A stretch of 64,000 bases of DNA, from assembly GCA_040902655.1 (NCBI GenBank), contig JBBDWV010000037.1, forward strand, positions 20,585 to 84,584, in the 5' to 3' direction. The translations under genes were made by a program, and so were the position numbers. Source of the stretch: Mycobacteriales bacterium. GTDB lineage: Bacteria > Actinomycetota > Actinomycetes > Mycobacteriales > SCTD01. Shown piece by piece: positions 1 to 64,000 of this stretch; the first letter of the stretch is position 1; the number at the start of each line of letters is the position of its first letter. Below the pieces are notes generated by a model, which was given only the letters and a program-made list of their open reading frames with translations, did not search any database and was not told the DNA's origin.

Positions 1-59
<59 letters not shown>

Positions 60-492
60 GGGCAGGCAGTGCGTCGCTCACCGGGACGGCCGCGTGTCGC
101 TCACCGGGACGGCCGGCCGCCGGCATCTGGCGGCAGCTGGCGGCAGAGCCGAGCCAGGGTTGCCGACGCTCCAAGAGCTGTCGGCCACACCGGACAGTCA
201 CCGCGCAACGCACACACAGTGCTGTCGCGCCGCCGCAGCAGCTCTCGTCGCGCATCTTGCGCAGGCTCTTGTCGAGCGTCTTCTCGTTGACGCCGTCGAG
301 CTTGCAGGTGCCCTCGACCGTCCTGCGCACCAGGACGCTGTAGGACAGCCAGCAGGACCGCTGGCAGCTCGCCCGCTGCGTGCCCGTACAGGGAGCGGGT
401 CAGGGGCGGCGTTTCACGGGTACTGGCGGTCAGGACAGCGAGCGGCCCCCGAGCCTGGGTTTTCGCAGGTCAGGGGCCGTGTGCACTGGTTG
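60..492. other. Unassigned region with a possible decayed reading frame
   Basis: No convincing gene starts here. A 20-bp direct repeat (GTCGCTCACCGGGACGGCCG) occurs near 72 and 94, and one copy of the dispersed 16-bp motif lies at 190-205. On the minus strand one frame is open from about 400 to the left edge. Its middle reads like protein (a Cys-rich part, then VEGTCKLDGVNEKTLDKSLR), but I see no good start codon or ribosome binding site and recognise no family. It may be a gene remnant. Confidence 0.35.
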
Positions 493-574
493 TGGCGGGT
501 GAAGGGTTCGAACCTTCGTAGGCTGAGCCGGCAGATTTACAGTCTGCTCCCTTTGACCACTCGGGCAACCCGCC
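493..574 (-). tRNA. tRNA-Tyr (anticodon GTA)
   Basis: Read on the minus strand, the 82-nt gene folds as a class II tRNA. The acceptor stem GGCGGGT pairs with ACCCGCC and is followed by discriminator A. The anticodon arm is GCAGA-CTGTAAA-TCTGC, giving GTA for Tyr. There is a long variable arm, and the T arm is GAAGG-TTCGAAC-CCTTC. CCA is not encoded. Confidence 0.97.
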
Positions 575-631
575 CAGCGCGCTCCCCAAGGGGGAGCGCG
601 GGAGACGATAGCAACTCGAGGAGGACATCCC

Positions 632-1120
632 GTGGCGGACCCGTCATTCGACGTCGTGAGCAAGGTCGACCGCCAGGAGGTCGACAACGCGCTGAACCAG
701 GCCGCCAAGGAGGCGGCCACCCGCTACGACTTCAAGGGCACCGGCGCCTCGATCGAGTGGTCCGGCGAGTCCATTCTGATCAAGGCTGGCTCGGAGGAAC
801 GCTGCAACGCCCTGCTCGACGTCTTCAAGGAGAAACTGGTCAAGCGGCAGGTGTCGCTCAAGACGCTGGATGCAGGGGAGCCCGAGCAGAGCGGCAAGGA
901 GTACCGACTGACCGCCAAGGTCGACGAGGGCATCTCGCAGGACAACGCGAAGAAGGTCAGCAAGCTGGTCCGCGACGAGGGGCCCAAGGGTGTGCAGGCG
1001 CAGATCCAGGGAGACCAGCTACGCATCTCCGCGAAGAAGAAGGACGACCTGCAGGCCGTCATCGCCCTGCTCAAGGGGGCCGACTTCGACTTCGCGCTGC
1101 AGTTCACCAACTACCGGTAG
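632..1120 (+). CDS. yajQ: YajQ family nucleotide-binding protein
   Basis: The 162-residue product is the usual length for YajQ/UPF0234. It starts with the family signature [20 protein letters not shown] and continues with TRYDFKGT. Some members bind cyclic di-GMP and others are reported to bind nucleic acid, so the ligand here is not established. The GTG start follows a GAGGAGG ribosome binding site by a normal distance. The 3' end overlaps the convergent htpX stop region by 10 bp, so the two genes meet tail to tail with no terminator spacer. Confidence 0.93.
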
Positions 1121-1968
1121 CCGGCCATCTGCTCGAGGCGGGCGACCCGCTCGGCCATCGGCGGGTGAGTGCTGAACAGCTTGCCGAGGCCGCCACCGCG
1201 GAACGGATTGGCGATCATCAGCGAGCTGGTCGGCGCCAGCGACGGATCCTCCACCAGTGGGCGCGCGGCCGTTCCGCGCTCGAGCTTGCGCAGGGCGCTG
1301 GCCAGCGCCAGCGGGTCGCCGGTGACGCCGGCGCCGGTGAGGTCGGCCTGGTACTCCCGGCTGCGGCTGATCGCCATCTGGATCACACCGGCCGCGATCG
1401 GGCCGAGGACGATCAGCAGCAGGCTGGAGAAGATGTTGCCGCCGTCACGGTCGCGACCGCCGAAGATCATGGCGAACTGCGCCATGTGGGCGACGAAGGT
1501 GATGACCGTGGCCAGGGCCGCGGCAACGGAGGCTATGAGGATGTCGCGGTTGCCGACGTGGGCCAGCTCGTGACCCAGCACGCCCCGCAGCTCACGTTCG
1601 TCGAGCAGCTCCAGGATCCCCTCGGTACAACAGACCGCGGCGTTCTGCGGGTTGCGCCCGGTGGCGAAGGCGTTCGGCGCCGCGGTCGGGCTGAGGTAGA
1701 GCCGCGGCATCGGCATCTTCATGCTGTGCGCCAGCTCGCCGACGATCGCGTACAGCCGCGGGTGCTGCACCTGGCTGACCGGATAGGCGCGCATGCTCTT
1801 GAGCGCGAGCTTGTCACTGTAGAAGTACGAGTAGCCGTTCACGCCGAGCGCGACGACCAGGGCGAGCACCAGGCCGCCCGAGCCGAACTGCGCGCCGACG
1901 AACAGGATGATGCTGGACAGCAGGCCCAGCAGCAGAGCGGTCTTGAGCCCGTTGCGGTGCGCGTGCAC
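1111..1968 (-). CDS. htpX: HtpX-type membrane zinc metalloprotease
   Basis: This 285-residue M48B protease has two N-terminal membrane segments ([15 protein letters not shown] and [17 protein letters not shown]) and the zinc motif HELAH in [13 protein letters not shown]. Two further hydrophobic segments follow. The zinc-ligand region continues with [11 protein letters not shown]. HtpX degrades misfolded or damaged membrane proteins from the cytoplasmic face. The frame is open further upstream, but the GTG at 1968 directly follows GGAGGAGGGG and gives the standard HtpX N-terminus. The upstream extension is Arg/Ser repeat junk encoded by tandem repeats. The gene is convergent with and overlaps yajQ. 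Confidence 0.93.
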
Positions 1969-2271
1969 TGCCCCTCCTCCATGCGATGTGCGTGCGCCGG
2001 GTAGAACGCCGCCGCAGGGCTGCGCGTTCCGGGGGCGGTTCGGGCTGCGAGCCCGGCGGCTGCGAGCCCGACGGCTGGGAGCCCGACGGCTGGGAGCCCG
2101 ACGGCTGGGAGCGAAGACATGCACCTCCGAAGGCTGCCTGCCGCTGCCTGCGGCCGACAGGCTCGACCGGGAGGCAGCGGGGCGAGGTGCACGTCCTGCC
2201 TCCCGGCTGCACGCCCGCATGGCGGGCTCGCAGGTCACCCATTCGGCCCGATCGACCTGGCCGGCAGCCGC
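1969..2271. other. Intergenic region between the nuoI-like gene and htpX
   Basis: This 303-bp spacer upstream of htpX contains the 15-bp tandem repeat described separately. It holds no reading frame I would call a gene. Any htpX promoter must lie here, but I see no clear -35/-10 pair. Confidence 0.6.
2049..2108. repeat. 15-bp tandem repeat, four units
   Basis: The unit GAGCCCGACGGCTGG occurs three times exactly (2064-2108), preceded by one variant unit (GAGCCCGGCGGCTGC, 2049-2063). It is intergenic, upstream of htpX. Confidence 0.9.
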
Positions 2272-2745
2272 TCAGCGGGCGGCGCGGGCGGCGGCGATGG
2301 CATCCAGCCGCTCGGCGGCGGTGACCTCTTCGGCCGGCTCGGCCGCCGGGTCCAGCGGCGGAGGCGGCGGCACGCCGGCGATCCAGGTGCGCAACTCCTC
2401 GCGTTCCTCGACCAGCGCCGGCCGCGATGGCTCGGCCGGGACGAGGTCCGGCGCCCAGAACAGCGCGTCGAACGGGCAGACCTCGACGCAGATGCCGCAG
2501 TACATGCACAGCGACCAGTCGACGGCGAAGCGGTCCAGGACGTTGTGCACCCGGGGCCGTCCACCGGGCCGGGCCGGCGGAGCCGACTCGGTGTGGCCCT
2601 CGATGAACAGGCACCAGTCGGGGCACTCCCGCGCGCAGAGCATGCAGACGGTGCAGTTCTCCTCGAGCAGGCCGATCGTGCCACGGCTACGCGCGGGCGG
2701 CGCGGCACCCGGCTCCACCTCCTGACCCCGCTCCACCTCGTTCAC
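2272..2745 (-). CDS. NuoI-like 2x[4Fe-4S] ferredoxin subunit (second copy)
   Basis: This 157-residue protein has two ferredoxin-type motifs, [12 protein letters not shown] near residue 30 and [12 protein letters not shown] near residue 77. Each has the CxxCxxCxxxCP spacing, as in Complex I subunit NuoI. The C-terminal half is Pro/Ala/Glu-rich. The GTG start overlaps the TGA of the nuoC-like gene (GTGA), so translation is probably coupled. It is a paralogue of nuoI at 11159 and ends a short nuoB-nuoC-nuoI set without a nuoD. It probably carries electrons between iron-sulfur clusters in a variant module, but its partner is unknown. Confidence 0.85.
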
Positions 2746-3326
2746 GGCAGCGGCTCGCCCGGCGGGACCGGGGGCGGGGCACCGGGCGGCAGCAGGCGGC
2801 GCCGACCGGCGGGGCGGCCCGGTCCGGCATCGGCCGGGTCGACCGCACCCGGCCACGGCTGCATCCGCGCCGCCAGGACCCGCTCCTTGCGCAGCGGATG
2901 GCCGTCGAAGCCGTCCGGCAGCAGCAGTGGCAGGTGCGCCGGACGGCCGTCGAAGGTGAGCCCGAACATCTCGGCTGCCTCCCGCTCGTGCCAGGCCGCG
3001 CCGGCGAACACCGCGGTCAGCGTGGGCACCCGCGGGTCGCTGCGCGGACAGCGGGTGCGCAGGTGGAAGCCGTGCCGCGCGCGCACCGACCACAGCCGCA
3101 CGACCACGTCGAAGCCGTCGGGGTGCTCGTCCACCGCGAGCAGCACGTCGAAGAACGTCCCGTCGAGCGCGGCGTCGTCGCGGCACGCCGCCACCGCGTG
3201 CGTCCACTGCCCGCGCTCCACGTCGGCGGTGACGACGTCGTACGACGACGTGACACGGGCGTCGGGCAGCACCGCCGACAACCGTGCCACCAGGTCGATC
3301 CCGGCGGGACCGGTCGACGGGCTCAC
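2742..3326 (-). CDS. NuoC-like NADH dehydrogenase subunit (second copy)
   Basis: The product is 194 residues. It contains the NuoC 30-kDa subunit signature [18 protein letters not shown] followed by [17 protein letters not shown], which matches the equivalent block of the main nuoC ([17 protein letters not shown]). The start is GTG overlapping the TGA of the nuoB-like gene. The C-terminal tail after the signature is Pro/Gly/Arg-rich. NuoC normally sits in the hydrophilic connecting arm with NuoB, NuoD and NuoI. Here a NuoD partner is absent, so the protein may use the NuoD of the main operon or serve another complex. Confidence 0.85.
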
Positions 3327-3748
3327 GGCAGCGACCGGCCGAGGGCATCGAGCGCGTCGAGCAACGCCTGGGGCCGGGGTGGGCAGCCGGGGACGTAGTG
3401 GTCGACCGGCACGAGCAGGTCGACGCCGGCGGTGACGCAGTAGGAGTCCCAGTACGGCCCACCGCTGCTGGCACAGGCGCCGAACGCGATGACCCGCACG
3501 GGCTGCGGCAGCTCGGCGTGCAGGCGCTGCACGAGCGGGGCGAGCTTGCTGGTGACGGTCCCCGAGACCACCATGACCTGCACCTCTCGCTCGTCCCCGG
3601 CGTAGGGGACGCGGCCCTGTCCCTGCGCGAGCGCGGCGACCATCGCCTCGACGGCGCAGCAGGCGAGTCCCACGTTGAGGACGGTCAAGGTGTAGCGCCT
3701 GCCCCGGTCGAGGACCAGGGTGGCGGGTGCGGACGACAGGGCGGGCAC
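3323..3748 (-). CDS. NuoB-like [4Fe-4S] subunit (second copy)
   Basis: This 141-residue protein is shorter than the main NuoB (197 residues), lacking the C-terminal tail. It keeps all ligand motifs for cluster N2: [16 protein letters not shown] and [10 protein letters not shown] preserved N2 site argues for a working electron-transfer subunit and not a relic. The GTG start lies 3 bp after the polyprenyl synthase stop, so the set is probably a tail of the nuo transcript. The next gene (nuoC-like) overlaps by GTGA. Confidence 0.87.
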
Positions 3749-3751
3749 CGG

Positions 3752-4750
3752 TCAGCCGGTGCGGGCCAGGACGAAGTCGGTGAGCGCGTCGAGCGCCTGG
3801 CGTACGGGCCCCGACGGCAGGTCCGCCGCCACCGCACGGGCCTGCTCGACGCACGCGGCGAGCCGCTCGCGGGCCAGGTCCATCGCGGGGTGCGCACGCA
3901 GTAGCCCCAGCGCCTCGTCCAGCCGGCCGTCGTCGGCGAGGTCGCCCTCGAGCAACTCGCGCAGCCGGGCGCTGTCACCGTCCCGGTCGGCGAGCACCAA
4001 CAGCACCGGGAGCGTCCGGATGCCCTCGCGCAGATCGGTGCCGGGTGTCTTGCCGGACTGGCCGGTTTCGGAGAGCACGTCGATGAGGTCGTCGGAGAGT
4101 TGGAACGCGGCGCCGAAGACCTCGCCGAAGCGGGCGACCGTCTCGACGTCGGCCGGCGGGGCTCCGGCCATCAGCGCGCCGAGCCGGGCGGAGGTGCCCA
4201 GCAGCGAGCCGGTCTTGTCGGCCACCACCTGCAGGTGGTGCTCCACCGGATCCTGCCCCGCAGCCGGGCCGGCCGTCTCGGAGATCTGTCCCTCGACCAG
4301 CCGGGCGAACGTGCGCGCCTGGATGTGCGTGGCCTCGGTACCCAGGCCGGCGGTGAGATCGGACGCGCGGGCGAACAGGAAGTCGCCGGTGAGGATCGCG
4401 ACGGTGTTGGTCCAGCGGGCGTTCGCGGAGGCGGCGCCCCGCCGCACCTCGGCCTCGTCCATGACGTCGTCGTGGTAGAGCGTGGCCAGGTGGGTGAGCT
4501 CGACGACGACGGCGGCGTCGATCACGCCGGGCGCGGCCGGCTCACCCAGGCGCGCGGCCAACAGGGCGAGCAGCGGGCGCACCCGCTTACCTCCTGCGTG
4601 GACGAGGTGCCGGCCGGCCTCGTCGAGCATCGGATGCGCACTCCTCACGACCTCGCGCAGCCGCTCCTCGACGACCTCCAGGTCGTCCTGCACCGCCGCA
4701 GCCAGCGCCGGATCGGCGGCCTCGAGGACGGCGCCCCCGCCTACGCCCAT
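3752..4750 (-). CDS. Polyprenyl diphosphate synthase (trans type)
   Basis: The 332-residue product is a trans-isoprenyl diphosphate synthase with the first Asp-rich motif DDVMD at residues 94-98 and the second DDLID at 220-224. GGKRVRP near residue 53 binds the allylic diphosphate. Chain length cannot be read with certainty. The location beside nuo, menJ and menG points to the side chain of menaquinone. The ATG overlaps the last base of the nuoN stop (TGATG), indicating coupling. Family members make C30-C50 chains from farnesyl or geranylgeranyl diphosphate and IPP. Confidence 0.92.
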   Translation of the reverse strand: MGVGGGAVLEAADPALAAAVQDDLEVVEERLREVVRSAHPMLDEAGRHLVHAGGKRVRPLLALLAARLGEPAAPGVIDAAVVVELTHLATLYHDDVMDEAEVRRGAASANARWTNTVAILTGDFLFARASDLTAGLGTEATHIQARTFARLVEGQISETAGPAAGQDPVEHHLQVVADKTGSLLGTSARLGALMAGAPPADVETVARFGEVFGAAFQLSDDLIDVLSETGQSGKTPGTDLREGIRTLPVLLVLADRDGDSARLRELLEGDLADDGRLDEALGLLRAHPAMDLARERLAACVEQARAVAADLPSGPVRQALDALTDFVLARTG

Positions 4751-6288
4751 CAGTAGACGAACTGTGAGGCGCGGGCCGCCAGGTCCAGGACCGGCTGGGG
4801 CAGGATGCCGAGCACGACGGTGACGGCCAGACCGAGCGCGACGGCGCCAGCGGTGTAGGCGCTGGGAACCGACACGGTCGGCCCGTCGAGCGCCGGCTCG
4901 CTGAAGAACATCAGCACGACCACCCGGGCGTAGAAGAACGCCGTCACCGCGCTGGTCACGACACCGACGACGACCAGCCCGATGGCGCCGCTGTCGACCG
5001 CCGCGGTGAACACCGCGAACTTGGCCATGAAGCCGCTGGTGAGGGGGATGCCGGCCAGCGCGAACAGCAGGAACGCGAAGGTCGCCGCCACCAGCGGGCT
5101 CTTGCGTCCCAGGCCGGCCCACTGCGCCAGATGGGTCGCCTCACCGCTGCTGTCCCGCACCAGCGTGACGATGGCGAAGGCGGCCAGCGTGGTGAAGCCG
5201 TAGGCCAGCAGGTAGAACAGCGTGCCCGAGAGCCCCTCGGGGCTGAGGGCGACCACGCCGACCAGGATGAAGCCGGTGTGCGCGACCGCGGAGTAGGCCA
5301 GCATCCGCTTGACGTCGGTCTGGGTCACGGCCAGGAGTGCGCCGATCACCATGGTCAGGATCGCGATGCCCCACATCATCGGGCGCCAGTCCCACTCGGT
5401 GCGCCCGAAGCCGACGTAGAAGACGCGCAGCAGCGCGCCGAAGGCGGCGATCTTGGTGCAGGAGGCCATCAGCGCGGTGACCGGTGTCGGCGCTCCCTGG
5501 TAGACGTCGGGCGTCCAGGCCTGGAACGGCACGGCCCCGACCTTGAACAGCAGACCGACCGCGAGCATCGCGAGGCCGACGAACAGCAGCGCCTCGTTGG
5601 ACTGCGCCAGGCCGGTCGCAGCGAAGATGTCACCGAGGTCGACGCTGCCGGCGTAGCCGTACAGCAGTGCGACGCCGTAGAGGAAGAAGGCGGAGGCGAA
5701 GGCGCCGAGCAGGAAGTACTTTACGGCGGCCTCCTGCGAGAGCAGGCGGCGCCGGCGGGCGAGCCCGGCCATGAGGTACAGCGGCAGGGACAGCACCTCG
5801 AGTGCGATGAACATCAGGATGAGGTTGTTCGACGCCGGGAACAGCATCATTCCGCCGAGGCTGAACATCGCCAGCGGGTAGATCTCGGTCTGCACGTCGG
5901 TCGCCTCGGCCAGCGCGACGTCCTCGCGCGAGCCGGGCAGGACGGAGGCCCGGGCGACGACGGCGCCACCGGAGGCGTCGAGTGACCGCTCGCTCAGCAG
6001 CAGGATCGCCGCCAGTCCGACCACGGCCAGCGTCCCCTGCAGGAACAGCGTCGGCCCGTCCACGGCGATCGCGTCGGCGAACACGAGCTGCTCGGTACCG
6101 GCGAGGGAGACGATCGCGACGAGCGCGCCGAGCAGGCCGAGAACGGCGGTGACGATCTGCAGGGAGCGCCGCCGGGCCGCGGGGGCGAACGCCTCCACGA
6201 GCACGCCGATCAGGGCGGCCGTGAAGACGAGGAGCATCGGGACGATCGGCCCGTAGGCCAGCTCAGGGGACTGGATGTCGGTGGGCAT
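4750..6288 (-). CDS. nuoN: NADH-quinone oxidoreductase subunit N
   Basis: This 512-residue antiporter-like subunit of Complex I has about 14 hydrophobic helices. It carries the proton-translocation signature KVGAVPFQAWTPDVYQGAPTPVTALMA in mid-protein (conserved Lys and the PDVYQGAP loop). It pumps protons across the cytoplasmic membrane as part of the membrane arm. It is the last subunit in canonical nuoA-N order, 7 bp after nuoM, and is followed directly by the polyprenyl synthase gene. The ATG start at 6288 fits the family N-terminus. Confidence 0.96.
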   Translation of the reverse strand: MPTDIQSPELAYGPIVPMLLVFTAALIGVLVEAFAPAARRRSLQIVTAVLGLLGALVAIVSLAGTEQLVFADAIAVDGPTLFLQGTLAVVGLAAILLLSERSLDASGGAVVARASVLPGSREDVALAEATDVQTEIYPLAMFSLGGMMLFPASNNLILMFIALEVLSLPLYLMAGLARRRRLLSQEAAVKYFLLGAFASAFFLYGVALLYGYAGSVDLGDIFAATGLAQSNEALLFVGLAMLAVGLLFKVGAVPFQAWTPDVYQGAPTPVTALMASCTKIAAFGALLRVFYVGFGRTEWDWRPMMWGIAILTMVIGALLAVTQTDVKRMLAYSAVAHTGFILVGVVALSPEGLSGTLFYLLAYGFTTLAAFAIVTLVRDSSGEATHLAQWAGLGRKSPLVAATFAFLLFALAGIPLTSGFMAKFAVFTAAVDSGAIGLVVVGVVTSAVTAFFYARVVVLMFFSEPALDGPTVSVPSAYTAGAVALGLAVTVVLGILPQPVLDLAARASQFVY

Positions 6289-6295
6289 GTCGTCC

Positions 6296-8041
6296 TCAGC
6301 GGCTCGGACCGGCGGCGGAGCCGCGGCCCTGGGTCGGTGGCGGGTCGGCGGCGCCGGCGTCCTGCATGGTGGCGTTCACCGCGGGCGTGATGACGTCCGT
6401 CAGCGGCTTCGGATAGAAGCCCAGGAAGATCATCAGTGCCAGCAGCGGGGCCACGGCGAGCACCTCGCGCAGGTGCAGGTCGCGGATGGAACTGATCCCG
6501 GCCGGCAGGCGGAGCGGGCCCTGCATCGTGCGCTGGTACATCAGCAGGATGTAGAGGGCAGCCAGGATGACCCCGATCGCCGCCAGCACCGCCGCGACCG
6601 GATAGCGCGCGTAGGTGCCGAGCAGGACGAGGAACTCGCTGATGAACGTGGAGAGCCCGGGCAGCGCCAGCGAGGACAGGCCGGCGAGCAGGAAGGTTCC
6701 CGCCAGCAGTGGCGCGACGGCGGCCACGCCGGAGTAGTCGCCGGTCAGCCGGCTGCGACCGCGGGCGATGAGGAAGCCGACGACGAGGAACAGCGCGCCG
6801 GTCGACAGGCCGTGGTTGACCATGTAGAGCACCGCGCCGGTCTGCGCCTGGCTGGTGAAGGCGAAGATACCCAGGCCGATGAAGCCGAAGTGCGCGATGG
6901 AGGTGTAGGACACCAGCCGCTTGAGGTCCTTCTGGCCCATCGCCAGCAGCGCGCCGTAGAGGATTCCGATGACGCACAGGACGACGATGTACGGGCCGAG
7001 GATGCGGCTGGCCTCGGGGAACAGCGGCAGGCAGTAGCGCAGGAACCCGAAGGTGCCGACCTTGTCGAGGATGCCGACCAGCAGCACCGCTCCACCGACC
7101 GGCGCCTCGGCACCCGCGTCGGGCAGCCAGGTGTGGAACGGGAACAGCGGGGCCTTGATGGCGAAGGCGATGAAGAAGCCGCTGAACAGCGCGATCTCCA
7201 CCCCGGTGCTCATCTGCAGCCCGACCAGCTGCTCGAAGGCGAAGGTGCCCTGGCCGTCCGGGTCGTTGCCGGCCGAGACGACGTAGAGGCCGATGACGGC
7301 TGCCAGCATGAGCAGCCCGCCGGCCAGGCTGAACAGCAGGAACTTCACCGCGGCGTACGACCGGCGCGGACCGCCGTAGCTGCCGATGATGAAGTACATC
7401 GGGATGAGCATCGCCTCGAAGAAGACGTAGAACAGGAAGACGTCGGTGGCGGCGAAGACACCGATCATCATCGTCTCGAGCACCAGCAGCAGCGCGAAGA
7501 AGGTGGGCACGCTGCGCTTGCGCGGGGGGTCGCCGGCGGGCGGCTCGGTGCCGGCCGGCGGGGCGGCGACCGGCGGGTCGAGAACCGCGGTGCCGCCCCC
7601 CGAGTGGGTGGCGGTCTCGGCCGCCCGGCCGGTGTCCGGTGAGACCGAGCGGATCGGCCCGGACGTGGTCGTGCGTGTCGCGGCGCCGGCCACGATCCCA
7701 GCCGGCTCGGGCACCGGGTCCGCCTCGTGCCAGCCGGCCAGCACCACGACCGGCACCAGCACCGCGACGAGAGCGATGAGCACCAGCGCGATCCCGTCGA
7801 CGCCGAGGGCGTACTGCACACCGAAAGCGGGGATCCAGTCGTGCGCCTCGGTGAACTGGAAGCGGTCGCCCGTCGGGGCGAACGCCGCACTGATCGCGAT
7901 CGTCAGAGCGAGCACGACGAGCGACGTGGCCAGCGCGACCTGCTTGGCCAGCAGGTCCCGGCCGCGTGGCAGCGCCGCGATGACCGACGCGCCGACGAGC
8001 GGCACGAGGCCGAGAATCGTCAGCCAGGGCAGGTCGCTCAT
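6296..8041 (-). CDS. nuoM: NADH-quinone oxidoreductase subunit M
   Basis: The 581-residue antiporter-like subunit contains the NuoM signature KAPLFPFHTWLPDAGAEAPVGGAVLL. Conserved acidic and lysine residues of the proton path are visible (LVLETMMIGVF, DLKRLVSYTSIAHFG). About residues 106-177 form a Pro/Ala/Thr-rich insertion between two membrane segments, making the protein longer than the roughly 500-residue enterobacterial form. The ATG overlaps the nuoL stop by 4 bp (ATGA). It functions in proton pumping in the membrane arm. Confidence 0.96.
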   Translation of the reverse strand: MSDLPWLTILGLVPLVGASVIAALPRGRDLLAKQVALATSLVVLALTIAISAAFAPTGDRFQFTEAHDWIPAFGVQYALGVDGIALVLIALVAVLVPVVVLAGWHEADPVPEPAGIVAGAATRTTTSGPIRSVSPDTGRAAETATHSGGGTAVLDPPVAAPPAGTEPPAGDPPRKRSVPTFFALLLVLETMMIGVFAATDVFLFYVFFEAMLIPMYFIIGSYGGPRRSYAAVKFLLFSLAGGLLMLAAVIGLYVVSAGNDPDGQGTFAFEQLVGLQMSTGVEIALFSGFFIAFAIKAPLFPFHTWLPDAGAEAPVGGAVLLVGILDKVGTFGFLRYCLPLFPEASRILGPYIVVLCVIGILYGALLAMGQKDLKRLVSYTSIAHFGFIGLGIFAFTSQAQTGAVLYMVNHGLSTGALFLVVGFLIARGRSRLTGDYSGVAAVAPLLAGTFLLAGLSSLALPGLSTFISEFLVLLGTYARYPVAAVLAAIGVILAALYILLMYQRTMQGPLRLPAGISSIRDLHLREVLAVAPLLALMIFLGFYPKPLTDVITPAVNATMQDAGAADPPPTQGRGSAAGPSR

Positions 8042-10017
8042 GTCCCGAGCCTGGTCACGAGCAGGGCGCCGACCACGAGAGCAGCTCCTCCGAACATCGA
8101 CAGGGCATAGGACCGTACGAAGCCGTTCTGCCAGCGGCGCAGCCGGCCGGAGCCACCGCCGATCCCCGCCGCCATGCCGTGCACGGCACCGTCGATGCCG
8201 CGGTTGTCCACGAACACCAGCGCGCGGGTGAGGTACTGGCCGGGGCGCATGAGCAGATTCTCGTTGAGCGCGTCGAAGTAGAGATTCCGGCGGGCCGCGA
8301 CCGTCAGTGGGCTCACCGCGACGGGGGCGGTGGTCGGGACCGGCCGCCTCGCGTACTGCAGGTAGGCCACGAGCACGCCGAGCGCGCTGACGGCGGTCAC
8401 GATCGCCGTCACGACAATCGGCTCCAGCACGTGCTGGACCTCCTCGCGGCCGAGGACCGGGGCCAGGAAGTCCGGCAGCGGCGTGACGTGCACCAACAGG
8501 TAGCCGCTGACGACCGAGCCGACGGCCAGGATGACCATGGGCACGGTCATCACCGCCGGCGACTCGTGCGGGTGGACGTCCTCGGTCCACCGCTTCGGGC
8601 CGAAGAACGTCATCACCATCATCCGGGTCATGTAGAAGGCGGTGACGCCGGCGATGACGATCGCGGTGCCGCCCATCAGCCAGCCGCGGACGCCGCCCTG
8701 GTCCAGCGCCGCCTCGACGATGAGGTCCTTGGAGAAGAAGCCGGCGAACAGCGGGAAGCCGATGATGGCCAGATAGCCCGCCGTCATGCAGGCGAAGGTC
8801 ACCGGCATCTCCTTGCGCAGGCCGCCGAAGCGCCGCATGTCGACCTGGTCGTTCATGCCGTGCATGACCGACCCGGCCGACAGGAACATGCAGGCCTTGA
8901 AGAAGCCGTGCGTCAGCAGGTGCAGGATCGCGACGGCAGCCGCGCCGGGGATCGCGACGGCGAGGAACATGTAGCCGATCTGACTGACGGTGGAGTAGGC
9001 CAGCACCTTCTTGATGTCGTCGTAGACGCAGCCGATGACGGCTCCGATGACCAGCGTGACCACGCCGATGATGCCCACGACCAGCCGCGCGGTGTCGCTC
9101 ACCTCGTAGAGCGGCAGCGAGCGGGCGATGAGGTAGACGCCGGCGGTGACCATCGTCGCCGCGTGGATGAGCGCGGAGACCGGCGTCGGGCCGGCCATGG
9201 CGTCCGGCAGCCAGGTGTGCAGCGGGAACTGGCCGGACTTGCCGGCCGCGCCGAGCAGCAGCAGCAGCCCGATCGCGGTGGCGGTGCCTGCAGCCAGCAG
9301 CTCGGCCGAGCCGAAGACGCCGCTGAACGACGTCGTGCCCAGTGCCGCGAACATCAGGAAGATCGCGATCAGCAGGCCGACGTCGCCGACCCGGTTCATG
9401 ATGAACGCCTTCTTGGCGGCCGTCGCGTACTCCGGGACGTGGAACCAGAAGGAGATGAGCAGGTAGGACGCCAGGCCCACGCCCTCCCAGCCGAGGAACA
9501 GCGCCAGGTAGCTGTTGCCCAGCACCAGCACCAGCATCGCCGCGATGAACAGGTTCAGGTAGCCGAAGAACAGCCGGCGCCGCGGGTCGTGCGCCATGTA
9601 GCCGAGCGAGTAGACGTGGATGAGCAGGCCGACGCCGGTGATGAGCAGCACGAACGTCGCCGACAGCGGGTCCAGCAGCAGGCCGACGTCGATCTGCAGC
9701 TCGTTGACCGGCACCCAGGAGTACAGGTGCAGGTCGGCGGTGCGCTGCTCGAGCCCGAGCAGCGCAGCAAAGGCCATGAGCCCGTACAGGAAGGAGCCGG
9801 CGCATGCGGCGATGGCGAGGTACGGGCCCCAGTCGTTGGTACGCCGGCCGCCGAGCAGCAGGATCGCTGAACCGGCCAGCGGCAGCGCGACGAGCAGCCA
9901 CAGCAGCTCGAGCGAGCCGGCCGCCGCCAGGTAGTCACCGGTCGGCAGCGGCTCGGCCAGCGCCTCGCTGGCCAGCGTGGTCTCTGCGTGCACGGCAGCG
10001 TGCAGGAGCAGGCTCAC
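8038..10017 (-). CDS. nuoL: NADH-quinone oxidoreductase subunit L
   Basis: This 659-residue protein is the largest antiporter-like subunit. It has the motif KSGQFPLHTWLPDAMAGPTPVSALIHAATMV and a C-terminal region that in the family forms the long lateral helix along the membrane arm. The GTG start at 10017 follows GAGGAG with 7-nt spacing. An 84-bp gap to nuoK is the largest inside the operon, and I see no hairpin in it. The 3' end overlaps nuoM. Confidence 0.96.
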   Translation of the reverse strand: MSLLLHAAVHAETTLASEALAEPLPTGDYLAAAGSLELLWLLVALPLAGSAILLLGGRRTNDWGPYLAIAACAGSFLYGLMAFAALLGLEQRTADLHLYSWVPVNELQIDVGLLLDPLSATFVLLITGVGLLIHVYSLGYMAHDPRRRLFFGYLNLFIAAMLVLVLGNSYLALFLGWEGVGLASYLLISFWFHVPEYATAAKKAFIMNRVGDVGLLIAIFLMFAALGTTSFSGVFGSAELLAAGTATAIGLLLLLGAAGKSGQFPLHTWLPDAMAGPTPVSALIHAATMVTAGVYLIARSLPLYEVSDTARLVVGIIGVVTLVIGAVIGCVYDDIKKVLAYSTVSQIGYMFLAVAIPGAAAVAILHLLTHGFFKACMFLSAGSVMHGMNDQVDMRRFGGLRKEMPVTFACMTAGYLAIIGFPLFAGFFSKDLIVEAALDQGGVRGWLMGGTAIVIAGVTAFYMTRMMVMTFFGPKRWTEDVHPHESPAVMTVPMVILAVGSVVSGYLLVHVTPLPDFLAPVLGREEVQHVLEPIVVTAIVTAVSALGVLVAYLQYARRPVPTTAPVAVSPLTVAARRNLYFDALNENLLMRPGQYLTRALVFVDNRGIDGAVHGMAAGIGGGSGRLRRWQNGFVRSYALSMFGGAALVVGALLVTRLGT

Positions 10018-10101
10018 CGGATCGCTCCTCGTCGGGGCGTGCGCAGCACGGGCCGGACCTCGTCCTCTGTCGGGTGCGGCAGGTTCAGGTGCCGCGGATG
10101 G

Positions 10102-10401
10102 TCAGTACTTGAGCAGGTTGGCGTCGTCGACCGAGGCCGACCGTCGGCTGCGGAAGATGCTCATGATGATGGCCAGACCGACCACGACCTCAGCCGCGGC
10201 CACCACCATGACGAAGAAGGCCATCACCTGGCCGTCGAGGGTGCCGGTGGTGCGGCTGAAGGTGACCAGCGTGAGGTTGACCGAGTTGAGCATCAGCTCC
10301 ACGCTCATGAACACCAGGATGGCGTTGCGGCGCAGCAGCACCCCGAGGCCACCGATGGTGAACAGCAGCGCCGCGAGGATGAGGTAGTAGGACTCGTTCA
10401 C
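10102..10401 (-). CDS. nuoK: NADH-quinone oxidoreductase subunit K
   Basis: The 99-residue, three-helix subunit has the usual length. The two buried glutamates needed for proton transfer are visible in [13 protein letters not shown] and [11 protein letters not shown]. The GTG start overlaps the nuoJ stop (GTGA). It sits between NuoJ/A and the antiporter subunits in the membrane arm. Confidence 0.96.
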
Positions 10402-11162
10402 GACTGCCGAACCGTCTCGTTGGTCTCGCCGCCGGCGGTCGACTCGAGGATCGGGCTCACGCTGTCCTCGGACTGGGAGCCGTCGGGCAGCAGCGCCGGG
10501 GTGGCCGTCGAGTTGTGCCCGGCGTAGACACCGGGGCCGGGCAGCGCGAAGGGGTTGCCGCCGGCGAAACGCTGCCGGGCGAGCTCGCGCTGCGTCGTCC
10601 TCGGTGTGGCGCGCTCCTTGTGCGCGAGCACCATCGCACCCAGCGCCGCGGTGATGAGCAGCGCGCTGGTCAGCTCGAACGCGAACAGGTAGTCGGTGAA
10701 CAACAGCCGGGCGATGCCGACGACGTTGCCTTCTTCGTTCGCGGCGTCGAGCCCGACTGCGGCGACGGTGCCGTCGTCGCCCACCATCGCGCTGGCCAGG
10801 GTCCCCGTCAGCAGCGCAGCGAAGCCGAGGCCCACGACGAAAGCAGCGATGCGGTGGCCGCGCAGCGTCTCGATCAGCGAGTCGCTCGAGTCGACGCCGA
10901 CGAGCATGAGGACGAACAGGAACAGCATGAGGATGGCGCCGGTGTAGACGATGATCTGCACGGCCGCGAGGAACGGCGCGTCCTGCACGGCGTAGAGCCC
11001 GGCCAGGCTCAGCATCACCCCGGCCAGGAACAGCGCGGCGTGCACGGCGTTGCGCGCCAGCACCATCATCACCGCAGCGACGGTCGCGATCGGTCCGAGG
11101 ATCCAGAACGTGACGGCCTCGCCGGTGCTGGTCGCGGCGAGCAGCAGCTGCGGGTCGCTCAT
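10398..11162 (-). CDS. nuoJ: NADH-quinone oxidoreductase subunit J
   Basis: This 254-residue protein has five hydrophobic segments. The conserved NuoJ region [47 protein letters not shown] spans roughly residues 41-87 and includes the pi-bulge helix with VYTGA. After the last helix comes a hydrophilic tail of about 70 residues, Pro/Ser/Thr-rich, probably cytoplasmic. Both ends overlap neighbours (ATGA with nuoI, GTGA with nuoK). NuoJ helps couple quinone reduction to proton translocation. Confidence 0.95.
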
Positions 11163-11746
11163 CGCTCCGCCTGCCCGGCGCCGCCGCTGTCGTCGGGGTC
11201 CAGCCGGCCCTCGACCGACGGGTCGCCGCCGACCGGCGAGACCTTCTGGACGGCGCCGACGTAGTAGTCGGCGTCACTGTCGCCCAGCCGCATCGGGTGC
11301 GGCGGCTCCTCCATGCCCGGGAGCATCGGGGCCAGCAGCTGGGTCTTGGTGAAGATGAGGTCCTCGCGGCTGTCGTCGGCCAACTCGTACTCGTTGGTCA
11401 TCGTCAGCGACCGGGTCGGGCAGGCCTCGATGCACAGCCCGCAGAAGATGCAGCGCAGGTAGTTGATCTGATAGATCGACGCGTAGCGCTCACCGGGCGA
11501 GTAGCGCGCCTCCTCGGTGTTGTCGGCGCCCTCGACGTAGATGGCGTCGGCCGGGCACGCCCAGGCGCACAGCTCGCAGCCGATGCACTTCTCCAGGCCG
11601 TCCGGGTGCCGGTTCAGCACGTGCCGGCCGTGATAGCGCGGCGCCGTCGGAGTGACCTGCTCAGGGTACTGCTCGGTGGTCACCTTCTTGAACATCTGGC
11701 TGAAGGTGAGCCCGAATCCGCGTACGGGATCAAGAATGCCGGCCAT
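11159..11746 (-). CDS. nuoI: NADH-quinone oxidoreductase subunit I
   Basis: The 195-residue ferredoxin-like subunit carries clusters N6a and N6b through [12 protein letters not shown] and [12 protein letters not shown], with [21 protein letters not shown] in front as in the family. The frame is open 14 codons further upstream, but the ATG at 11746 gives the standard [13 protein letters not shown]-terminus and leaves one base after the nuoH stop. The acidic C-terminal tail (residues 150-195) is typical of actinobacterial NuoI. It passes electrons from the NuoG side to NuoB. Confidence 0.96.
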
Positions 11747-11747
11747 G

Positions 11748-13100
11748 TCAGGCCTCGCTCTCGGGGTTCTCGGGGGCGGCGCCGACACCGGACAGCGCGC
11801 TGTGCCGCAGCGACCGCGGCGTCGGCGGGACGACCAGGTCCATCGGCGGGGCCGGGTAGCCGCCCTCGGACAGGGGGGTCAGATCGGTGCCGGGACCCTC
11901 GCCCACTCCTGAGCCGGCACCGGTCAGCTGTTCGTCCGTGGAAGGAGCGGGGATCAGCCAGAAGACCGCGAGCACGACGACGAAGATCACACCGACACCG
12001 AACAGCAGCGTGCGGCGGTCGTCGATCTCGAGCGTCGCGGTGCGGATCGCCGCGACCAGCATGATCCACAACAGGCCGACCGGCACGAGCACCTTCCAGC
12101 CGAAGCGCATGAAGGTGTCGTAGCGCATCCGCGGCAGCACCCCGCGCAGCCAGATGAAGCAGAAGATGAACGCCGCGGTCTTGGACAGGAACCACACGAT
12201 CGGGAAGAAGCCGGTCGAGAGGAACTCCACCTGCGAGAACGGCCAGATCGGCATCCAGCCGCCGAGGAACAGCGTCGTCGCGAGCGCCGAGACAGTGATG
12301 ATGTTGATGTACTCGGCGAGGAAGAACATCGCGAACTTCAGCGAGCTGTACTCGGTGTGGAAGCCGCCGACCAGCTCGCTCTCGGCCTCGGGGAGGTCGA
12401 ACGGCGCCCGGTTCGTCTCGCCCGTGATGGCGATGACGTAGATGAAGAAGCTGACCGGCAGGGTGAGCACGAACCAGCGGCTCTCCTGCGCGGCGACGAT
12501 CTCGCTGGTGGACAGCGAGCCGGCGTAGAGGAAGACGGCGACCAGCGACAGCGCCATCGCGATCTCGTACGAGATCACCTGCGCGGCCGACCGAAGCCCG
12601 CCGAGCAGCGGGTAGGTCGAGCCGCTGGACCAGCCGGCGAGCACGATGCCGTAGACGCCGACGCTTGCCGCCGCCAAGACGAACAGCGCCCCGACCGGCA
12701 GGTCGGTCAGCTGCAGCGCCGTCTCGTGGCCGGCGATCGTCACCTTCGGGCCGAACGGGATGACGCTGAAGGCGAGGAAGGCGGGAATCGCGGACAGCAG
12801 CGGCGCGAGGATGTAGACCGGCTTGTCGGCCATGGCCGGGATGATGTCTTCCTTCAGCGCCAGCTTGATCCCGTCGGCCAGGCCCTGGCCGACGCCGAAC
12901 GGCCCCACCCGGTTGGGGCCGGAGCGCTGCTGCATGCGGGCGACGACGCGGCGCTCGCCCCAGATGGTCAGCAGGGTCATGGTGACGAGCAGGGCGAAGA
13001 CGAACAGCACCTTGGCGATCGTCAGCCAGAGGGGCTCGTTGCCGAAGCTGGTCAGGGGCAGGTGGTTGTCCCGGCCACCCTCCTGCGCGAGCCACGTCAT
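11748..13100 (-). CDS. nuoH: NADH-quinone oxidoreductase subunit H
   Basis: This 450-residue membrane subunit forms the quinone chamber with NuoB and NuoD. Signatures include [20 protein letters not shown] near the N-terminus and the acidic loop [20 protein letters not shown] in the middle. About eight hydrophobic helices end near residue 383 and are followed by a 67-residue Pro/Gly/Ser-rich tail. The ATG overlaps the nuoG stop (ATGA). Confidence 0.96.
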
Positions 13101-15577
13101 GCGGCACCTCCTGTCCGGCCGGCCGTTGCGTCCGCGACCGACAGTCGCACGACGGCGCCCGGGACGACCGCGAGGTCGCGGCGCACGGCGGCGTCCGGCG
13201 TGCGCATCGGCACCCAGACGACCCGGTCGGGCAGGTCGGCGACCACCAGCGGGAGGGTCAGGCTGCCACGATCGGAGGAGACGGTCACCAGTTCGCCGTC
13301 GGCGGCCCCCAGATCGGCGGCCGTGCCGGCCGACAGGTGCAGCCGCGGCTTCCTGGCGGTGCCGGCCAGGAACGGCTCGCCGTCGCTCAGCGAGCCGTCG
13401 TCCAGCAGCCAGTGCCAGGACGCGAGAACCGCCTCGCCGGCCTGCGGCGACGCGACCGGCTCGGGGTCGTACGAGGGGGCCGTGGCGGTGCCGGGCGCGG
13501 CGCCGAGGCGGGCGATCTCGGCGCGCGCCGAGGCGACGTCGGGCAGCGCGATCGGCACGTCCATCTCGTCGGCGAGGACGTGCAGGACGCGGCCGTCGGG
13601 CAGCCCGCCGCTCTTGTCGAGCACCCGCTCGAACGGGCGGGCCCGGCCCTCCCAGTCGAGGTAGGTGCCGGCCTTCTCCACGGCGGCCGCCACCGGCAGC
13701 ACCACGTCGGCGCGGTCGGTGACTGCCGAGCGGCGCAGCTCGAGGCTGACCAGGAACGGCACGGCGTCCAGGGCGTCGAGGGCGAGCTCCGGGTCGGGGC
13801 AGTCGGCCGGGTCGACGGCACCGACCAGCAGGGCCGAGAGTCCGCCGTCGCGGGCGGCGGTGAGGATGCCGTCGAGGCCGCGGCCGGGCGTCGCGGGCAG
13901 CTCCCCCCACACGGCGGCGACGTCGGCCGCGTCGGCACCGCCGTCAGAGGTCACGAGCCGGCCGCCGGGCAGCAGGCCGGGCAGCGTGCCGGTGTCGATC
14001 GCGCCACGCTCACCGGCCCGGCGGGGGATCCAGGCCAGCCGCGCCCCGGTGGCCGTTGCCAGCCGCGAGGCGGCGGAGAGCGCGCCGGAAGTCGCGGCCA
14101 GCCGCTCGCCGACCAGGATCACGGCGCCGGGCTCGCGCAGCGCGGCCGAGGCCTCGGCTGCAGTCGACTGACCCTCACCGTCGGTCCCACCGACAAGGCC
14201 TGTGAGCACTGCGGTTTCACCACCCGGAGCGGTCTGCAGCAGGCGCGCGGCGGTCTTGATCGAGCCGGGCGACCGGAACGGCGCGACCGTGAAGACCCGT
14301 GTCCCGGTGCTGCGGACCGCCTTGCGCAGCCGCAGGAACAGGATCGGCGACTCCTCCTCCGGCTCGAAGCCGGCGAGCAGCACCGTACGTGCCTGCTCGA
14401 GCTCTGCGTAGGTCAGCACGCCGTCCTGGCCGGCGTAGCGGCCGGCGACGTGCGCGGCGAGGAAGGCCTGCTCCTCGGCCGAGTGCGGGCGCACCCGCGA
14501 GTCGATGTCGTTGGTGCCGAGGACGACGCGGGCGAACTTCGCGTACGCGTACGCGTCCTCGACGGTGAGCCGGCCACCCGGCAGCACACCCACGCCGTTC
14601 TCGGCGCGCGCGAGACGCAGCCCCTCGGCGGCCCGGTCGAGCGCCTCGGTCCACGACGCCGGGCGGAGCTGGCCGGTCCCGTAGTCGCGCACCAGCGGCG
14701 AGGCGAGGCGGTCACCCTGCTGGGCGTAGGTGAACGCCCAGCGGCCCTTGTCGCAGTTCCACTCCTCGTTGACCGCGGGGTCGTCGCCGGCCAGCCGGCG
14801 GAGCACCTTGCCGCGCCGGTGGTCGGTGCGCAGCGCGCAGCCCGAGGCGCAGTGCTCGCACACCATCGGCGTGGAGACCAGGTCGAACGGCCGCGCACGG
14901 AAGCGGTAGGCCGCGCCGGTCAGCGCACCGACCGGGCAGATCTGCACCGTGTTGCCGGAGAAGTAGCTCTCGAACGGCTGGTCGGAGTAGATCGCGACCT
15001 GCTGCAGCGCACCCCGCTCGAACATCTCGATGAACGGGTCGCCGGCCACCTGCTGGGAGAAGCGGGTGCAGCGGGCGCAGAGCACGCAGCGCTCGCGGTC
15101 GAGCAGCACCTGGCTGCTGATCGCGATCGGCTTGGGAAAGGTCCGCTTGACGTCGTGGAAGCGCGACTCGGCGTTGCCGTTGCTCATCGTCTGGTTCTGC
15201 AGCGGGCACTCGCCGCCCTTGTCGCAGACCGGGCAGTCCAGCGGGTGGTTGATCAGGAGCAGCTCGAGAGTGCCCTCCTGCGCCTTCTTGGCCACCGGGC
15301 TGGTGAGCTGGGTCTGCACCACCATGCCCTCGGTCACCGTCGTCGTGCAGGCGGTCAGCGGCTTGCGCTGGCCCTCCACCTCCACGATGCACTGCCGGCA
15401 GGCACCGACCGGGTCGAGCAGCGGGTGGTCGCAGAAGCGCGGGATCTGGATGCCCAGCAGCTCGGCAGCGCGGATGACCAGCGTGCCCTTGGGAACCGCG
15501 ACCTCGAAGCCGTCGATGGTGAGGGTGACCAGGTCGGTGGGCACCACGTCGGTGGTGCCGGGCGAGGTGACGGTCAT
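13097..15577 (-). CDS. nuoG: NADH-quinone oxidoreductase subunit G
   Basis: This 826-residue iron-sulfur subunit has an N-terminal [2Fe-2S] ferredoxin domain ([15 protein letters not shown]). Next come the His-ligated [4Fe-4S] site ([17 protein letters not shown]) and a [4Fe-4S] site (CVLCARC, later VQICPVG). A fourth cluster motif, CEHCASGC with a distal WNCDKGRW, begins the molybdopterin-oxidoreductase-like C-terminal domain. It relays electrons from NuoF/E to the connecting arm. The ATG overlaps the nuoF stop. The C-terminal domain is Ala/Gly-rich and less conserved, as is usual. Confidence 0.96.
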
Positions 15578-16896
15578 GCGGGCATCCCTGCGGTGTCCAT
15601 GGCGAACACGGTGCTGGCGTGCGGGTCGAACGGGCAGCCCGCGTCGGTGATGTGGGCGAGGAACTCCTCGCGGAAGTACTGCACGCCGGACACGATCGGG
15701 CTGGTCGCCCCGTCCCCGAGCGCGCAGAACGACCGGCCGAAGATGTTGTCGCAGGTGTCCAGGAGCGTCGCGATGTCGGCCTCGGTGCCGGTTCCGGCCT
15801 CGAGCCGCTGCAGGATCTGCACCATCCAGTAGGTGCCCTCCCGGCACGGTGTGCACTTCCCGCACGACTCGTGCGCGTAGAACTCGGTCCACCGAAGGAT
15901 GGCGCGCACGACGCACGTCGTCTCGTCGAAGCACTGCAGCGCCTTGGTGCCGAGCATCGAGCCGGCGGCGGCGACGCCCTCGTAGTCGAGCGGGACGTCG
16001 AGGTGCTCGGCGGTGAGCAGTGGCGTGGAGGACCCGCCGGGGGTCCAGAACTTCAGCGTGTGGCCCTCGCGCATACCCCCCGACAGATCGAGCAGCTGGC
16101 GCAGGGTGATGCCCAGCGGGGCTTCGTACTGCCCCGGGCTCTGCACGTGCCCGGACAGAGAGTAGAGCGTGAAGCCCTTGCTCTTCTCGGTGCCCATGCT
16201 CGAGAACCACTCCGCGCCGCCGAGCACGATGCTCGGCACCGACGCGATGGACTCGACGTTGTTGACGACCGTCGGGCTGGCGTAGAGACCGTGCGTGGCC
16301 GGGAACGGCGGGCGCAGCCGGGGCTGGCCGCGGTAGCCCTCGAGCGAGTCGAGCAGCGCCGTCTCCTCGCCGCAGATGTAGGCGCCGGAGCCGGCGTGCA
16401 CGACCACGTCGAGGTCGAAGCCGGTACCGCCGATGTCCCTGCCGAGATGGCCGGCGGTGTAGGCGTCGGCGACCGCCTGCTGCAGGCGGCGCAGGACGTG
16501 GACCACCTCGCCACGGACGTAGATGACCGCGAAGCCGGCCCGGATGGCGTAGGACGTGATGGCCACGCCCTCGACCAGCGCGTGCGGGTTCGCCATCAGG
16601 AACGGGATGTCCTTGCAGGTGCCGGGTTCGCTCTCGTCGGCGTTGACGACGAGGTAATGCGGCTTGGCCGCCTGACCCTCCGTGCCTTGCGGGATGAAGC
16701 CCCACTTCATGCCGGTCGGGAAGCCGGCGCCGCCGCGACCCCGCAGGCCGGACTCCTTGACCAGCGCGATGACCGCGTCGGGCTCCATCGCCAGCGCCTT
16801 GCGCAGCGCGGTGTAGCCGTCGTGCCGGGTGTAGCCGTCGATCGTGAAGCAGTCCGCTTCGTCCCAGTGGCGGGACAGGACGGGAGTGAAGACCAT
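15574..16896 (-). CDS. nuoF: NADH-quinone oxidoreductase subunit F (NADH/FMN-binding)
   Basis: The 440-residue flavoprotein oxidises NADH. It has the NADH-binding glycine loop [18 protein letters not shown] near residue 50 and the FMN region with [14 protein letters not shown]. The [4Fe-4S] N3 motif [13 protein letters not shown] lies near residue 350, with the last Cys in LLDTCDN. The ATG shares one base with the nuoE stop (TGATG). The full catalytic set is present. Confidence 0.97.
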
Positions 16897-17606
16897 CAGG
16901 CGTCCTTGCTCTGCGACGCCGCGGCGGCGCTGTCGGGGTAGGCCGGTGCCGCGTCACCGCGCGCCCTGGCCAGCTCGAGGCCGACCAGGGTCGCCGGCCC
17001 GGCCTGCACGCCCTCGTGGGCGCGGCCGTCCGGGAAGCCGGCCAGCACCCGCGAAGCCTGCTTGAAGGTGCACAGGCTGTCCGGCCCACGGGTCGGCGCC
17101 GGCGGACTGCCGTCGCGGCAGGCGTCGACCAGCTCGCGCGCCGAGGACGGTGTCTGGTTGTCGTAGAACTCCCAGTTGACCATCATCACCGGCGCGTAGT
17201 CACAGGCCGCGTTGCACTCGATGTGCTCCAGGCTGATCCGGCCGTCCTCGGTGGTCTCGTTGTGGCCGATGCCGAGGTGCTCCTTGAGCCCGTCGAGGAT
17301 CACGTCGCCGCCGAGCACCGCGCACAGGGTGTTCGTGCAGACACCGACGTGGTAGTCCCCCGCCGGCTTGCGGCGGTACATCGTGTAAAAGGTCGCCACC
17401 GCACCGACCTCGGCCTTGGTCAGCCCCAGCTCCTCCGCGCACAGCGCGATGCCCTCGGGGCTGACGTAGCCCTGCTCGGACTGCACCAGGTGCAGCATCG
17501 GCAGCAGCGCCGAGCGGGACTGCGGATACCGCGCGATGATCTCGCGCGCCTCGAGCCGGGTCTGCTCGGACAGCACGGACGGGCCGTCTCCTTCTGCGAC
17601 CGTCAT
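16896..17606 (-). CDS. nuoE: NADH-quinone oxidoreductase subunit E
   Basis: This 236-residue protein has a thioredoxin-fold [2Fe-2S] (N1a) domain. The ligands are visible as CTNTLC and ECNAAC, followed by [17 protein letters not shown]-terminal extension of about 80 residues beyond the E. coli length is Ala-rich and common in actinobacteria. It partners NuoF in the NADH-oxidising module. The ATG overlaps the nuoD stop. Confidence 0.96.
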
Positions 17607-18952
17607 CGGTCGACACCTCCCATGACAGGGTCGATCGAGGCCACCGCGGCGATGGCGTCCGACAGCATGCCGCCCTCACACATCGCTGCGGTCGCCTGCA
17701 GGTTCGTGAACGACGGGTCGCGGACGTGGACGCGGTACGGCCGGGTGCCGCCGTCGCTCACCACGTGCATGCCGAGCTCCCCGCGGGGCGACTCGACGGC
17801 GGTGTAGACCTGGCCCGGCGGGACCCGGAAGCCCTCGGTCACCAGCTTGAAGTGGTGGATGAGCGCCTCCATCGAGGTACCCATGATCTTCTTCACGTGG
17901 TCGAGCGACTGGCCGAGGCCGTCGCTCCCGAGCGCCAGCTGCGCCGGCCAGGCGATCTTGGTGTCCGCCACCATGACCGGGCCCGGCTCGAGCTTGTCGA
18001 GTGCCTGTTCGATGATCTTCAACGATTCGTACATCTCCTGCTTGCGGACCAGGAAGCGGCCCCAGCAGTCGGCGTCGGTGTGCGTGGCGACGTCGAACTC
18101 GTAGTCCTCGTAGCCGCAGTACGGGTCGGTCTTGCGCAGGTCCCAGGCCAGGCCGGCCGAGCGCAGGATCGGGCCGGTGACGCCGAGCGCCAGGCAGCCC
18201 TGCACGTCCAGGTGGGCGATCTTCTGCGTGCGGGCCCGCCAGATGGGATTGCCGGTGAGCATCTTGTCGATGCCCGCGAAGCGCCCGGGCAGGATCGTGA
18301 GCAGCTCGCGGATCTTCTCGACGGCGCCGGGCGGCAGGTCCTGGGCCAGCCCGCCGGGCCGCACGTACGCATGGTTCATCCGCAGGCCGGTGATCATCTC
18401 GAGTACGTCGAGGACCAGCTCGCGCTCGCGGAAGGCGTTGGTCATGGCGGTCAGCGCGCCCAGCTCGAGCCCCCCGGTCGCGAAGGCGACGAGGTGGCTG
18501 GCGATGCGGTTGAGCTCCATGCACAGCACGCGGATCGTGGTCGCGCGCGGCGGCGCCTCGATACCGAGCAGCTTCTCGACGGCCAGGCTGTAGGCCGTCT
18601 CGTTGAAGATCGGCGCGAGGTAGTCCATCCGGGTCACGAAGGTGACGCCCTGCACCCAGTTGCGGTACTCGAGGTTCTTCTCGATCCCGGTGTGCAGGTA
18701 GCCGATGACGGTGCGGGCGCTGGTGACGGTCTCACCCTCGAGCTCCATCACCAGACGCAGCACGCCGTGCGTGGACGGGTGCTGCGGGCCCATGTTGACG
18801 ACGATCCGCTCGTCCTCGACGCCGGCGCCGAGCACGCTGTCCCAGTCGCCGCCGGTGACCGTGTAGACGGTGCCCTCGGTGGTCTCCCGGGCGCTGGCGG
18901 CGTACGGGTCGGCGCCTGGCGCCTCGGTGGTGGTGTCGTCGTAGGTGGTCAC
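17603..18952 (-). CDS. nuoD: NADH-quinone oxidoreductase subunit D
   Basis: The 449-residue protein is the 49-kDa subunit, related to [NiFe]-hydrogenase large subunits. The quinone-site hairpin [21 protein letters not shown] lies near residue 54, and YLHTGIEKN follows. A hydrophilic N-terminal extension of about 45 residues precedes the core. The GTG start overlaps the nuoC stop. It is the only nuoD in the window, so the second nuoB/C/I set has no dedicated NuoD here. Confidence 0.97.
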
Positions 18953-19679
18953 GCGTAGGACCTCCGCTCGTCCGGCGGCGGGATCTGCGCGCCCTTGTAC
19001 TCCACCGGCACGCCCCCCAGCGGGTAGTCCTTGCGCTGCGGGAAGCCCGACCAGTCATCGGGCATGAGGATCCGGGTCAACGCCGGGTGGCCGTCGAACT
19101 GCACACCGAACATGTCCCACGTCTCGCGCTCGTGGAAGTCGGCGGTCGGATAGACCCCGGTGACGCTGGCGACGTGCGGGGCAGCCCCGGACACGGCGGT
19201 CTCGAGCCGCAGCCGCCGCCGGTAGGTCATCGACAGCAGGTGGTAGACGACCGCGAAGCGCTCCGGCCGGGTCGGGTAGTCGACGCCGGAGACGCCGAGC
19301 AGCAGCTCGTAGCGGTGCTCCTGGTCGTCGCGCAGGTGCTGGCAGAGGTCAGCGACCTTGTCCGGCCGCACGTGCAGCGTCAGCTCACCCCGGTCCGCCA
19401 CCACCCGGGTGACGGACTCGCCGTAGCCGGGAAAGGCCTCCTCGAGCGCGTCGACGGCCTCGTCGAACCAGCCGCCGAACGGCCGCGGCGAGGAGGCGTC
19501 GGTCGAGGTGCGGCGGACCAGGCCGCCGAAGCCGCTGGTGTCGCCGCCGGCGCTCGCGCCGAACATGTCGCTGCCCGCGCGGGCCGCCGTGCCGGTGGGG
19601 GCGACGGCCGATCCGGTCCCCTCGACCGCGCCGGGTCGTGGGCCGGAGCCGGTCACCCGCTCCGGACTGGTGCCGCCGC

Positions 19680-19683
<4 letters not shown>
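18949..19683 (-). CDS. nuoC: NADH-quinone oxidoreductase subunit C
   Basis: The 244-residue protein has a low-complexity Gly/Ser/Thr-rich N-terminal extension of about 70 residues. The 30-kDa subunit domain follows, with the signature [19 protein letters not shown] and then [19 protein letters not shown]. NuoC and NuoD are separate genes here, unlike the enterobacterial fusion. The ATG overlaps the nuoB stop (ATGA). Confidence 0.96.
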
Positions 19684-20273
<590 letters not shown>

Positions 20274-20276
20274 GAA

Positions 20277-20639
20277 CTAGTCCCACTCCAGACCGCCGCG
20301 ACGCCACACATAGGCGTACGCGACGAAGACGGTGCCGAGGAAGATCGCCATTTCGACGAGGCCGAACAGGCCGAGCTGGTCGAAGGCGACCGCCCACGGG
20401 ATGAGGAAGATCATCTCGATGTCGAAAACGATGAAGAGCATCGCGGTCAGATAGAACTTGACCGGGAAGCGACCGCCGCCCATGGGCTGCGGCGTCGGCT
20501 CGATGCCGCACTCGTAGGCGTCCAGCTTGGCCCGGTTGTAGCGCTTCGGGCCGAGCACTGCTGCGGCGCCGACCGAGCCGGCCGCGAAGGCCGTGGCGAG
20601 GACGAACAGCACCAGGATCGGCACGTAGTTGTCGAGCAC
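20277..20639 (-). CDS. nuoA: NADH-quinone oxidoreductase subunit A
   Basis: This 120-residue, three-helix membrane subunit opens the nuo operon. The conserved acidic segment KLDAYECGIEP and RFPVKFYLTAMLFIVFDIE are present. The GTG start follows a strong GAGGAGGAGGA sequence. Only 75 bp separate it from menJ upstream, with no obvious hairpin, so read-through from the menJ promoter is plausible. Confidence 0.96.
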   Translation of the reverse strand: MLDNYVPILVLFVLATAFAAGSVGAAAVLGPKRYNRAKLDAYECGIEPTPQPMGGGRFPVKFYLTAMLFIVFDIEMIFLIPWAVAFDQLGLFGLVEMAIFLGTVFVAYAYVWRRGGLEWD

Positions 20640-20714
20640 GCGCGCTGTCCTCCTCCTCGTGTCGTACGCCGGGACGTGGAGCCGCCGGTCAGCCTAGGGG
20701 CTCTCCAGGGATGC

Positions 20715-21989
20715 TCAGGCCGCGGGGGCCACCCGGGACAGGCCGTTGACGACGCGGTCCAGGGCGTCGCCTCCGCGCGGGTCGGTGAGGTTCGCGAGCA
20801 GCTTCAGGGTGAACTTCATCAGCAGCGGCCGCGGCAGCCCGTGCCGGGTCGCCAGCGCCATGACCTGCGGGTGACCGATGAGGTGCACGAAGATCCGCCC
20901 GAGCGTGAAGTAGCCGCCGTAGACCGCCTTGAGCTGGTCCGGGTAGGCCTGCAGCGCGCGCTCCCGGCCGGCGCCCTCGGGCCGGGCGAGGGCCTGGACC
21001 GCCACCTCGGCGGCGAGCAGCCCGGACTCCATGGCGTAGGCGATGCCCTCGCCGTTGAAGGGGTTGACCGCGCCGCCGGCGTCGCCCACGAGCAGGACGC
21101 CGCGGCTGTAGTGGGGGGTGCGGTTGAAGCCCATGGGGAGCGCTCCGCCGCGGACCGGGCCGACCGCGTGCTCCTCGTCGAACTGCCACGTCCCGGGCAT
21201 GCCGCCGGTCCAGCGGGCCAGCAGCTCCTTGTAGTCGGTCTTCTGCCAGGCGTTGGTGGTGTTGAGAATGCCGAGCCCGACGTTGCTCGTGCCGTCGCCG
21301 ACGCCGAAGACCCAGCCGTAGCCGGGCAGCAGGCTGCCGTCCTCGCCGCGCAGCTCGAGCCAGGACTCGAGCATGTCGTCGTCGTGCCGCGGGCTGGAGA
21401 AGTAGCGGCGCACCGCCACCCCCATCGGCCGGTCGTCACGCTTGGCGATGCCGAGGGAGAGCGCGAGCCGCGCGCTGCTGCCGTCTGCGGCGATCACCAG
21501 GGGTGCCCGGACCTCCTGCTCCAGCTTCTCGGGACCGACCTTTGCCCGCACACCCACCACCCGGTCGGCGGCGTCCAGCACGGGGCCGGTGACGGTGGTC
21601 TGCTCCTGCAGTCGCGCGCCGACCTTCTGTGCCGTGCGGGCGAGCAGCTCGTCGAAGTCCAGCCGCGGACGCACCAGGCCGTAGTCGGGGAAGCTGGCCA
21701 GCTCCGGCCACGGCAGCTCGAGGCGCATGCCGCCACCGATGATGCGCAGGCCGCGGTTGCGCAGGAAGCCGTTGCTCTCCCCGGTGTCGATGCCCAGCTG
21801 CACCAGGCTCTTGACGGCACGCGGGGTGAGGCCGTCGCCGCAGACCTTCTCCCGCGGGAAGCTGGTCTTCTCGAGCAGCAGCACGTCCAGCCCGGCCTGC
21901 GCGAGCGCGTGAGCGGCGGCGCTGCCACCGGGACCGGCCCCGACGACGATGACGTCGGCGTCCTGCCGGACTCCCGTCTGCGTGCCCAC
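20715..21989 (-). CDS. menJ: Geranylgeranyl reductase family FAD protein, probable menaquinone reductase
   Basis: The 424-residue flavoprotein has an N-terminal FAD-binding motif GAGPGGS at residues 17-23 and the family sequence EKTSFPREKVCGDGLTPRAV. A second FAD motif LVGDAGGAVNPFNGEGI lies past the middle. MenJ in mycobacteria saturates one isoprene unit of the menaquinone tail. Its place between menG and nuoA supports that role. The GTG at 21989 follows GGGAGGGG and is preferred over an upstream in-frame ATG that would begin inside the promoter/operator. A Rex-type palindrome lies 18 bp upstream. Confidence 0.88.
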   Translation of the reverse strand: MGTQTGVRQDADVIVVGAGPGGSAAAHALAQAGLDVLLLEKTSFPREKVCGDGLTPRAVKSLVQLGIDTGESNGFLRNRGLRIIGGGMRLELPWPELASFPDYGLVRPRLDFDELLARTAQKVGARLQEQTTVTGPVLDAADRVVGVRAKVGPEKLEQEVRAPLVIAADGSSARLALSLGIAKRDDRPMGVAVRRYFSSPRHDDDMLESWLELRGEDGSLLPGYGWVFGVGDGTSNVGLGILNTTNAWQKTDYKELLARWTGGMPGTWQFDEEHAVGPVRGGALPMGFNRTPHYSRGVLLVGDAGGAVNPFNGEGIAYAMESGLLAAEVAVQALARPEGAGRERALQAYPDQLKAVYGGYFTLGRIFVHLIGHPQVMALATRHGLPRPLLMKFTLKLLANLTDPRGGDALDRVVNGLSRVAPAA

Positions 21990-22006
21990 CGCAGCCCCTC
22001 CCGGAC

Positions 22007-22024
22007 TCGTGAAAACTTTCACAT
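22007..22024 (-). promoter_or_regulatory. Candidate Rex operator upstream of menJ
   Basis: TCGTGAAAACTTTCACAT matches the Rex operator form TTGTGAA-N4-TTCACAA at 12 of 14 defined positions, with a perfect inner GTGAA/TTCAC pair. On the minus strand it lies just downstream of a possible -10 (TAGACT, 22034-22039) and 18 bp before the menJ GTG, a sensible position for a repressor. Rex itself is encoded at 47445 in this window. Confidence 0.7.
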
Positions 22025-22073
22025 GAAGTGCGGAGTCTACGGCGTCCGGCACCTCTGCCGCCTGCCAGCGGTT

Positions 22074-22781
22074 TCAGGCGGGCCGACTGGCCCGGTGCAG
22101 CGCGACGATGCCGCCGGTGAGGTCGCGCCAGGCGACACTCGCCCAGCCGGCCCCCTGCAGCCGCCTGGCCAGCGCAGCCTGCGCAGGCCAGGCGCGGATG
22201 GATTCGGCGAGGTAGACGTAGGCCTCGGGATCGCTGCTCACCCGGCGCGCCACGGCCGGGAGCGCCCTCATGAGGTACTCGACGTAGACGGTGCGCAGCG
22301 GTGGCCACGTCGGGTGGCTGAACTCACAGACCACCAGCCGGCCCCCGGGCCGCGTGACCCGCCGCAGCTCGGCGAGAGCGAGGTCGATGTCACGGGTGTT
22401 GCGCAGCCCGAAGGCGATCGTCACGGCGTCGAAGGACGCGTCCGCGAACGGCAGTGCGAGCGCGTCACCGGCCACCAGCTCGACGCCGTCGTGCGCGGCC
22501 CGCTTGCCGACCCGGAGCATGCCGAGTGAGAAGTCGCAGCCCACCACGCGAGCGCCGCTCCGGGCCAGCGCCGCGCTGCTGGTGGCCGTCCCGGCGGCCA
22601 GGTCGAGCACCCGCTGACCCGGGGTCAGGTCGAGTGCCTGCGCAACCGCCCGGCGCCAACCGCGGTCCTGCCCGAGCGAGAGCACCGAGTTGGTGAGGTC
22701 GTAGCGGGCCGCCACCTGGTCGAACATGGCGGCCACCTCGGCCGGGTCCTTCTCGAGCGTCGCACGGGTCACGCCGACCAT
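22074..22781 (-). CDS. menG: Demethylmenaquinone methyltransferase
   Basis: This 235-residue UbiE/MenG-family SAM methyltransferase carries out the last step of menaquinone ring synthesis. Motifs: [21 protein letters not shown] at the N-terminus, the SAM-binding loop [12 protein letters not shown] near residue 60, and [20 protein letters not shown] with [14 protein letters not shown]. Length and start (ATG at 22781, then [10 protein letters not shown]) agree with mycobacterial members. It precedes menJ by 84 bp and faces the divergent peptide/oxygenase operon. Confidence 0.94.
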
Positions 22782-22883
22782 TCTCGCAGGCGCGGCCGGG
22801 GCATGATCCGGCCTTCGCCGGGGAGGGGAGCCGCAGAGGGCGCGGGACCCCGCGTCGAACCCCCGTACTCCTGGAGGTCCGTC

Positions 22884-23090
22884 TTGACCACGCTTCGTGA
22901 TGAGGACATCACCACCACCGTCACCAACGCCCTCCCCGGCGGCGACGCCGACCAGAGCGACAGTCCGGGAGCCGACCCGGCGGGTGTCGACCCGGCCGGC
23001 ACCGACTCGGCCGGTGGGGACGCCGACCAGAGCGACAGGGGCGACGCCGACCAGAGCGACAAGGGCGACGCGGACTCCTCCGACAGCTGA
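22884..23090 (+). CDS. Small Asp-rich repeat peptide, candidate oxygenase substrate
   Basis: This 68-residue reading frame starts with TTG, 6 nt after GGAGG. The first 20 residues (to ALPGG) look leader-like. The rest is built from GDADQSD three times (near 20, 45 and 53), a degenerate GDADSSDS end and [11 protein letters not shown] spacers, giving a very acidic, Asp-dense peptide. It has no Cys and no membrane segment. The stop is five bases before the start of a JmjC/cupin oxygenase gene. I recognise no family. A precursor modified by the oxygenase is an inference. It could also be a disordered acidic protein. Confidence 0.6.
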
Positions 23091-23095
23091 GGTCG

Positions 23096-24286
23096 GTGTC
23101 CGCGCCGGGGTCGGCTCTGGCCCGCTGCACCTGCGTCGGGGCCGACGTCTTCGCGACCGAGCACTGGTCGCGTGCGCCGCTGTTGACGCGCGCGAAGCAG
23201 CTACCACGGAACTTCGACGACCTGCTCTCGGCTGACGACGTCGACGAACTGGTCGCGGAGCGCGCGCTGCGCTCGCCGTTCTTCCGTACCGTGCGCGAGG
23301 GTGCCGGCCTGCCGGCACCCACCCGCACGGTGACCGCCGGGGCCCGACGCCTCGGCGACCTGGTCGATCCCGAGGCGCTGGCCGCGCAGTACGCCGACGG
23401 CGCGACCCTGGTGCTCCAGGCGGTACATCGCCTGCACCCGCCGGTCGCGCGGTTCTGCCGTGACCTGGCCGGCGAGCTCGGCCATCCGACGCAGTGCAAC
23501 GCCTACCTCACGCCCGGGGGGCAGCACCAGGGCTTCGACTTCCACCACGACACCCACGACGTGTTCGTCCTGCAGGTCAGCGGTCGCAAGCGCTGGGTGG
23601 TGCACGAACCGGTCGTCCGGCTGCCGCTGTCCTCACAACCGCAGGCGGGCGCGCACCTCGTCCCCGAGGGCGCCGAGCCGCTGCTGGACGTCGAGCTGGA
23701 GGCCGGCGACGCCCTGTACCTGCCCCGCGGCTACGTCCATGCGGCGCTGACGACCGACGTCGACTCGGTGCACCTGACCGTCGGCGTGCTGTCCACGACC
23801 TGGTACGACGTCCTGACCGACGCCGTCGCGCTCGCCGGCCGTGAGCAGACCTTCCGCGAGGCGCTGCCGGTGCAGCCGGCCGCGCAGGTCGGCGAGCTGC
23901 TGCCGGCCTTCCTGCGCCGGGCCGCGCAGTGGCTGGAGCAGCTGCCGGTCGAGGAGGTCGGGCAGGCGGTCGCCGACCGGCTGGCCCGCTCGGTGCCGGT
24001 GGAGCCGGTCAGCCTGCTGGCGACCGCCGCGGCCGAGCGCGCCCTGGAGCCGCCCACCCCGCAGCGGCCCCCGGCGGGGCACGCGCCGGCGCTGCGCGTC
24101 GCGGACGGGTCGGCGGTGCTGACGGCGCCCGGGCGGACGCTGACGCTGCCCGCCTTCACCCTGCCGGCGCTGCGCCGGCTGTTGGCGCGGCCGTCGACGC
24201 CGGCGGAGCTGCCGGGGCTCGATGCGGACAGCGCGCTGGTCCTCTGTCGCCGGATGCTGCGCGAGGGGATCGTCCGGCCGGGCTGA
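23096..24286 (+). CDS. JmjC/cupin-type Fe(II)/2-oxoglutarate oxygenase
   Basis: The 396-residue protein resembles the ribosomal-oxygenase (cupin_4/JmjC) family. [11 protein letters not shown] is the usual N-terminal helix, and the core is [20 protein letters not shown] followed by VSGRKRW. Iron ligands are probably His150, Asp152 (H-x-D) and His215 in LPRGYVHAA. The C-terminal half is the dimerisation/winged-helix region. Known relatives hydroxylate Arg or His of ribosomal proteins or residues of natural-product peptides. Here the GTG start lies just after an Asp-repeat peptide gene, making that peptide the obvious candidate substrate. The direct target is unproven. Confidence 0.85.
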
Positions 24287-24593
24287 GTGGGTGGCGGGGG
24301 CGCGGAGCCGGAGCTGGCCTCGGAGCCGGAGCTGGCGACCGGTCCGGGCGGCCATAGTCGTTGGGCCCGCCGCGGTGACTGTCCGGCCGTGCCGGCCGTG
24401 CCGGCCACCGGGGGCTCCGGGGGCTCCGGGGGCTCCGGGGGCTCCGGGGAAAGTCGTTGGGCCCGCCGCGGTGACTGTCCGGCCGTGCCGGCCACCCGGC
24501 GCGTACCGACACGCGGGTGTCTGGCGGCGTGCCTACCCTTGTCCACAGCAGCATCGCAAGCACGGACGGACCAGCCCGATCCGCGGCAGGCTC
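24287..24593. other. Repeat-rich intergenic region
   Basis: The 307 bp between the oxygenase and the HTH gene hold two direct copies of a 42-bp repeat and a run of a 9-bp repeat, listed separately. No gene is apparent. Confidence 0.7.
24356..24493. repeat. 42-bp direct repeat pair flanking a 9-bp tandem repeat
   Basis: Identical 42-bp copies at 24356-24397 and 24452-24493 each contain the dispersed CGCGGTGACTGTCCGG motif (24371-24386 and 24467-24482). Between them lie four tandem GGGGGCTCC units (about 24408-24447). Confidence 0.92.
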
Positions 24594-25415
24594 ATGGCCA
24601 TGCGCATTCCCGACCTTCTCCGCGATGCTCGACGACGTCACGGATTGTCCATCCGGGCGGCGGCTCTGCGGTGCCAGGTGCCGCGCAGTACGTGGGCCGG
24701 CTGGGAGAGCGGCCGTTCCGCCCTGGGCGCCGACCGTCTGGACGAGGTGCTGTCCGAGCTGGCGTTCGACCTACGCCTGATCGACCGCGTACCGGAGCCA
24801 CCGGGAGAGCAAGCAGTGCGTCGTCATCTGCATCAGAGCCTGACGCAACGGGCATGTGCCGCGCTCGGGGAGCAGGTGCCGGTCACGCTCGCGGCGTGCC
24901 GAGAGGCACCTCGTCTCCTGACGGGCGCGGCGGCCGTGGGCGTTTGGGTGCCGTACGCCGTGACGCGGGGTCCCCTCCCCCTGCCGCGGGTGCCCGTGGC
25001 GCCCGACGTCCGTGGCCAGGTGAAAGCCTCCGGGCTGGTCGCAGTGTGCCTGGCGCTTGCGACGATCCGGTCGCGGGCGGCACAAGCCTTCGTGCCCACG
25101 CCGGCCGCCCTCGTGTCCGACGGTCACGCCGAGCGCTGGCCGCAGTTGCTGACCAGCGTCCGGCTGCTGGCCCACGAGGGGCCGCGCGACGCGGGCGGAC
25201 GCCGGCTGCCTGCACACCGCGACCCGGACGAGGACCGGGAGGTGCGAGATCTGGCGATGACCCTGACCTGGGGCGGTCGTGGTGCGGCACTGGTCGCGTC
25301 GGAGGACAGTCGAGGCTGGCGTCTGGGAGCCCCCGCCACCCTGGACGAGGCGCTGCTCCGGCAGGGTCTTCCCGCGCGCAATGCCTCCCGACGCCCCGGG
25401 CGGCCGCGCTACTGA
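24594..25415 (+). CDS. XRE-type helix-turn-helix protein
   Basis: The product is 273 residues. Residues 5-60 form a helix-turn-helix of the Cro/CI type (IPDLLRDARRRHGLSIRAAA, then VPRSTWAGWESGRSALGADR). The remaining 210 residues are Ala/Arg-rich with no family I recognise. Starts at 24594 and 24600 are both ATG, and the ribosome binding site (GGCAGG) is weak. It is flanked on both sides by repeats carrying the dispersed 16-bp motif, and its neighbours have no shared function, so it may be accessory. It is probably a DNA-binding regulator; its target is unknown. Confidence 0.75.
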   Translation: MAMRIPDLLRDARRRHGLSIRAAALRCQVPRSTWAGWESGRSALGADRLDEVLSELAFDLRLIDRVPEPPGEQAVRRHLHQSLTQRACAALGEQVPVTLAACREAPRLLTGAAAVGVWVPYAVTRGPLPLPRVPVAPDVRGQVKASGLVAVCLALATIRSRAAQAFVPTPAALVSDGHAERWPQLLTSVRLLAHEGPRDAGGRRLPAHRDPDEDREVRDLAMTLTWGGRGAALVASEDSRGWRLGAPATLDEALLRQGLPARNASRRPGRPRY

Positions 25416-25642
25416 GCCGCCCGGCCGGACGCTCGGGCCCAGCCGTTCGGCTCGGCCCCTACGGCCGGCCGCGTCCGACTCGCGGGCAGGCACAGGTCCA
25501 AGCAGGCGATGCCAGACCAGGTTGTCGACCAGGCCGGACAGTCACCGCGACGCGCACATCGAATATGTGCCGCCCGCGCCGGGACATCCCATGCTGCCGC
25601 ACATTCCCCCTCAGTGCCTCAGTGCCTCAGTGCCTCAGTGCC
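25416..25642. other. Intergenic region between convergent HTH gene and menA
   Basis: It contains one minus-strand copy of the dispersed motif (25534-25549) and leads into an octamer repeat that touches the menA stop codon. No gene is seen. Confidence 0.6.
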
Positions 25643-25648
25643 TCAGCG
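25609..25648. repeat. 8-bp tandem repeat overlapping the menA stop
   Basis: CCTCAGTG is repeated four times followed by CCTCAGCG. The TCA of the last unit is the reverse complement of the menA TGA stop, so unit gain or loss would move the stop neighbourhood. Confidence 0.9.
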
Positions 25649-26527
25649 TCCGACGGTGGGCGCGAGGGCAAGTCCGATCGCCAGGAGCGCGGCGTAGGCC
25701 AGTTGGAGCCGCCCCGTGCCGGCGAGGACCGGGACGAGGTCGCGGCCGGTGACGCCGTCGCGTACCCGCCGGACTGGGCTGACCGCCAGCGGCAGCGCCA
25801 GCAACGCGAGCAGCGCCCAGGGCGTCACCAGCGCCAGTGCCGGCAGTACGGCGAAGGCGAGGACCACCAGCGCGAGGTAGAGCAGGCGGGTCCGGCGGTC
25901 GCCGAGCCGTACCGCGAGGGTGCGCTTGCCGGCGGCCGCGTCGGTCGGGATGTCACGCAGGTTGTTGGTCACGAGGATCGCGCAGGCCAGCGCCCCACAG
26001 GCGACGCCACCCAGCAGCGACGCGAGGATGAACCGTTCCGCCTGCACGAAGGTCGTGCCGAGCACGGCCACCAGCCCGAAGAAGACAAAGACCGACACCT
26101 CGCCGAAGCCGTGGTAGCCGTACGGCGAGGCCGTGCCGGTGTAGCCCCAGGCCGCGGCGATCATCAACAGGCCGAGCGGCAACAGCCACAGCGTCGTGAG
26201 GAACGCCAAGACCAGCCCGGCGGTGGCCGCGACCGCGAAGCAGGCGACCGCCACTGCCTTGACCGCCTGCGGTGGCGCGACGCCGGAGCCCACCAGCCGG
26301 AGCGGCCCCACCCGGTCGTCGTCGGTGCCGCGGACCCCGTCGCTGTAGTCGTTCGCGTAGTTCACCGCCACCTGCAACGCGAGCGCGACGACGAGAGCGA
26401 GTAGCGCCCGCACCGGACGGAAGGACCCGGCCAGATCGGCGGCCCCGGAGCCGACGAGCACCGGCGCGAGGGCGGCCGGGAGAGTACGGGGCCGCGCGCC
26501 CTGCAGCCAGTGCGCAGCGGATGTCAC
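25643..26527 (-). CDS. menA: 1,4-dihydroxy-2-naphthoate polyprenyltransferase
   Basis: The 294-residue UbiA-family membrane prenyltransferase has about eight or nine helices. The first Asp-rich prenyl-diphosphate motif NYANDYSDGVRGTDDD lies near residue 57, and a second conserved region contains NNLRDIPTDAAAGKRTLAVRLG. It attaches the polyprenyl chain to DHNA in the membrane. The GTG start follows GGGGAGG. It lies 34 bp after menE and is likely co-transcribed with menB and menE. Confidence 0.95.
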   Translation of the reverse strand: MTSAAHWLQGARPRTLPAALAPVLVGSGAADLAGSFRPVRALLALVVALALQVAVNYANDYSDGVRGTDDDRVGPLRLVGSGVAPPQAVKAVAVACFAVAATAGLVLAFLTTLWLLPLGLLMIAAAWGYTGTASPYGYHGFGEVSVFVFFGLVAVLGTTFVQAERFILASLLGGVACGALACAILVTNNLRDIPTDAAAGKRTLAVRLGDRRTRLLYLALVVLAFAVLPALALVTPWALLALLALPLAVSPVRRVRDGVTGRDLVPVLAGTGRLQLAYAALLAIGLALAPTVGR

Positions 26528-26561
26528 CGAGCCAGCCTCCCCGCCACCAGCACGGGCGACG

Positions 26562-27668
26562 TCACCGGGCCAACCTGCTCCGGTCGATCTTGCCGGAGGG
26601 CAGCAGCGGCAGCACGTCCACCACCCGCAACCGGCGCGGAGCGGCCACCCGCGACAGTCGCGTCGCGACGTGATCGCGGGCCTGCTCGAGCGTCAGCGAG
26701 GCCCCCGGACGAAGCACGACGGCCGCGAGTATGTGCGCGCCCCACTCGGGGTCCGGACAGCCGATCACAGCAACCTCGGCCACCGCCGGGTGCTCGGCCA
26801 GCGCCGCCTCGACAGTGGCCGGGGCCACCTTCTCCCCGCCGGTGACGATGACGTCGTCGGCCCGGCCGAGCACGAACAGCCGCCCGTCGGAGGCCAGCTC
26901 GCCGACGTCGGCCGTCGTGAACGTGTCGCCGGTGAAGGCCGCTGCCGTCAGGTCGGGACGCAGCCGGTAGCCGCGGGCGACGACCGGTCCGGACAGTCGG
27001 ATCCGGTCGGCGACCGGTCCGGACGGTCGGATCCCGCCGATCTCGACCGTCACCCCCGGCAGCGGCACTCCGTCGTAGACACAGCCGCCGCTGGTCTCGG
27101 ACATGCCGTACGTCGTCACGACCCGCACGCCGGCCGCCCTCGCCCGGTCCAGCAGTGCGGGCGGGACCGCGGCACCGCCGAGCAGCACCGCGTCGTAGTC
27201 CCGCAGTGCCGGGCTGTCGACGAGCCGGGACAGCTGGGTCGGGACCAGGGAGACGTAACGCCGGTGACCGGTCAGGCGGGCGGTCGCTGTCTCGAACGAC
27301 GGGACCGTGGTCGGTCCGTCCAGGATCACGGGCGTGGTGCCGGCGAGCAGCGAGCGGACCAGTACCTGCAGTCCGCCGACATGCGTCGTCGGGAGGGCGA
27401 GCAGCCAGCAGCCAGGTCCGCCGAGGTGCTCGGCCGTCGCCGCGGCCGAGGCGGCCAGGTTGTCCGTGGTGAGCAGGACGCCCTTCGGCTCGCCCGTCGA
27501 GCCCGAGGTCGGCACCACCAGCGCGACGTCGTCGTGCTCGAGCGGCTCGTCCGGCCGGAGCGTGGCGAGCACCCGCGGGTCGGTCGACGGCAGCAGCGCG
27601 GGGCCGGTGCCGTCGAGGGCGGCCGCCAGCCGCTGGAGGGTGGCCGGCGCAGCAAGCAGCCGGCGCAC
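26562..27668 (-). CDS. menE: o-Succinylbenzoate-CoA ligase
   Basis: The 368-residue AMP-forming acyl-CoA ligase is shorter than generic members, as is usual for actinobacterial MenE. The adenylation motif VVPTSGSTGEPKGVLLT lies near residue 56, followed by TTYGMSETSGGCVYDG. LASDGRLFVLGRADDVIVTGG and the C-terminal catalytic Lys region LLPSGKIDRSRL are also present. It activates o-succinylbenzoate to its CoA ester for MenB. The GTG at 27668 follows GGAGGG at a normal distance. Confidence 0.93.
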   Translation of the reverse strand: MRRLLAAPATLQRLAAALDGTGPALLPSTDPRVLATLRPDEPLEHDDVALVVPTSGSTGEPKGVLLTTDNLAASAAATAEHLGGPGCWLLALPTTHVGGLQVLVRSLLAGTTPVILDGPTTVPSFETATARLTGHRRYVSLVPTQLSRLVDSPALRDYDAVLLGGAAVPPALLDRARAAGVRVVTTYGMSETSGGCVYDGVPLPGVTVEIGGIRPSGPVADRIRLSGPVVARGYRLRPDLTAAAFTGDTFTTADVGELASDGRLFVLGRADDVIVTGGEKVAPATVEAALAEHPAVAEVAVIGCPDPEWGAHILAAVVLRPGASLTLEQARDHVATRLSRVAAPRRLRVVDVLPLLPSGKIDRSRLAR

Positions 27669-27756
27669 TAGGCGCCCTCCGCCAGGAGCATCCGCGGGAG
27701 GCCCCGCAGGAGGACCCACGGGAGCAACCACGGGAGCAACCACGGGAGCAGCCGCA
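27669..27756. repeat. 12-bp repeat in the menB-menE spacer
   Basis: The spacer contains about three near-identical units of ACGGGAGCAACC (27718-27752). It holds no gene. The repeat lies directly before the menB stop on the plus-strand numbering. Confidence 0.75.
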
Positions 27757-28677
27757 TCAGAAGTAGTACGGGTAGGGGGCCCAGTCGGGGTCGCGCTTGT
27801 CGAGGAAGGCGTCGCGCCCCTCCACGGCCTCGTCGGTCATGTAGGCCAGTCGGGTGGCTTCGCCGGCGAAGACCTGCTGGCCGGCCATGCCGTCGTCCAC
27901 CGCGTTGAAGGCGAACTTCAACATCCGCTGCGACGTCGGGCTCTTGCGGCAGATCTGCTGGGCCCACTCGACCGCCGTGCGCTCGAGCTCGGCGTGCGGC
28001 ACGACCTGGTTGACCATGCCCATCCGGTGGGCGTCCTGCGCGCTGTGCTCTCCACCGAGGAAGAAGATCTCCCGGGCGAACTTCTGGCCGACCTGCCGGG
28101 CGAGGTAGGCCGAGCCGTAGCCGGCGTCGAAGCTGCCCACGTCGGCATCCGTCTGCTTGAAGCAGGCGTGCTCGGCGCTGGCCAGAGTCAGGTCGCAGAC
28201 GACGTGCAGGCTGTGCCCGCCACCGGCCGCCCAACCGGGGACGACGCAGAGAACGACCTTCGGCATGGTGCGGATCAGCCGCTGCACTTCGAGGATGTGC
28301 AACCGCCCGGCCCGGGCCGCGTCCACGGTGTCGGCCGTGTCGCCGCTGGCGTACTGGTAGCCCGAGCGCCCACGGATCCGCTGGTCCCCGCCGGAGCAGA
28401 ACGACCAGACGCCGTCCTTCGGTGACGGCCCGTTCCCCGTCAGCAGGATGCAGCCGACGTCGGCCGACATCCGGGCGTGGTCGAGAGTGCGGTAGAGCTC
28501 GTCGACGGTGCGGGGCCGGAACGCGTTGCGCACCTCGGGCCGGTCGAAGGCGATCCGGACGATCATGCCGTCGCGGCCGGGCGCGGTGTGCCGGTGGTAG
28601 GTGACGTCCTCCAGGTCGAACCCGGGCACCTCCCGCCATGCACCGGGATCGAACAGCTCTGAAACAGTGGCGGTCAC
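27757..28677 (-). CDS. menB: 1,4-dihydroxy-2-naphthoyl-CoA synthase
   Basis: The 306-residue crotonase-fold enzyme cyclises o-succinylbenzoyl-CoA. Family features are FDRPEVRNAFRPRTVDELY, the oxyanion region FCSGGDQRIRGRSGY, VPGWAAGGGHSLHVVCDLTLAS and the C-terminal FLDKRDPDWAPYPYYF. The GTG start lies 35 bp from the divergent menC TTG, so both promoters overlap in a short space. Confidence 0.96.
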   Translation of the reverse strand: MTATVSELFDPGAWREVPGFDLEDVTYHRHTAPGRDGMIVRIAFDRPEVRNAFRPRTVDELYRTLDHARMSADVGCILLTGNGPSPKDGVWSFCSGGDQRIRGRSGYQYASGDTADTVDAARAGRLHILEVQRLIRTMPKVVLCVVPGWAAGGGHSLHVVCDLTLASAEHACFKQTDADVGSFDAGYGSAYLARQVGQKFAREIFFLGGEHSAQDAHRMGMVNQVVPHAELERTAVEWAQQICRKSPTSQRMLKFAFNAVDDGMAGQQVFAGEATRLAYMTDEAVEGRDAFLDKRDPDWAPYPYYF

Positions 28678-28712
28678 GCGCCGAGACTAGGACGTCGACG
28701 AGGGGAGGCCGG

Positions 28713-29732
28713 TTGCTCGCCCCGACGGAGGTCCACGTCGTCTCGATCCCCCTGCGCGTCCCCTTCCGCGGCGTCCTGCACCGCGAGGCGCTGCTGCTGC
28801 GCGGCGCGGCCGGGTGGGGCGAGTTCTCGCCCTTCCTCGAGTACGACGACGCGGAGGCGGCCCGGTGGCTGGCCGCGGCCGTGGAGGCGGCGGAGCGGGG
28901 CTGGCCTGCGCCCCTGCGGTCGGCCGTGGCGGTCAATGCGACGGTGCCGGCCGTCCCGGCCGCCGAGGTGGGCGCGGTGCTGGCCCGCTTCCCCGGCTGC
29001 ACGACCGCCAAGGTGAAGGTTGCGCAGCCGGGTCAGTCGCTGCGCGACGACGTCGACCGGGTGGCTGCGGTGCGGGAGGCCCTGGGGCCTGCGGGCCGGC
29101 TCCGCGTCGATGCCAACGGCGCCTGGTCGCTGACGGACGCACGCTGGGCCGTGGCCGCGCTCGCACCGTACGACCTCGAGTACGTCGAGCAGCCCTGCGC
29201 AACGGTCGAGGACCTCGCCCTGCTGCGGGTCGCCCTCGCCCGGGCGGGCGTCGACGTGCTGGTCGCCGCCGACGAGAGCGTGCGCAAGGCGCAGGACCCC
29301 CTCCGCGTCGCCCGCCTCGAAGCCGCCGACGTGATCGTCCTGAAGGTCGCCCCGCTCGGGGGCGTGCGGCCCGCGCTGCGTATCGCCCAGGAGTGCGGCC
29401 TGCCGGTGGTGGTCTCCAGCGCCCTCGACACCTCGATCGGCATCGCCGCCGGCGTGGCGCTGGCCGCCGCGCTGCCGGACCTGCCGTACGCCTGCGGCCT
29501 CGCCACGACCAGCCTGCTGGCCGGCGACGTCGTCCGCGACTCCCTCGACGGGCGCGCCGGCGCGATCACCGTCGGGACCGTGGCGCCGGATCCCGCGCTG
29601 CTGCAGCGGCACGCCGCGCCTCCCGAGCGGCAGCAGCTGTGGCAGGGCCGGCTCACGCGCTGCGCGCGACTGCTGGCGACGGGCACCGCGCGGGGAGCAG
29701 CGGACGAGGCTCGGGGACAGTGGGCGGGATGA
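28713..29732 (+). CDS. menC: o-Succinylbenzoate synthase
   Basis: This 339-residue enolase-superfamily enzyme dehydrates SHCHC to o-succinylbenzoate. Catalytic and metal residues are visible: K-x-K in TAKVKVAQPG, Asp in LRVDANGAWS, Glu in YVEQPC, Asp in VAADESV and Lys in VIVLKVAPLGG. The TTG at 28713 lies 4 nt after AGGGGAGG and gives an N-terminus (LLAPTEVHVVSIPLRVPFRG) matching the family. An ATG far upstream would run into menB. It overlaps menD by ATGA. Confidence 0.92.
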   Translation: MLAPTEVHVVSIPLRVPFRGVLHREALLLRGAAGWGEFSPFLEYDDAEAARWLAAAVEAAERGWPAPLRSAVAVNATVPAVPAAEVGAVLARFPGCTTAKVKVAQPGQSLRDDVDRVAAVREALGPAGRLRVDANGAWSLTDARWAVAALAPYDLEYVEQPCATVEDLALLRVALARAGVDVLVAADESVRKAQDPLRVARLEAADVIVLKVAPLGGVRPALRIAQECGLPVVVSSALDTSIGIAAGVALAAALPDLPYACGLATTSLLAGDVVRDSLDGRAGAITVGTVAPDPALLQRHAAPPERQQLWQGRLTRCARLLATGTARGAADEARGQWAG

Positions 29733-31375
29733 ATCCCTCGACCGCCCTCGCGAGGGTGCTCGTCGACGAGCTGGTGCGGGGCGGAGTGCGGGAGGCGGTG
29801 CTGTCGCCCGGCTCGCGCAGCGCCCCGCTGGCCTTCGCCCTGCACGACGCCGACCGCGCCGGCCGGCTGCGGCTGCACGTACGGATCGACGAACGCTCCG
29901 CGGGCTTCCTCGCGCTGGGGCTGGCCAAGGCCTCGGGGCGCCCGGTGCCGGTGGCGACCACCAGCGGAACGGCCACGGCGAACCTGCACCCGGCCGTGCT
30001 GGAGGCCGCGCACGCCGAGGTGCCGCTGCTGGTGCTGACCGCCGATCGACCGCCGGAGCTGCGCGGGACCGGAGCGAACCAGACGGTCGACCAGATCGGG
30101 CTGTACGGCGGGGCGGTGCGGCTGTTCGCGGACGTCGGCACGCCGGAGTCGCGCGCCGGTCAGAACGCCTACTGGCGGGCGCTGGCCTGCCGTGCGCTGG
30201 CCGCCGCGTGCGGCGACCTGGGCACCGCAGCCGGCCCGGTGCACCTGAACCTCGGGCTGCGCGAGCCGCTCGTCCCCGAGAACGGTGACTGGGTGGAGCC
30301 GCTGGACGGCCGGCCGGACGGCGCCGCGTGGACCGCGCGGGTGCCGGCGCAGGTGCTCCCACCCGCCGACGACCTCCCGCCCCGGACCGTCGTGGTGCTC
30401 GGCGACTGCAGCCGCGAACTCACGGCGGCGGCCCTGCGGCTGGCCGCCGCCCGCGGCTTCCCGGTCGTGGCCGAGCCGTCCAGCGGTGCCGTGTCCGACG
30501 AGGTGGTGCCGGCCGCCGAGCTGGTGCTGGCCGCCGACGGGTGGCTGGCCGCGCACCCGCCCGACCGGGTGCTCGTCGTCGGCCGGCCGACGCTGAGCCG
30601 GGTGGTCGCCCGGCTGACCGGCGCCGCACCGGCCGACGTCGTCGGCGCGCACGGCCAGTGGTCCGACCCGGCCCGTCGCGCCGCTCGCGTGTTGCCTGCG
30701 GTCCCGGCGCCGGACGGGGCCGTCGAGGACGGCTGGCTGCAGCAGTGGCGGGCGGCGGGGCGGGCGGCCCGCCGAGCCGTCGATGAGGTCCTCGCGGGCC
30801 TGGAGCTCTCGGAGCCGGGCGTGGCGGCCGAGGTCGTCGCCGCAGCGGGCGGGCTCCTGGTCGTCGGGTCCTCCAAGCCGGTGCGCGACCTGTTCCTGGC
30901 CGGCGGGCGCGAGGGGCTGCGGGTGCTGGCCAACCGCGGCGCCGCGGGAATCGACGGCACCGTCTCGACCGCCGTCGGCGCAGCACTCGCACACGGCGGC
31001 CGGACGCTGGCACTGTTCGGCGACCTGACCTTCCTGCACGACGCGAACGGCCTGGTGCTCGGGCCGGCCGAGCCGCGGCCGGACCTGACGATCGTGGTGG
31101 TGAACAACGACGGCGGCGCCATCTTCGGCCTGCTCGAGCAGGGCACCCCCGAGCACGCGGCCGCGTTCGAACGCGTCTTCGGCACCCCGCACGGGGTCGA
31201 CCTGCAGGCGCTGTGTGCCGCGACCCGTACGCCGTACTCCCTCGCCTCGACCCGGACGCAGCTGCGCGCGGCGCTGACCGCCGGTGGGCTCAGGGTCGTC
31301 GAGGTACGGACCGACCGCACCGCAGCCGTCGCGCTGGACCGGGCCCTGCGGGCCGCGGTGGCGGCCGCCCTCTAA
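29729..31375 (+). CDS. menD: SEPHCHC synthase (MenD, ThDP-dependent)
   Basis: The 548-residue ThDP enzyme adds 2-oxoglutarate-derived succinyl semialdehyde to isochorismate. The catalytic Glu lies in VRIDERSAGFLALGLAKASG, preceded by AVLSPGSRSAPLAFAL. The ThDP/Mg motif GDLTFLHDANGL with VVNNDGGAIFG is near the C-terminus. The ATG overlaps the menC stop. The 3' end overlaps the convergent menF stop by 4 bp. Confidence 0.96.
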   Translation: MNPSTALARVLVDELVRGGVREAVLSPGSRSAPLAFALHDADRAGRLRLHVRIDERSAGFLALGLAKASGRPVPVATTSGTATANLHPAVLEAAHAEVPLLVLTADRPPELRGTGANQTVDQIGLYGGAVRLFADVGTPESRAGQNAYWRALACRALAAACGDLGTAAGPVHLNLGLREPLVPENGDWVEPLDGRPDGAAWTARVPAQVLPPADDLPPRTVVVLGDCSRELTAAALRLAAARGFPVVAEPSSGAVSDEVVPAAELVLAADGWLAAHPPDRVLVVGRPTLSRVVARLTGAAPADVVGAHGQWSDPARRAARVLPAVPAPDGAVEDGWLQQWRAAGRAARRAVDEVLAGLELSEPGVAAEVVAAAGGLLVVGSSKPVRDLFLAGGREGLRVLANRGAAGIDGTVSTAVGAALAHGGRTLALFGDLTFLHDANGLVLGPAEPRPDLTIVVVNNDGGAIFGLLEQGTPEHAAAFERVFGTPHGVDLQALCAATRTPYSLASTRTQLRAALTAGGLRVVEVRTDRTAAVALDRALRAAVAAAL

Positions 31376-32622
31376 TCCTGCAGCGCGTCGCGCATGGGGA
31401 CCAGCTTGGCGTTGCTCTCGGCCAGCTCGTGCAGCGGCTGCGACCCGGCGACGATCCCGCAGCCGGCGAACAGCCGCAGCCGTCGCGGGTCCTGCCGGTC
31501 GACCTCGGCGCAGCGCAGGGCCAGGCCCCACTCCCCGTCGCCGCCGGCGTCCAGCCAGCCCACCGGCCCGGCGTAACGGCCGCGATCCAGCTCCTCGGCG
31601 GCACGGATGAGCTCGAGCGCGACCTCCGTGGGGCTGCCGCAGACGGCCGCACTGGGGTGCAGCGACGCGACCAGTTGGAGCGCGGTGGCGCCGTCGGACA
31701 CCACCCCCCGCACGTCGGTGGCCAGGTGCATGACATTGCGCAGCTCGAGCACGAACGGTGCCGGCGGCACCTGCACGCTCGCGCAGTGCAGCGCGAGCGC
31801 GTCGACCACCGAGCGCACGCCGTAGCCGTGCTCCTCGACGTCCTTGATCGAGCGGCCCAGCGCGGCGCCGCGCCGGCTGTCCTCGTTGGCGTCGCCGGTG
31901 CGGCGCAGCGTCCCGGCCAGGACCCGCGAGGTCGCGACGCCGTCGCGGAGCCGGACCAGCATCTCCGGGGTGGCCCCGAGCAGCCCGTCGACGGCGAACG
32001 CCCAGCAGCTGGGGTAGTCCCGGGCGAGCTGCCGCAGCGGCCAGCGCAGGTCCACCGGCTCGTCCGCGCGAGCCTCGAGGTCGCGGGCCAGCACCACCTT
32101 GTCCAGCTCGCCGGCCACGATCCGGCCGACGGCCTGCTCGACCGTCGCCATCCACTGAGTCCCGGTGACCGTGCCGTCGGCAAAGACCACCGACGACGGC
32201 GGGCGGGCGGCGCTGCGGGCCGGCAGCTCGGGTCGGGCGCCGCCGATCGTGGTGAGCCACCAGGTGCCGTCCCGGTGGCCGACCACGACCTCCGGCACCA
32301 CGAGGACGGAGGAGCCCGCAGCAGGGTCGAAGGCGAACGATCCGAAGGCGACCAGGCCGGTGCCGGGCAGGCCCACCTCATCGGTGACCGCCGTTCGCGC
32401 GACCAGGGCGTCCCACCAGGCCTGCGCCCGGCCGAACCGGTCGGCGCCGGCCAGCTCGTGACGCGCGGTCTCGCCCCAGCCCACCAGCCCCTCGCCCTCC
32501 TGGACCCAGGCCAGCGCGCCGTGTTCGGGCAGCAGGTCGAGCAGCCCGCCGTCACCCTCCGACGGCGCGTCGATGCGCACGGTGCAGACCGTGAGCAGGG
32601 ACAGCGTCGACGCGGTGAGCAC
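31372..32622 (-). CDS. menF: Isochorismate synthase
   Basis: The 416-residue chorismate-binding enzyme starts the menaquinone pathway. Conserved parts are IVAGELDKVVLARDLEARAD, LLGATPEMLVRLRDG, SRVLAGTLRRTGDANED and the C-terminal GCGIVAGSQPLHELAESNAK. The start is uncertain: GTG at 32622 is followed by in-frame GTGs a few codons on, and the GGAG upstream is very close. Siderophore-type isochorismate synthases share the fold, but the men context favours MenF. Confidence 0.9.
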   Translation of the reverse strand: MLTASTLSLLTVCTVRIDAPSEGDGGLLDLLPEHGALAWVQEGEGLVGWGETARHELAGADRFGRAQAWWDALVARTAVTDEVGLPGTGLVAFGSFAFDPAAGSSVLVVPEVVVGHRDGTWWLTTIGGARPELPARSAARPPSSVVFADGTVTGTQWMATVEQAVGRIVAGELDKVVLARDLEARADEPVDLRWPLRQLARDYPSCWAFAVDGLLGATPEMLVRLRDGVATSRVLAGTLRRTGDANEDSRRGAALGRSIKDVEEHGYGVRSVVDALALHCASVQVPPAPFVLELRNVMHLATDVRGVVSDGATALQLVASLHPSAAVCGSPTEVALELIRAAEELDRGRYAGPVGWLDAGGDGEWGLALRCAEVDRQDPRRLRLFAGCGIVAGSQPLHELAESNAKLVPMRDALQD

Positions 32623-32712
32623 ACTCCAGGGTAGGCACCCCCCGTACCGCTCGCATCTGCACCGGACAGGTGGGATCCCGGCAGCGGTCGCGGAAGCCGT
32701 ACGGTGCAGCGG

Positions 32713-33600
32713 ATGACGCAGTGGTGCTCGGCCGACTCGCGGGCGCGCGAGGAGCCACTGACGGCGACCGCCAGCCGGGTCGAGCGCTGGCTGCTCGTGG
32801 AGCACCGCGGGGCGTGGGGGCCGCAGCCGGTTCCGAGCAGCCGGCTGCCCGCCGCCGTGGCCCGCTCCCTGGCACGAGCCGCCGCGGCTGCCGACGCCCG
32901 GCTGCTGATGCTCCGCCGGCCGTCCGGGATCGCCGCCGGTCCCGGCCGCCGGGCCTTCGCCGTCGACAGCCGGCCCGGCCACGAGCAGGTGCTCGCGCGC
33001 ACCGTCCACGATGACGACGAGCTGCTGCGCCTGGGGTGGGACGGGGACCCGCAGTGGCGTCCGTACGACGGGCCGCTCTACCTGGTGTGCACGCACGGGC
33101 GGCATGACCGCTGCTGCGCCCTGCGCGGCCGGCCGGTCGCGCAGGCGCTCTCGCGGCGGCACCCCGACCGCACCTGGGAGTGCTCCCACGTCGGCGGTGA
33201 CCGCTTCGCGGCCAACCTCCTGGTGCTGCCCGAAGGGCTCTACCTCGGCCGGCTGGCCGCAGCCGACGTCGTACGCGTGGTCGAGGACCTGGCGGCCGGC
33301 CTGCTGCCCCCGGGACAGGTGCGGGGACGCGCCAGCCTGCCGCTGCCGGTGCAGGCGGCGCAGGCCTTTGCCCGGGAGGCGCTGGGACGGTGGGGAACCG
33401 CAGACCTGAGGCCGGTCGAGCAGGTCGCGGTGGGCGCGGAGGTGTGGCGGGTGCGACTGGCCCCGCCCGGCGTCGAGGTGCCCGGCGTCGAGGTGGTGGT
33501 CCGCTATGACCGACGCGGCGACGGGGCGCGGCACCTGCTCACCTGCGACGCGGAGCAGGCCAAGATCGTGCCGCTGTTCCGCCTGGTGTCGCTGTCATAG
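32713..33600 (+). CDS. Sucrase/ferredoxin-like family protein
   Basis: The 295-residue protein matches the sucrase/ferredoxin-like (thioredoxin-fold) family. Features are an N-terminal Cys (QWCSADSRAREEPL) and the central motif LVCTHGRHDRCCALRGRPVA with WECSHVGGDRFAANLLVLPEGLYLG. In this family the Cys/His residues suggest a [2Fe-2S] site and an electron-transfer role, but the function is unproven. The ATG at 32713 is preferred, with GTG at 32704 an alternative. It is divergent from menF. Confidence 0.82.
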   Translation: MTQWCSADSRAREEPLTATASRVERWLLVEHRGAWGPQPVPSSRLPAAVARSLARAAAAADARLLMLRRPSGIAAGPGRRAFAVDSRPGHEQVLARTVHDDDELLRLGWDGDPQWRPYDGPLYLVCTHGRHDRCCALRGRPVAQALSRRHPDRTWECSHVGGDRFAANLLVLPEGLYLGRLAAADVVRVVEDLAAGLLPPGQVRGRASLPLPVQAAQAFAREALGRWGTADLRPVEQVAVGAEVWRVRLAPPGVEVPGVEVVVRYDRRGDGARHLLTCDAEQAKIVPLFRLVSLS

Positions 33601-33608
33601 TGGGCAGC

Positions 33609-34346
33609 ATGTCGCGCCGGGCCCGTGCCGTCCTCACCGCCGCTCTGCTGACCGCCGTTCTGCTGACCGCCGGCTGCGGGACGGCACCGGACACGGTGTC
33701 GGTCGAGCGGGCGGCCGCGGCCACCCTGGAGAGCAGCCGGCCGGTGCTGCCGCAGCGCGGCCCGTTCCGGCACACCGGGCGGGGCGAGTTCCGCTGGAGC
33801 GTCGCGCCGGTGACCGCAGCGCGGCTCGGCAGCTCGCATCGCGCCGGCTGCCCGGTCGCCGTCACCGACCTGCGGCTGGTCGAGGTGACCCACCTGGGCT
33901 TCGACGGCCGGCCGCACCTCGGGGAGCTGGTGGTGCACCGCACGCAGGCGACGGCCGTCGTCGAGATCTTCCGGCAGATGTACGACGCGCACTTCCCGGT
34001 GCAGCAGATGGTGACGGTCGAGCAGTACGACGGGGACGACGCCCGGTCGATGGACGCCAACAACACCTCGGCCTACAACTGCCGGACCACCACCGGCGGG
34101 GGCGGCTTCTCCGAGCACGCCTACGGCACGGCGCTGGACGTCAACCCGGTCCAGAACCCCTACGTGCGCGGCACCACCGTCGAGCCCGAGGCGGGCCGCG
34201 CCTACCTCGACCGCAGCCGGGTGCGGCCGGGGATGGTCGTGGCCGACGACGTCGTGGTGCGCGCCTTCGCCGCAGCCGGCTGGGCGTGGGGTGGGGACTT
34301 CCGGACACTGAAGGACTACCAGCACTTCTCGCTGTCCGGCCGGTAG
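33609..34346 (+). CDS. M15-type peptidoglycan peptidase lipoprotein
   Basis: The 245-residue product has a lipoprotein signal peptide with lipobox LTAGC near residue 25. The C-terminal half has the VanY/M15 D-alanyl-D-alanine carboxypeptidase-like signature: YNCRTTTGGGGFSEHAYGTA, then LDVNP and a distal His in DYQHFSL. Zn ligands are therefore probably the His in SEHAYG, the Asp in LDVNP and the last His. It should act outside the membrane on peptide cross-links. The start (33609 ATG or 33600 GTG) abuts the preceding stop. Confidence 0.85.
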   Translation: MSRRARAVLTAALLTAVLLTAGCGTAPDTVSVERAAAATLESSRPVLPQRGPFRHTGRGEFRWSVAPVTAARLGSSHRAGCPVAVTDLRLVEVTHLGFDGRPHLGELVVHRTQATAVVEIFRQMYDAHFPVQQMVTVEQYDGDDARSMDANNTSAYNCRTTTGGGGFSEHAYGTALDVNPVQNPYVRGTTVEPEAGRAYLDRSRVRPGMVVADDVVVRAFAAAGWAWGGDFRTLKDYQHFSLSGR

Positions 34347-34392
34347 ATCGCTGTCCCCGCGCATCGACATGTGCTGCGCAGCAGAGGTACAG

Positions 34393-34425
34393 CACAGGTC
34401 ATGATCTCCAGATTCTTGACCTGTG
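34393..34425. terminator. Stem-loop between convergent genes
   Basis: A perfect 9-bp inverted repeat (CACAGGTCA / TGACCTGTG) encloses a 15-nt loop between the M15 peptidase gene and the convergent DUF4229 gene. There is no T-run. It could terminate in both directions or be an operator. Confidence 0.5.
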
Positions 34426-34515
34426 GTGCACACCCCCCGACAGCACACACGTCTCCGGAGCGGGAGAGGCGCGGGTCCCCCGCTACGTGACGTCGGGCTA
34501 CCCGGGCGGCCCGGG

Positions 34516-34812
34516 CTACTCGGGCGACCCGGCCCCGGGTTCCTCGAGCCGCGCCCGGCGGGCCGCCTTGACCTCCCGGCGCTGCTCCGCGCGGGCCAGC
34601 GATGCCATGGTGAACGCCTGGCGCTGCGGGCGCAGCAGCACCAGGCTGAGCAGCGCCGAGAGCAGGACGGCCGCCCCTGCCACGAGCAGGTCGTTGCCGT
34701 CCCCGACGATCAGCCGCAGCACGACGAACACGACGACGAGCAGCGCCAGCCGCAGCACGGAGTAGACGGCGAAGGCGCGGCCGGGGCGGGGGGCGGACGG
34801 CGTCTCGGACAT
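34516..34812 (-). CDS. DUF4229-type small membrane protein
   Basis: The 98-residue protein has two hydrophobic segments (YSVLRLALLVVVFVVLRLIVG and LLVAGAAVLLSALLSLVLL) followed by a basic C-terminal stretch with TMASLARAEQRREVKAARRARL. This architecture matches actinobacterial DUF4229 proteins. The ATG follows GGAG. Function is unknown. Confidence 0.78.
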   Translation of the reverse strand: MSETPSAPRPGRAFAVYSVLRLALLVVVFVVLRLIVGDGNDLLVAGAAVLLSALLSLVLLRPQRQAFTMASLARAEQRREVKAARRARLEEPGAGSPE

Positions 34813-34939
34813 GGGCTCCAGGCTACGGCCGATGGGGTTGTACTCGAGGCGACGACCCGGGTGCACCCGCGCACGGCGACGGCGCCGCCGCAACCGGCCG
34901 AGGGGCAGGTGCGACGGCGCCGTGGCCGGGTGGGGCGGG

Positions 34940-36946
34940 TCAGTCGACGAGCTCGCCGGCACGCCGGCGGCGAACGGCGTACGCCGCGCCGAGCAGGACG
35001 GTGCCGAGGACCGCGAGCGCCTGGCTGACGCCGGTACGCGGCAGCTGGGGGCCGGCCACCGGGGTGCCGGCCACCGGGGTGCCGGCGGCCGGGGTGCCGG
35101 CGGCCGTGACGGCCGGGGCGAAGCGGGCGTTGCTGGTCAGGGTTGCCAGGTCGATCTGCACCGGGGCGCTCGTCAGCAGCCCGGCAACCTGCGCGATCCC
35201 CTGCAGAGCAGGCAGCTCGGCCGCGTCGGGCAGGGCGAGGGCGGTCGGGATCCGCACCGACGGGAGCGCGATCGACAGACCCCGGACGGTGGTCGCGGCG
35301 GTGCCGAAGCCGTCGCTGACGCCGGTGCCGGTGGAGCTGGTGAGCAGGGCGACCTGTGGAGCCGGGATCGACAGGGTCGGGAACTGCGGCACCGTCGACA
35401 GGACGCCGGACAGCGTGCCGGTCAGGTCACCGATCAGGTCGTTGATCGCCTCCAGCTGGGTGCCGGTCAGGTCGAGCAGGTCGACCGAGCCGGTGTTCAG
35501 GACGTCGTCCAGGACATCGGTGCCCAGCACCCGCAGGCCGGCCAGCTCGCCACCGATCACCTGGGCGGACTGGCCGCCCTCCTTGTTGGAGGTGGCGGTC
35601 GCCTGGGTGAGGACCGAGAGGCTGTCGAAGCTGACGAGCGGCGTGCCGTCGAGCACCGCCAGGACGGCGGCGAGCAGCGCGTCGATCTCGGACTGAACAT
35701 CCTTGAGCAGCTCCCGCAGGGCGGCGATGGCGTCGTCGAGGACCTTCTGCAGCCGGTCGATCGTGGCCTGGAGGGTGGCGATGGCTGCCTCGAGCAGATC
35801 GACCGCGGCCTGAGCCGCGTCGACGAGCGACTGAGCCGCAGCCAGGTCGCTGGTGGCCTTGGCAACAGCGGCATCGGCCGAGGTGACGGCGGCGTCGGCG
35901 GCGTCGAGCGAGCTGGACGCGGCGGCGAGCGCCTGCACGATGTCGAGGGTGCTGTTGGCGGCGACGAAGTCGCTGACGCTCAGACCCAGCAGGTCCGCGG
36001 CAGCCTTCACCGTTGCGTAGGCGCTGTCGTAGTCGGCCTTCGCCTCCGCCTGCACGGCCTGCGCCTCGGCGAGCCGCCCCTGCTCGGCAGTCAGTGTGTC
36101 CTCGAGCGGCTGCAGGTCAGCCGTCCGGGTCGCCAGCTCCTGCTCCGCTGCCGCGAGTTCGCTGTTCTTGCCCGCCAGCTTGTCGGTCTCGGCGGCCAAC
36201 GCGGCGGCCGCCTTGTCGACCTCGGCCTGCGCGGCGTCGATCTGCGCCTGGATCTCGGCGGTCGCCTCACGCAGCGCCTTGTCCGCGGCCTCGACGGCGG
36301 GGGTCACCAGGTCGAGCTCGGTGAGCAGCTCGGTCAGCACGCCGATCGGCAGCGCCTTCAGGTCCAGGCCGAGGGCGGCGAGCAGGTCGGCGATGCTGGG
36401 CAGCGCAAGGTCTTTCACCACGACCGTCTTCTCGCCGGCCGCGCCGCCGAGCTTGGTGACGGCGGAGCCGACCTGCAGCTCGCCGTCGAGGGCGACGGGC
36501 AGGCCGAGGATCTCCAGGCCGCCGAGCGAGGAGGCACCGGCCGAGGTACTGGGCTCGCCGTCGGCGTCCGCGGCGGAGGCCTGCAGGACCGGGCTGCTCA
36601 GGCCGATCACGCCGGACAGGGCAGGCGCGACGGTGCTGGTGCCGACCGACGGGCTGCTCTGCGGCGACTCGGCCGGCGTGACGGTCTGCTGACCGTACGT
36701 CGTGCCGTCCACGCTCAGCGGGGTGAGCAGGATCTTCGCGGCGCTCCGGCTGCCGAGCATGTCGCTCAGCAGCTCGAGCCCGCCGGCGCTGACGGTGTGC
36801 CCGCCGGCGGCGACCGAGAGCAGCGTGACCGATGAGCTGGCGATGCCTCTGGCAGGCGAGGGGGACGTGGCTGCGGTCGCCGGTCCGGCGACGGCGGCGA
36901 ACAGAGCCGCGACAGCGGCGGCGGACAGTAGCGGTGACGGACGCAC
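34940..36946 (-). CDS. Large secreted coiled-coil protein with LPxTG-type anchor
   Basis: The 668-residue protein begins with a signal peptide (LLSAAAVAALFAAVAGPATA). An extracellular domain of about 200 residues follows, then an Ala/Glu/Asp-rich coiled coil (about residues 230-440) and a second globular part. A repeat GTPVA/GTPAA precedes LPRTG (residues 635-639), a hydrophobic helix and RRRR, which is the sortase sorting-signal layout. The 15-bp DNA repeat at 35056-35105 encodes the GTPVA units. The GTG start at 36946 follows GGAG. No sortase gene is in the window. Function is unrecognised; it may be a surface or stalk protein. Confidence 0.82.
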   Translation of the reverse strand: MRPSPLLSAAAVAALFAAVAGPATAATSPSPARGIASSSVTLLSVAAGGHTVSAGGLELLSDMLGSRSAAKILLTPLSVDGTTYGQQTVTPAESPQSSPSVGTSTVAPALSGVIGLSSPVLQASAADADGEPSTSAGASSLGGLEILGLPVALDGELQVGSAVTKLGGAAGEKTVVVKDLALPSIADLLAALGLDLKALPIGVLTELLTELDLVTPAVEAADKALREATAEIQAQIDAAQAEVDKAAAALAAETDKLAGKNSELAAAEQELATRTADLQPLEDTLTAEQGRLAEAQAVQAEAKADYDSAYATVKAAADLLGLSVSDFVAANSTLDIVQALAAASSSLDAADAAVTSADAAVAKATSDLAAAQSLVDAAQAAVDLLEAAIATLQATIDRLQKVLDDAIAALRELLKDVQSEIDALLAAVLAVLDGTPLVSFDSLSVLTQATATSNKEGGQSAQVIGGELAGLRVLGTDVLDDVLNTGSVDLLDLTGTQLEAINDLIGDLTGTLSGVLSTVPQFPTLSIPAPQVALLTSSTGTGVSDGFGTAATTVRGLSIALPSVRIPTALALPDAAELPALQGIAQVAGLLTSAPVQIDLATLTSNARFAPAVTAAGTPAAGTPVAGTPVAGPQLPRTGVSQALAVLGTVLLGAAYAVRRRRAGELVD

Positions 36947-37051
36947 GGGGATCTCCAGGAGCCGACGGGGGTGGACCGGCGGGGCCACCGGTGACTAGTT
37001 CGAGCATCGGGCAGGCACGGCGGCGTGACCATGGCCTATAAGAACCATCTG

Positions 37052-37086
37052 TGCACTACCCGTCACGATGCGTGACGGGTAGTGCA
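37052..37086. promoter_or_regulatory. 35-bp near-perfect palindrome upstream of bldC
   Basis: Arms of 15 bp (TGCACTACCCGTCAC / GTGACGGGTAGTGCA) are fully complementary around a 5-nt centre. It lies between divergent genes, so it is more likely an operator or attenuator than a simple terminator. Confidence 0.65.
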
Positions 37087-37109
37087 GTGCTGCCCGATTC
37101 CTGACGGTG

Positions 37110-37137
37110 CGTCACCGGTGCCTGCTTCCGTCGTTGG
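37110..37137 (+). promoter_or_regulatory. Candidate sigma-BldN-type promoter for bldC
   Basis: CGTCAC, 16 bp, CGTTGG lies 44 bp before the bldC ATG. Compared with the reported BldN consensus CGTAAC-N16-CGTTGA, it differs by one base in each hexamer, with exact spacing. Confidence 0.5.
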
Positions 37138-37181
37138 AGGACTCGAGCGCCGTGGGACCACCCACGGTGGAGGGGAGCGCA

Positions 37182-37430
37182 ATGGACGAGAGCACGCAGG
37201 CCGGGCGGGGACGGCTCCTGACCCCGGGCGAGGTGGCGACGCTGTTCCGGGTCGACCCCAAGACGGTGACGCGCTGGGCCGCCGCCGGCCGGATCAGCAG
37301 CATCCGCACGCCCGGTGGCCACCGCCGCTTCCGTGAGGCCGAGGTCCGCGCTCTCCTGGAAGGCGGTCGGGGGCTGGCCGAGGAGATCCCGGCCCAGTCC
37401 CCGACGGACCGCACCGCCGCGTCGCTGTAG
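37182..37430 (+). CDS. bldC: BldC-type MerR-like developmental regulator
   Basis: The 82-residue protein is a small MerR-like DNA-binding protein. LLTPGEVATLFRVDPKTVTRWAAAG and ISSIRTPGGHRRFREAEVRALL are nearly the Streptomyces BldC sequence. BldC binds direct repeats cooperatively and holds back entry into development in Streptomyces. The ATG follows GGAGGGGAG. The C-terminal tail is short and variable. Confidence 0.93.
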   Translation: MDESTQAGRGRLLTPGEVATLFRVDPKTVTRWAAAGRISSIRTPGGHRRFREAEVRALLEGGRGLAEEIPAQSPTDRTAASL

Positions 37431-37467
37431 CGGTAACCTCCCCGCTCGACCCGGAGGGGGCGACGAC

Positions 37468-37842
37468 ATGCTGTACGGCGGCGGGCTGGCATCCCTGATC
37501 GCGTTGTGCCTGGTGGTCTACTGCGCGATCAACGTCATCACGAGCCCCGACGACCAGGTCCGCAACCTGCCCAAGCTGCTGTGGCTGCTGCTCGTCCTGC
37601 TGTTCCCGGTCGTCGGCGGCGTCGCCTGGCTGGTCGCCGGGCGACCGCAGGGCCCGCCCCGGACGCTGCCGTACCAGAGCAACACCGGCATCCCGCCGGA
37701 GTACGACCGGCCGGGCCGCGCCACCGCGCGCTCCCCGGACGACGACGAGGCGTTCCTACGCAGGCTGCGTGAGCGGGCGGAGGAGCAGCGGCGCAAGGCC
37801 GAGCAGGAGCGTCGGGAGCGGGAGAACGGCGCCGAGACCTGA
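37468..37842 (+). CDS. PLDc_N-type membrane protein
   Basis: The 124-residue protein has two hydrophobic segments (LASLIALCLVVYCAINVI and LLWLLLVLLFPVVGGVAWLVAGRP). The sequence matches the phospholipase-D N-terminal (PLDc_N) membrane domain without any phospholipase domain. A charged C-terminal helix rich in Glu/Arg follows. The ATG follows GGAGGGGG and lies 37 bp after bldC, so the genes may be co-transcribed. A paralogue follows directly. Function is unknown. Confidence 0.8.
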   Translation: MLYGGGLASLIALCLVVYCAINVITSPDDQVRNLPKLLWLLLVLLFPVVGGVAWLVAGRPQGPPRTLPYQSNTGIPPEYDRPGRATARSPDDDEAFLRRLRERAEEQRRKAEQERRERENGAET

Positions 37843-37881
37843 GCCCGGGATCGTCCGGGCCGGCTGAGGCGTTGTCCAGAT

Positions 37882-38184
37882 GTGCTCTTCGTGTACGCAT
37901 TGGTCACCCTGGCGCTGCTCGTCTACTGCGCCGTCGACGTCGTGAGCACGCCGGCTGAAGCGGTGCGCACACTGCCGAAGCCGCTGTGGCTGCTGGTGGT
38001 GGTGCTCCTGCCGCTCGTCGGTTCGGCGGCGTGGCTGCTCGCCGGCCGGCCGCCGCGGGGGACGCCGGCCACCCCTGCGGAGCCCGCCCGGCGTGCGCCG
38101 GACGACGATGAGAACTTCCTGCGCGAGCTGCGGCGACGCGCCGAGGACCAACGTCGCCGGGCCCGGGACCCGCGGGACGACTAG
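37882..38184 (+). CDS. PLDc_N-type membrane protein, tandem paralogue
   Basis: The 100-residue protein is clearly related to the preceding gene: VYCAVDVVSTPAEAVRTLPKPLWLL against VYCAINVITSPDDQVRNLPKLLWLL, and DDDENFLRELRRRAEDQRR at the end. It is a tandem duplication. The GTG start at 37882 is the best available. It overlaps the convergent phosphatase gene by 4 bp. Confidence 0.78.
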   Translation: MLFVYALVTLALLVYCAVDVVSTPAEAVRTLPKPLWLLVVVLLPLVGSAAWLLAGRPPRGTPATPAEPARRAPDDDENFLRELRRRAEDQRRRARDPRDD

Positions 38185-38822
38185 GCACCGGCGCCGGGGC
38201 GACGACCGGCGGCGCCGGCCGGCTCGCTGTAGGTGACCGTCACGATCCGGTCGTCCTCCCAGGTGATGCTGGTCAGCGAGGCGAGCCCGCACTGCCGGCG
38301 GTCCGGGCGGTGCCAGAGCCGGCGCCCCTCGACGTACCGGCGGAGGGTCCAGATCGGCAGCTGGTGGCTGACGCAGACAGCCTCGGAGCCCAGCGCCGCG
38401 TCGCGCGCGGCCTCGGCGGCGGCCAGCATCCGCCTGGCGATGACGTTGTACGCCTCGCCCCAGCTGGGGGTGAACGGGTTGCGCAGGTGCGGCCAGTGCT
38501 CGGGCCGCCGCAAGGCGCCGTCCCCGACACCGAAGGGCTTGCCCTCGAAGACGTTCTCGCTCTCGATCAGCCGTCCGTCGGTGCCGATCGGCAGCCCGTG
38601 CGCGGCAGCGATGGGGCCCGCCGTCTCCTGCGCGCGCTGCAGCGGCGAGGCGAGCACGACGGTGATGTCGCGGTCCTGCAGCGCCTCGGCCGCGTCCCGT
38701 GCCATCTGCAGGCCGTCCTCGGACAGCCGGAATCCGGGGAGCCGGCCGTACAGCACCGCATCTGGGTTGTACACCTCGCCGTGCCGGAGCAGGTGGACGG
38801 TGGTGCGGAGAGCTGTGGTCAT
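38181..38822 (-). CDS. Histidine phosphatase family protein
   Basis: The 213-residue protein has the phosphoglycerate-mutase-like catalytic motif [11 protein letters not shown] (RHG) near residue 12, [11 protein letters not shown], and the second catalytic His in [11 protein letters not shown]. It is translationally coupled to hemL (ATGA), an arrangement also seen in mycobacteria (Rv0524-Rv0525). The substrate is unknown. Confidence 0.88.
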
Positions 38823-40165
38823 GCGCGGTCCTCCGCCTGGGGGGGTGCGAGGAGGTCGGGAGTGGAGAGCGCCGCGGCGGCCCGAGCGGCGTGCGGCAAC
38901 GCCGCGGCGACCCGTGAGAGCGCGGCGTCGTCGTGGGCCGCGCTGACGAACCACGCCTCGTACGCGCTGGGTGGCAGGTAGACGCCGCGGCTCAGCATCT
39001 CGTGGAAGAAGGCCTTGTACCGCAGCACGTTCTGCCGCGTGGCGGTCGCGTAGTCCACCACCGCGTGATCACAGAAGAAGATGCTGAACAGGCTACCGGC
39101 GCGGTTGAGGCGGTGCGCGACGCCGGCGGAGGTCAGCGCCTCGGAGGCGAGCCGGCCGACGGTCTCGGCGGTGGCGTCCAGGTGCGCGTAGACCTGCTCG
39201 GTGCAGTGCTCCAGCGTGGTGCGGCCCGCCGCGACCGCGAGCGGGTTCCCCGACAGGGTGCCGGCCTGGTAGACCGGGCCCGCGGGTGCGAGCCGGCCCA
39301 TGACGTCGGCGCGGCCGCCGAAGGCCGCTGCCGGCAGGCCACCGCCCATCACCTTGCCGAAGGTGAACAGGTCCGGCGCGACGCCCTCGAGCCCGAAGTG
39401 ACCGGCCCTCGAGACCCGGAAGCCGGTCATCACCTCGTCGAGGACGAGCAGGGCGCCGTACTGCGCGCACAGCGCCTTCAGTCCCGCGTTGAAGCCGGGC
39501 AGCGGCGGAACGACGCCCATGTTGGCGGCCGCGGCCTCGGTGATGACGACCGCGATCTGCTCGCCGTGCTGCTCGAACGCCGTCTGCGCGGCCGACAGGT
39601 CGTTGTAGGGCAGCACGATGGTCTCGGCGGTCATGGCTCCGGTGACGCCGGGGGTGTCCGGCAGGCCGAAGGTGGCCAGGCCACTGCCCGCGCTCGCGAG
39701 CAGCGCGTCGACGTGCCCGTGGTAGCAGCCGGCGAACTTCACGACCTTGCTGCGGCCGGTGAACCCACGGGCCAGCCGGATCGCGCTCATGGTCGCCTCG
39801 GTGCCGGAGCTGACCAGTCGCACCTGCTCGACCGGCCCGACCCGCTCGACGATCAGCTCGGCCAGCCGGACCTCGCCCTCGGTGGGGGTGCCGAAGCTGG
39901 TGCCGCCCGCCGCGGCGAGCTGGAGCGCCTCGACGACCGCGGGGTGCGCGTGGCCGAGAATCATCGGCCCCCAACTACCGACGAGGTCGACGTAGTCACG
40001 GCCGTCCGCATCGGTGAGGTAGGCACCGTGGCCGCTGGTCATGAAGCGCGGCGTGCCGCCGACGGCCTGGAAGGCGCGAACCGGGCTGTTGACGCCGCCC
40101 GGGATGACGGCGGAGGCCCGCTGGAACAGGGTCTCGCTCAGCGGCGCGTCGTACGGATAGGTCAT
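38819..40165 (-). CDS. hemL: Glutamate-1-semialdehyde 2,1-aminomutase
   Basis: The 448-residue PLP enzyme makes 5-aminolevulinate in the C5 pathway. [30 protein letters not shown] and the PLP lysine in [18 protein letters not shown] are present. The ATG at 40165 has AGG nine bases upstream and is preferred over an ATG three codons earlier, which sits directly on that site. It supplies the HemB substrate and pairs with hemA at 46126, although the genes are about 6 kb apart. Confidence 0.96.
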
Positions 40166-40218
40166 GCTCGGCATCCTGCCCTGCGCCGCCCGCCGCCCGC
40201 CGTACAGGGTGCCGGTGC

Positions 40219-40234
40219 CGCGGTGACAGTCCGG
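40219..40234 (+). repeat. Dispersed intergenic 16-bp motif (variant copy)
   Basis: CGCGGTGACAGTCCGG, one base different from the CGCGGTGACTGTCCGG motif, lies between hemL and the M18 aminopeptidase gene. The other copies are at 190-205, 24371-24386, 24467-24482, 25534-25549, 57904-57919 and 58173-58188. Confidence 0.8.
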
Positions 40235-40252
40235 GTCGCCCCGCCCCGCGGC

Positions 40253-41572
40253 TCAGCCGAGCTCGAGGCAGGCGGTCAGGGCGCGGACCATGAGTGGGAC
40301 GTCCTGCGCCGAGCCCAGCTCGCGGCAGGAGTGCATGCCCAGCAGCGGAGCGCCGACGTCCAGCGTCGACAGGCCCAGTCGGGTCGCCGTGAGCGGGCCG
40401 ATCGTCGAGCCGCAGGGCAGGTCGTTGCGGCTGACGAAGTGCTGCAGTGGCACCCCGGCGTCGGCGCAGCGGGCGGCGAACCAGCCGCCGCTACGGGCAT
40501 CGGTCGCGTAGGACTGGTTGGCGTTGAGCTTGAGCACCGGGCCGCCGCCGAGCACCGGTGTGTGCGCAGGCTCGTGCCGCTCGGCGTGGTTCGGGTGCTG
40601 CGCGTGCGCCATGTCCGCGCTGACCAGGCGCGAGCGGGCGAGGGTGACCTGCAGGTCCTGCGGGTCGTACGGCCGGCGTCCCTCAGGGACGCGGTCGCTG
40701 GTGGCGGCGACGACCCGGGCCACGACGTCCTCGAGGAACGGGCCGCGGGCGCCTTCGGCGGACCCGCTGCCGACCTCCTCGTGGTCGTTCGCGACGACCA
40801 GCTGGGTGTGGGCGGCCGGCGCCGCGGCCAGCAGCGCGAGCACGGCGCTGTGGCAGGAGCCCAGGTTGTCCAGTCGCGGCGCCGCGATCCAGGAGCCGTC
40901 GGCGCCGGTGCTCGCCGACGGCTGCGTGTCGGCCAGCACCAGGTCGTGGCCGAGCACGTCCGCGGCGTCGATCCCCGCGCTGTCCGCCAGCGCCTCGACA
41001 AGCCCCGGTTCGCCGCCGCGGTCGGCTCCCCAGATCGGCACGAGCTGGTTCTGCGGGTCCAGCTGGAGCCCCTCGCGGACCGCCCGGTCCAGATGGATGG
41101 CCAGGCTCGGCAGCCGCACCGGCCCGTTCGGCAGCACCACCCGGTGCATCTCGACGCCCCCCTCGACACCGCGTACCGCGATCCGGCCGGCGACAGTCAG
41201 CTCGCGGTCCAGCCAGGTGTGCGCGAGCAGCCCGCCGTAGGTCTCCACGCCGAGAAGGCGGAAGCCGGCCCGGCGTACCTCGTACCGCGGGCGGAGCTTG
41301 AAGGTGGGCGAGTCGGTGTGCGTGCCGACCAGTCGGATGCCCGCCTCCGCGGTGGGGGCCGAGCCGACGCGGAAGGCGATCAGGCTGCCGCCGTCGCGCA
41401 CGACGTAGCGGGCGTCGCCGGAGGCGAGGGTCCAGCGGTCGCGCTCGGACAGTTCGGTGAAGCCGGCCTGCTCCAGGCGCCGGGTCATCTCGGCCACGGC
41501 GTGGAACGGCGAGGGCGAGGCATCGACGAAGGCGCGCAGATCCGCGCCGGCCTGCTCTGCGGTGAGGCTCAT
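40253..41572 (-). CDS. M18 family aminopeptidase
   Basis: The 439-residue dizinc aminopeptidase has the start FVDASPSPFHAVAEM, the metal His in VGTHTDSPTFKLRP, catalytic/metal residues in VVANDHEEVGSGSAEGARGP, and MAHAQHPNHAERHEP later. This matches the ApeB/DNPEP type. The C-terminal GMHSCRELGS supplies another ligand. It trims N-terminal residues, acidic in several relatives. It is preceded by a striking 50-bp palindrome upstream. Confidence 0.93.
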   Translation of the reverse strand: MSLTAEQAGADLRAFVDASPSPFHAVAEMTRRLEQAGFTELSERDRWTLASGDARYVVRDGGSLIAFRVGSAPTAEAGIRLVGTHTDSPTFKLRPRYEVRRAGFRLLGVETYGGLLAHTWLDRELTVAGRIAVRGVEGGVEMHRVVLPNGPVRLPSLAIHLDRAVREGLQLDPQNQLVPIWGADRGGEPGLVEALADSAGIDAADVLGHDLVLADTQPSASTGADGSWIAAPRLDNLGSCHSAVLALLAAAPAAHTQLVVANDHEEVGSGSAEGARGPFLEDVVARVVAATSDRVPEGRRPYDPQDLQVTLARSRLVSADMAHAQHPNHAERHEPAHTPVLGGGPVLKLNANQSYATDARSGGWFAARCADAGVPLQHFVSRNDLPCGSTIGPLTATRLGLSTLDVGAPLLGMHSCRELGSAQDVPLMVRALTACLELG

Positions 41573-41651
41573 CCTGCGACCGTACGTGCGGCGGGAACCG
41601 ACGACGGCGCGGGCCGCTCTGCCGGCGCCGCGCGGGTGGCCGACCGGTGCT

Positions 41652-41682
41652 GTTGTGGATCATCTCCCGTTGTGGATCATCT
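41652..41682. repeat. 14-bp direct repeat next to the palindrome
   Basis: GTTGTGGATCATCT occurs at 41652-41665 and 41669-41682 with a 17-bp period, ending two bases before the long palindrome. Confidence 0.9.
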
Positions 41683-41684
41683 GG

Positions 41685-41734
41685 GGACTGGATCGGCAGC
41701 AGACACGCCGGCGTGTCTGCTGCCGATCCAGTCC
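41685..41734. repeat. 50-bp perfect palindrome
   Basis: The sequence from GGACTGGATCGGCAGC to GCTGCCGATCCAGTCC is its own reverse complement over all 50 bases (24-bp arms around a central CG). It lies between two minus-strand genes. There is no T-run, so intrinsic termination is possible but not typical. A protein-binding or recombination role is equally possible. Confidence 0.95.
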
Positions 41735-41787
41735 AGAGAAGATCACCGATGGGCGGGCGGTGCTCGGCCGCCGAAGATCTTGCTCTG

Positions 41788-42171
41788 TCAGCGGGTCGCT
41801 CGGAGCCTCAGCAGCCCGAGCACCGGCAGCACGAGGGGGACGAAGCCGTAGCCGATGCCGTACGCCGACCACACCGTCTCGTCCGGGAAGGCGTCGGGCA
41901 GCACCAGTGAGAGCGTGCCGACGACCAGCACCCCGACCAGCTCGAACAGCACCGCGGCCCATGCCAGCCGGCGCATCCCGCGCCCCAGCGCCAGCGCCGC
42001 CACGACGTAGACGCCGGCGGCGACGGCCGAGAGCAGGTACGCCACCGGCGCCTCGTCGAAGCGGGTCACCAGCTGCAGGCCGGCCCGGGAGGAGGCGGCC
42101 AGCGCGAAGATCGCGTAGACGGCGACGAGCAGCCGGCCGGGACCGCGGCCGACGCCGTGCCGCTCAGCCAC
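41788..42171 (-). CDS. Small integral membrane protein
   Basis: The 127-residue product has four hydrophobic segments. LLVAVYAIFALAASSRAGLQLV, YLLSAVAAGVYVVAALALG and VLFELVGVLVVGTLSLVLPDAF precede a last one, FVPLVLPVLGLLRL. FPDETVWSAYGIGYG lies between the last two. I recall similar conserved actinobacterial proteins without known function. The GTG start falls inside one copy of a 35-bp direct repeat. Confidence 0.7.
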   Translation of the reverse strand: MAERHGVGRGPGRLLVAVYAIFALAASSRAGLQLVTRFDEAPVAYLLSAVAAGVYVVAALALGRGMRRLAWAAVLFELVGVLVVGTLSLVLPDAFPDETVWSAYGIGYGFVPLVLPVLGLLRLRATR

Positions 42172-42224
42172 CGCCGACACCGGGACCCCGGCCGACGCCG
42201 TGCCGCTCAGCCACCGCCGACACC
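42147..42224. repeat. 35-bp direct duplication between two membrane-protein genes
   Basis: Identical 35-bp copies at 42147-42181 and 42190-42224 are separated by 8 bp. The first contains the GTG start of the downstream gene, and the second covers the stop codon of the upstream gene. Confidence 0.93.
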
Positions 42225-42578
42225 CAGCCCGGCGTGCCAGATCGTCAGCAGGCGCACCTGCACGACCGCGACGGTGAGGCAGGCCGCGGACAGGACGAGC
42301 GTGCCCCAGCGGGACCGCTCCTCCACCGCGAGCACCAGGCCGCCCGGCACCAGCAGCAGCGACACGGCCAGGTAGCCGAGGAGCTCGCCGTTCGAGCCGC
42401 CCCAACTCCCCATGCGGGCCAGCGCGAGACCTCCTTGCACCAGCAGGATCCCCTGGAGCAGGAACAGCCCCAGCAGGTGCAGCCGCGGCACCAGCCGGTC
42501 CAGCGCCGCGAAGAGCAGCGCGACCGCCCCCAACGCGAGCGCGAGCAGCGCGATGCCGGTCGCGAAACCCTCGATCAA
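42207..42578 (-). CDS. Hypothetical membrane protein
   Basis: The 123-residue protein has four predicted hydrophobic segments (GIALLALALGAVALLFAAL, LLGLFLLQGILLVQGGLAL, LLGYLAVSLLLVPGGLVL and LVLSAACLTVAVVQVRLL). The start codon is uncertain: TTG at 42578 is the best candidate but has only a weak ribosome binding site. It ends within a 35-bp duplication shared with the next gene. No family is recognised; it may be part of the hem operon tail. Confidence 0.6.
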   Translation of the reverse strand: MIEGFATGIALLALALGAVALLFAALDRLVPRLHLLGLFLLQGILLVQGGLALARMGSWGGSNGELLGYLAVSLLLVPGGLVLAVEERSRWGTLVLSAACLTVAVVQVRLLTIWHAGLGVGGG

Positions 42579-42627
42579 CCGGACACCCCGAGCAACCGAC
42601 AGCCCCCGAGCAACCGACGGGCATCGG

Positions 42628-43611
42628 TCACCGGAGCCAGCCGGCAGCCTCGGTCGCCCAGTAGGTCAGGATCATCCCGGCGCCGGCCCGCCGGATCCCG
42701 GTGAGCTGTTCGAGGATGATCCGCTCCCGGTCGATCCAGCCCTGCGCCGCCGCAGCCTCCACCATCGCGTACTCGCCGGAGACCTGGTAGGCCGCGACCG
42801 GCACGTCGACCGCGTCGGCGACGGCGCGCACCACGTCGAGGTAGGCACCGGCCGGCTTCACCATCACCGCGTCGGCGCCCTCCGCGACGTCCAGCAACGC
42901 CTCGCGGACACCCTCCTGAGCCGAGCGCCCGGCGTCCTGCTGGTAGCCGGCCCGGTCGCCGAACCGCGGGGCGCACTCGGCAGCGTCGCGGAACGGCCCG
43001 TAGTAGGCGGAGGCGTACTTCGCGCTGTAGGCCAGGATCGGCACCTCGCCGAAGCCGTCCCCGTCGAGGGCTGCCCGGATCGCCGCGACCTGGCCGTCCA
43101 TCATCCCGCTCGGCGCGACGACCTGCGAGCCGGCACGCGCCTGCGCCAGAGCCGCCGAGGCGTACCGCGCGAGGGTGGCGTCGTTGTCGACCTCACCGCT
43201 GTCGGTGAGCAGGCCGCAGTGGCCGTGGTCGGTGTACTCGTCCAGGCACAGGTCGGTCATCACGACCAGGTCGTTCCCGACCTCGGCCGCCAGGTCGCCC
43301 AGCGCCAGCTGCACGATGCCCTGCGGATCGTCGGCGCCCGAGCCGCGGGCGTCCTTGACCGCCGGGATGCCGAACAGGACCAGCCCGCCGACACCGGCGG
43401 AGGCCGCTTGCGCAGCAGCCTTCTTCAGCGACTCCCGGGTGTGCTGCACGACGCCCGGCATCGAGCCGATCGGGGCCGGCGCCGCGATGCCCTCCTTGAC
43501 GAAGACCGGCAGCACCAGGTCCGCCGGCCGCACCTGCACGTCCGCCACCAGTCGGCGCAGTGCGGCGGTCCGCCGCAGCCGGCGCGGGCGGGCGGCGGGA
43601 AAGGCGGTCAC
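42628..43611 (-). CDS. hemB: Porphobilinogen synthase (ALA dehydratase)
   Basis: The 327-residue enzyme condenses two 5-aminolevulinates. Schiff-base lysines are visible in LAYSAKYASAYYGPFRDA and DAVMVKPAGAYLDVV. The metal region is TDLCLDEYTDHGHCG. The GTG start overlaps the hemD stop (GTGA). It is part of the rex-hemA-hemC-hemD-hemB transcript. Confidence 0.97.
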   Translation of the reverse strand: MTAFPAARPRRLRRTAALRRLVADVQVRPADLVLPVFVKEGIAAPAPIGSMPGVVQHTRESLKKAAAQAASAGVGGLVLFGIPAVKDARGSGADDPQGIVQLALGDLAAEVGNDLVVMTDLCLDEYTDHGHCGLLTDSGEVDNDATLARYASAALAQARAGSQVVAPSGMMDGQVAAIRAALDGDGFGEVPILAYSAKYASAYYGPFRDAAECAPRFGDRAGYQQDAGRSAQEGVREALLDVAEGADAVMVKPAGAYLDVVRAVADAVDVPVAAYQVSGEYAMVEAAAAQGWIDRERIILEQLTGIRRAGAGMILTYWATEAAGWLR

Positions 43612-45194
43612 CGTCCAGCGGCCGCCGCACGCGCCTTCTTACGGCGGTGCGCAGCGCTCGGCAGCGGGGCGATCTCGGGAAGGGCCGCCTCCCGCCGCTC
43701 GACGGCGAAGACCGCCAGCGCCTCGACCAGGGCCGCCACGTCGGGCCTGGGTGAGAGCACGTCGACACGCAGCCCCAACTCCCGCGCGGTCGCGGCGGTC
43801 TGCGGGCCGATGCAGGCCAGGATCGTGCTGTCGTGCGGCTTACCGGCGATACCGACGAGGTTGCGCACGGTCGAGGACGAGGTGAACAGCACCGCGTCGT
43901 AGCCGCCGCCCTTGAGCGCCTCGCGGGTCTCCGCGGGCGGCGGGGCGGCGCGCACCGTGCGGTAGGCGGTGATGTCGTCGACCTGCCAGCCCAGCTCCTG
44001 CAGCCCGGCAATCAGCGTGTCGGTCGCGATGTCCGCCCGCGGCAGGAAGACCCGGTCGATCGGGTCGAAGACCTCGTCGTACGGCGCCCAGTCCGCGAGC
44101 AGGCCCTCGCTGGACTGCTGGCCGCTCGGCACCAGGTCCGGGCGGATGCCGAAGTCGACGATCGCCTGCGCGGTGGCGTCGCCGACGGCGGCCACCCGCA
44201 CACCGGACAGCGCGCGGGCGTCCAGGCCGTACTCCTCGAGCTTCTCGCGAACCGCCTTGACGGCGTTGACGGAGGTGAAGGCGATCCAGGCGTACTTCCC
44301 GTCGTGCAGGCCCTTGACCGCGCGCTCCATCGGCGCGGGTGTGCGTGGCGGCTCGACGGCGATGGTGGGCACCTCGACCGGCACGGCGCCGTACGAGCGC
44401 AGCACCGCCGACAGCGCGCCGGCCTGGTCGCGGGTGCGCGGGACGAGCACTCGCCAGCCGTACAGCGCGCGGCTCTCGAACCAGGCCAGCCGGTCGGCCT
44501 TCTTGACCACGTCGCCGACCACCACGACCGCCTCGCCGGCCAGCTCGGCGCTGCCGGCCACGGCCTCCACAGTGTCCAGCGTCGCGGTGACGGTCCGCTG
44601 CTCCGCAGTGGTGCCGCGCACGGTGACCGCGACCTGCTCCCCGCCCCGGCGGCCGTGCTCGACCAGCGCGGCGGCGCTCTTGGCGACGTCGGCGGCGCAG
44701 GTCAGCAGCACGAGGGTCCCGGGCGCGGTCGCGAGCTGCCGCCACGGGGTCCGGTCGTCGACCCGGGCGACCGTGCGGGGCAGGCCGCCCGCGATGCCGG
44801 CGTAGCCGGGGACGAGCGACTCGTCGCTCAGGCCGGGGACGACCTCCAGGCGCTGCCTGGCCTTGAGGACCGTCTCGGCCTCCTTGACCCCCTCGGGGGT
44901 CGCATAGGGGTCACCGGGGAGCAGCCGGACGGCGAGCCGGCCGTCCCTGCTCGCCGCGACCAGCGGGGCGCCCTGCGCCTGGCCCGGCTCGGTGCGCACG
45001 ACCTCGGCGTCGACGCGGGCGTCGGCGAGCAGCGCCTCGCCGACGCGGGCGTCGGCAAGGATGAGGTCGGCGGTCGCCAGCAGCTGCGCCGCCCGCACCG
45101 TGAGCAGTCCGGGATCGCCGCTGCCGGCGCCGACGAGGGCGACCTGGCCGGCCGTCTTCTTCGTGGCCGGGGGCCGGGGCTTGCTGGAGCTCAT
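43608..45194 (-). CDS. hemD: Uroporphyrinogen-III synthase with N-terminal methyltransferase-like domain
   Basis: The 528-residue fusion has an N-terminal CobA/SUMT-like domain (GAGSGDPGLLTVRAAQLL near residue 22, to about 240). A C-terminal HemD domain follows (about 250-510) with GWRVLVPRTRDQAGALSAVL, IAFTSVNAVKAV and LFTSSSTVRNLVGIAG. The methyltransferase part lacks the usual GGDPF loop (here LLPGDPY), as in the mycobacterial HemD I recall. C-methylation of uroporphyrinogen is therefore doubtful while uroporphyrinogen-III synthesis is secure. It overlaps hemC by ATGA. Confidence 0.93.
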   Translation of the reverse strand: MSSSKPRPPATKKTAGQVALVGAGSGDPGLLTVRAAQLLATADLILADARVGEALLADARVDAEVVRTEPGQAQGAPLVAASRDGRLAVRLLPGDPYATPEGVKEAETVLKARQRLEVVPGLSDESLVPGYAGIAGGLPRTVARVDDRTPWRQLATAPGTLVLLTCAADVAKSAAALVEHGRRGGEQVAVTVRGTTAEQRTVTATLDTVEAVAGSAELAGEAVVVVGDVVKKADRLAWFESRALYGWRVLVPRTRDQAGALSAVLRSYGAVPVEVPTIAVEPPRTPAPMERAVKGLHDGKYAWIAFTSVNAVKAVREKLEEYGLDARALSGVRVAAVGDATAQAIVDFGIRPDLVPSGQQSSEGLLADWAPYDEVFDPIDRVFLPRADIATDTLIAGLQELGWQVDDITAYRTVRAAPPPAETREALKGGGYDAVLFTSSSTVRNLVGIAGKPHDSTILACIGPQTAATARELGLRVDVLSPRPDVAALVEALAVFAVERREAALPEIAPLPSAAHRRKKARAAAAGR

Positions 45195-46129
45195 GCGGGT
45201 TCTCCCATCAGATCCGCGGCACCGAGGTCGAGCAGCTCGCGCGCGAGCCGGCGTCCCACCTCCGCTGCCTCGGACGTCGAGCCGGTCGCCGAGAGGCGGA
45301 CGGCGTCTGTTCCGTCGACGGCGGCCACCAGGCCGCGCAGGTAGATCTCGGGGCCGCCCCCGGTGTCAGGGTCGCCCTCGGCCACCTGGGCCAGAGCGCC
45401 GACCGGCGCCGTACAGCCGGCCTCCAGCGCGGCGAGCAGCGCACGCTCGGCGGCCACCGACGCACGGGTGTCGCCGTCGTCGAGGGCGGCGAGCAGCCCG
45501 CGCAGCTCCTCGTCGCCGGTGCGGCACTCGAGCGCCAGCGCCCCCTGGGCCGGGGCCGGCAGCATGGTGATCGGGTCGATCACCTCGGTGGCGTCACCGA
45601 GCCGGTCCAGCCTGGCCAGGCCGGCCCGGGCGAGCACCACCGCGTCGAGCTCGCCGGAGCGCACCTTGGCGATCCGGGTGTCGACGTTGCCGCGGATCGG
45701 GACGACCTCGTAACCCAGGCCCAGGCCGCGCAGCTGCGCCGTGCGGCGCGGCGAGCCGGTGCCGATGCAGGCACCGCCCGGCAGCTCGCCGAGGGTGAGC
45801 CCGTCGCGGGCCACGAGCGCGTCGCGGGGATCCGCACGCACCGGCACCGCGGCGACGACCAGGCCTGGGGCGGCCGCCGTCGGCAGGTCCTTGTAGGAGT
45901 GCACCGCCAGGTCGACCTCGCCGGCCAGCAGCGCGTCGCGCAGGGCCGTCACGAAGACGCCGGTGCCGCCGATCTGCGCGATCGCGGCGCTGTTCACGTC
46001 ACCCTCGGTCTGCACGGTCACCAGCTCGACCCGGCAGCCCGACTCGCCGAGGGCCGTGGCGACGGCGCGGGACTGGGCCAGCGCAAGGGCGCTGCCCCGG
46101 GTGCCCAGCCGCAGCAGGCGGCCACTCAC
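45191..46129 (-). CDS. hemC: Hydroxymethylbilane synthase
   Basis: The 312-residue enzyme polymerises porphobilinogen. LRLGTRGSALALAQSRAVA opens the protein. The substrate-binding region contains AVHSYKDLP, and GTGSPRRTAQL follows. The dipyrromethane cofactor Cys is in LEAGCTAPVGA. GTG start and stop overlap neighbours (GTGA with hemA, ATGA with hemD). Confidence 0.97.
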   Translation of the reverse strand: MSGRLLRLGTRGSALALAQSRAVATALGESGCRVELVTVQTEGDVNSAAIAQIGGTGVFVTALRDALLAGEVDLAVHSYKDLPTAAAPGLVVAAVPVRADPRDALVARDGLTLGELPGGACIGTGSPRRTAQLRGLGLGYEVVPIRGNVDTRIAKVRSGELDAVVLARAGLARLDRLGDATEVIDPITMLPAPAQGALALECRTGDEELRGLLAALDDGDTRASVAAERALLAALEAGCTAPVGALAQVAEGDPDTGGGPEIYLRGLVAAVDGTDAVRLSATGSTSEAAEVGRRLARELLDLGAADLMGEPA

Positions 46130-47448
46130 CGCTCGGCCTGCGGGTCGCCCACCACGGTGGACAGTGGCGTCGCGATGACCGCCGCCGGGGCGGCCCGGTC
46201 GAGCCCGAACAGCTCACGCAGCGCCTCGGCGTACGACAACCCCTCGGGAGCCTCGTGCAGCTCCTTCACCCGGACCGTCGGGGTGTGCAGCAGCTTGTCG
46301 ACCACCCGGCGGACGGTGGCCTGCACCTCGGCGTTCGCGGCGTCGTCGAGCGACGGCAGCCGGGCGGTCAGCCGGGTCAGCTCGGCGTCGACCACCTCGT
46401 CCGCGCGGCTGCGCAGCGCCACCACGGTGGGAGCAATCTTCGCCGCACGCTGCCAGGCCAGGAACTCCCCGACCTCCTGCGTGACGATGCCGCGGGCGGC
46501 CTCGACGTCGGCGCCGGCCTCGGTGCCGGCCAGCACCTCCTGGAGCGAGGCGAGGTCGACCAGCGTGATGCCCGGCAGGTCGCGGACCGCGGGGTCGATG
46601 TCGCGCGGCAGGGCCAGGTCGAGGATCGCCAGCGGCCGGCCGGCCCGCTTGTCGAGGGCCCGCTCGACCTGCTCGCGTGAGACCACCAGCCCGGTGGCAC
46701 CGGTCGAGGAGACCACCACGTCGGCGTCGACCAGGGCGAGGTCGAGCTCGTCGAGGCCGATGCCCCGGCCGTCCAGGCTCACGGCCAGCCGCTGGGCGCG
46801 CTCCAGCGTGCGGTTGGCGACGACGACGTCGCCGGCACCCACACGGCGCAGCGTGGCGCCGGCGAGGGCGCCCATCGAGCCGGCGCCGACGACCAGCACG
46901 CTGCGGCCGGCCAGCGGGCCGACGGCCTCCACCGCCCGCTCCAGGCCGACCGTCACCAGCGAGCGGCCCGCCTCGTCGATGCCGGTCTCGCTGTGGGCGC
47001 GCTTGCCGACCTTGAGCGCCTTCTGGAACAGCTCGTGCAGCGTCGGCCCGGCGCCGCCGTCCCGCGCGCTGGCGTAGGCCCGGCGCAGCTGGCCGAGGAT
47101 CTGCGACTCACCGACCACCATCGAGTCCAGGCCGCAGGCGACCTCGAACAGGTGCAGGACCGCCTGACCCTCCCAGTGGACGTAGAGGTGGCGCTTGAGG
47201 TCGTCGAGCGGGACGCCGGAGAGCCGGGCGAGCAGGTCACTGACGGCGTCGACGCCGGCGTGGAAGCCCTCGGTGTCGGCGTAGATCTCCACCCGGTTGC
47301 AGGTCGACAGCACGACCGCCTCGGCGACGGGGCCGCTGGACCGCAGCTCCTGCAGCACGTCGGAGTTGTCGCCGACGCCGACGGTGACCTGCTCGAGCAG
47401 GCGGACCGGCGCGCTGCGGTGCGAGATGCCGACGATCAGAACGCTCAT
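46126..47448 (-). CDS. hemA: Glutamyl-tRNA reductase
   Basis: The 440-residue NADPH enzyme makes glutamate semialdehyde from Glu-tRNA. The catalytic Cys is in VVLSTCNRVEIYA near residue 50. GISHRSAPV is at the N-terminus, and the NADPH-binding motif VLVVGAGSMGALAG is in the middle. Being the first committed step, it is the natural control point. The ATG overlaps the rex stop, so heme synthesis is coupled to the redox sensor gene. Confidence 0.97.
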   Translation of the reverse strand: MSVLIVGISHRSAPVRLLEQVTVGVGDNSDVLQELRSSGPVAEAVVLSTCNRVEIYADTEGFHAGVDAVSDLLARLSGVPLDDLKRHLYVHWEGQAVLHLFEVACGLDSMVVGESQILGQLRRAYASARDGGAGPTLHELFQKALKVGKRAHSETGIDEAGRSLVTVGLERAVEAVGPLAGRSVLVVGAGSMGALAGATLRRVGAGDVVVANRTLERAQRLAVSLDGRGIGLDELDLALVDADVVVSSTGATGLVVSREQVERALDKRAGRPLAILDLALPRDIDPAVRDLPGITLVDLASLQEVLAGTEAGADVEAARGIVTQEVGEFLAWQRAAKIAPTVVALRSRADEVVDAELTRLTARLPSLDDAANAEVQATVRRVVDKLLHTPTVRVKELHEAPEGLSYAEALRELFGLDRAAPAAVIATPLSTVVGDPQAER

Positions 47449-48197
47449 GCCGGCACCTCGGCGGGCATCGTCGCCGTGGCCTTGCGGTGCTCGTGGAAGG
47501 ACAGGATCTGCAGCTCGTTCGACAGGTCGACGCGGCGCACGTCGACCCCTTCGGGCACCTGCAGCACGGCGGGAGCGAAGTTCAGGATGCTGCGCACGCC
47601 GGCCGCGACCAACCGGTCGCAGACATCCTGCGCGGCCGTCGCGGGCGTGGCGATGACACCGATCGACACCCGCTGCTCACGCACGATGTCGGGCAGCTCG
47701 TCCAGCGACCGGACGGGCAGCCCGGCCACCACCTCACCGGTCCGTGCGTCGTCCGCGTCGACCAGTGCGGCGATGCAGAAGCCGCGGCCGTCGAACCCGC
47801 CGTAGCCGGCGAGGGCCGACCCGAGGTTGCCCACACCGACCAGCACGACCGCCCAGCGCCGGCCCAGCCCGAGCGCGGCACTGATGTGGAAGACCAGCTC
47901 CTGCACGTCGTAGCCGACCCCGCGGGTGCCGTAGGAGCCCAGGTGCGACAGATCTTTGCGGAGCTTGGCCGAGCCGACACCGGAGGCGGCCGCCAGCGCC
48001 TCGCTGCTGACGGTCCTGCGACCCGCGTCACCGAGCGCACGCAGCGCGCGCAGGTAGACCGGCAGCCGGGCGACGGTGGCCTCGGGGACCCCGACCCGCG
48101 CCGCGCCCCCACCCCGGGCGGCACGTCCCGCGCGCGGAGGCAGCACCCGGGCAGCGGCGGTCAGCTGGCGGCCTGCGGGAACGGCCTGCGTGGTCAC
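47445..48197 (-). CDS. rex: Redox-sensing transcriptional repressor Rex
   Basis: The 250-residue protein has an N-terminal winged helix (VPEATVARLPVYLRALRALG, AKLRKDLSHLGSYGTRGVGYDV). A Rossmann NAD(H)-binding domain follows (VVLVGVGNLGSALAGYGGFDGRGF). Rex represses at low NADH/NAD+ ratio when NAD+-bound and is released by NADH. An extra 35 residues precede the winged helix. The GTG follows AGGAG. It leads the hem operon as in Streptomyces, and a matching operator lies in its own promoter. Confidence 0.97.
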   Translation of the reverse strand: MTTQAVPAGRQLTAAARVLPPRAGRAARGGGAARVGVPEATVARLPVYLRALRALGDAGRRTVSSEALAAASGVGSAKLRKDLSHLGSYGTRGVGYDVQELVFHISAALGLGRRWAVVLVGVGNLGSALAGYGGFDGRGFCIAALVDADDARTGEVVAGLPVRSLDELPDIVREQRVSIGVIATPATAAQDVCDRLVAAGVRSILNFAPAVLQVPEGVDVRRVDLSNELQILSFHEHRKATATMPAEVPA

Positions 48198-48272
48198 GGA
48201 CTACTCCTGCCCTGCTCCGCAGGGGCGGCTGGACGGGGGGCACGCTGCCGCGGGGCCCCGGGTGCACCGGTC

Positions 48273-48301
48273 AGGCTACGCGCTTGTGAATGCATGCACA
48301 A
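48273..48301 (-). promoter_or_regulatory. Candidate rex-hem operon promoter
   Basis: On the minus strand TTGTGC (48296-48301) and TAGCCT (48273-48278) are separated by exactly 17 bp, a plausible -35/-10 pair for the housekeeping sigma factor. The Rex operator covers the -35 and part of the spacer. Confidence 0.6.
48284..48301 (-). promoter_or_regulatory. Rex operator in front of rex-hemA
   Basis: TTGTGAATGCATGCACAA matches TTGTGAA-N4-TTCACAA at 13 of 14 defined positions. It overlaps the predicted -35 of rex, consistent with autoregulation as known for the rex-hem operon of Streptomyces coelicolor. Confidence 0.85.
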
Positions 48302-48316
48302 AGTCGGTGAGGTGGC

Positions 48317-48661
48317 TCACAACCCGCCGCGGCGGCGTTCCGGAGTCCGATCACGACGGGTGTGGCCGAGCGGCGGTCCCACCTCCTCGACCCACGCCGA
48401 CGGCCGGCCGCGCAGCGCCCGCCGCAGCGCCTGGGGGTCGACGAACCAGTAGGACAGCGGCCGGCCCTCGAGCAGCACCACCGGGACGTGATCGCTCCAA
48501 CGGGCCCGGTCACCGGCGTCGGCGTCCACGTCGCGCAGCTCGACCGGGACGCCGGCGTCCGCGGCCAGCCGCTGCACGATCGGGAGCGCCTCCTCGCAGA
48601 GAGCGCAGCCGGTGCGGGTGACGAAGGTGAGCAGCTGCGGACGGCGGCGCCGCAGCCTCAC
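48317..48661 (-). CDS. Glutaredoxin-like thiol protein
   Basis: The 114-residue protein has a thioredoxin fold start, LLTFVTRTGCALCEEALPIV, with a CxxC active site (CALC) near residue 19, and VPVVLLEGRPLSYWFVD with the cis-Pro. It fits the DUF836/glutaredoxin-like group commonly found upstream of hemA in actinobacteria (mycobacterial Rv0508). The GTG start has GAGG eight bases upstream. The C-terminal tail is basic. Confidence 0.85.
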   Translation of the reverse strand: MRLRRRRPQLLTFVTRTGCALCEEALPIVQRLAADAGVPVELRDVDADAGDRARWSDHVPVVLLEGRPLSYWFVDPQALRRALRGRPSAWVEEVGPPLGHTRRDRTPERRRGGL

Positions 48662-48671
48662 GTCGCCGGCC

Positions 48672-50213
48672 TCACGCCGAGAGCTCGCGCAGCCTGCCCT
48701 TGCTGACCTTTCCGGTGGCGCTGTGCGGCAGCTGGGTCACGAGCTCGACCGCGGTCGGGCACTTGAAACGGGCCAGCGACTGCGCGCAGTGCGCGATGAG
48801 ATCGTCGGCCGAGGGGGTCGCGCCCGGCACCGGCACGACCAGCGCCTTCACGGACTCGCCGGTGTAGGGGTGCGGAATTCCCAGAACGGCGGCCTCCTCG
48901 ACGTCCGGGTGCGTGACCAGGACGTCCTCGACCTCGCGCGGGTAGACGTTGAAGCCGCTGACCAGGACCAGCTCCTGGCGCCGATCCACCAAGTGCAGGT
49001 CACCGTCCTGGTCGAGGTAGGCGACGTCGCCGGTGGCGAACCAGCCGTCCGCGTCCGGCCCGCCCGCCCCGTCCGGCCAGTAGCCGGTGAACAGATTGGC
49101 ACCTCGTACGACGATCTCGCCCGGGTCACCGTCCTCGACATCGCCACCGGCCCCGTCGACCAGTCGCAGCTCGACACCCGGCACCGGCCGACCGATCGAC
49201 GCGGGTTTGGCCACCTCGCTCATGAGCGTGCTGGCCAGCACGGGGGCGGTCTCGGTCAGGCCGTAGCCCTCGAAGACGTGGTGCCCCGTCAGGTCGAGCA
49301 GCCGGGACTGGACCTGTTCGGGCAGCGGGGCGGCCCCGGACAGGGCCAGGCGAACGGAGGCGAAGGCATCACCGATGTCGGGCAGCATCGACCACGCGAC
49401 GTACATCGGAGGGGCACCGACGACGCTGGTCACGGCACAGCGGCGGATCTCGGCCAGCGTCTCGACCGGCTCGAAGCGTTCGCACAGCACGCCGGTCGCC
49501 GCCTCGCGGGCGACGGCGCCGAGCACGGCGTTCAGCCCGTAGACGTGGAACAGCGGCAGCACGAGCAGCACCACGTCGTCGGGCGTGATCACCGGCGGCT
49601 CGATCCGCGCGCCCTGCTCGAGGTTCGCGAGCAGGGCCCGGTGCGGCAGCATCGCGCCCTTGGGTCGGCCGCTGGTGCCCGAGGTGTAGAGCAGGACGGC
49701 GAGATCCTCGCCGCCGCCGATGCTGTCGACGGCGCCGGCCGCGGCGCCCTGCTCGAGCAACTCGGCCCAGCTCGCGCCACCGGACGGCAGGTTGTCACCA
49801 CCGGCGAGGAGGACGTGCTCGAGGTCGTCCAGTGCGGCCGCCGCCCGCAGCACCGCGGGGGCCGTCTCGGTGCCGCCGATCACGGCTCGCGCGCCACTGT
49901 CGCCGAGCGCGTAGCGCAGCTCGTCGGCGGTGTAGCCGGGATTCAGCGGCACCGCGACCAGGCCGGCCCGCAGCACCCCGAAGTACGCGACCGGGAAGTC
50001 GGGGGTGTTGCCGAGGCAGATGCCGGCCCGGTCACCGGGCTGCAGCCCCCTCGCGCGCAGACCGGCTGCAGCGGCGTCGACGGCGGCATCGACCTGCGCC
50101 CACGTCATCGCCGTACCGTGGTGCTGGAAGGCCGGATGCGGCCCCCGTCGCTGCGCCGCAGCGCGCACCAGATCGGCGAGGTTCCCGGCGGGAGCAGTGG
50201 GCGTCACGGGCAT
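48672..50213 (-). CDS. AMP-dependent acyl-CoA ligase (fatty-acid-CoA ligase type)
   Basis: The 513-residue adenylating enzyme has AVLLYTSGTSGRPKGAMLPH, EGYGLTETAPVLA, GWFATGDVAYLDQDGDLHLVDRRQELVLVSGFNVYPREVED and the catalytic Lys in LPHSATGKVSKGRL. It probably activates a fatty or aromatic acid; the substrate cannot be read. Only 10 bp separate it from the glutaredoxin-like gene downstream. The ATG at 50213 gives the normal N-terminus. Confidence 0.9.
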   Translation of the reverse strand: MPVTPTAPAGNLADLVRAAAQRRGPHPAFQHHGTAMTWAQVDAAVDAAAAGLRARGLQPGDRAGICLGNTPDFPVAYFGVLRAGLVAVPLNPGYTADELRYALGDSGARAVIGGTETAPAVLRAAAALDDLEHVLLAGGDNLPSGGASWAELLEQGAAAGAVDSIGGGEDLAVLLYTSGTSGRPKGAMLPHRALLANLEQGARIEPPVITPDDVVLLVLPLFHVYGLNAVLGAVAREAATGVLCERFEPVETLAEIRRCAVTSVVGAPPMYVAWSMLPDIGDAFASVRLALSGAAPLPEQVQSRLLDLTGHHVFEGYGLTETAPVLASTLMSEVAKPASIGRPVPGVELRLVDGAGGDVEDGDPGEIVVRGANLFTGYWPDGAGGPDADGWFATGDVAYLDQDGDLHLVDRRQELVLVSGFNVYPREVEDVLVTHPDVEEAAVLGIPHPYTGESVKALVVPVPGATPSADDLIAHCAQSLARFKCPTAVELVTQLPHSATGKVSKGRLRELSA

Positions 50214-50292
50214 CGGCCTCCGGTTCCGGCCGGCGTTCGCAACCGGCCGTCGGCGCAGTGTCGCACGGTCACCGGCATCGTCGATCCGGCGA

Positions 50293-52587
50293 TCAGCGTG
50301 CTGCAGCGACCGGTGTGGGCAGGAGCGGGGGCGGCCGGCTCCGCGACGGCTCCGGCGCGGGCTCCGGTGGCGGCTGCTGCGGGGGCTCCTGCGCAGGTGG
50401 CTGCGTGGGCTGCTCGGCCGGCTCCTGCGGGGCCGGCGCCCGGGGCCCGTCAACGTCCTGCGGACCCGGATCCCGGGGGGTCTGCCGGTCCTGGGGGCTG
50501 GAGCGCACGGTCGCCTCGGGGCTGGGCGTCACAGCCGGCGTGGCAGCCGGCAACTGGCCCGCCGCCGTCCGGGCCCGGTCGACCTGGATCTCGCGCAGGA
50601 TCTCGAAGGTCCGCGCGAAGATCTTCGCGGGCAGCGTGCCGCCGTAGACCTGCTTCACGCCCTGGATGTTCTTCATCTCACCGCAGGCGCGGCTCTGGAT
50701 GCCCTCACAGGTCTGGTCGTCGTAGCCCAGCCAGGTCGCGATGCAGAGGTTCTGCGGGGACCGGGCGCAGCCGACGAACCAGGCGTCGATGCTGCCGTTG
50801 GTGGTGCCGGTCTTGCCGTAGACCAGGAAGCCCTGCTTCGCGGCGCGGGCGGTGCCGCCCGGCTCGGTGACGCCGGACATCGCCTCGACGACGAGGTCGG
50901 CGACCTCTGCCGGCATCGCCCGACCGGCGGGCTCGGGCTTGCCCGGCTCCTCCGTGACCACCTCACGGTCGGCCGTGCGGGTCTCCTGCAGATAGCGCGG
51001 CTCCATGTGCACGCCGTGGTTCATCAGGGTGCCGAACGCGTTGGCCAGCGACAGCGGCGTCACCTCCGCCGTCGTGCCCAGACCGAAGGACTTCGGCGAG
51101 GTGGCGAACGGGTTCGGGTTCGCCGCACTCGGCGGAGCGACCTTCACCCCGGCCGCCAGCATCGTGTCCTTGATGTCGTCCCGACCCACCTCGATGGCCA
51201 GCGGGACGTAGACGGTGTTGACGGAGGCCTGCAGCGCCTTGCGCAGGGTCAGGCTGCCCCGGCTGCCGCTGCCCTCACCGGCCGCGTTGCAGTAACGGTA
51301 GACCCCGCCCTTGGAGAACTTGTCCGGCATCGAGTCGCAGCCCGGGGCCGGCCGGCGGGTCTCGAGGGTCAGCCCCTTCTCGAGCGCCACGGCCAGCGTG
51401 AACGGCTTGATCGTCGAGCCGGTCGAGCGGTAGGCCCTGGTGGCCAGGTTGTAGCCGAACCGCTGGTAGTCCTGCACGGCCGGACGGTCGCCCTTGGCGG
51501 GGTAGCGCCGCAGCGTCGTCATGGCCTTGACGTCGCCGTTGGTGATGTCGATCGCCACGACGGCGGCCTGCGGGTCCTCCGGGTCGGGCAGCACCTCCCG
51601 GGCGGCGCGGCTCACCGCCTCCTGCAGGTCCATGTCCAGCGTCGTGGTCACCCGGAGCCCACTGCGGTAGAGCGCGTCCTCGTCGTCCTTGTACTGCGCC
51701 CGCAACAACTCGGTGACCGTGTCGGCGAACTCCGGCGCAGTGCTCGGCGGCTCCGGCGGACCCTCCTGGAGCGGGATCACCGCGTCCCGGCGCTTGAAGG
51801 CGTCGCTGGCCTGCTCGCTGGTGATGTGCTGGTTGATCACCATCTGGTTGAGCGTGTACTTCTGCCGGTGCCGGGCGGTGGCGAAGTCCTTGACCGGGTT
51901 CCACGCCGAGGGCGCCGGCGCGATACCGGCCAGCATCGACGCCCGGGCCAGGGCGAGACCCGGGTCGCGCCGGTTGCCGCGCCCGGGCGTCTCGTCGAGG
52001 TCGAGGTCGGCGATGTCGACACCGAAGTAGTACTTCGCCGCCGCCTGCACCCCGTAGACGTTGTTGCCCAGGTAGAGCACGTTGAGGTAGTCGGTGAGGA
52101 TGTCCTCCTTGCTCTTGCGGTTCTCCAGGCGGACCGCGAGCCCGGCCTCCTTGATCTTGCGAAGCAAGGTCCGGTCGTTGCCCACGTAGACGTTCTTGAC
52201 GTACTGCTGGGTGATGGTCGAACCGCCCTGGGTGCGGCCGCCCGACACGTCGCGGTAGGCGGCCCGCATGGTCGCGATGACGTCCACGCCCTTGTGGTCG
52301 AGGAAGCGGGCGTCCTCCGCGGACATGATCGCCTTGCGCATGATGTCGGGAATGTCCTGGGGCCGGATCACCTCGCGCCGGTACGGCGGCCGCATCTGCC
52401 CGAACTGCGTACCGTCCGCGGCGAGCAGCAGCACCGACTTGGGAGCCGGTGGGACTGCCCGGACGTCGAAAGGCGCGGCGAGCAGGCCCTTCACGAACGT
52501 GGTCGCACCGACCGCCACGGTGAGGACCAGAACCAGGAGCAGTCGCGCGACGAAGCGGCCCAGCCGGCGCCGGCGCGCGTGTGACAT
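50293..52587 (-). CDS. Class A penicillin-binding protein (transglycosylase/transpeptidase)
   Basis: The 764-residue protein has a basic cytoplasmic start and one membrane anchor (FVARLLLVLVLTVAVGATTF). The GT51 domain contains SAEDARFLDHKGVD, GGSTITQQYVKN and LNVLYLGNNVYGVQ. The transpeptidase domain has SxxK in STGSTIKPF, SVN in LQASVNTVYV and KTGTTNG. A Pro/Gln-rich tail of about 100 residues ends it. It polymerises and cross-links peptidoglycan. I chose the ATG at 52587, behind GGAAGGA; an ATG at 52665 would add 26 residues. Confidence 0.93.
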   Translation of the reverse strand: MSHARRRRLGRFVARLLLVLVLTVAVGATTFVKGLLAAPFDVRAVPPAPKSVLLLAADGTQFGQMRPPYRREVIRPQDIPDIMRKAIMSAEDARFLDHKGVDVIATMRAAYRDVSGGRTQGGSTITQQYVKNVYVGNDRTLLRKIKEAGLAVRLENRKSKEDILTDYLNVLYLGNNVYGVQAAAKYYFGVDIADLDLDETPGRGNRRDPGLALARASMLAGIAPAPSAWNPVKDFATARHRQKYTLNQMVINQHITSEQASDAFKRRDAVIPLQEGPPEPPSTAPEFADTVTELLRAQYKDDEDALYRSGLRVTTTLDMDLQEAVSRAAREVLPDPEDPQAAVVAIDITNGDVKAMTTLRRYPAKGDRPAVQDYQRFGYNLATRAYRSTGSTIKPFTLAVALEKGLTLETRRPAPGCDSMPDKFSKGGVYRYCNAAGEGSGSRGSLTLRKALQASVNTVYVPLAIEVGRDDIKDTMLAAGVKVAPPSAANPNPFATSPKSFGLGTTAEVTPLSLANAFGTLMNHGVHMEPRYLQETRTADREVVTEEPGKPEPAGRAMPAEVADLVVEAMSGVTEPGGTARAAKQGFLVYGKTGTTNGSIDAWFVGCARSPQNLCIATWLGYDDQTCEGIQSRACGEMKNIQGVKQVYGGTLPAKIFARTFEILREIQVDRARTAAGQLPAATPAVTPSPEATVRSSPQDRQTPRDPGPQDVDGPRAPAPQEPAEQPTQPPAQEPPQQPPPEPAPEPSRSRPPPLLPTPVAAAR

Positions 52588-52840
52588 GGATCGCGGCGTC
52601 CTTCCGCCGGCACGCACGGCTCCCGCTCCGGGGCGTCCGGGGTAGGGGCCGACGGTCGACGACATGCGCAGAGCCTACGTCTGCAGCCGCAGCCGCGCAG
52701 GGCGCTCAGGGTGCGGCCACTACCTGCCGAACACAGATAGAGGCGGGTCTTGCCCGACCCCCTAGCATGAGGCGTCACGCGTGTCTCCGGGACCTCCGGC
52801 CCCGGCGGCGGGCGGCCCTCCGGCGCCGACAGGAGACCCC
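52588..52840. other. Divergent spacer between the PBP gene and the bldN locus
   Basis: This 253-bp region must carry promoters for both sides. A TAGCAT at 52763-52768 could be a -10 for the bldN side, but no matching -35 is evident. No inverted repeat stood out. Confidence 0.45.
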
Positions 52841-52900
52841 GTGACCCGCGCCCCGCGAGCCACCTCAGGGTCCTCGCGCGCCCGCGGCCGGTGCACGTGA
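52841..52900 (+). CDS. Short upstream reading frame (leader peptide) of bldN
   Basis: A 19-codon frame starts with GTG five bases after AGGAG, the best ribosome binding site in this region. It encodes an Arg/Ser-rich peptide (MTRAPRATSGSSRARGRCT). Its TGA overlaps the GTG at 52897 used for the sigma factor (GTGA), while that GTG has no ribosome binding site of its own. Translation of the sigma factor may therefore depend on this leader. An alternative is a frameshift in what was a longer sigma-factor N-terminus. Confidence 0.5.
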   Translation: MTRAPRATSGSSRARGRCT

Positions 52901-53568
52901 CCAGGGTCGGCGCCGCCACGGTCGGCCACCGGGTCCGCCCCGTCACCGTCCCCGCACCCACCTCTGCCGGCGACGTCCGACCGGCGGCCGTGCACGCCCC
53001 GGCCGAGGGCGACGCCGCCCTCACCCTTGCCATGGTCCAGCGCGCGCAGGCCGGTGATGCCGAGGCCTTCGGCGAGCTCTACGACTGCTACGTCGAGATG
53101 GTCTACCGCTACGTCTACTACCGGGTCGGCTCCCCTCAGGTCGCCGAGGATCTCACCAGCGAGACCTTCCTGCGAGCGCTGCGACGGCTGTCGTCGTTCA
53201 CCTGGCAGGGCCGCGACGTCGGGGCCTGGTTCGTCACGATTGCCCGCAACCTGATCGCCGACCATTACAAGAGCAGTCGCTACCGGCTGGAGATGACGAC
53301 GGACGACGTGTCCGGGTCCGGAGCCTCGACGACGCTGGACGGGCCGGAGAGCGCCGTCCTCGAGACGATGCAGAACAAGGTTCTGCTCGAGTCGGTCAAG
53401 AAGCTCAACGCCGAGCAGCAGGAGTGCATCGTGCTGCGCTTCCTGCAAGGTCTGTCGGTCGCCGAGACGGCGCACGTGATGGGCAAGAACGACGGCGCCA
53501 TCAAGGCGCTGCAGTACCGCGCGATCCGCGCGCTGGGACGGCTGCTGCCCGAGGGGGTGGAGCTGTGA
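52897..53568 (+). CDS. bldN: ECF sigma factor, BldN type
   Basis: The 223-residue product has sigma region 2 (AFGELYDCYVEMVYRYVYYR, AEDLTSETFLRALRRL, SFTWQGRDVGAWFVTIARNL) and region 4 (LNAEQQECIVLRFLQGLSVA, ETAHVMGKNDGAIKALQYRA). These are very close to Streptomyces sigma-BldN. The N-terminal extension of about 45 residues is shorter than the 86-residue pro-sequence reported for S. coelicolor BldN. The DUF5667 anti-sigma gene nearby supports the assignment. In Streptomyces BldN drives late developmental surface-protein genes. Confidence 0.9.
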   Translation: MTRVGAATVGHRVRPVTVPAPTSAGDVRPAAVHAPAEGDAALTLAMVQRAQAGDAEAFGELYDCYVEMVYRYVYYRVGSPQVAEDLTSETFLRALRRLSSFTWQGRDVGAWFVTIARNLIADHYKSSRYRLEMTTDDVSGSGASTTLDGPESAVLETMQNKVLLESVKKLNAEQQECIVLRFLQGLSVAETAHVMGKNDGAIKALQYRAIRALGRLLPEGVEL

Positions 53569-53717
53569 GCAGCCCCACTGTGCACCCGGTCACATCGGTG
53601 CATTTGGGGGCAGGCCCCGTCACCGCTGGCCGTCCCGCGTCGTTGGACGCGACGGCAGGCGCCGCCGGCCACGCCAACACAGGCAACGGACGGGACGGAC
53701 GGGAGGTGCAGCGGTGA
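53565..53717 (+). CDS. Small reading frame bridging bldN and rsbN
   Basis: A 50-codon GTG-started frame overlaps the bldN stop by GTGA and its own stop overlaps the GTG of the following gene by GTGA, filling the gap exactly. The peptide is Gly/Thr/Ala-rich with no recognisable domain (SSPTVHPVTSVHLGAGPVTA at the start). It could be a real coupled peptide, a ribosome-guiding frame, or chance, since high-GC DNA keeps frames open. Confidence 0.4.
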   Translation: MSSPTVHPVTSVHLGAGPVTAGRPASLDATAGAAGHANTGNGRDGREVQR

Positions 53718-55042
53718 ACCTGGTCGGCTCCCGCGGCGCGGCTGCACAGCTCGCCCGCCTGCTCGACCGTGGTCCCTCCAGCGGCTCCGGGGCGCTGGCG
53801 CGCGCTGCCGCACTCGCCGTTCGGCTGCGCCTGGTCGGCACGGCGCTGGACACCGACGTGATCCCGCGTGCGGAGTTCCGTGACGCGCTGCGGATGCGTC
53901 TGGTCGCGGTCGCGACCGTGCAGGCCCCCGCTGCCCGACCCTTTGGCGCCAGATCCTCCGACGCGTGGTCCGCCGCCGTCTCCTGGCGCGCCTCCTCCCG
54001 TGCCAGCTCCGTCCTCGCCGGTGCCCTCGCCTCTGTCGTCGCGGTCTCGGGAGTGGCCGTCGCGGGCAGCCAGTCGCTGCCCGGCGACCCGTTCTACGGC
54101 GTGAAGCGGACCGTGGAGGCGCTCCAGCTGCGGTCAGCCGACGGCGACATCGAGAAGGGCACCCGGCACCTCGACCTGGCCGCCACCCGACTGCGCGAGG
54201 TGCGGGGCCTCGCCCTCGGTCGCGACGCGGTACACGCCGGGCCGCAGCTCGGGCCGTCGGCGGTGTCGGCCGGCATCCTGCTCCGCAGCAGCGTGCAGCC
54301 GCTCGCGGCCGACGACGCCCTGAACGCACCGGTCGCCGACCGGGTACGCGACACGCTCGCGGCGATGGACGTCGAGACCCGCGACGGCACCACCCTGCTG
54401 ACCGGCGCCTACCGCTCGTCGCGCGCCCCGGAGCCGCTGCGGGCGCTGACCCGCTTCGCGGTCCGGCAGTCCGAGGGCCTGTCGCAGCTGATCCCGGCGC
54501 TCCCGCCGGTCACCCAGGAGCGGGCCCGCGTCTCGCTGGCCCTGCTGAGTGGGGTGACCGAGGGCGCCAACGAACTGCTCGGCATCGGCAGCTGCGGGAC
54601 GGTCTGCGCGCCGCCGCAGGTGGTGCCGAACCTGCCGCCCGGGTCCATGAAGCCGGCAGATCCGCCCTGCGGCTGCGAGCAGCCGGCGCCGGTGCCGCAG
54701 ACCAGCGCCTCGCCGCCGTCCGAGGCGCCCGAGCCGGCCCCGCAGCCCCGGCCCCGGCCGACCCGCAGCGCGTCGCCGGAGCCCTCGCCGAAGCCCTCGC
54801 CGGCTCCCTCGAGCCGGCCACTGCTGCCACCGCTTCCCCCGCTGCCGGCGCCCGTCCCCTCCCTACCGCTGCCGACGCCGCTGCCGACGCTCACCGCGCC
54901 GCCGCTGCCGGTCGTCCCGCCCACCGTCGAGTCCGTCCTGCCGGGTCTGTCCGTGCTGCCGGGCATGACGGCGGGCCGCGCTCCGTCGACTCCTGAGCCG
55001 GAGCCGCTGCCGCAGCCACAGCCCGGCACTTCGCGCCCGTAG
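53714..55042 (+). CDS. rsbN: RsbN-like membrane anti-sigma factor (DUF5667)
   Basis: The 442-residue protein starts with a cytoplasmic region containing FRDALRMRLVAVATVQ (the sigma-binding side in RsbN). A membrane segment (SVLAGALASVVAVSGVAVAG) and the DUF5667 motif SLPGDPFYGVKRTVEALQLR follow, then an extracellular part and a Pro/Ser-rich tail of about 130 residues. The gene order bldN-rsbN is as in Streptomyces, where RsbN holds sigma-BldN inactive. The GTG follows GGGAGG. The long Pro-rich tail is larger than I recall for Streptomyces RsbN. Confidence 0.82.
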   Translation: MNLVGSRGAAAQLARLLDRGPSSGSGALARAAALAVRLRLVGTALDTDVIPRAEFRDALRMRLVAVATVQAPAARPFGARSSDAWSAAVSWRASSRASSVLAGALASVVAVSGVAVAGSQSLPGDPFYGVKRTVEALQLRSADGDIEKGTRHLDLAATRLREVRGLALGRDAVHAGPQLGPSAVSAGILLRSSVQPLAADDALNAPVADRVRDTLAAMDVETRDGTTLLTGAYRSSRAPEPLRALTRFAVRQSEGLSQLIPALPPVTQERARVSLALLSGVTEGANELLGIGSCGTVCAPPQVVPNLPPGSMKPADPPCGCEQPAPVPQTSASPPSEAPEPAPQPRPRPTRSASPEPSPKPSPAPSSRPLLPPLPPLPAPVPSLPLPTPLPTLTAPPLPVVPPTVESVLPGLSVLPGMTAGRAPSTPEPEPLPQPQPGTSRP

Positions 55043-55367
55043 CGCCGGGTGCGGCGCGTGCCGCCCGGCGCGCTCGTAGGTGGCACGCCCCGGCGTCCCC
55101 GTGCGGCCGCGCGGACGACGTCGATGGCGACGTCGATGGCAAGGTCGATCCTCGACGTCCGTTGTGTCCGCCGGCGGCCCAGATGGGCGGGTCTCAAACC
55201 TCTTGCACCCAAGAAGTTCTAGGGCCCCCGTCACCGCCTCCAGAAGGCGTCGTTGACCGGGGACAAGACGGTCACGCGACGGGGTGGGCCTCACCTCCAG
55301 CGTCAGCGAGTCGTCCGGAACACCTCGTCTCTGCGGGCCCTCCGCAGATCTCCGGAAGGAAACGTTC
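55043..55367. other. Intergenic region upstream of the second LPxTG gene
   Basis: This 325-bp region contains a short GACGTCGATGGC repeat near 55118 and, closer to the gene, a sigma-BldN-like promoter. The 5' untranslated leader would be about 100 nt. No gene is seen. Confidence 0.6.
55229..55256 (+). promoter_or_regulatory. Candidate sigma-BldN promoter for the LPxTG protein gene
   Basis: CGTCAC, 16 bp, CGTTGA lies 111 bp before the start codon. The -10 equals and the -35 differs by one base from the BldN consensus CGTAAC-N16-CGTTGA reported in Streptomyces, and the bldN-like gene is 1.7 kb upstream. Confidence 0.6.
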
Positions 55368-56804
55368 ATGGCACAAGGACACCTCGCTCGCCTGACGGCG
55401 CTGGCTGCGGCCACCGGGACCCTCGTCGCGGTCGCTGCCGCCCCAGCGGGTGCTGCCGTCGACCAGACGTCGCAACTGACCGCTACCGGTACCGGCTCAG
55501 CCCTCACGATCACCATCAATCTGCCGGCCGCCCTCGCCGGGACGCCGCTCGGGTCCCAGATCGTCCAGACGATCTCGCTCACCGACGGCAGCATCAGCAC
55601 CGTCTCCGGCCCGCTGGCCAGCACCACCGCCATCCTGGGCAAGGGCAGCACGCCGGTGCTGTCCGACCTGCTGAACCGTTCCACCACCGCCATCCTCAGC
55701 GGCCAGCGCGAGCAGAGTTCCTCCGCACAGACGATCGACCAGAGCGGCGTCAAGCTCGCCCTCCTCCCGCTGTCCTCCAAGGTCGCGGACCCGCTGGCCG
55801 ACGGTGTGCTGGCGCAGAGCAGCAGCGGCGTCGCCCGGCTCGCCCTGGGCGGGTTGGCCCTGCCGGAGCTGGCCGCGGTCACCGCTCCCGTCGCGGACGT
55901 CATCCAGACGGCGGTCGGGACCACCGGCGAGACCGCTGAAGGTGCCGCGGGGACCGTCGGCGAGACGGTCAACTCCGCCATCGACACCCTGAACGCGGCC
56001 ACCAACGACGCCGCCGCTCCGGTGACCGCTCCGGTGCAGGCCGAGATCGACAAGGCAGTCGCCGGGCTGACCGAGACCCTCGCCGAGCTGACCGACACGG
56101 TGGGTTCGGTCACCGCCGCGACCGACCTGATCACCCTGGACTCGGTCACCAGTGACCAGCTGATCAGCCGCTCGGGCAGCGAAGTGACCTCCACCGTCAA
56201 CAACGCGGTCAAGAACATCAACGTTCTCAACGGCCTGGTCAAGATCGCCGCTGTCACGTCGAGCGCCACCGCCGTCGCCGGCGGCAAGCCCGGCACCGGC
56301 TCGGCCAGCACCACGGCTCCGGTCCTGGACATCAGCTTGGCCAACGGTGCGCTGACCGCCATCCTCGACGAGGCCGGCCTGAACGTCGGCGGCACCCTCG
56401 GCGAGAACCTGCCGGCCGAGCTCGAGGGCACCGTCAACGGCGCCGTCAACACGGTCAACGGCCTGCTGGCCGAGGCGGTGGGTCTGGACGTCGCCGTCGG
56501 CAAGGGCGCGACCAGCGTGTCCCCTGACGGGACCTCCGCCGCCGCCGCCGTCAGCGCCACCACGGTGACGATCAACCCGCCGGTGATCGCCGAGCTGCTC
56601 GTCGGCAAGCAGGACTTCATCAAGCTGGAGCTCGTCACGGCGAACGCCGCTGTCGGCAGCCAGCTGGTCGCCGCTCCCGAGATGGCCGCCGCCGCCCCGG
56701 CCAGCCTGCCGCGTACCGGCGGGGAGCTCCCGCTCTCCGCCGCCGTAGCCACGCTGCTGGTCGGTGCCGCCCTGCTGGCCCGCCGCCGCCGCGCGACGGT
56801 CTAG
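55368..56804 (+). CDS. Secreted LPxTG-anchored surface protein
   Basis: The 478-residue protein has a signal peptide (LTALAAATGTLVAVAAAPAGA), a Thr/Ala/Val-rich extracellular body and a helical stretch around residues 180-260. The sorting signal is LPRTG (447-451), hydrophobic helix, RRRR. Layout and composition resemble the LPxTG protein at 34940, although I see no long identical stretch. The ATG follows GGAAGGA. Its place directly after bldN/rsbN with a BldN-like promoter suggests a developmentally controlled coat protein. The actual function is unknown. Confidence 0.82.
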   Translation: MAQGHLARLTALAAATGTLVAVAAAPAGAAVDQTSQLTATGTGSALTITINLPAALAGTPLGSQIVQTISLTDGSISTVSGPLASTTAILGKGSTPVLSDLLNRSTTAILSGQREQSSSAQTIDQSGVKLALLPLSSKVADPLADGVLAQSSSGVARLALGGLALPELAAVTAPVADVIQTAVGTTGETAEGAAGTVGETVNSAIDTLNAATNDAAAPVTAPVQAEIDKAVAGLTETLAELTDTVGSVTAATDLITLDSVTSDQLISRSGSEVTSTVNNAVKNINVLNGLVKIAAVTSSATAVAGGKPGTGSASTTAPVLDISLANGALTAILDEAGLNVGGTLGENLPAELEGTVNGAVNTVNGLLAEAVGLDVAVGKGATSVSPDGTSAAAAVSATTVTINPPVIAELLVGKQDFIKLELVTANAAVGSQLVAAPEMAAAAPASLPRTGGELPLSAAVATLLVGAALLARRRRATV

Positions 56805-56818
56805 CTCCTCCCTACGAC

Positions 56819-56854
56819 CCGAAGGGCCCCCGCTCGACAGCGGGGGCCCTTCGG
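56819..56854 (+). terminator. Strong intrinsic-type hairpin after the LPxTG gene
   Basis: A 16-bp perfect GC-rich stem (CCGAAGGGCCCCCGCT / AGCGGGGGCCCTTCGG) with a CGAC loop lies 14 bp after the stop. It has no long T-run, as is common in actinobacteria. Confidence 0.9.
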
Positions 56855-56929
56855 CGTTCCGGTCGCAGGCTCGGCACGGCGGACTAGGCTCGGCAGGTCC
56901 GGTCAGCCCAGCCACAGGAGGAGAGTCGC

Positions 56930-57847
56930 GTGCCGCGCACCCTGCGCCTGCCAGGCCGCTCCCGCCGCGGCGACGTGGCGGTGCGGGCGGTGCTGGCCGG
57001 TGCCGCCTCGGCTGCGGCCGCAGAGGTCGAGGACAGCCTGGGCGTCCCCCCGGACCCCACGGCGGCGGCCTTCTTCGACGTCGACAACACGATGATCCGC
57101 GGCGCGTCGATCTACTTCTTCGGCAAGGGCATGGCCGGCCGGGGAATGATCACGACCGGGGACATCCTGCGCTTCGGCTGGCAGCAGCTGCGCTTCCGGG
57201 TGCGCGGCAAGGAGGATCTCGGTGCCGTCGCGGAGGCGCGCGACAAGGCGCTCGGTCTGGTGGCCGGCAAGTCGGTCGCCGAGATCGTCGCCTACGGCGA
57301 GGAGATCTACGACGAGCTGATGGAGCGCCGAATCTGGTCCGGTACGCGGGCGCTCGCCCAGCAGCACCTGGACGCCGGCCAGCGGGTGTGGCTGGTGACG
57401 GCCACGCCGGTCGAGCTGGCCCGGATCATCGCCGCCCGGCTGGGGCTGACCGGCGCGCTGGGCACCGTCAGCGAGGTCGAGGACGGCTGCTACACCGGCC
57501 GGCTGGTCGGCGAGCCGCTGCACGGGCCGGCCAAGGCGGAGGCGGTTCGGGCGCTGGCCCAGCGTGAGGGCCTGGACCTGTCGCGCTGCACGGCCTACAG
57601 CGACTCGCACAACGACGTGCCGATGCTGTCCGCGGTCGGGCACGCCGTCGCGGTCAACCCCGACACGGCACTGCGCGAGCAGGCCCGGGCGCGGGGCTGG
57701 GCCGTCCGCGACTTCCGCACGGGACGCAAGGCCGCAAAGGTGGGGGTGCCCGCGGCTGCCGGTGCGGGCGCGATCGCGGGCGGCGTGGTGGCCGGCCTGG
57801 CGCTGCGGCGCCGGCGCGCGGACCGCAGCCTGCTCAGCTTCGGCTGA
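56930..57847 (+). CDS. HAD-IB family phosphatase
   Basis: The 305-residue protein has the HAD catalytic motif [15 protein letters not shown] (DVDNT) near residue 48, motif II in [13 protein letters not shown], and motif III/IV in [10 protein letters not shown] with [16 protein letters not shown]. It is of the SerB/HAD-IB type, with a C-terminal hydrophobic segment ([20 protein letters not shown]) followed by RRRR. It belongs with the acyltransferase and epimerase genes seen together in mycobacteria (Rv0501-Rv0505c region). A phospholipid-related substrate is plausible. The GTG follows AGGAGGAGAG. Confidence 0.87.
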
Positions 57848-57884
57848 AGCCGGCGGGCCGGCCAGTGGCGCGCGCAGGCCGGCC

Positions 57885-58207
57885 GTGCACTGGTGGTGCG
57901 CGTCGCGGTGACTGTCCGGTGCGGCCGTCAGGGGTCAGATCCGCCGCGTGCCGTGTGTTCCACCGAGCCCTGTGCAGGAGAGGTCAACTTTTCCCACATC
58001 TTGTGCTCTCCCGTACAGGATGATGCAGACACACGTAGGCGGCAGCTGCCTGCCTGCCTGCCTGCCTGCCTGTCTGTCTGCCTGTCTGTCTGTCAGCCGC
58101 CCTCGGCCGGGACCTGCCCCCGTTCCGGGGGGTCATCAAGAACGGATCGGATTCTCGCGGTGGCCGGCCGCACCGGACAGTCACCGCGACGGCCACCACC
58201 AGTGCAC
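57885..58207. mobile_element. Possible MITE-like element with 43-bp terminal inverted repeats
   Basis: The ends 57885-57927 and 58165-58207 are inverted repeats of 43 bp with 41 matches, each beginning GTGCACTGGTGGTG and containing CGCGGTGACTGTCCGG. The 237-bp core has no open gene. No clear target-site duplication is visible, so mobility is conjecture. It could instead be a bidirectional terminator or structural element between convergent genes. Confidence 0.45.
58047..58094. repeat. TGCC/TGTC tetranucleotide microsatellite
   Basis: Twelve tandem tetranucleotides: six TGCC, two TGTC, one TGCC, three TGTC. Intergenic and inside the MITE-like element. Confidence 0.95.
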
Positions 58208-58210
58208 CGC

Positions 58211-58245
58211 CACCAGCCGATCACCAGCCGATCACCAGCCGATCG
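58211..58245. repeat. 11-bp tandem repeat
   Basis: Three units of ACCAGCCGATC follow the right-hand inverted repeat of the MITE-like element. Confidence 0.85.
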
Positions 58246-58302
58246 AGCGAACGGTCCGGGATCGGCCGCCGACCGCGGGCTCCTGCACGATCGGTGGCAG
58301 CG

Positions 58303-59238
58303 TCAGAAAAAGACGCTGCGCCGCTGCAGAAGCAGCGTGTAGAGGGTGGACTGGATCGTCTCGCGCACCTGGTCGGTGACGTTGAAGACCAGCATCGGGT
58401 CCTCGGCCGCGGCAGCGCCGCCGAGATCCTGCGTCTCGACCGGCTCCCCGAACTCAATGATCCACTTCGACGGCAGCGGCACGAGGCCGAGCGGGCCGAG
58501 CAACGGGAAGGTCGGCGTCACCGGCAGGTACGGCAGGCCGAGCAGACGGGCCAGCACCCGCGCATTGTGGATCATCGGATAGATCTCCTCCGCCCCGACG
58601 ATCGAGCACGGGATGATCGGCACGCCGGTCCGCAGCGCCGCCGAGACGAAGCCGCCGCGGCCGAAACGCTGCAGCTTGTAGCGCTCGCTGAACGGCTTAC
58701 CGATCCCCTTGAATCCCTCGGGCCAGACGCCGACCAACTCGCCCGCCGTCAGCAGCCGCTCGGCGTCGGCGGTGCAGGCAAGTGTGTTACCGGCCTTGCG
58801 TGCGACGGGTGCGACGACCGGCAACCGGAAGACCAGGTCCGCCGCGAGCATCCGCAGGTGCCGGGAGGCCGGGTGCTGGTCGAGCAGCGCAAGCGCCGTC
58901 ATGAGCGCGTCCATCGGGATCGTGCCGGAGTGGTTCGCGACCACCAGCGCGCCGCCGGTGTCCGGCACGTTCTCCAGGCCGCGCGTCTCGACGCGGAACC
59001 ACTTTTCGTACAGCGGGCGCAGCGGCGGGAGCAGCAGATGCTCGGTGAGGTCAGGGTCGAAGCCGAAGTCATCGACCTGGTAGTCGCCGGTCAGGCGGCG
59101 GCGCAGGAAGGCCAGCCCGCCGGCCAGCTTGCGTTCGAACGGGGAAGCCGGGCCCGCGGCGGCCGGACCGGACTGCGCGTCCGGACCGGCACCCGTACTC
59201 CCGGCTCCGTCGCCGTGCAGCGGAATCACTTTGCCCAT
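58303..59238 (-). CDS. Lysophospholipid acyltransferase (PlsC-like) family protein
   Basis: The 311-residue protein has the acyltransferase motif VVANHSGTIPMDALM, GVWPEGFKGIGKPFSERYKL (PEG motif) and VPIIPCSIVGAEEIYPMI. It belongs to the 1-acylglycerol-phosphate acyltransferase-like group next to epimerase genes in actinobacteria (mycobacterial Rv0502). About 65 residues of low-complexity N-terminus precede it. The ATG at 59238 lies 10 bp after the epimerase stop. Confidence 0.88.
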   Translation of the reverse strand: MGKVIPLHGDGAGSTGAGPDAQSGPAAAGPASPFERKLAGGLAFLRRRLTGDYQVDDFGFDPDLTEHLLLPPLRPLYEKWFRVETRGLENVPDTGGALVVANHSGTIPMDALMTALALLDQHPASRHLRMLAADLVFRLPVVAPVARKAGNTLACTADAERLLTAGELVGVWPEGFKGIGKPFSERYKLQRFGRGGFVSAALRTGVPIIPCSIVGAEEIYPMIHNARVLARLLGLPYLPVTPTFPLLGPLGLVPLPSKWIIEFGEPVETQDLGGAAAAEDPMLVFNVTDQVRETIQSTLYTLLLQRRSVFF

Positions 59239-59248
59239 CGCTCCGGGC

Positions 59249-60319
59249 TCAGCCAACGGGCACACCCGGTCCGGACGCCGGGGTGAGCCGGCCGCGGGTG
59301 AGCACATCGAGCAACAGCCGCTCGGCAGCGGCGGCGGTCTGCGGCTTCAGCAGGCGACGCTGTCCCGTCCGCTCCACGAAATCGGCGAAGGCCTGCTCGG
59401 TCGGTCGGGGGCCCCAGCCGAAGGTGTCGTGGAGCCGGCTGACATCGGCGACCCGACCGTGCTCGAGGTAGCGCATCTGCTCGGGCGAGACATCGACGAT
59501 GCCTGCGGTGCGCATCGCCCGGGCCACCAGCGACACCGCCGGCGCAGGGACCGGCAGCGCCGGCTTGCCGAGCCGGCGGATCGCCTGGGACAGCAGCAGC
59601 ACGCCGGAGCCTCCGACGTTGACGATGCCGGGGTGCTCCTCGCGTACCGCCCGGCACAGCACCTCGATGCCGTCGTCCTCGTGGCAGAGCTGGATGCGCG
59701 GGTCGAAACCGAGGACCGTCGGGATGACCGGCAGCGAGAAGTAGCGGGTCAGTGGCGTGTCGATCCCCGCACCGATGAAGTTGGTGAAGCGGAGCAGGGA
59801 CAGCGTCACGCCTGGGCGACGCCGGCCGAAGCCGCGGACGTAGCCCTCCACCTCGACCGCGTCCTTGGCATAGCCGGACTTCGGCAGCAACCGCGGCTCG
59901 ACCGACTCGTCGAACAGCGCCGGGTCGCGCGGAGAGCTGCCGTAGACGGCGGTCGTCGACTTCACGACGAGCTTGCGCATGGTCGGCGCCTTCTGGCAGG
60001 CCGCCAGCAACTGCATGGTGCCGATGACGTTGATCTCCTTCATCGCCGCGCGACCGCCGGCTCCGGCGGGCGTGGCGAGGACGTTCATGTGCACGACCGT
60101 GTCCACCTCGGCCTGCGCGATGAGCTTGGCGATCAGCGGGTTGCGGATGTCGGCGCGGACGAACTCGGTACGCCCGAGGGCCTTCTTCTGCTCCGGCCGT
60201 GGCTGGGCGCTGTCCACGCCGAGGACCCGCTCGATCGACGGGTCGGCCGCCAGCACGCCCGCAAGCCGGCTGCCGAGGTAGCGGCTGACACCGGTGACGA
60301 GCACGACACGGGAGGACAC
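59249..60319 (-). CDS. NAD-dependent epimerase/dehydratase family protein
   Basis: The 356-residue SDR protein begins with the NAD-binding VVLVTGVSRYLGSRLAGVL. VVHMNVLATP, the catalytic SSTTAVYG-like segment (VKSTTAVYGSSPRDPALFDE) and a YxxxK near SGYAKDAVEVEGYV are present. It resembles the GalE2-type (Rv0501) genes adjacent to acyltransferases. The substrate is not readable. The GTG start follows a weak site. Confidence 0.88.
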   Translation of the reverse strand: MSSRVVLVTGVSRYLGSRLAGVLAADPSIERVLGVDSAQPRPEQKKALGRTEFVRADIRNPLIAKLIAQAEVDTVVHMNVLATPAGAGGRAAMKEINVIGTMQLLAACQKAPTMRKLVVKSTTAVYGSSPRDPALFDESVEPRLLPKSGYAKDAVEVEGYVRGFGRRRPGVTLSLLRFTNFIGAGIDTPLTRYFSLPVIPTVLGFDPRIQLCHEDDGIEVLCRAVREEHPGIVNVGGSGVLLLSQAIRRLGKPALPVPAPAVSLVARAMRTAGIVDVSPEQMRYLEHGRVADVSRLHDTFGWGPRPTEQAFADFVERTGQRRLLKPQTAAAAERLLLDVLTRGRLTPASGPGVPVG

Positions 60320-60369
60320 GGGCCGAGTCTACGGCCGGACGCACAGCCTCCTGCGGGCGCGCGCGGCGC

Positions 60370-61245
60370 TCAGCGACCGGCGAGCAGGTTGGGCTCAGGG
60401 GGCAGGACGACCGGCCCCGGCGGCGGCGCGGTGACCAGCCGGGAGATGACCAGCGGCTCCCCGCGACCGGCTCGCAGCCGGGCCGCGGCGCTGCCCGAGT
60501 TGACGGCGACGGTGACGGTACGGAAAGCGTCCTCACACACCGCGAGCCGGCCCCGGCCGACCTGGCCGTAGGTCTCGAGGAACGGCACCACCATCGTCTT
60601 GCCGCTGCAGCGCAGCTCGACCTCGTCGCCCAGCGACATGCCGGCCTGCTCGAGGTGGGACCGCTGGAGGTTCAGCGTGAGGTTGCCGAAGTGGTCCACC
60701 TGCGCGATCTCGCCGTGCACGTGGTCATCCTCCACGGTCGGCCGGCGCTGCTCGAGCAGCTCCAGCTCCTCGACGTCGAGCGCGCTGCCGACCTGCTCGA
60801 GGGGCAGCCCAGCGGCCAGCCGCGCCGCCACGGGCGAGAAGATGTCGCGGCCGCGGAAGGTGCGGGACGGGGTGGCGTGCCACAGCGCAGGGTTGTCGAT
60901 GACCCGCGCCTCGACCGCACCGCCGAGCACCGCCCAGCCCAGACTGGTCAGCCCGTTGTCGGGCGAGACGAACGTCGAGCCGTCGGCCGTACGGACGGCA
61001 ACGCCGCGCGTCGGGGTGGCCCGGAAGGGGTCGACGAGCGCCAGGTGGACCGCCGGCGACGGGAGGTAGGGCAGGGCGCCGGCCAGCACCGCCGCGCCCT
61101 GCTCGACGTCCTGGGCCGCCACGAGGTGCAGCACGTCGATCACCCGCACCTCGGGCGCGGTTCGGGCCATGACGCCCTTGCACACGCCGAGGAAGGCATC
61201 CTCGATGCCGTAGTCCGACAGGAAGGTCAGCCACTGCTGCGCCAC
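60370..61245 (-). CDS. SAM hydroxide adenosyltransferase (DUF62) family protein
   Basis: The 291-residue protein starts WLTFLSDYGIEDAFLGVCKG and has VHLALVDPFRATPTRGVAV, FVSPDNGLTSLGW and DHFGNLTLNLQRS. These are the conserved blocks of the SAM hydrolase/fluorinase-chlorinase superfamily. The usual members cleave SAM to adenosine and methionine, and I see no sign of a halogenase-specific loop. The GTG follows GAGGAG. Confidence 0.88.
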   Translation of the reverse strand: MAQQWLTFLSDYGIEDAFLGVCKGVMARTAPEVRVIDVLHLVAAQDVEQGAAVLAGALPYLPSPAVHLALVDPFRATPTRGVAVRTADGSTFVSPDNGLTSLGWAVLGGAVEARVIDNPALWHATPSRTFRGRDIFSPVAARLAAGLPLEQVGSALDVEELELLEQRRPTVEDDHVHGEIAQVDHFGNLTLNLQRSHLEQAGMSLGDEVELRCSGKTMVVPFLETYGQVGRGRLAVCEDAFRTVTVAVNSGSAAARLRAGRGEPLVISRLVTAPPPGPVVLPPEPNLLAGR

Positions 61246-61276
61246 GGGACTCCTCGGGCGGGAAGAAGCGCGCCGG

Positions 61277-61375
61277 CTACTTCTTGTTGCGACGCTGGAC
61301 GCGGGTCTTCTTCAGCAGCTTGCGGTGCTTCTTCTTGGCCATCCGCTTGCGGCGCTTCTTGATGACGGAACCCAC
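61277..61375 (-). CDS. 32-residue basic protein, bS22/AURKAIP1-like (Rv0500B type)
   Basis: The tiny protein is almost half Lys/Arg: it begins [20 protein letters not shown] and ends [11 protein letters not shown]. This matches the AURKAIP1/COX24-like small ribosomal protein found in nearly all actinobacteria. The GTG start lies 7 nt after AGAGG. It sits between the SAM hydrolase gene and the small HTH gene, the same neighbour as in mycobacteria. Confidence 0.9.
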
Positions 61376-61435
61376 GTCGGAACCTCTGCTCGCTGGTACT
61401 CGGAAAGTCGGAAGCTCCCAGCCTACAGGGGGCGG

Positions 61436-61627
61436 TCAGCCCACCTCGTCGAAGCCGACCTTCAGGTAGTCGTGCACCGCCCGCTCCGGGACCCGGAACG
61501 AGCGACCCACCCGGACGCTCGCCAGCTCGCCGGAGTGCACGAGCCGGTAGACGGTCATCTTGGACACCCGCATGACGACGGCGACCTCTGCCACCGTCAG
61601 AAATTTTATCTCGCTCAAGCTGGACAT
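61436..61627 (-). CDS. Excisionase-type helix-turn-helix protein
   Basis: The 63-residue MerR/excisionase-like protein reads FLTVAEVAVVMRVSKMTVYR followed by LVHSGELASVRVGRSFRVPE. It is related in fold to BldC and is the counterpart of mycobacterial Rv0500A. It probably binds DNA; its target is unknown. The ATG at 61627 is the only good start. It is followed within 60 bp by the basic 32-residue protein gene. Confidence 0.88.
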   Translation of the reverse strand: MSSLSEIKFLTVAEVAVVMRVSKMTVYRLVHSGELASVRVGRSFRVPERAVHDYLKVGFDEVG

Positions 61628-61808
61628 GCTTCACCGCCGTCGGCACGTGTCGCGGTCACCGGCTTCCCCACCGGCGGCACTCGGCACGCACGTGCTGCGT
61701 GAGGGTATCGGTGCCGGTGTGATCAGCGCACTCGGCCGTTCGGCCCACCCGCACCCCCTGCGTCCTGGCTATCAGGCCCAGGGTCTGCTCCAGCGCCAGG
61801 GCGCACGG

Positions 61809-62999
61809 TCAGCCGTCGACCATCATCGGGTCGAGACCCAGGTGCGGGAAGACCGCCTCGCGGGTCGCGACGACGGCCCGGTCGACCGCGTCGTCCTCGC
61901 CTCCGGGGCCTCCCTCCCACGGCAGGAAGTCAGGTGTGCTGCCGTCGGTGAGGCTGGTGGGCGCATGTTCGCCACCGCGGGTGGCGGCCAGGTCGCGCCA
62001 GTCGTTCGGCGTCGCTCCCTCCAGCGGCTCGCCCGTGACCTCGGCGAGCAGGTGCGTCCACGCCCGCGGCACGACCTGCACCGGCTCGTACCCGCCGCCG
62101 CCGACGACGATCCACTTCCCGTCGCACAGCTCGTGGGCGAGTTGGTGCAGGAGCTTGTACGTCGCGCGCTGCCCGTCCACGCTCATCATCAGGTGCGCCA
62201 GCGGGTCCAGGGCATGGGTGTCGCACCCGTGCTGGGTGAGCAGCACCTGCGGGCCGAAGGCACGCAGGACCGGGGGCACCACCGCGGAGAAGGCGCGCAG
62301 CCAGCCGGAGTCCCCGGTACCCATCGGCAGCGGGAGGTTGACATTGGTGCCGACCCCCTCGCCGGCGCCGATCTGGTCGGACCAGCCGGTACCGGGGAAC
62401 AGCGTGCGGCCGCTCTCGTGGACGCTGACCGTCAGCACCCGCGGGTCGTCGTAGAAGGCCGCCTCGACGCCGTCGCCGTGGTGCACATCGACGTCGACGT
62501 AGGCCACCCGCGTCGCGCCCTGGCTGAGCAGCCAGGCGATCGCGACGGCGGGATCGTCGTAGACGCAGAAGCCGCTGGCCCGGTCGCGCATCGCGTGGTG
62601 CAGCCCCCCGGAGATGTTCACGGCGTGTTGGGCGGTGCCCTCCCAGACCGCGCACGCCGCGTCCACGCTGCCGCCGGTGACCAGCGCAGCGGCCTCGTGC
62701 ATCTGCGGGAAGACCGGGACGTCGCCGGTGCCGAGGCCGTACCTCAGCGACAGCCGGCCCATCAGGTCGTCGGGCGCGCGCTTGACCGAGGCGACGTACA
62801 GCGGGTCGTGGACCAGCTCGAGCAGGTCGTCCGCGGCGGTGCGGGGTGCCTGGACGGTGACCCCGCGCCGGTCGAGCACACCGAGCGAGCCGGCCAGCGC
62901 CATCGTCAGCTCGAGCCGCAGCGGGCGCAGCGGGTGGCTGGGGCCGAAGTCGTAGGAGCCGAAGACGTCGTCCCACACGACCAGCGTCGAATCGCTCAT
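61809..62999 (-). CDS. acuC: AcuC-type histone deacetylase family protein
   Basis: The 396-residue Zn-dependent deacylase has GFCVYDDPAVAIAWLL, VAYVDVDVHHGDGVEAAFYDDPRV and NISGGLHHAMRDRASG (catalytic His pair). The Zn ligands are the Asp/His of DVDVHHGDG and the distal Asp in LLTQHGCDTHALDPLAHL. AcuC deacetylates acetyl-CoA synthetase in Bacillus. Here the substrate is inferred. The ATG start at 62999 is in the usual place, 21 bp from the permease stop. Confidence 0.9.
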   Translation of the reverse strand: MSDSTLVVWDDVFGSYDFGPSHPLRPLRLELTMALAGSLGVLDRRGVTVQAPRTAADDLLELVHDPLYVASVKRAPDDLMGRLSLRYGLGTGDVPVFPQMHEAAALVTGGSVDAACAVWEGTAQHAVNISGGLHHAMRDRASGFCVYDDPAVAIAWLLSQGATRVAYVDVDVHHGDGVEAAFYDDPRVLTVSVHESGRTLFPGTGWSDQIGAGEGVGTNVNLPLPMGTGDSGWLRAFSAVVPPVLRAFGPQVLLTQHGCDTHALDPLAHLMMSVDGQRATYKLLHQLAHELCDGKWIVVGGGGYEPVQVVPRAWTHLLAEVTGEPLEGATPNDWRDLAATRGGEHAPTSLTDGSTPDFLPWEGGPGGEDDAVDRAVVATREAVFPHLGLDPMMVDG

Positions 63000-63020
63000 C
63001 CTTCTACTCCGTCCCCGTGC

Positions 63021-64000
63021 TCATTCGGTACGCAGTGCGACGACCGGGTCCAGCCGGCCGGCCCGGCGGGCCAGCACGACGCCGAAGAAGATCCCGACCG
63101 CCGCGCTGACGGTGAAGGCCAGTGTGGGTGACCACCAGGTGATCACCGCCGGGAGCTGGTCCACGGCAGCCGAGAGTCCCAAGGATCCTCCTACCCCGAG
63201 CGCGATGCCGATGATGCCCCCGAGCGTGGTGAGCAGCACCGCCTCGAGCAGGAACTGCAGCGTGATGTCCCGCTGCCGGGCGCCGACCGCCTTGCGCAGG
63301 CCGATCTCCCGGGTCCGCTCGCGCACGCTGACCAGCATGATGTTGCTGACGCCGACGCCCCCGACGAGCAGGCTGATCGCCGCGATCGCCGCGAGTACCG
63401 AGGTGAGCAGCCCGAGGATCCGGCCGACGGTGCCGAGGATCTGGTCCTGCGTGACCGCGCTGAACTCCTCGTCGGGGTAGCGGTCGGCGAGCACCGCCAG
63501 CGCCTGCGCGCTCACCTCGTCGATGGCCTGCGTCGTCGGCGCCTTGAGTGCGAAGGCGTCGACGCGCATGTCGCCGAACAGCCGCTGCGCCGCCGTCACC
63601 GGGATGTGCACCTCGCTGTCGCGGCTCGACCCCAGGCTGCTGCCGACGCTCTCGAACACGCCGATGACCCGGAAACGCACCCCGCCGACGCTGACGGTGC
63701 GGCCCAGCGGGTCGGCGCCGTCGAACAGCGTGTCCACCAGAGCGGGGCCCACGACCGCGACCCGTCGGCGGGTGTCGACGTCGCTCTCGCGCAGGTACCC
63801 GCCGCGGGCCACCGGGCGGACGAATACCTCCGGCACCGCCGGATTGGTCCCGTTGACGGTCGCGAAGGCACTGCGGCTGCCGAAGCGGACCGTCTCGCCG
63901 GAGGACAGCGTGACCGCGACGTCCTGCCCGGTGGCCCGGCCGATCCGCTCGGCGTCGCCGAGCTCGAGTCGGCTCTTGGTGGGCGCGGAGCCGAACTCCA
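63021..64000 (-). CDS. ABC transporter permease, MacB/FtsX type (5' end outside window)
   Basis: The visible C-terminal 325 residues have a MacB-like periplasmic core (RVAVVGPALVDTLFDGADPLG, RFRVIGVFESVGSSLGSSRD). Three FtsX membrane helices follow, with the signature NIMLVSVRERTREIGLRKAVGA, ending PVVALRTE. The frame continues to the window edge without a stop, so the start is missing. MacB-type permeases work with an ATPase and often a periplasmic partner; those genes would lie beyond 64000. Confidence 0.88.
   Translation of the reverse strand, partial: EFGSAPTKSRLELGDAERIGRATGQDVAVTLSSGETVRFGSRSAFATVNGTNPAVPEVFVRPVARGGYLRESDVDTRRRVAVVGPALVDTLFDGADPLGRTVSVGGVRFRVIGVFESVGSSLGSSRDSEVHIPVTAAQRLFGDMRVDAFALKAPTTQAIDEVSAQALAVLADRYPDEEFSAVTQDQILGTVGRILGLLTSVLAAIAAISLLVGGVGVSNIMLVSVRERTREIGLRKAVGARQRDITLQFLLEAVLLTTLGGIIGIALGVGGSLGLSAAVDQLPAVITWWSPTLAFTVSAAVGIFFGVVLARRAGRLDPVVALRTE

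Follow-up and report, generated by a model that had tools for sequence, protein, structure and literature searches.

Ribosomal oxygenases (ROX) hydroxylate protein side chains, for example at C-3 of histidine (PMC9994133), and the described members NO66 (RIOX1), MINA53 (RIOX2) and YcfD, all of PF08007, act on ribosomal proteins. Related enzymes are also known from the synthesis of ribosomally made and post-translationally modified peptides (RiPPs): in the biphenomycin system a JmjC or cupin-like hydroxylase (PbsQ/BpmG) works on a ribosomal precursor, with PbsQ hydroxylating Orn (PMC12257519). In the portion of the RRE-Finder 2025 text considered here (PMC12710340), an RRE-like fold, that is, one resembling the RiPP recognition element, is joined to a PF08007 JmjC domain, and bacterial homologues of the eukaryotic RRE-JmjC examples occur in RiPP-like contexts.

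The window analysed here, a 64,000-nucleotide stretch of contig JBBDWV010000037.1 from a Mycobacteriales bacterium, carries a gene for an enzyme of the same Pfam family directly behind a short gene for an Asp-repeat peptide. The short frame (22884..23090, forward strand) runs from a TTG at 22884 to a TGA ending at 23090 and encodes 68 aa, with a ribosome-binding site, TGGAGG, at 22872..22877 (+), 6 nt 5' of the TTG; an alternative ATG at 22803 would yield 95 aa, and that start shows no conservation. Residues 1-19 (22884..22940, +) form a leader with the conserved motif DEDITT (22899-22916), followed by an Asp-rich core (22941..23087, +) that contains three GDADQSD repeats (residues 20-26, 45-51 and 53-59), two DPAG units and a terminal GDADSSDS (residues 61-68). 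An earlier note on this DNA had described a 68-residue peptide with these three repeats and this ending, separated by five bases from an oxygenase gene, and all of this was borne out, the GTG of the oxygenase lying at 23096. The note had also described a leader ending in GG; the leader exists, but the GG is common in the clade of the window only, and the conserved feature is DEDITT.

Some 30 nt before the start codon lies an inverted repeat, CGCGGGACCCCGCG (22841..22854, palindromic and without strand), which is kept in the close relatives of the window, being present in the window, L003, L004, L007 and L008 and as a variant in L005. Judged on the window by itself, such a repeat is not rarer than expected by chance and draws attention only by its conserved place; it could be an operator. 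Scans for terminators and promoters near the pair in the window found none, and no IdeR-type iron-regulator box with up to 6 mismatches was found upstream of the precursors. Just 3' of the oxygenase gene, at 24354-24530, a direct repeat, agtcgttgggcccgccgcggtgactgtccggccgtgccggcc, occurs twice, on either side of a short tandem array of GGGGGCTCC.

The oxygenase (23096..24286, +, 396 aa, GTG start) matches Pfam JmjC_2 (PF08007) with an E-value of 1.2e-25, and among solved structures NO66, MINA53 and YcfD are closest to it in sequence. Its AlphaFold model (pLDDT 94.5) superimposes on NO66 (VIA) with Z 30.9 and rmsd 5.1 over 377 aligned residues at 25% identity, the match spanning residues 2-396. 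The iron ligands H150-x-D152 (23543..23551, +) and H215 (23738-23740, +), as well as the 2-oxoglutarate (2OG)-binding K165 (23588-23590, +), occupy invariant columns in a 45-sequence alignment. The enzyme thus has the complete ROX fold and lacks none of the catalytic residues, in agreement with the earlier note, which had reported a 2-oxoglutarate oxygenase with intact H-x-D...H ligands. As to its substrate, the gene context argues for the Asp-repeat peptide rather than a ribosomal protein.

To follow the pair beyond the window, oxygenase homologues were collected from a scan of species genomes, which returned 13, and from 396 Actinomycetota genomes, of which 57 gave a match, 5 of them holding distant homologues only; about 52 of the 396 sampled genomes (~13%) carry the family. 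Family members were considered testable if at least 200 nt of sequence preceded the gene, and the end of the upstream ORF was allowed to fall anywhere from a 12 nt overlap to a 160 nt gap. By this measure an Asp-rich short ORF lies directly upstream of the oxygenase in all 62 testable Actinomycetota members, compared with 0 of the 7 distant homologues and, under the same loose criterion, 23 of the 339 remaining genes in these loci. Ten further loci, held out and fetched later from further relatives, all have the upstream ORF (10/10). Left out of these counts were L002/L113, where the upstream sequence is a poly-C contig end, and L122, L045 and L074, with too little upstream sequence; L070, a long-branch member that the tree places inside the family, was counted among the 7 distant homologues; within 6 kb of it no Asp-rich peptide is encoded. 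Homologous oxygenases consistently devoid of an upstream peptide, which the earlier note had named as evidence against its reading, are therefore not what the 62/62 and 10/10 counts reveal, and at the level of sequence the pairing of the two genes is established. No match was found in phage records, and among the matches listed for plasmid records there were only distant homologues (at most 36.5% identity).

Precursors of the family range from 45 to 155 aa, many exceeding 100 aa, and contain 7 to 37 Asp; the spacing between precursor and oxygenase genes ranges from -1 to 141 nt. D-[DE]-D-[IMV]-x-T is the motif common to their leaders, and nearly all precursors match it once its last position is read as [TS]; it usually stands 5-15 residues from the start, in front of very different cores. 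Core types are clade-specific, with GDADQGDS/DPAG in the clade of the window, HDGGADGGAD/EGPADGG in other members of its class, and DGTDGDATD or DADAADADAS mostly in other classes. A variant precursor in L064 (G113:C1:3605560-3607300) contains two copies of PTEDDENLDAPGEHSQDTGDE and has Glu and His in its core, unlike the other cores. Overall, the cores are composed of Asp (26%), Gly (23%), Ala (20%), Thr (8%), Ser (7%) and Glu (2%), and Cys occurs in no precursor. No Pfam or NCBIfam model covers these peptides, and a single sub-cutoff daptide match was judged to be due to chance.

Comparisons of close relatives demonstrate, as far as sequences can, purifying selection on the precursor reading frame: third-position changes dominate (28 of 30 differences between L016 and L024, for instance), and dN/dS is 0.02-0.3 in most pairs, rising to 0.7 in a few. 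In addition, 57 of 62 homologous precursors are preceded, at similar spacing, by a run of at least 4 bases matching AGGAGG. Selection and ribosome sites together favor translation of the short frame, contrary to the other outcome that the earlier note had named as damaging, namely an untranslated frame. Within the cores of close pairs Asp is the best-conserved residue, kept in 96% of pairwise comparisons, and Asp codons display 35 synonymous changes against 3 Asp/Glu swaps, which indicates that the selected feature is Asp itself and not acidity alone.

The C-terminal part of the oxygenase model (residues 332-396; 24089..24283, +) folds as a winged helix, for which DSSP assigned strands at 332-336, 339-344 and 347-352 and helices at 353-364 and 377-389, separated by a short helical turn. 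This is the three-strands-then-helices order of an RRE, as that order is given in the part of PMC12710340 considered here. No match to PqqD (PF05402) was obtained in 18 winged-helix domains, and PDB and Pfam searches with a winged-helix profile returned no PqqD, the nearest solved sequence being the YcfD-like 4csw (E 0.22); in the model, the domain would be RRE-like in its order of elements and its proposed use as leader-binding site rather than a member of the PqqD family. A peptide-enzyme fusion from L003, obtained by read-through translation with its TAG read as Gln, was modeled with a mean pLDDT of 96 for the first ten residues and a strand at 9-12; from residue 17 to 90 the pLDDT stayed below 50. 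Such a pattern is compatible with a docked leader ahead of a free core, though the tether of this construct forces proximity. The leader motif is absent in four members (L034, L036, L038 and L039), which form one clade in the tree, and the same four score below 10 for the winged helix, compared with more than 50 in the rest of the family, against a profile built from motif-bearing members (the motif of L010 being borderline). Position 390, a Glu or Asp in every other aligned member, has also lost its acidic residue in these four. As motif loss and winged-helix decay fall together in one clade, they count as one evolutionary event, and from the model and this correlated loss we infer that the winged helix may bind the leader.

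The earlier note had seen a single tailoring enzyme, and the JmjC protein is indeed the only clear one, but it is not the only partner, since a third gene was missed. Neighbors were clustered by protein similarity in 31 regions of 8-21 kb, and in 20 of the 30 regions in which the oxygenase was called, a gene for a Suc_Fer-like (PF06999) protein lies behind it. This was the one recurrent neighbor, abutting or overlapping the oxygenase gene, often by 3-10 bases; a short-chain dehydrogenase and an ABC ATPase also recurred, at scattered distances, and were judged to be background. The flanks are otherwise mostly unrelated between loci, so synteny alone would not explain the linkage, and the cassette behaves as a unit; as gene order goes, linkage of the third gene is evident. 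In the window its orthologue, encoding a [2Fe-2S] protein of thioredoxin fold (32704..33600, +), lies on the same strand 8.4 kb downstream of the oxygenase, beyond menaquinone genes, and its product is 63% identical (BLAST identities) to that of the cassette gene in L007; in L005 the gene is likewise on the same strand, about 7 kb downstream. A second PF06999 gene of the source genome (G000 contig C61, 25058-25606; L095, L101) is a separate paralogue that is not tied to the cassette. Apd1 and Aim32, eukaryotic relatives of the Suc_Fer-like protein, belong to the [2Fe-2S] proteins (PMC8482512, PMC11126956). No conserved protease or exporter was found among the clustered cassette neighbors, which is unusual for a secreted RiPP; host enzymes could remove the leader and export the product.

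The locus thus presents an encoded leader-and-core precursor beside a peptide-modifying type of 2OG oxygenase, as expected of a RiPP and in support of the RiPP-like reading of the earlier note. The enzyme very probably modifies the peptide, to judge from their genes. We put at roughly 70% the probability that the two genes form the core of a RiPP-like cassette in which a ROX-type JmjC enzyme hydroxylates the core under guidance of the leader, most likely at the Asp beta-carbon. The short gene would supply a precursor whose N-terminal leader (DEDITT) serves recognition and whose core consists of Asp repeats; the winged helix of the oxygenase would bind the leader, and the enzyme, using Fe(II), O2 and 2-oxoglutarate, would act many times along the disordered repeat. 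We infer Asp as the target and beta-hydroxylation as the reaction, with the Suc_Fer-like [2Fe-2S] protein, usually next in the operon, as a third partner and probably a redox helper. Our leading guess for the role of the product is the binding of metal (iron or calcium) by repeated beta-hydroxy-Asp. That such three-gene cassettes generally yield metal-binding (iron or calcium) poly-(beta-hydroxyaspartyl) peptides with 7 to 37 Asp, widespread in actinobacteria and kept in the cell or released, is a tentative extension that we consider doubtful.

Among the other explanations, the nearest to this cassette keeps the peptide as substrate and changes the product, to an oxidative cross-link or to hydroxylation at Ala, Thr or Ser residues that neighbor Asp. 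Gly and Ala are abundant in the cores as well, which leaves room for it; however, the other core residues vary more freely than Asp, and the solved ROX relatives are hydroxylases, so we regard a different product as unlikely. Still less probable, in our view, is an unmodified acidic peptide that serves the oxygenase as cofactor, metal chaperone or inhibitor, for example in iron delivery. Asp-dense peptides do bind metals and the third gene belongs to an Fe-S protein family, but a leader joined to a core whose repeat number varies freely (7 to 37 Asp) looks like a substrate, and Glu hardly ever replaces Asp.

The ROX fold of the enzyme and the position of the frame immediately upstream of its gene would also suit an attenuator-type leader peptide, whose Asp codons sense the supply of Asp-tRNA and control translation of the oxygenase, the real substrate lying elsewhere, for instance in a ribosomal protein as for NO66 or YcfD. 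Such a device would hardly account for the conservation of non-Asp residues, DEDITT above all, for the variable distance to the oxygenase gene, for the length of many precursors or for the joint loss of leader motif and winged helix, and a terminator-like site is absent in the window region; we therefore judge it very improbable, the least probable of the three.

If the peptide is the substrate, many actinobacterial genes that are now annotated as "cupin" genes and are related to ribosomal oxygenases would encode peptide-modifying enzymes with a known cognate substrate, whose function is directly testable, and a precursor family without a Pfam or NCBIfam model would be added. There would also be a conceivable path by which RiPP enzymes arose from ribosomal oxygenases, the winged helix taking on recognition, and bacterial Suc_Fer-like proteins would gain a functional context. 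The data point to a family of modified peptides that is widespread in actinobacteria and has been overlooked, its small precursor genes being unannotated.

Several more distant loci bear comparison. On plasmid pSCL4 of Streptomyces clavuligerus (BB341_RS33075/RS29820), a 48-aa peptide with a PDEIEV leader and an Asp-Pro core (MDDKKTSLEPDEIEVIPPVSTPDFVIADNDPSDPPIAIADPDPFDPVI; L106 3757-3903) lies 91 bases upstream of a related JmjC gene annotated 'cupin domain-containing protein'; the enzyme is 36.5% identical over 61% of the query, the peptide is without GDAD-type repeats, and an S9 peptidase and an ABC transporter are encoded downstream. This locus may be a sister system, its core being of the Asp-Pro type. 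On plasmids p1 of Streptomyces sp. WAC00288 (L111) and psa3239 of S. yangpuensis (L109), genes for distant JmjC relatives, again annotated as cupin proteins, adjoin YcaO/TfuA genes or a carbamoyltransferase and peptidases, so the wider JmjC family recurs in RiPP-like clusters. Upstream of another distant homologue (L068) lies a 45-aa frame with a ribosome site, an SDGND end and no Asp repeats, and L067 is similar, with a GDGND end.

In the literature searched, which was largely open-access, no description of an Asp-repeat precursor with a JmjC enzyme was found, in line with the earlier note, which knew of no named system with this exact pair. With NO66, MINA53 and YcfD the enzyme shares its full-length fold, including the winged helix, and its iron and 2OG ligands; those proteins have no companion peptide, whereas in the family of the window an Asp-repeat peptide is encoded upstream and a Suc_Fer-like partner often accompanies the enzyme. 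The considered portion of the RRE-Finder 2025 text (PMC12710340) describes neither a precursor family nor Asp repeats nor a Suc_Fer-like partner. The biphenomycin enzyme performs a late tailoring step beside an MNIO, an arginase and a radical SAM enzyme on a core with an FRF motif, whereas here the JmjC enzyme stands as the only clear tailoring enzyme beside an Asp-repeat core. JmjC/cupin hydroxylases in RiPP clusters are thus already known, and the pair described here is a candidate for a new RiPP family, one whose modifying enzyme is of ROX type.
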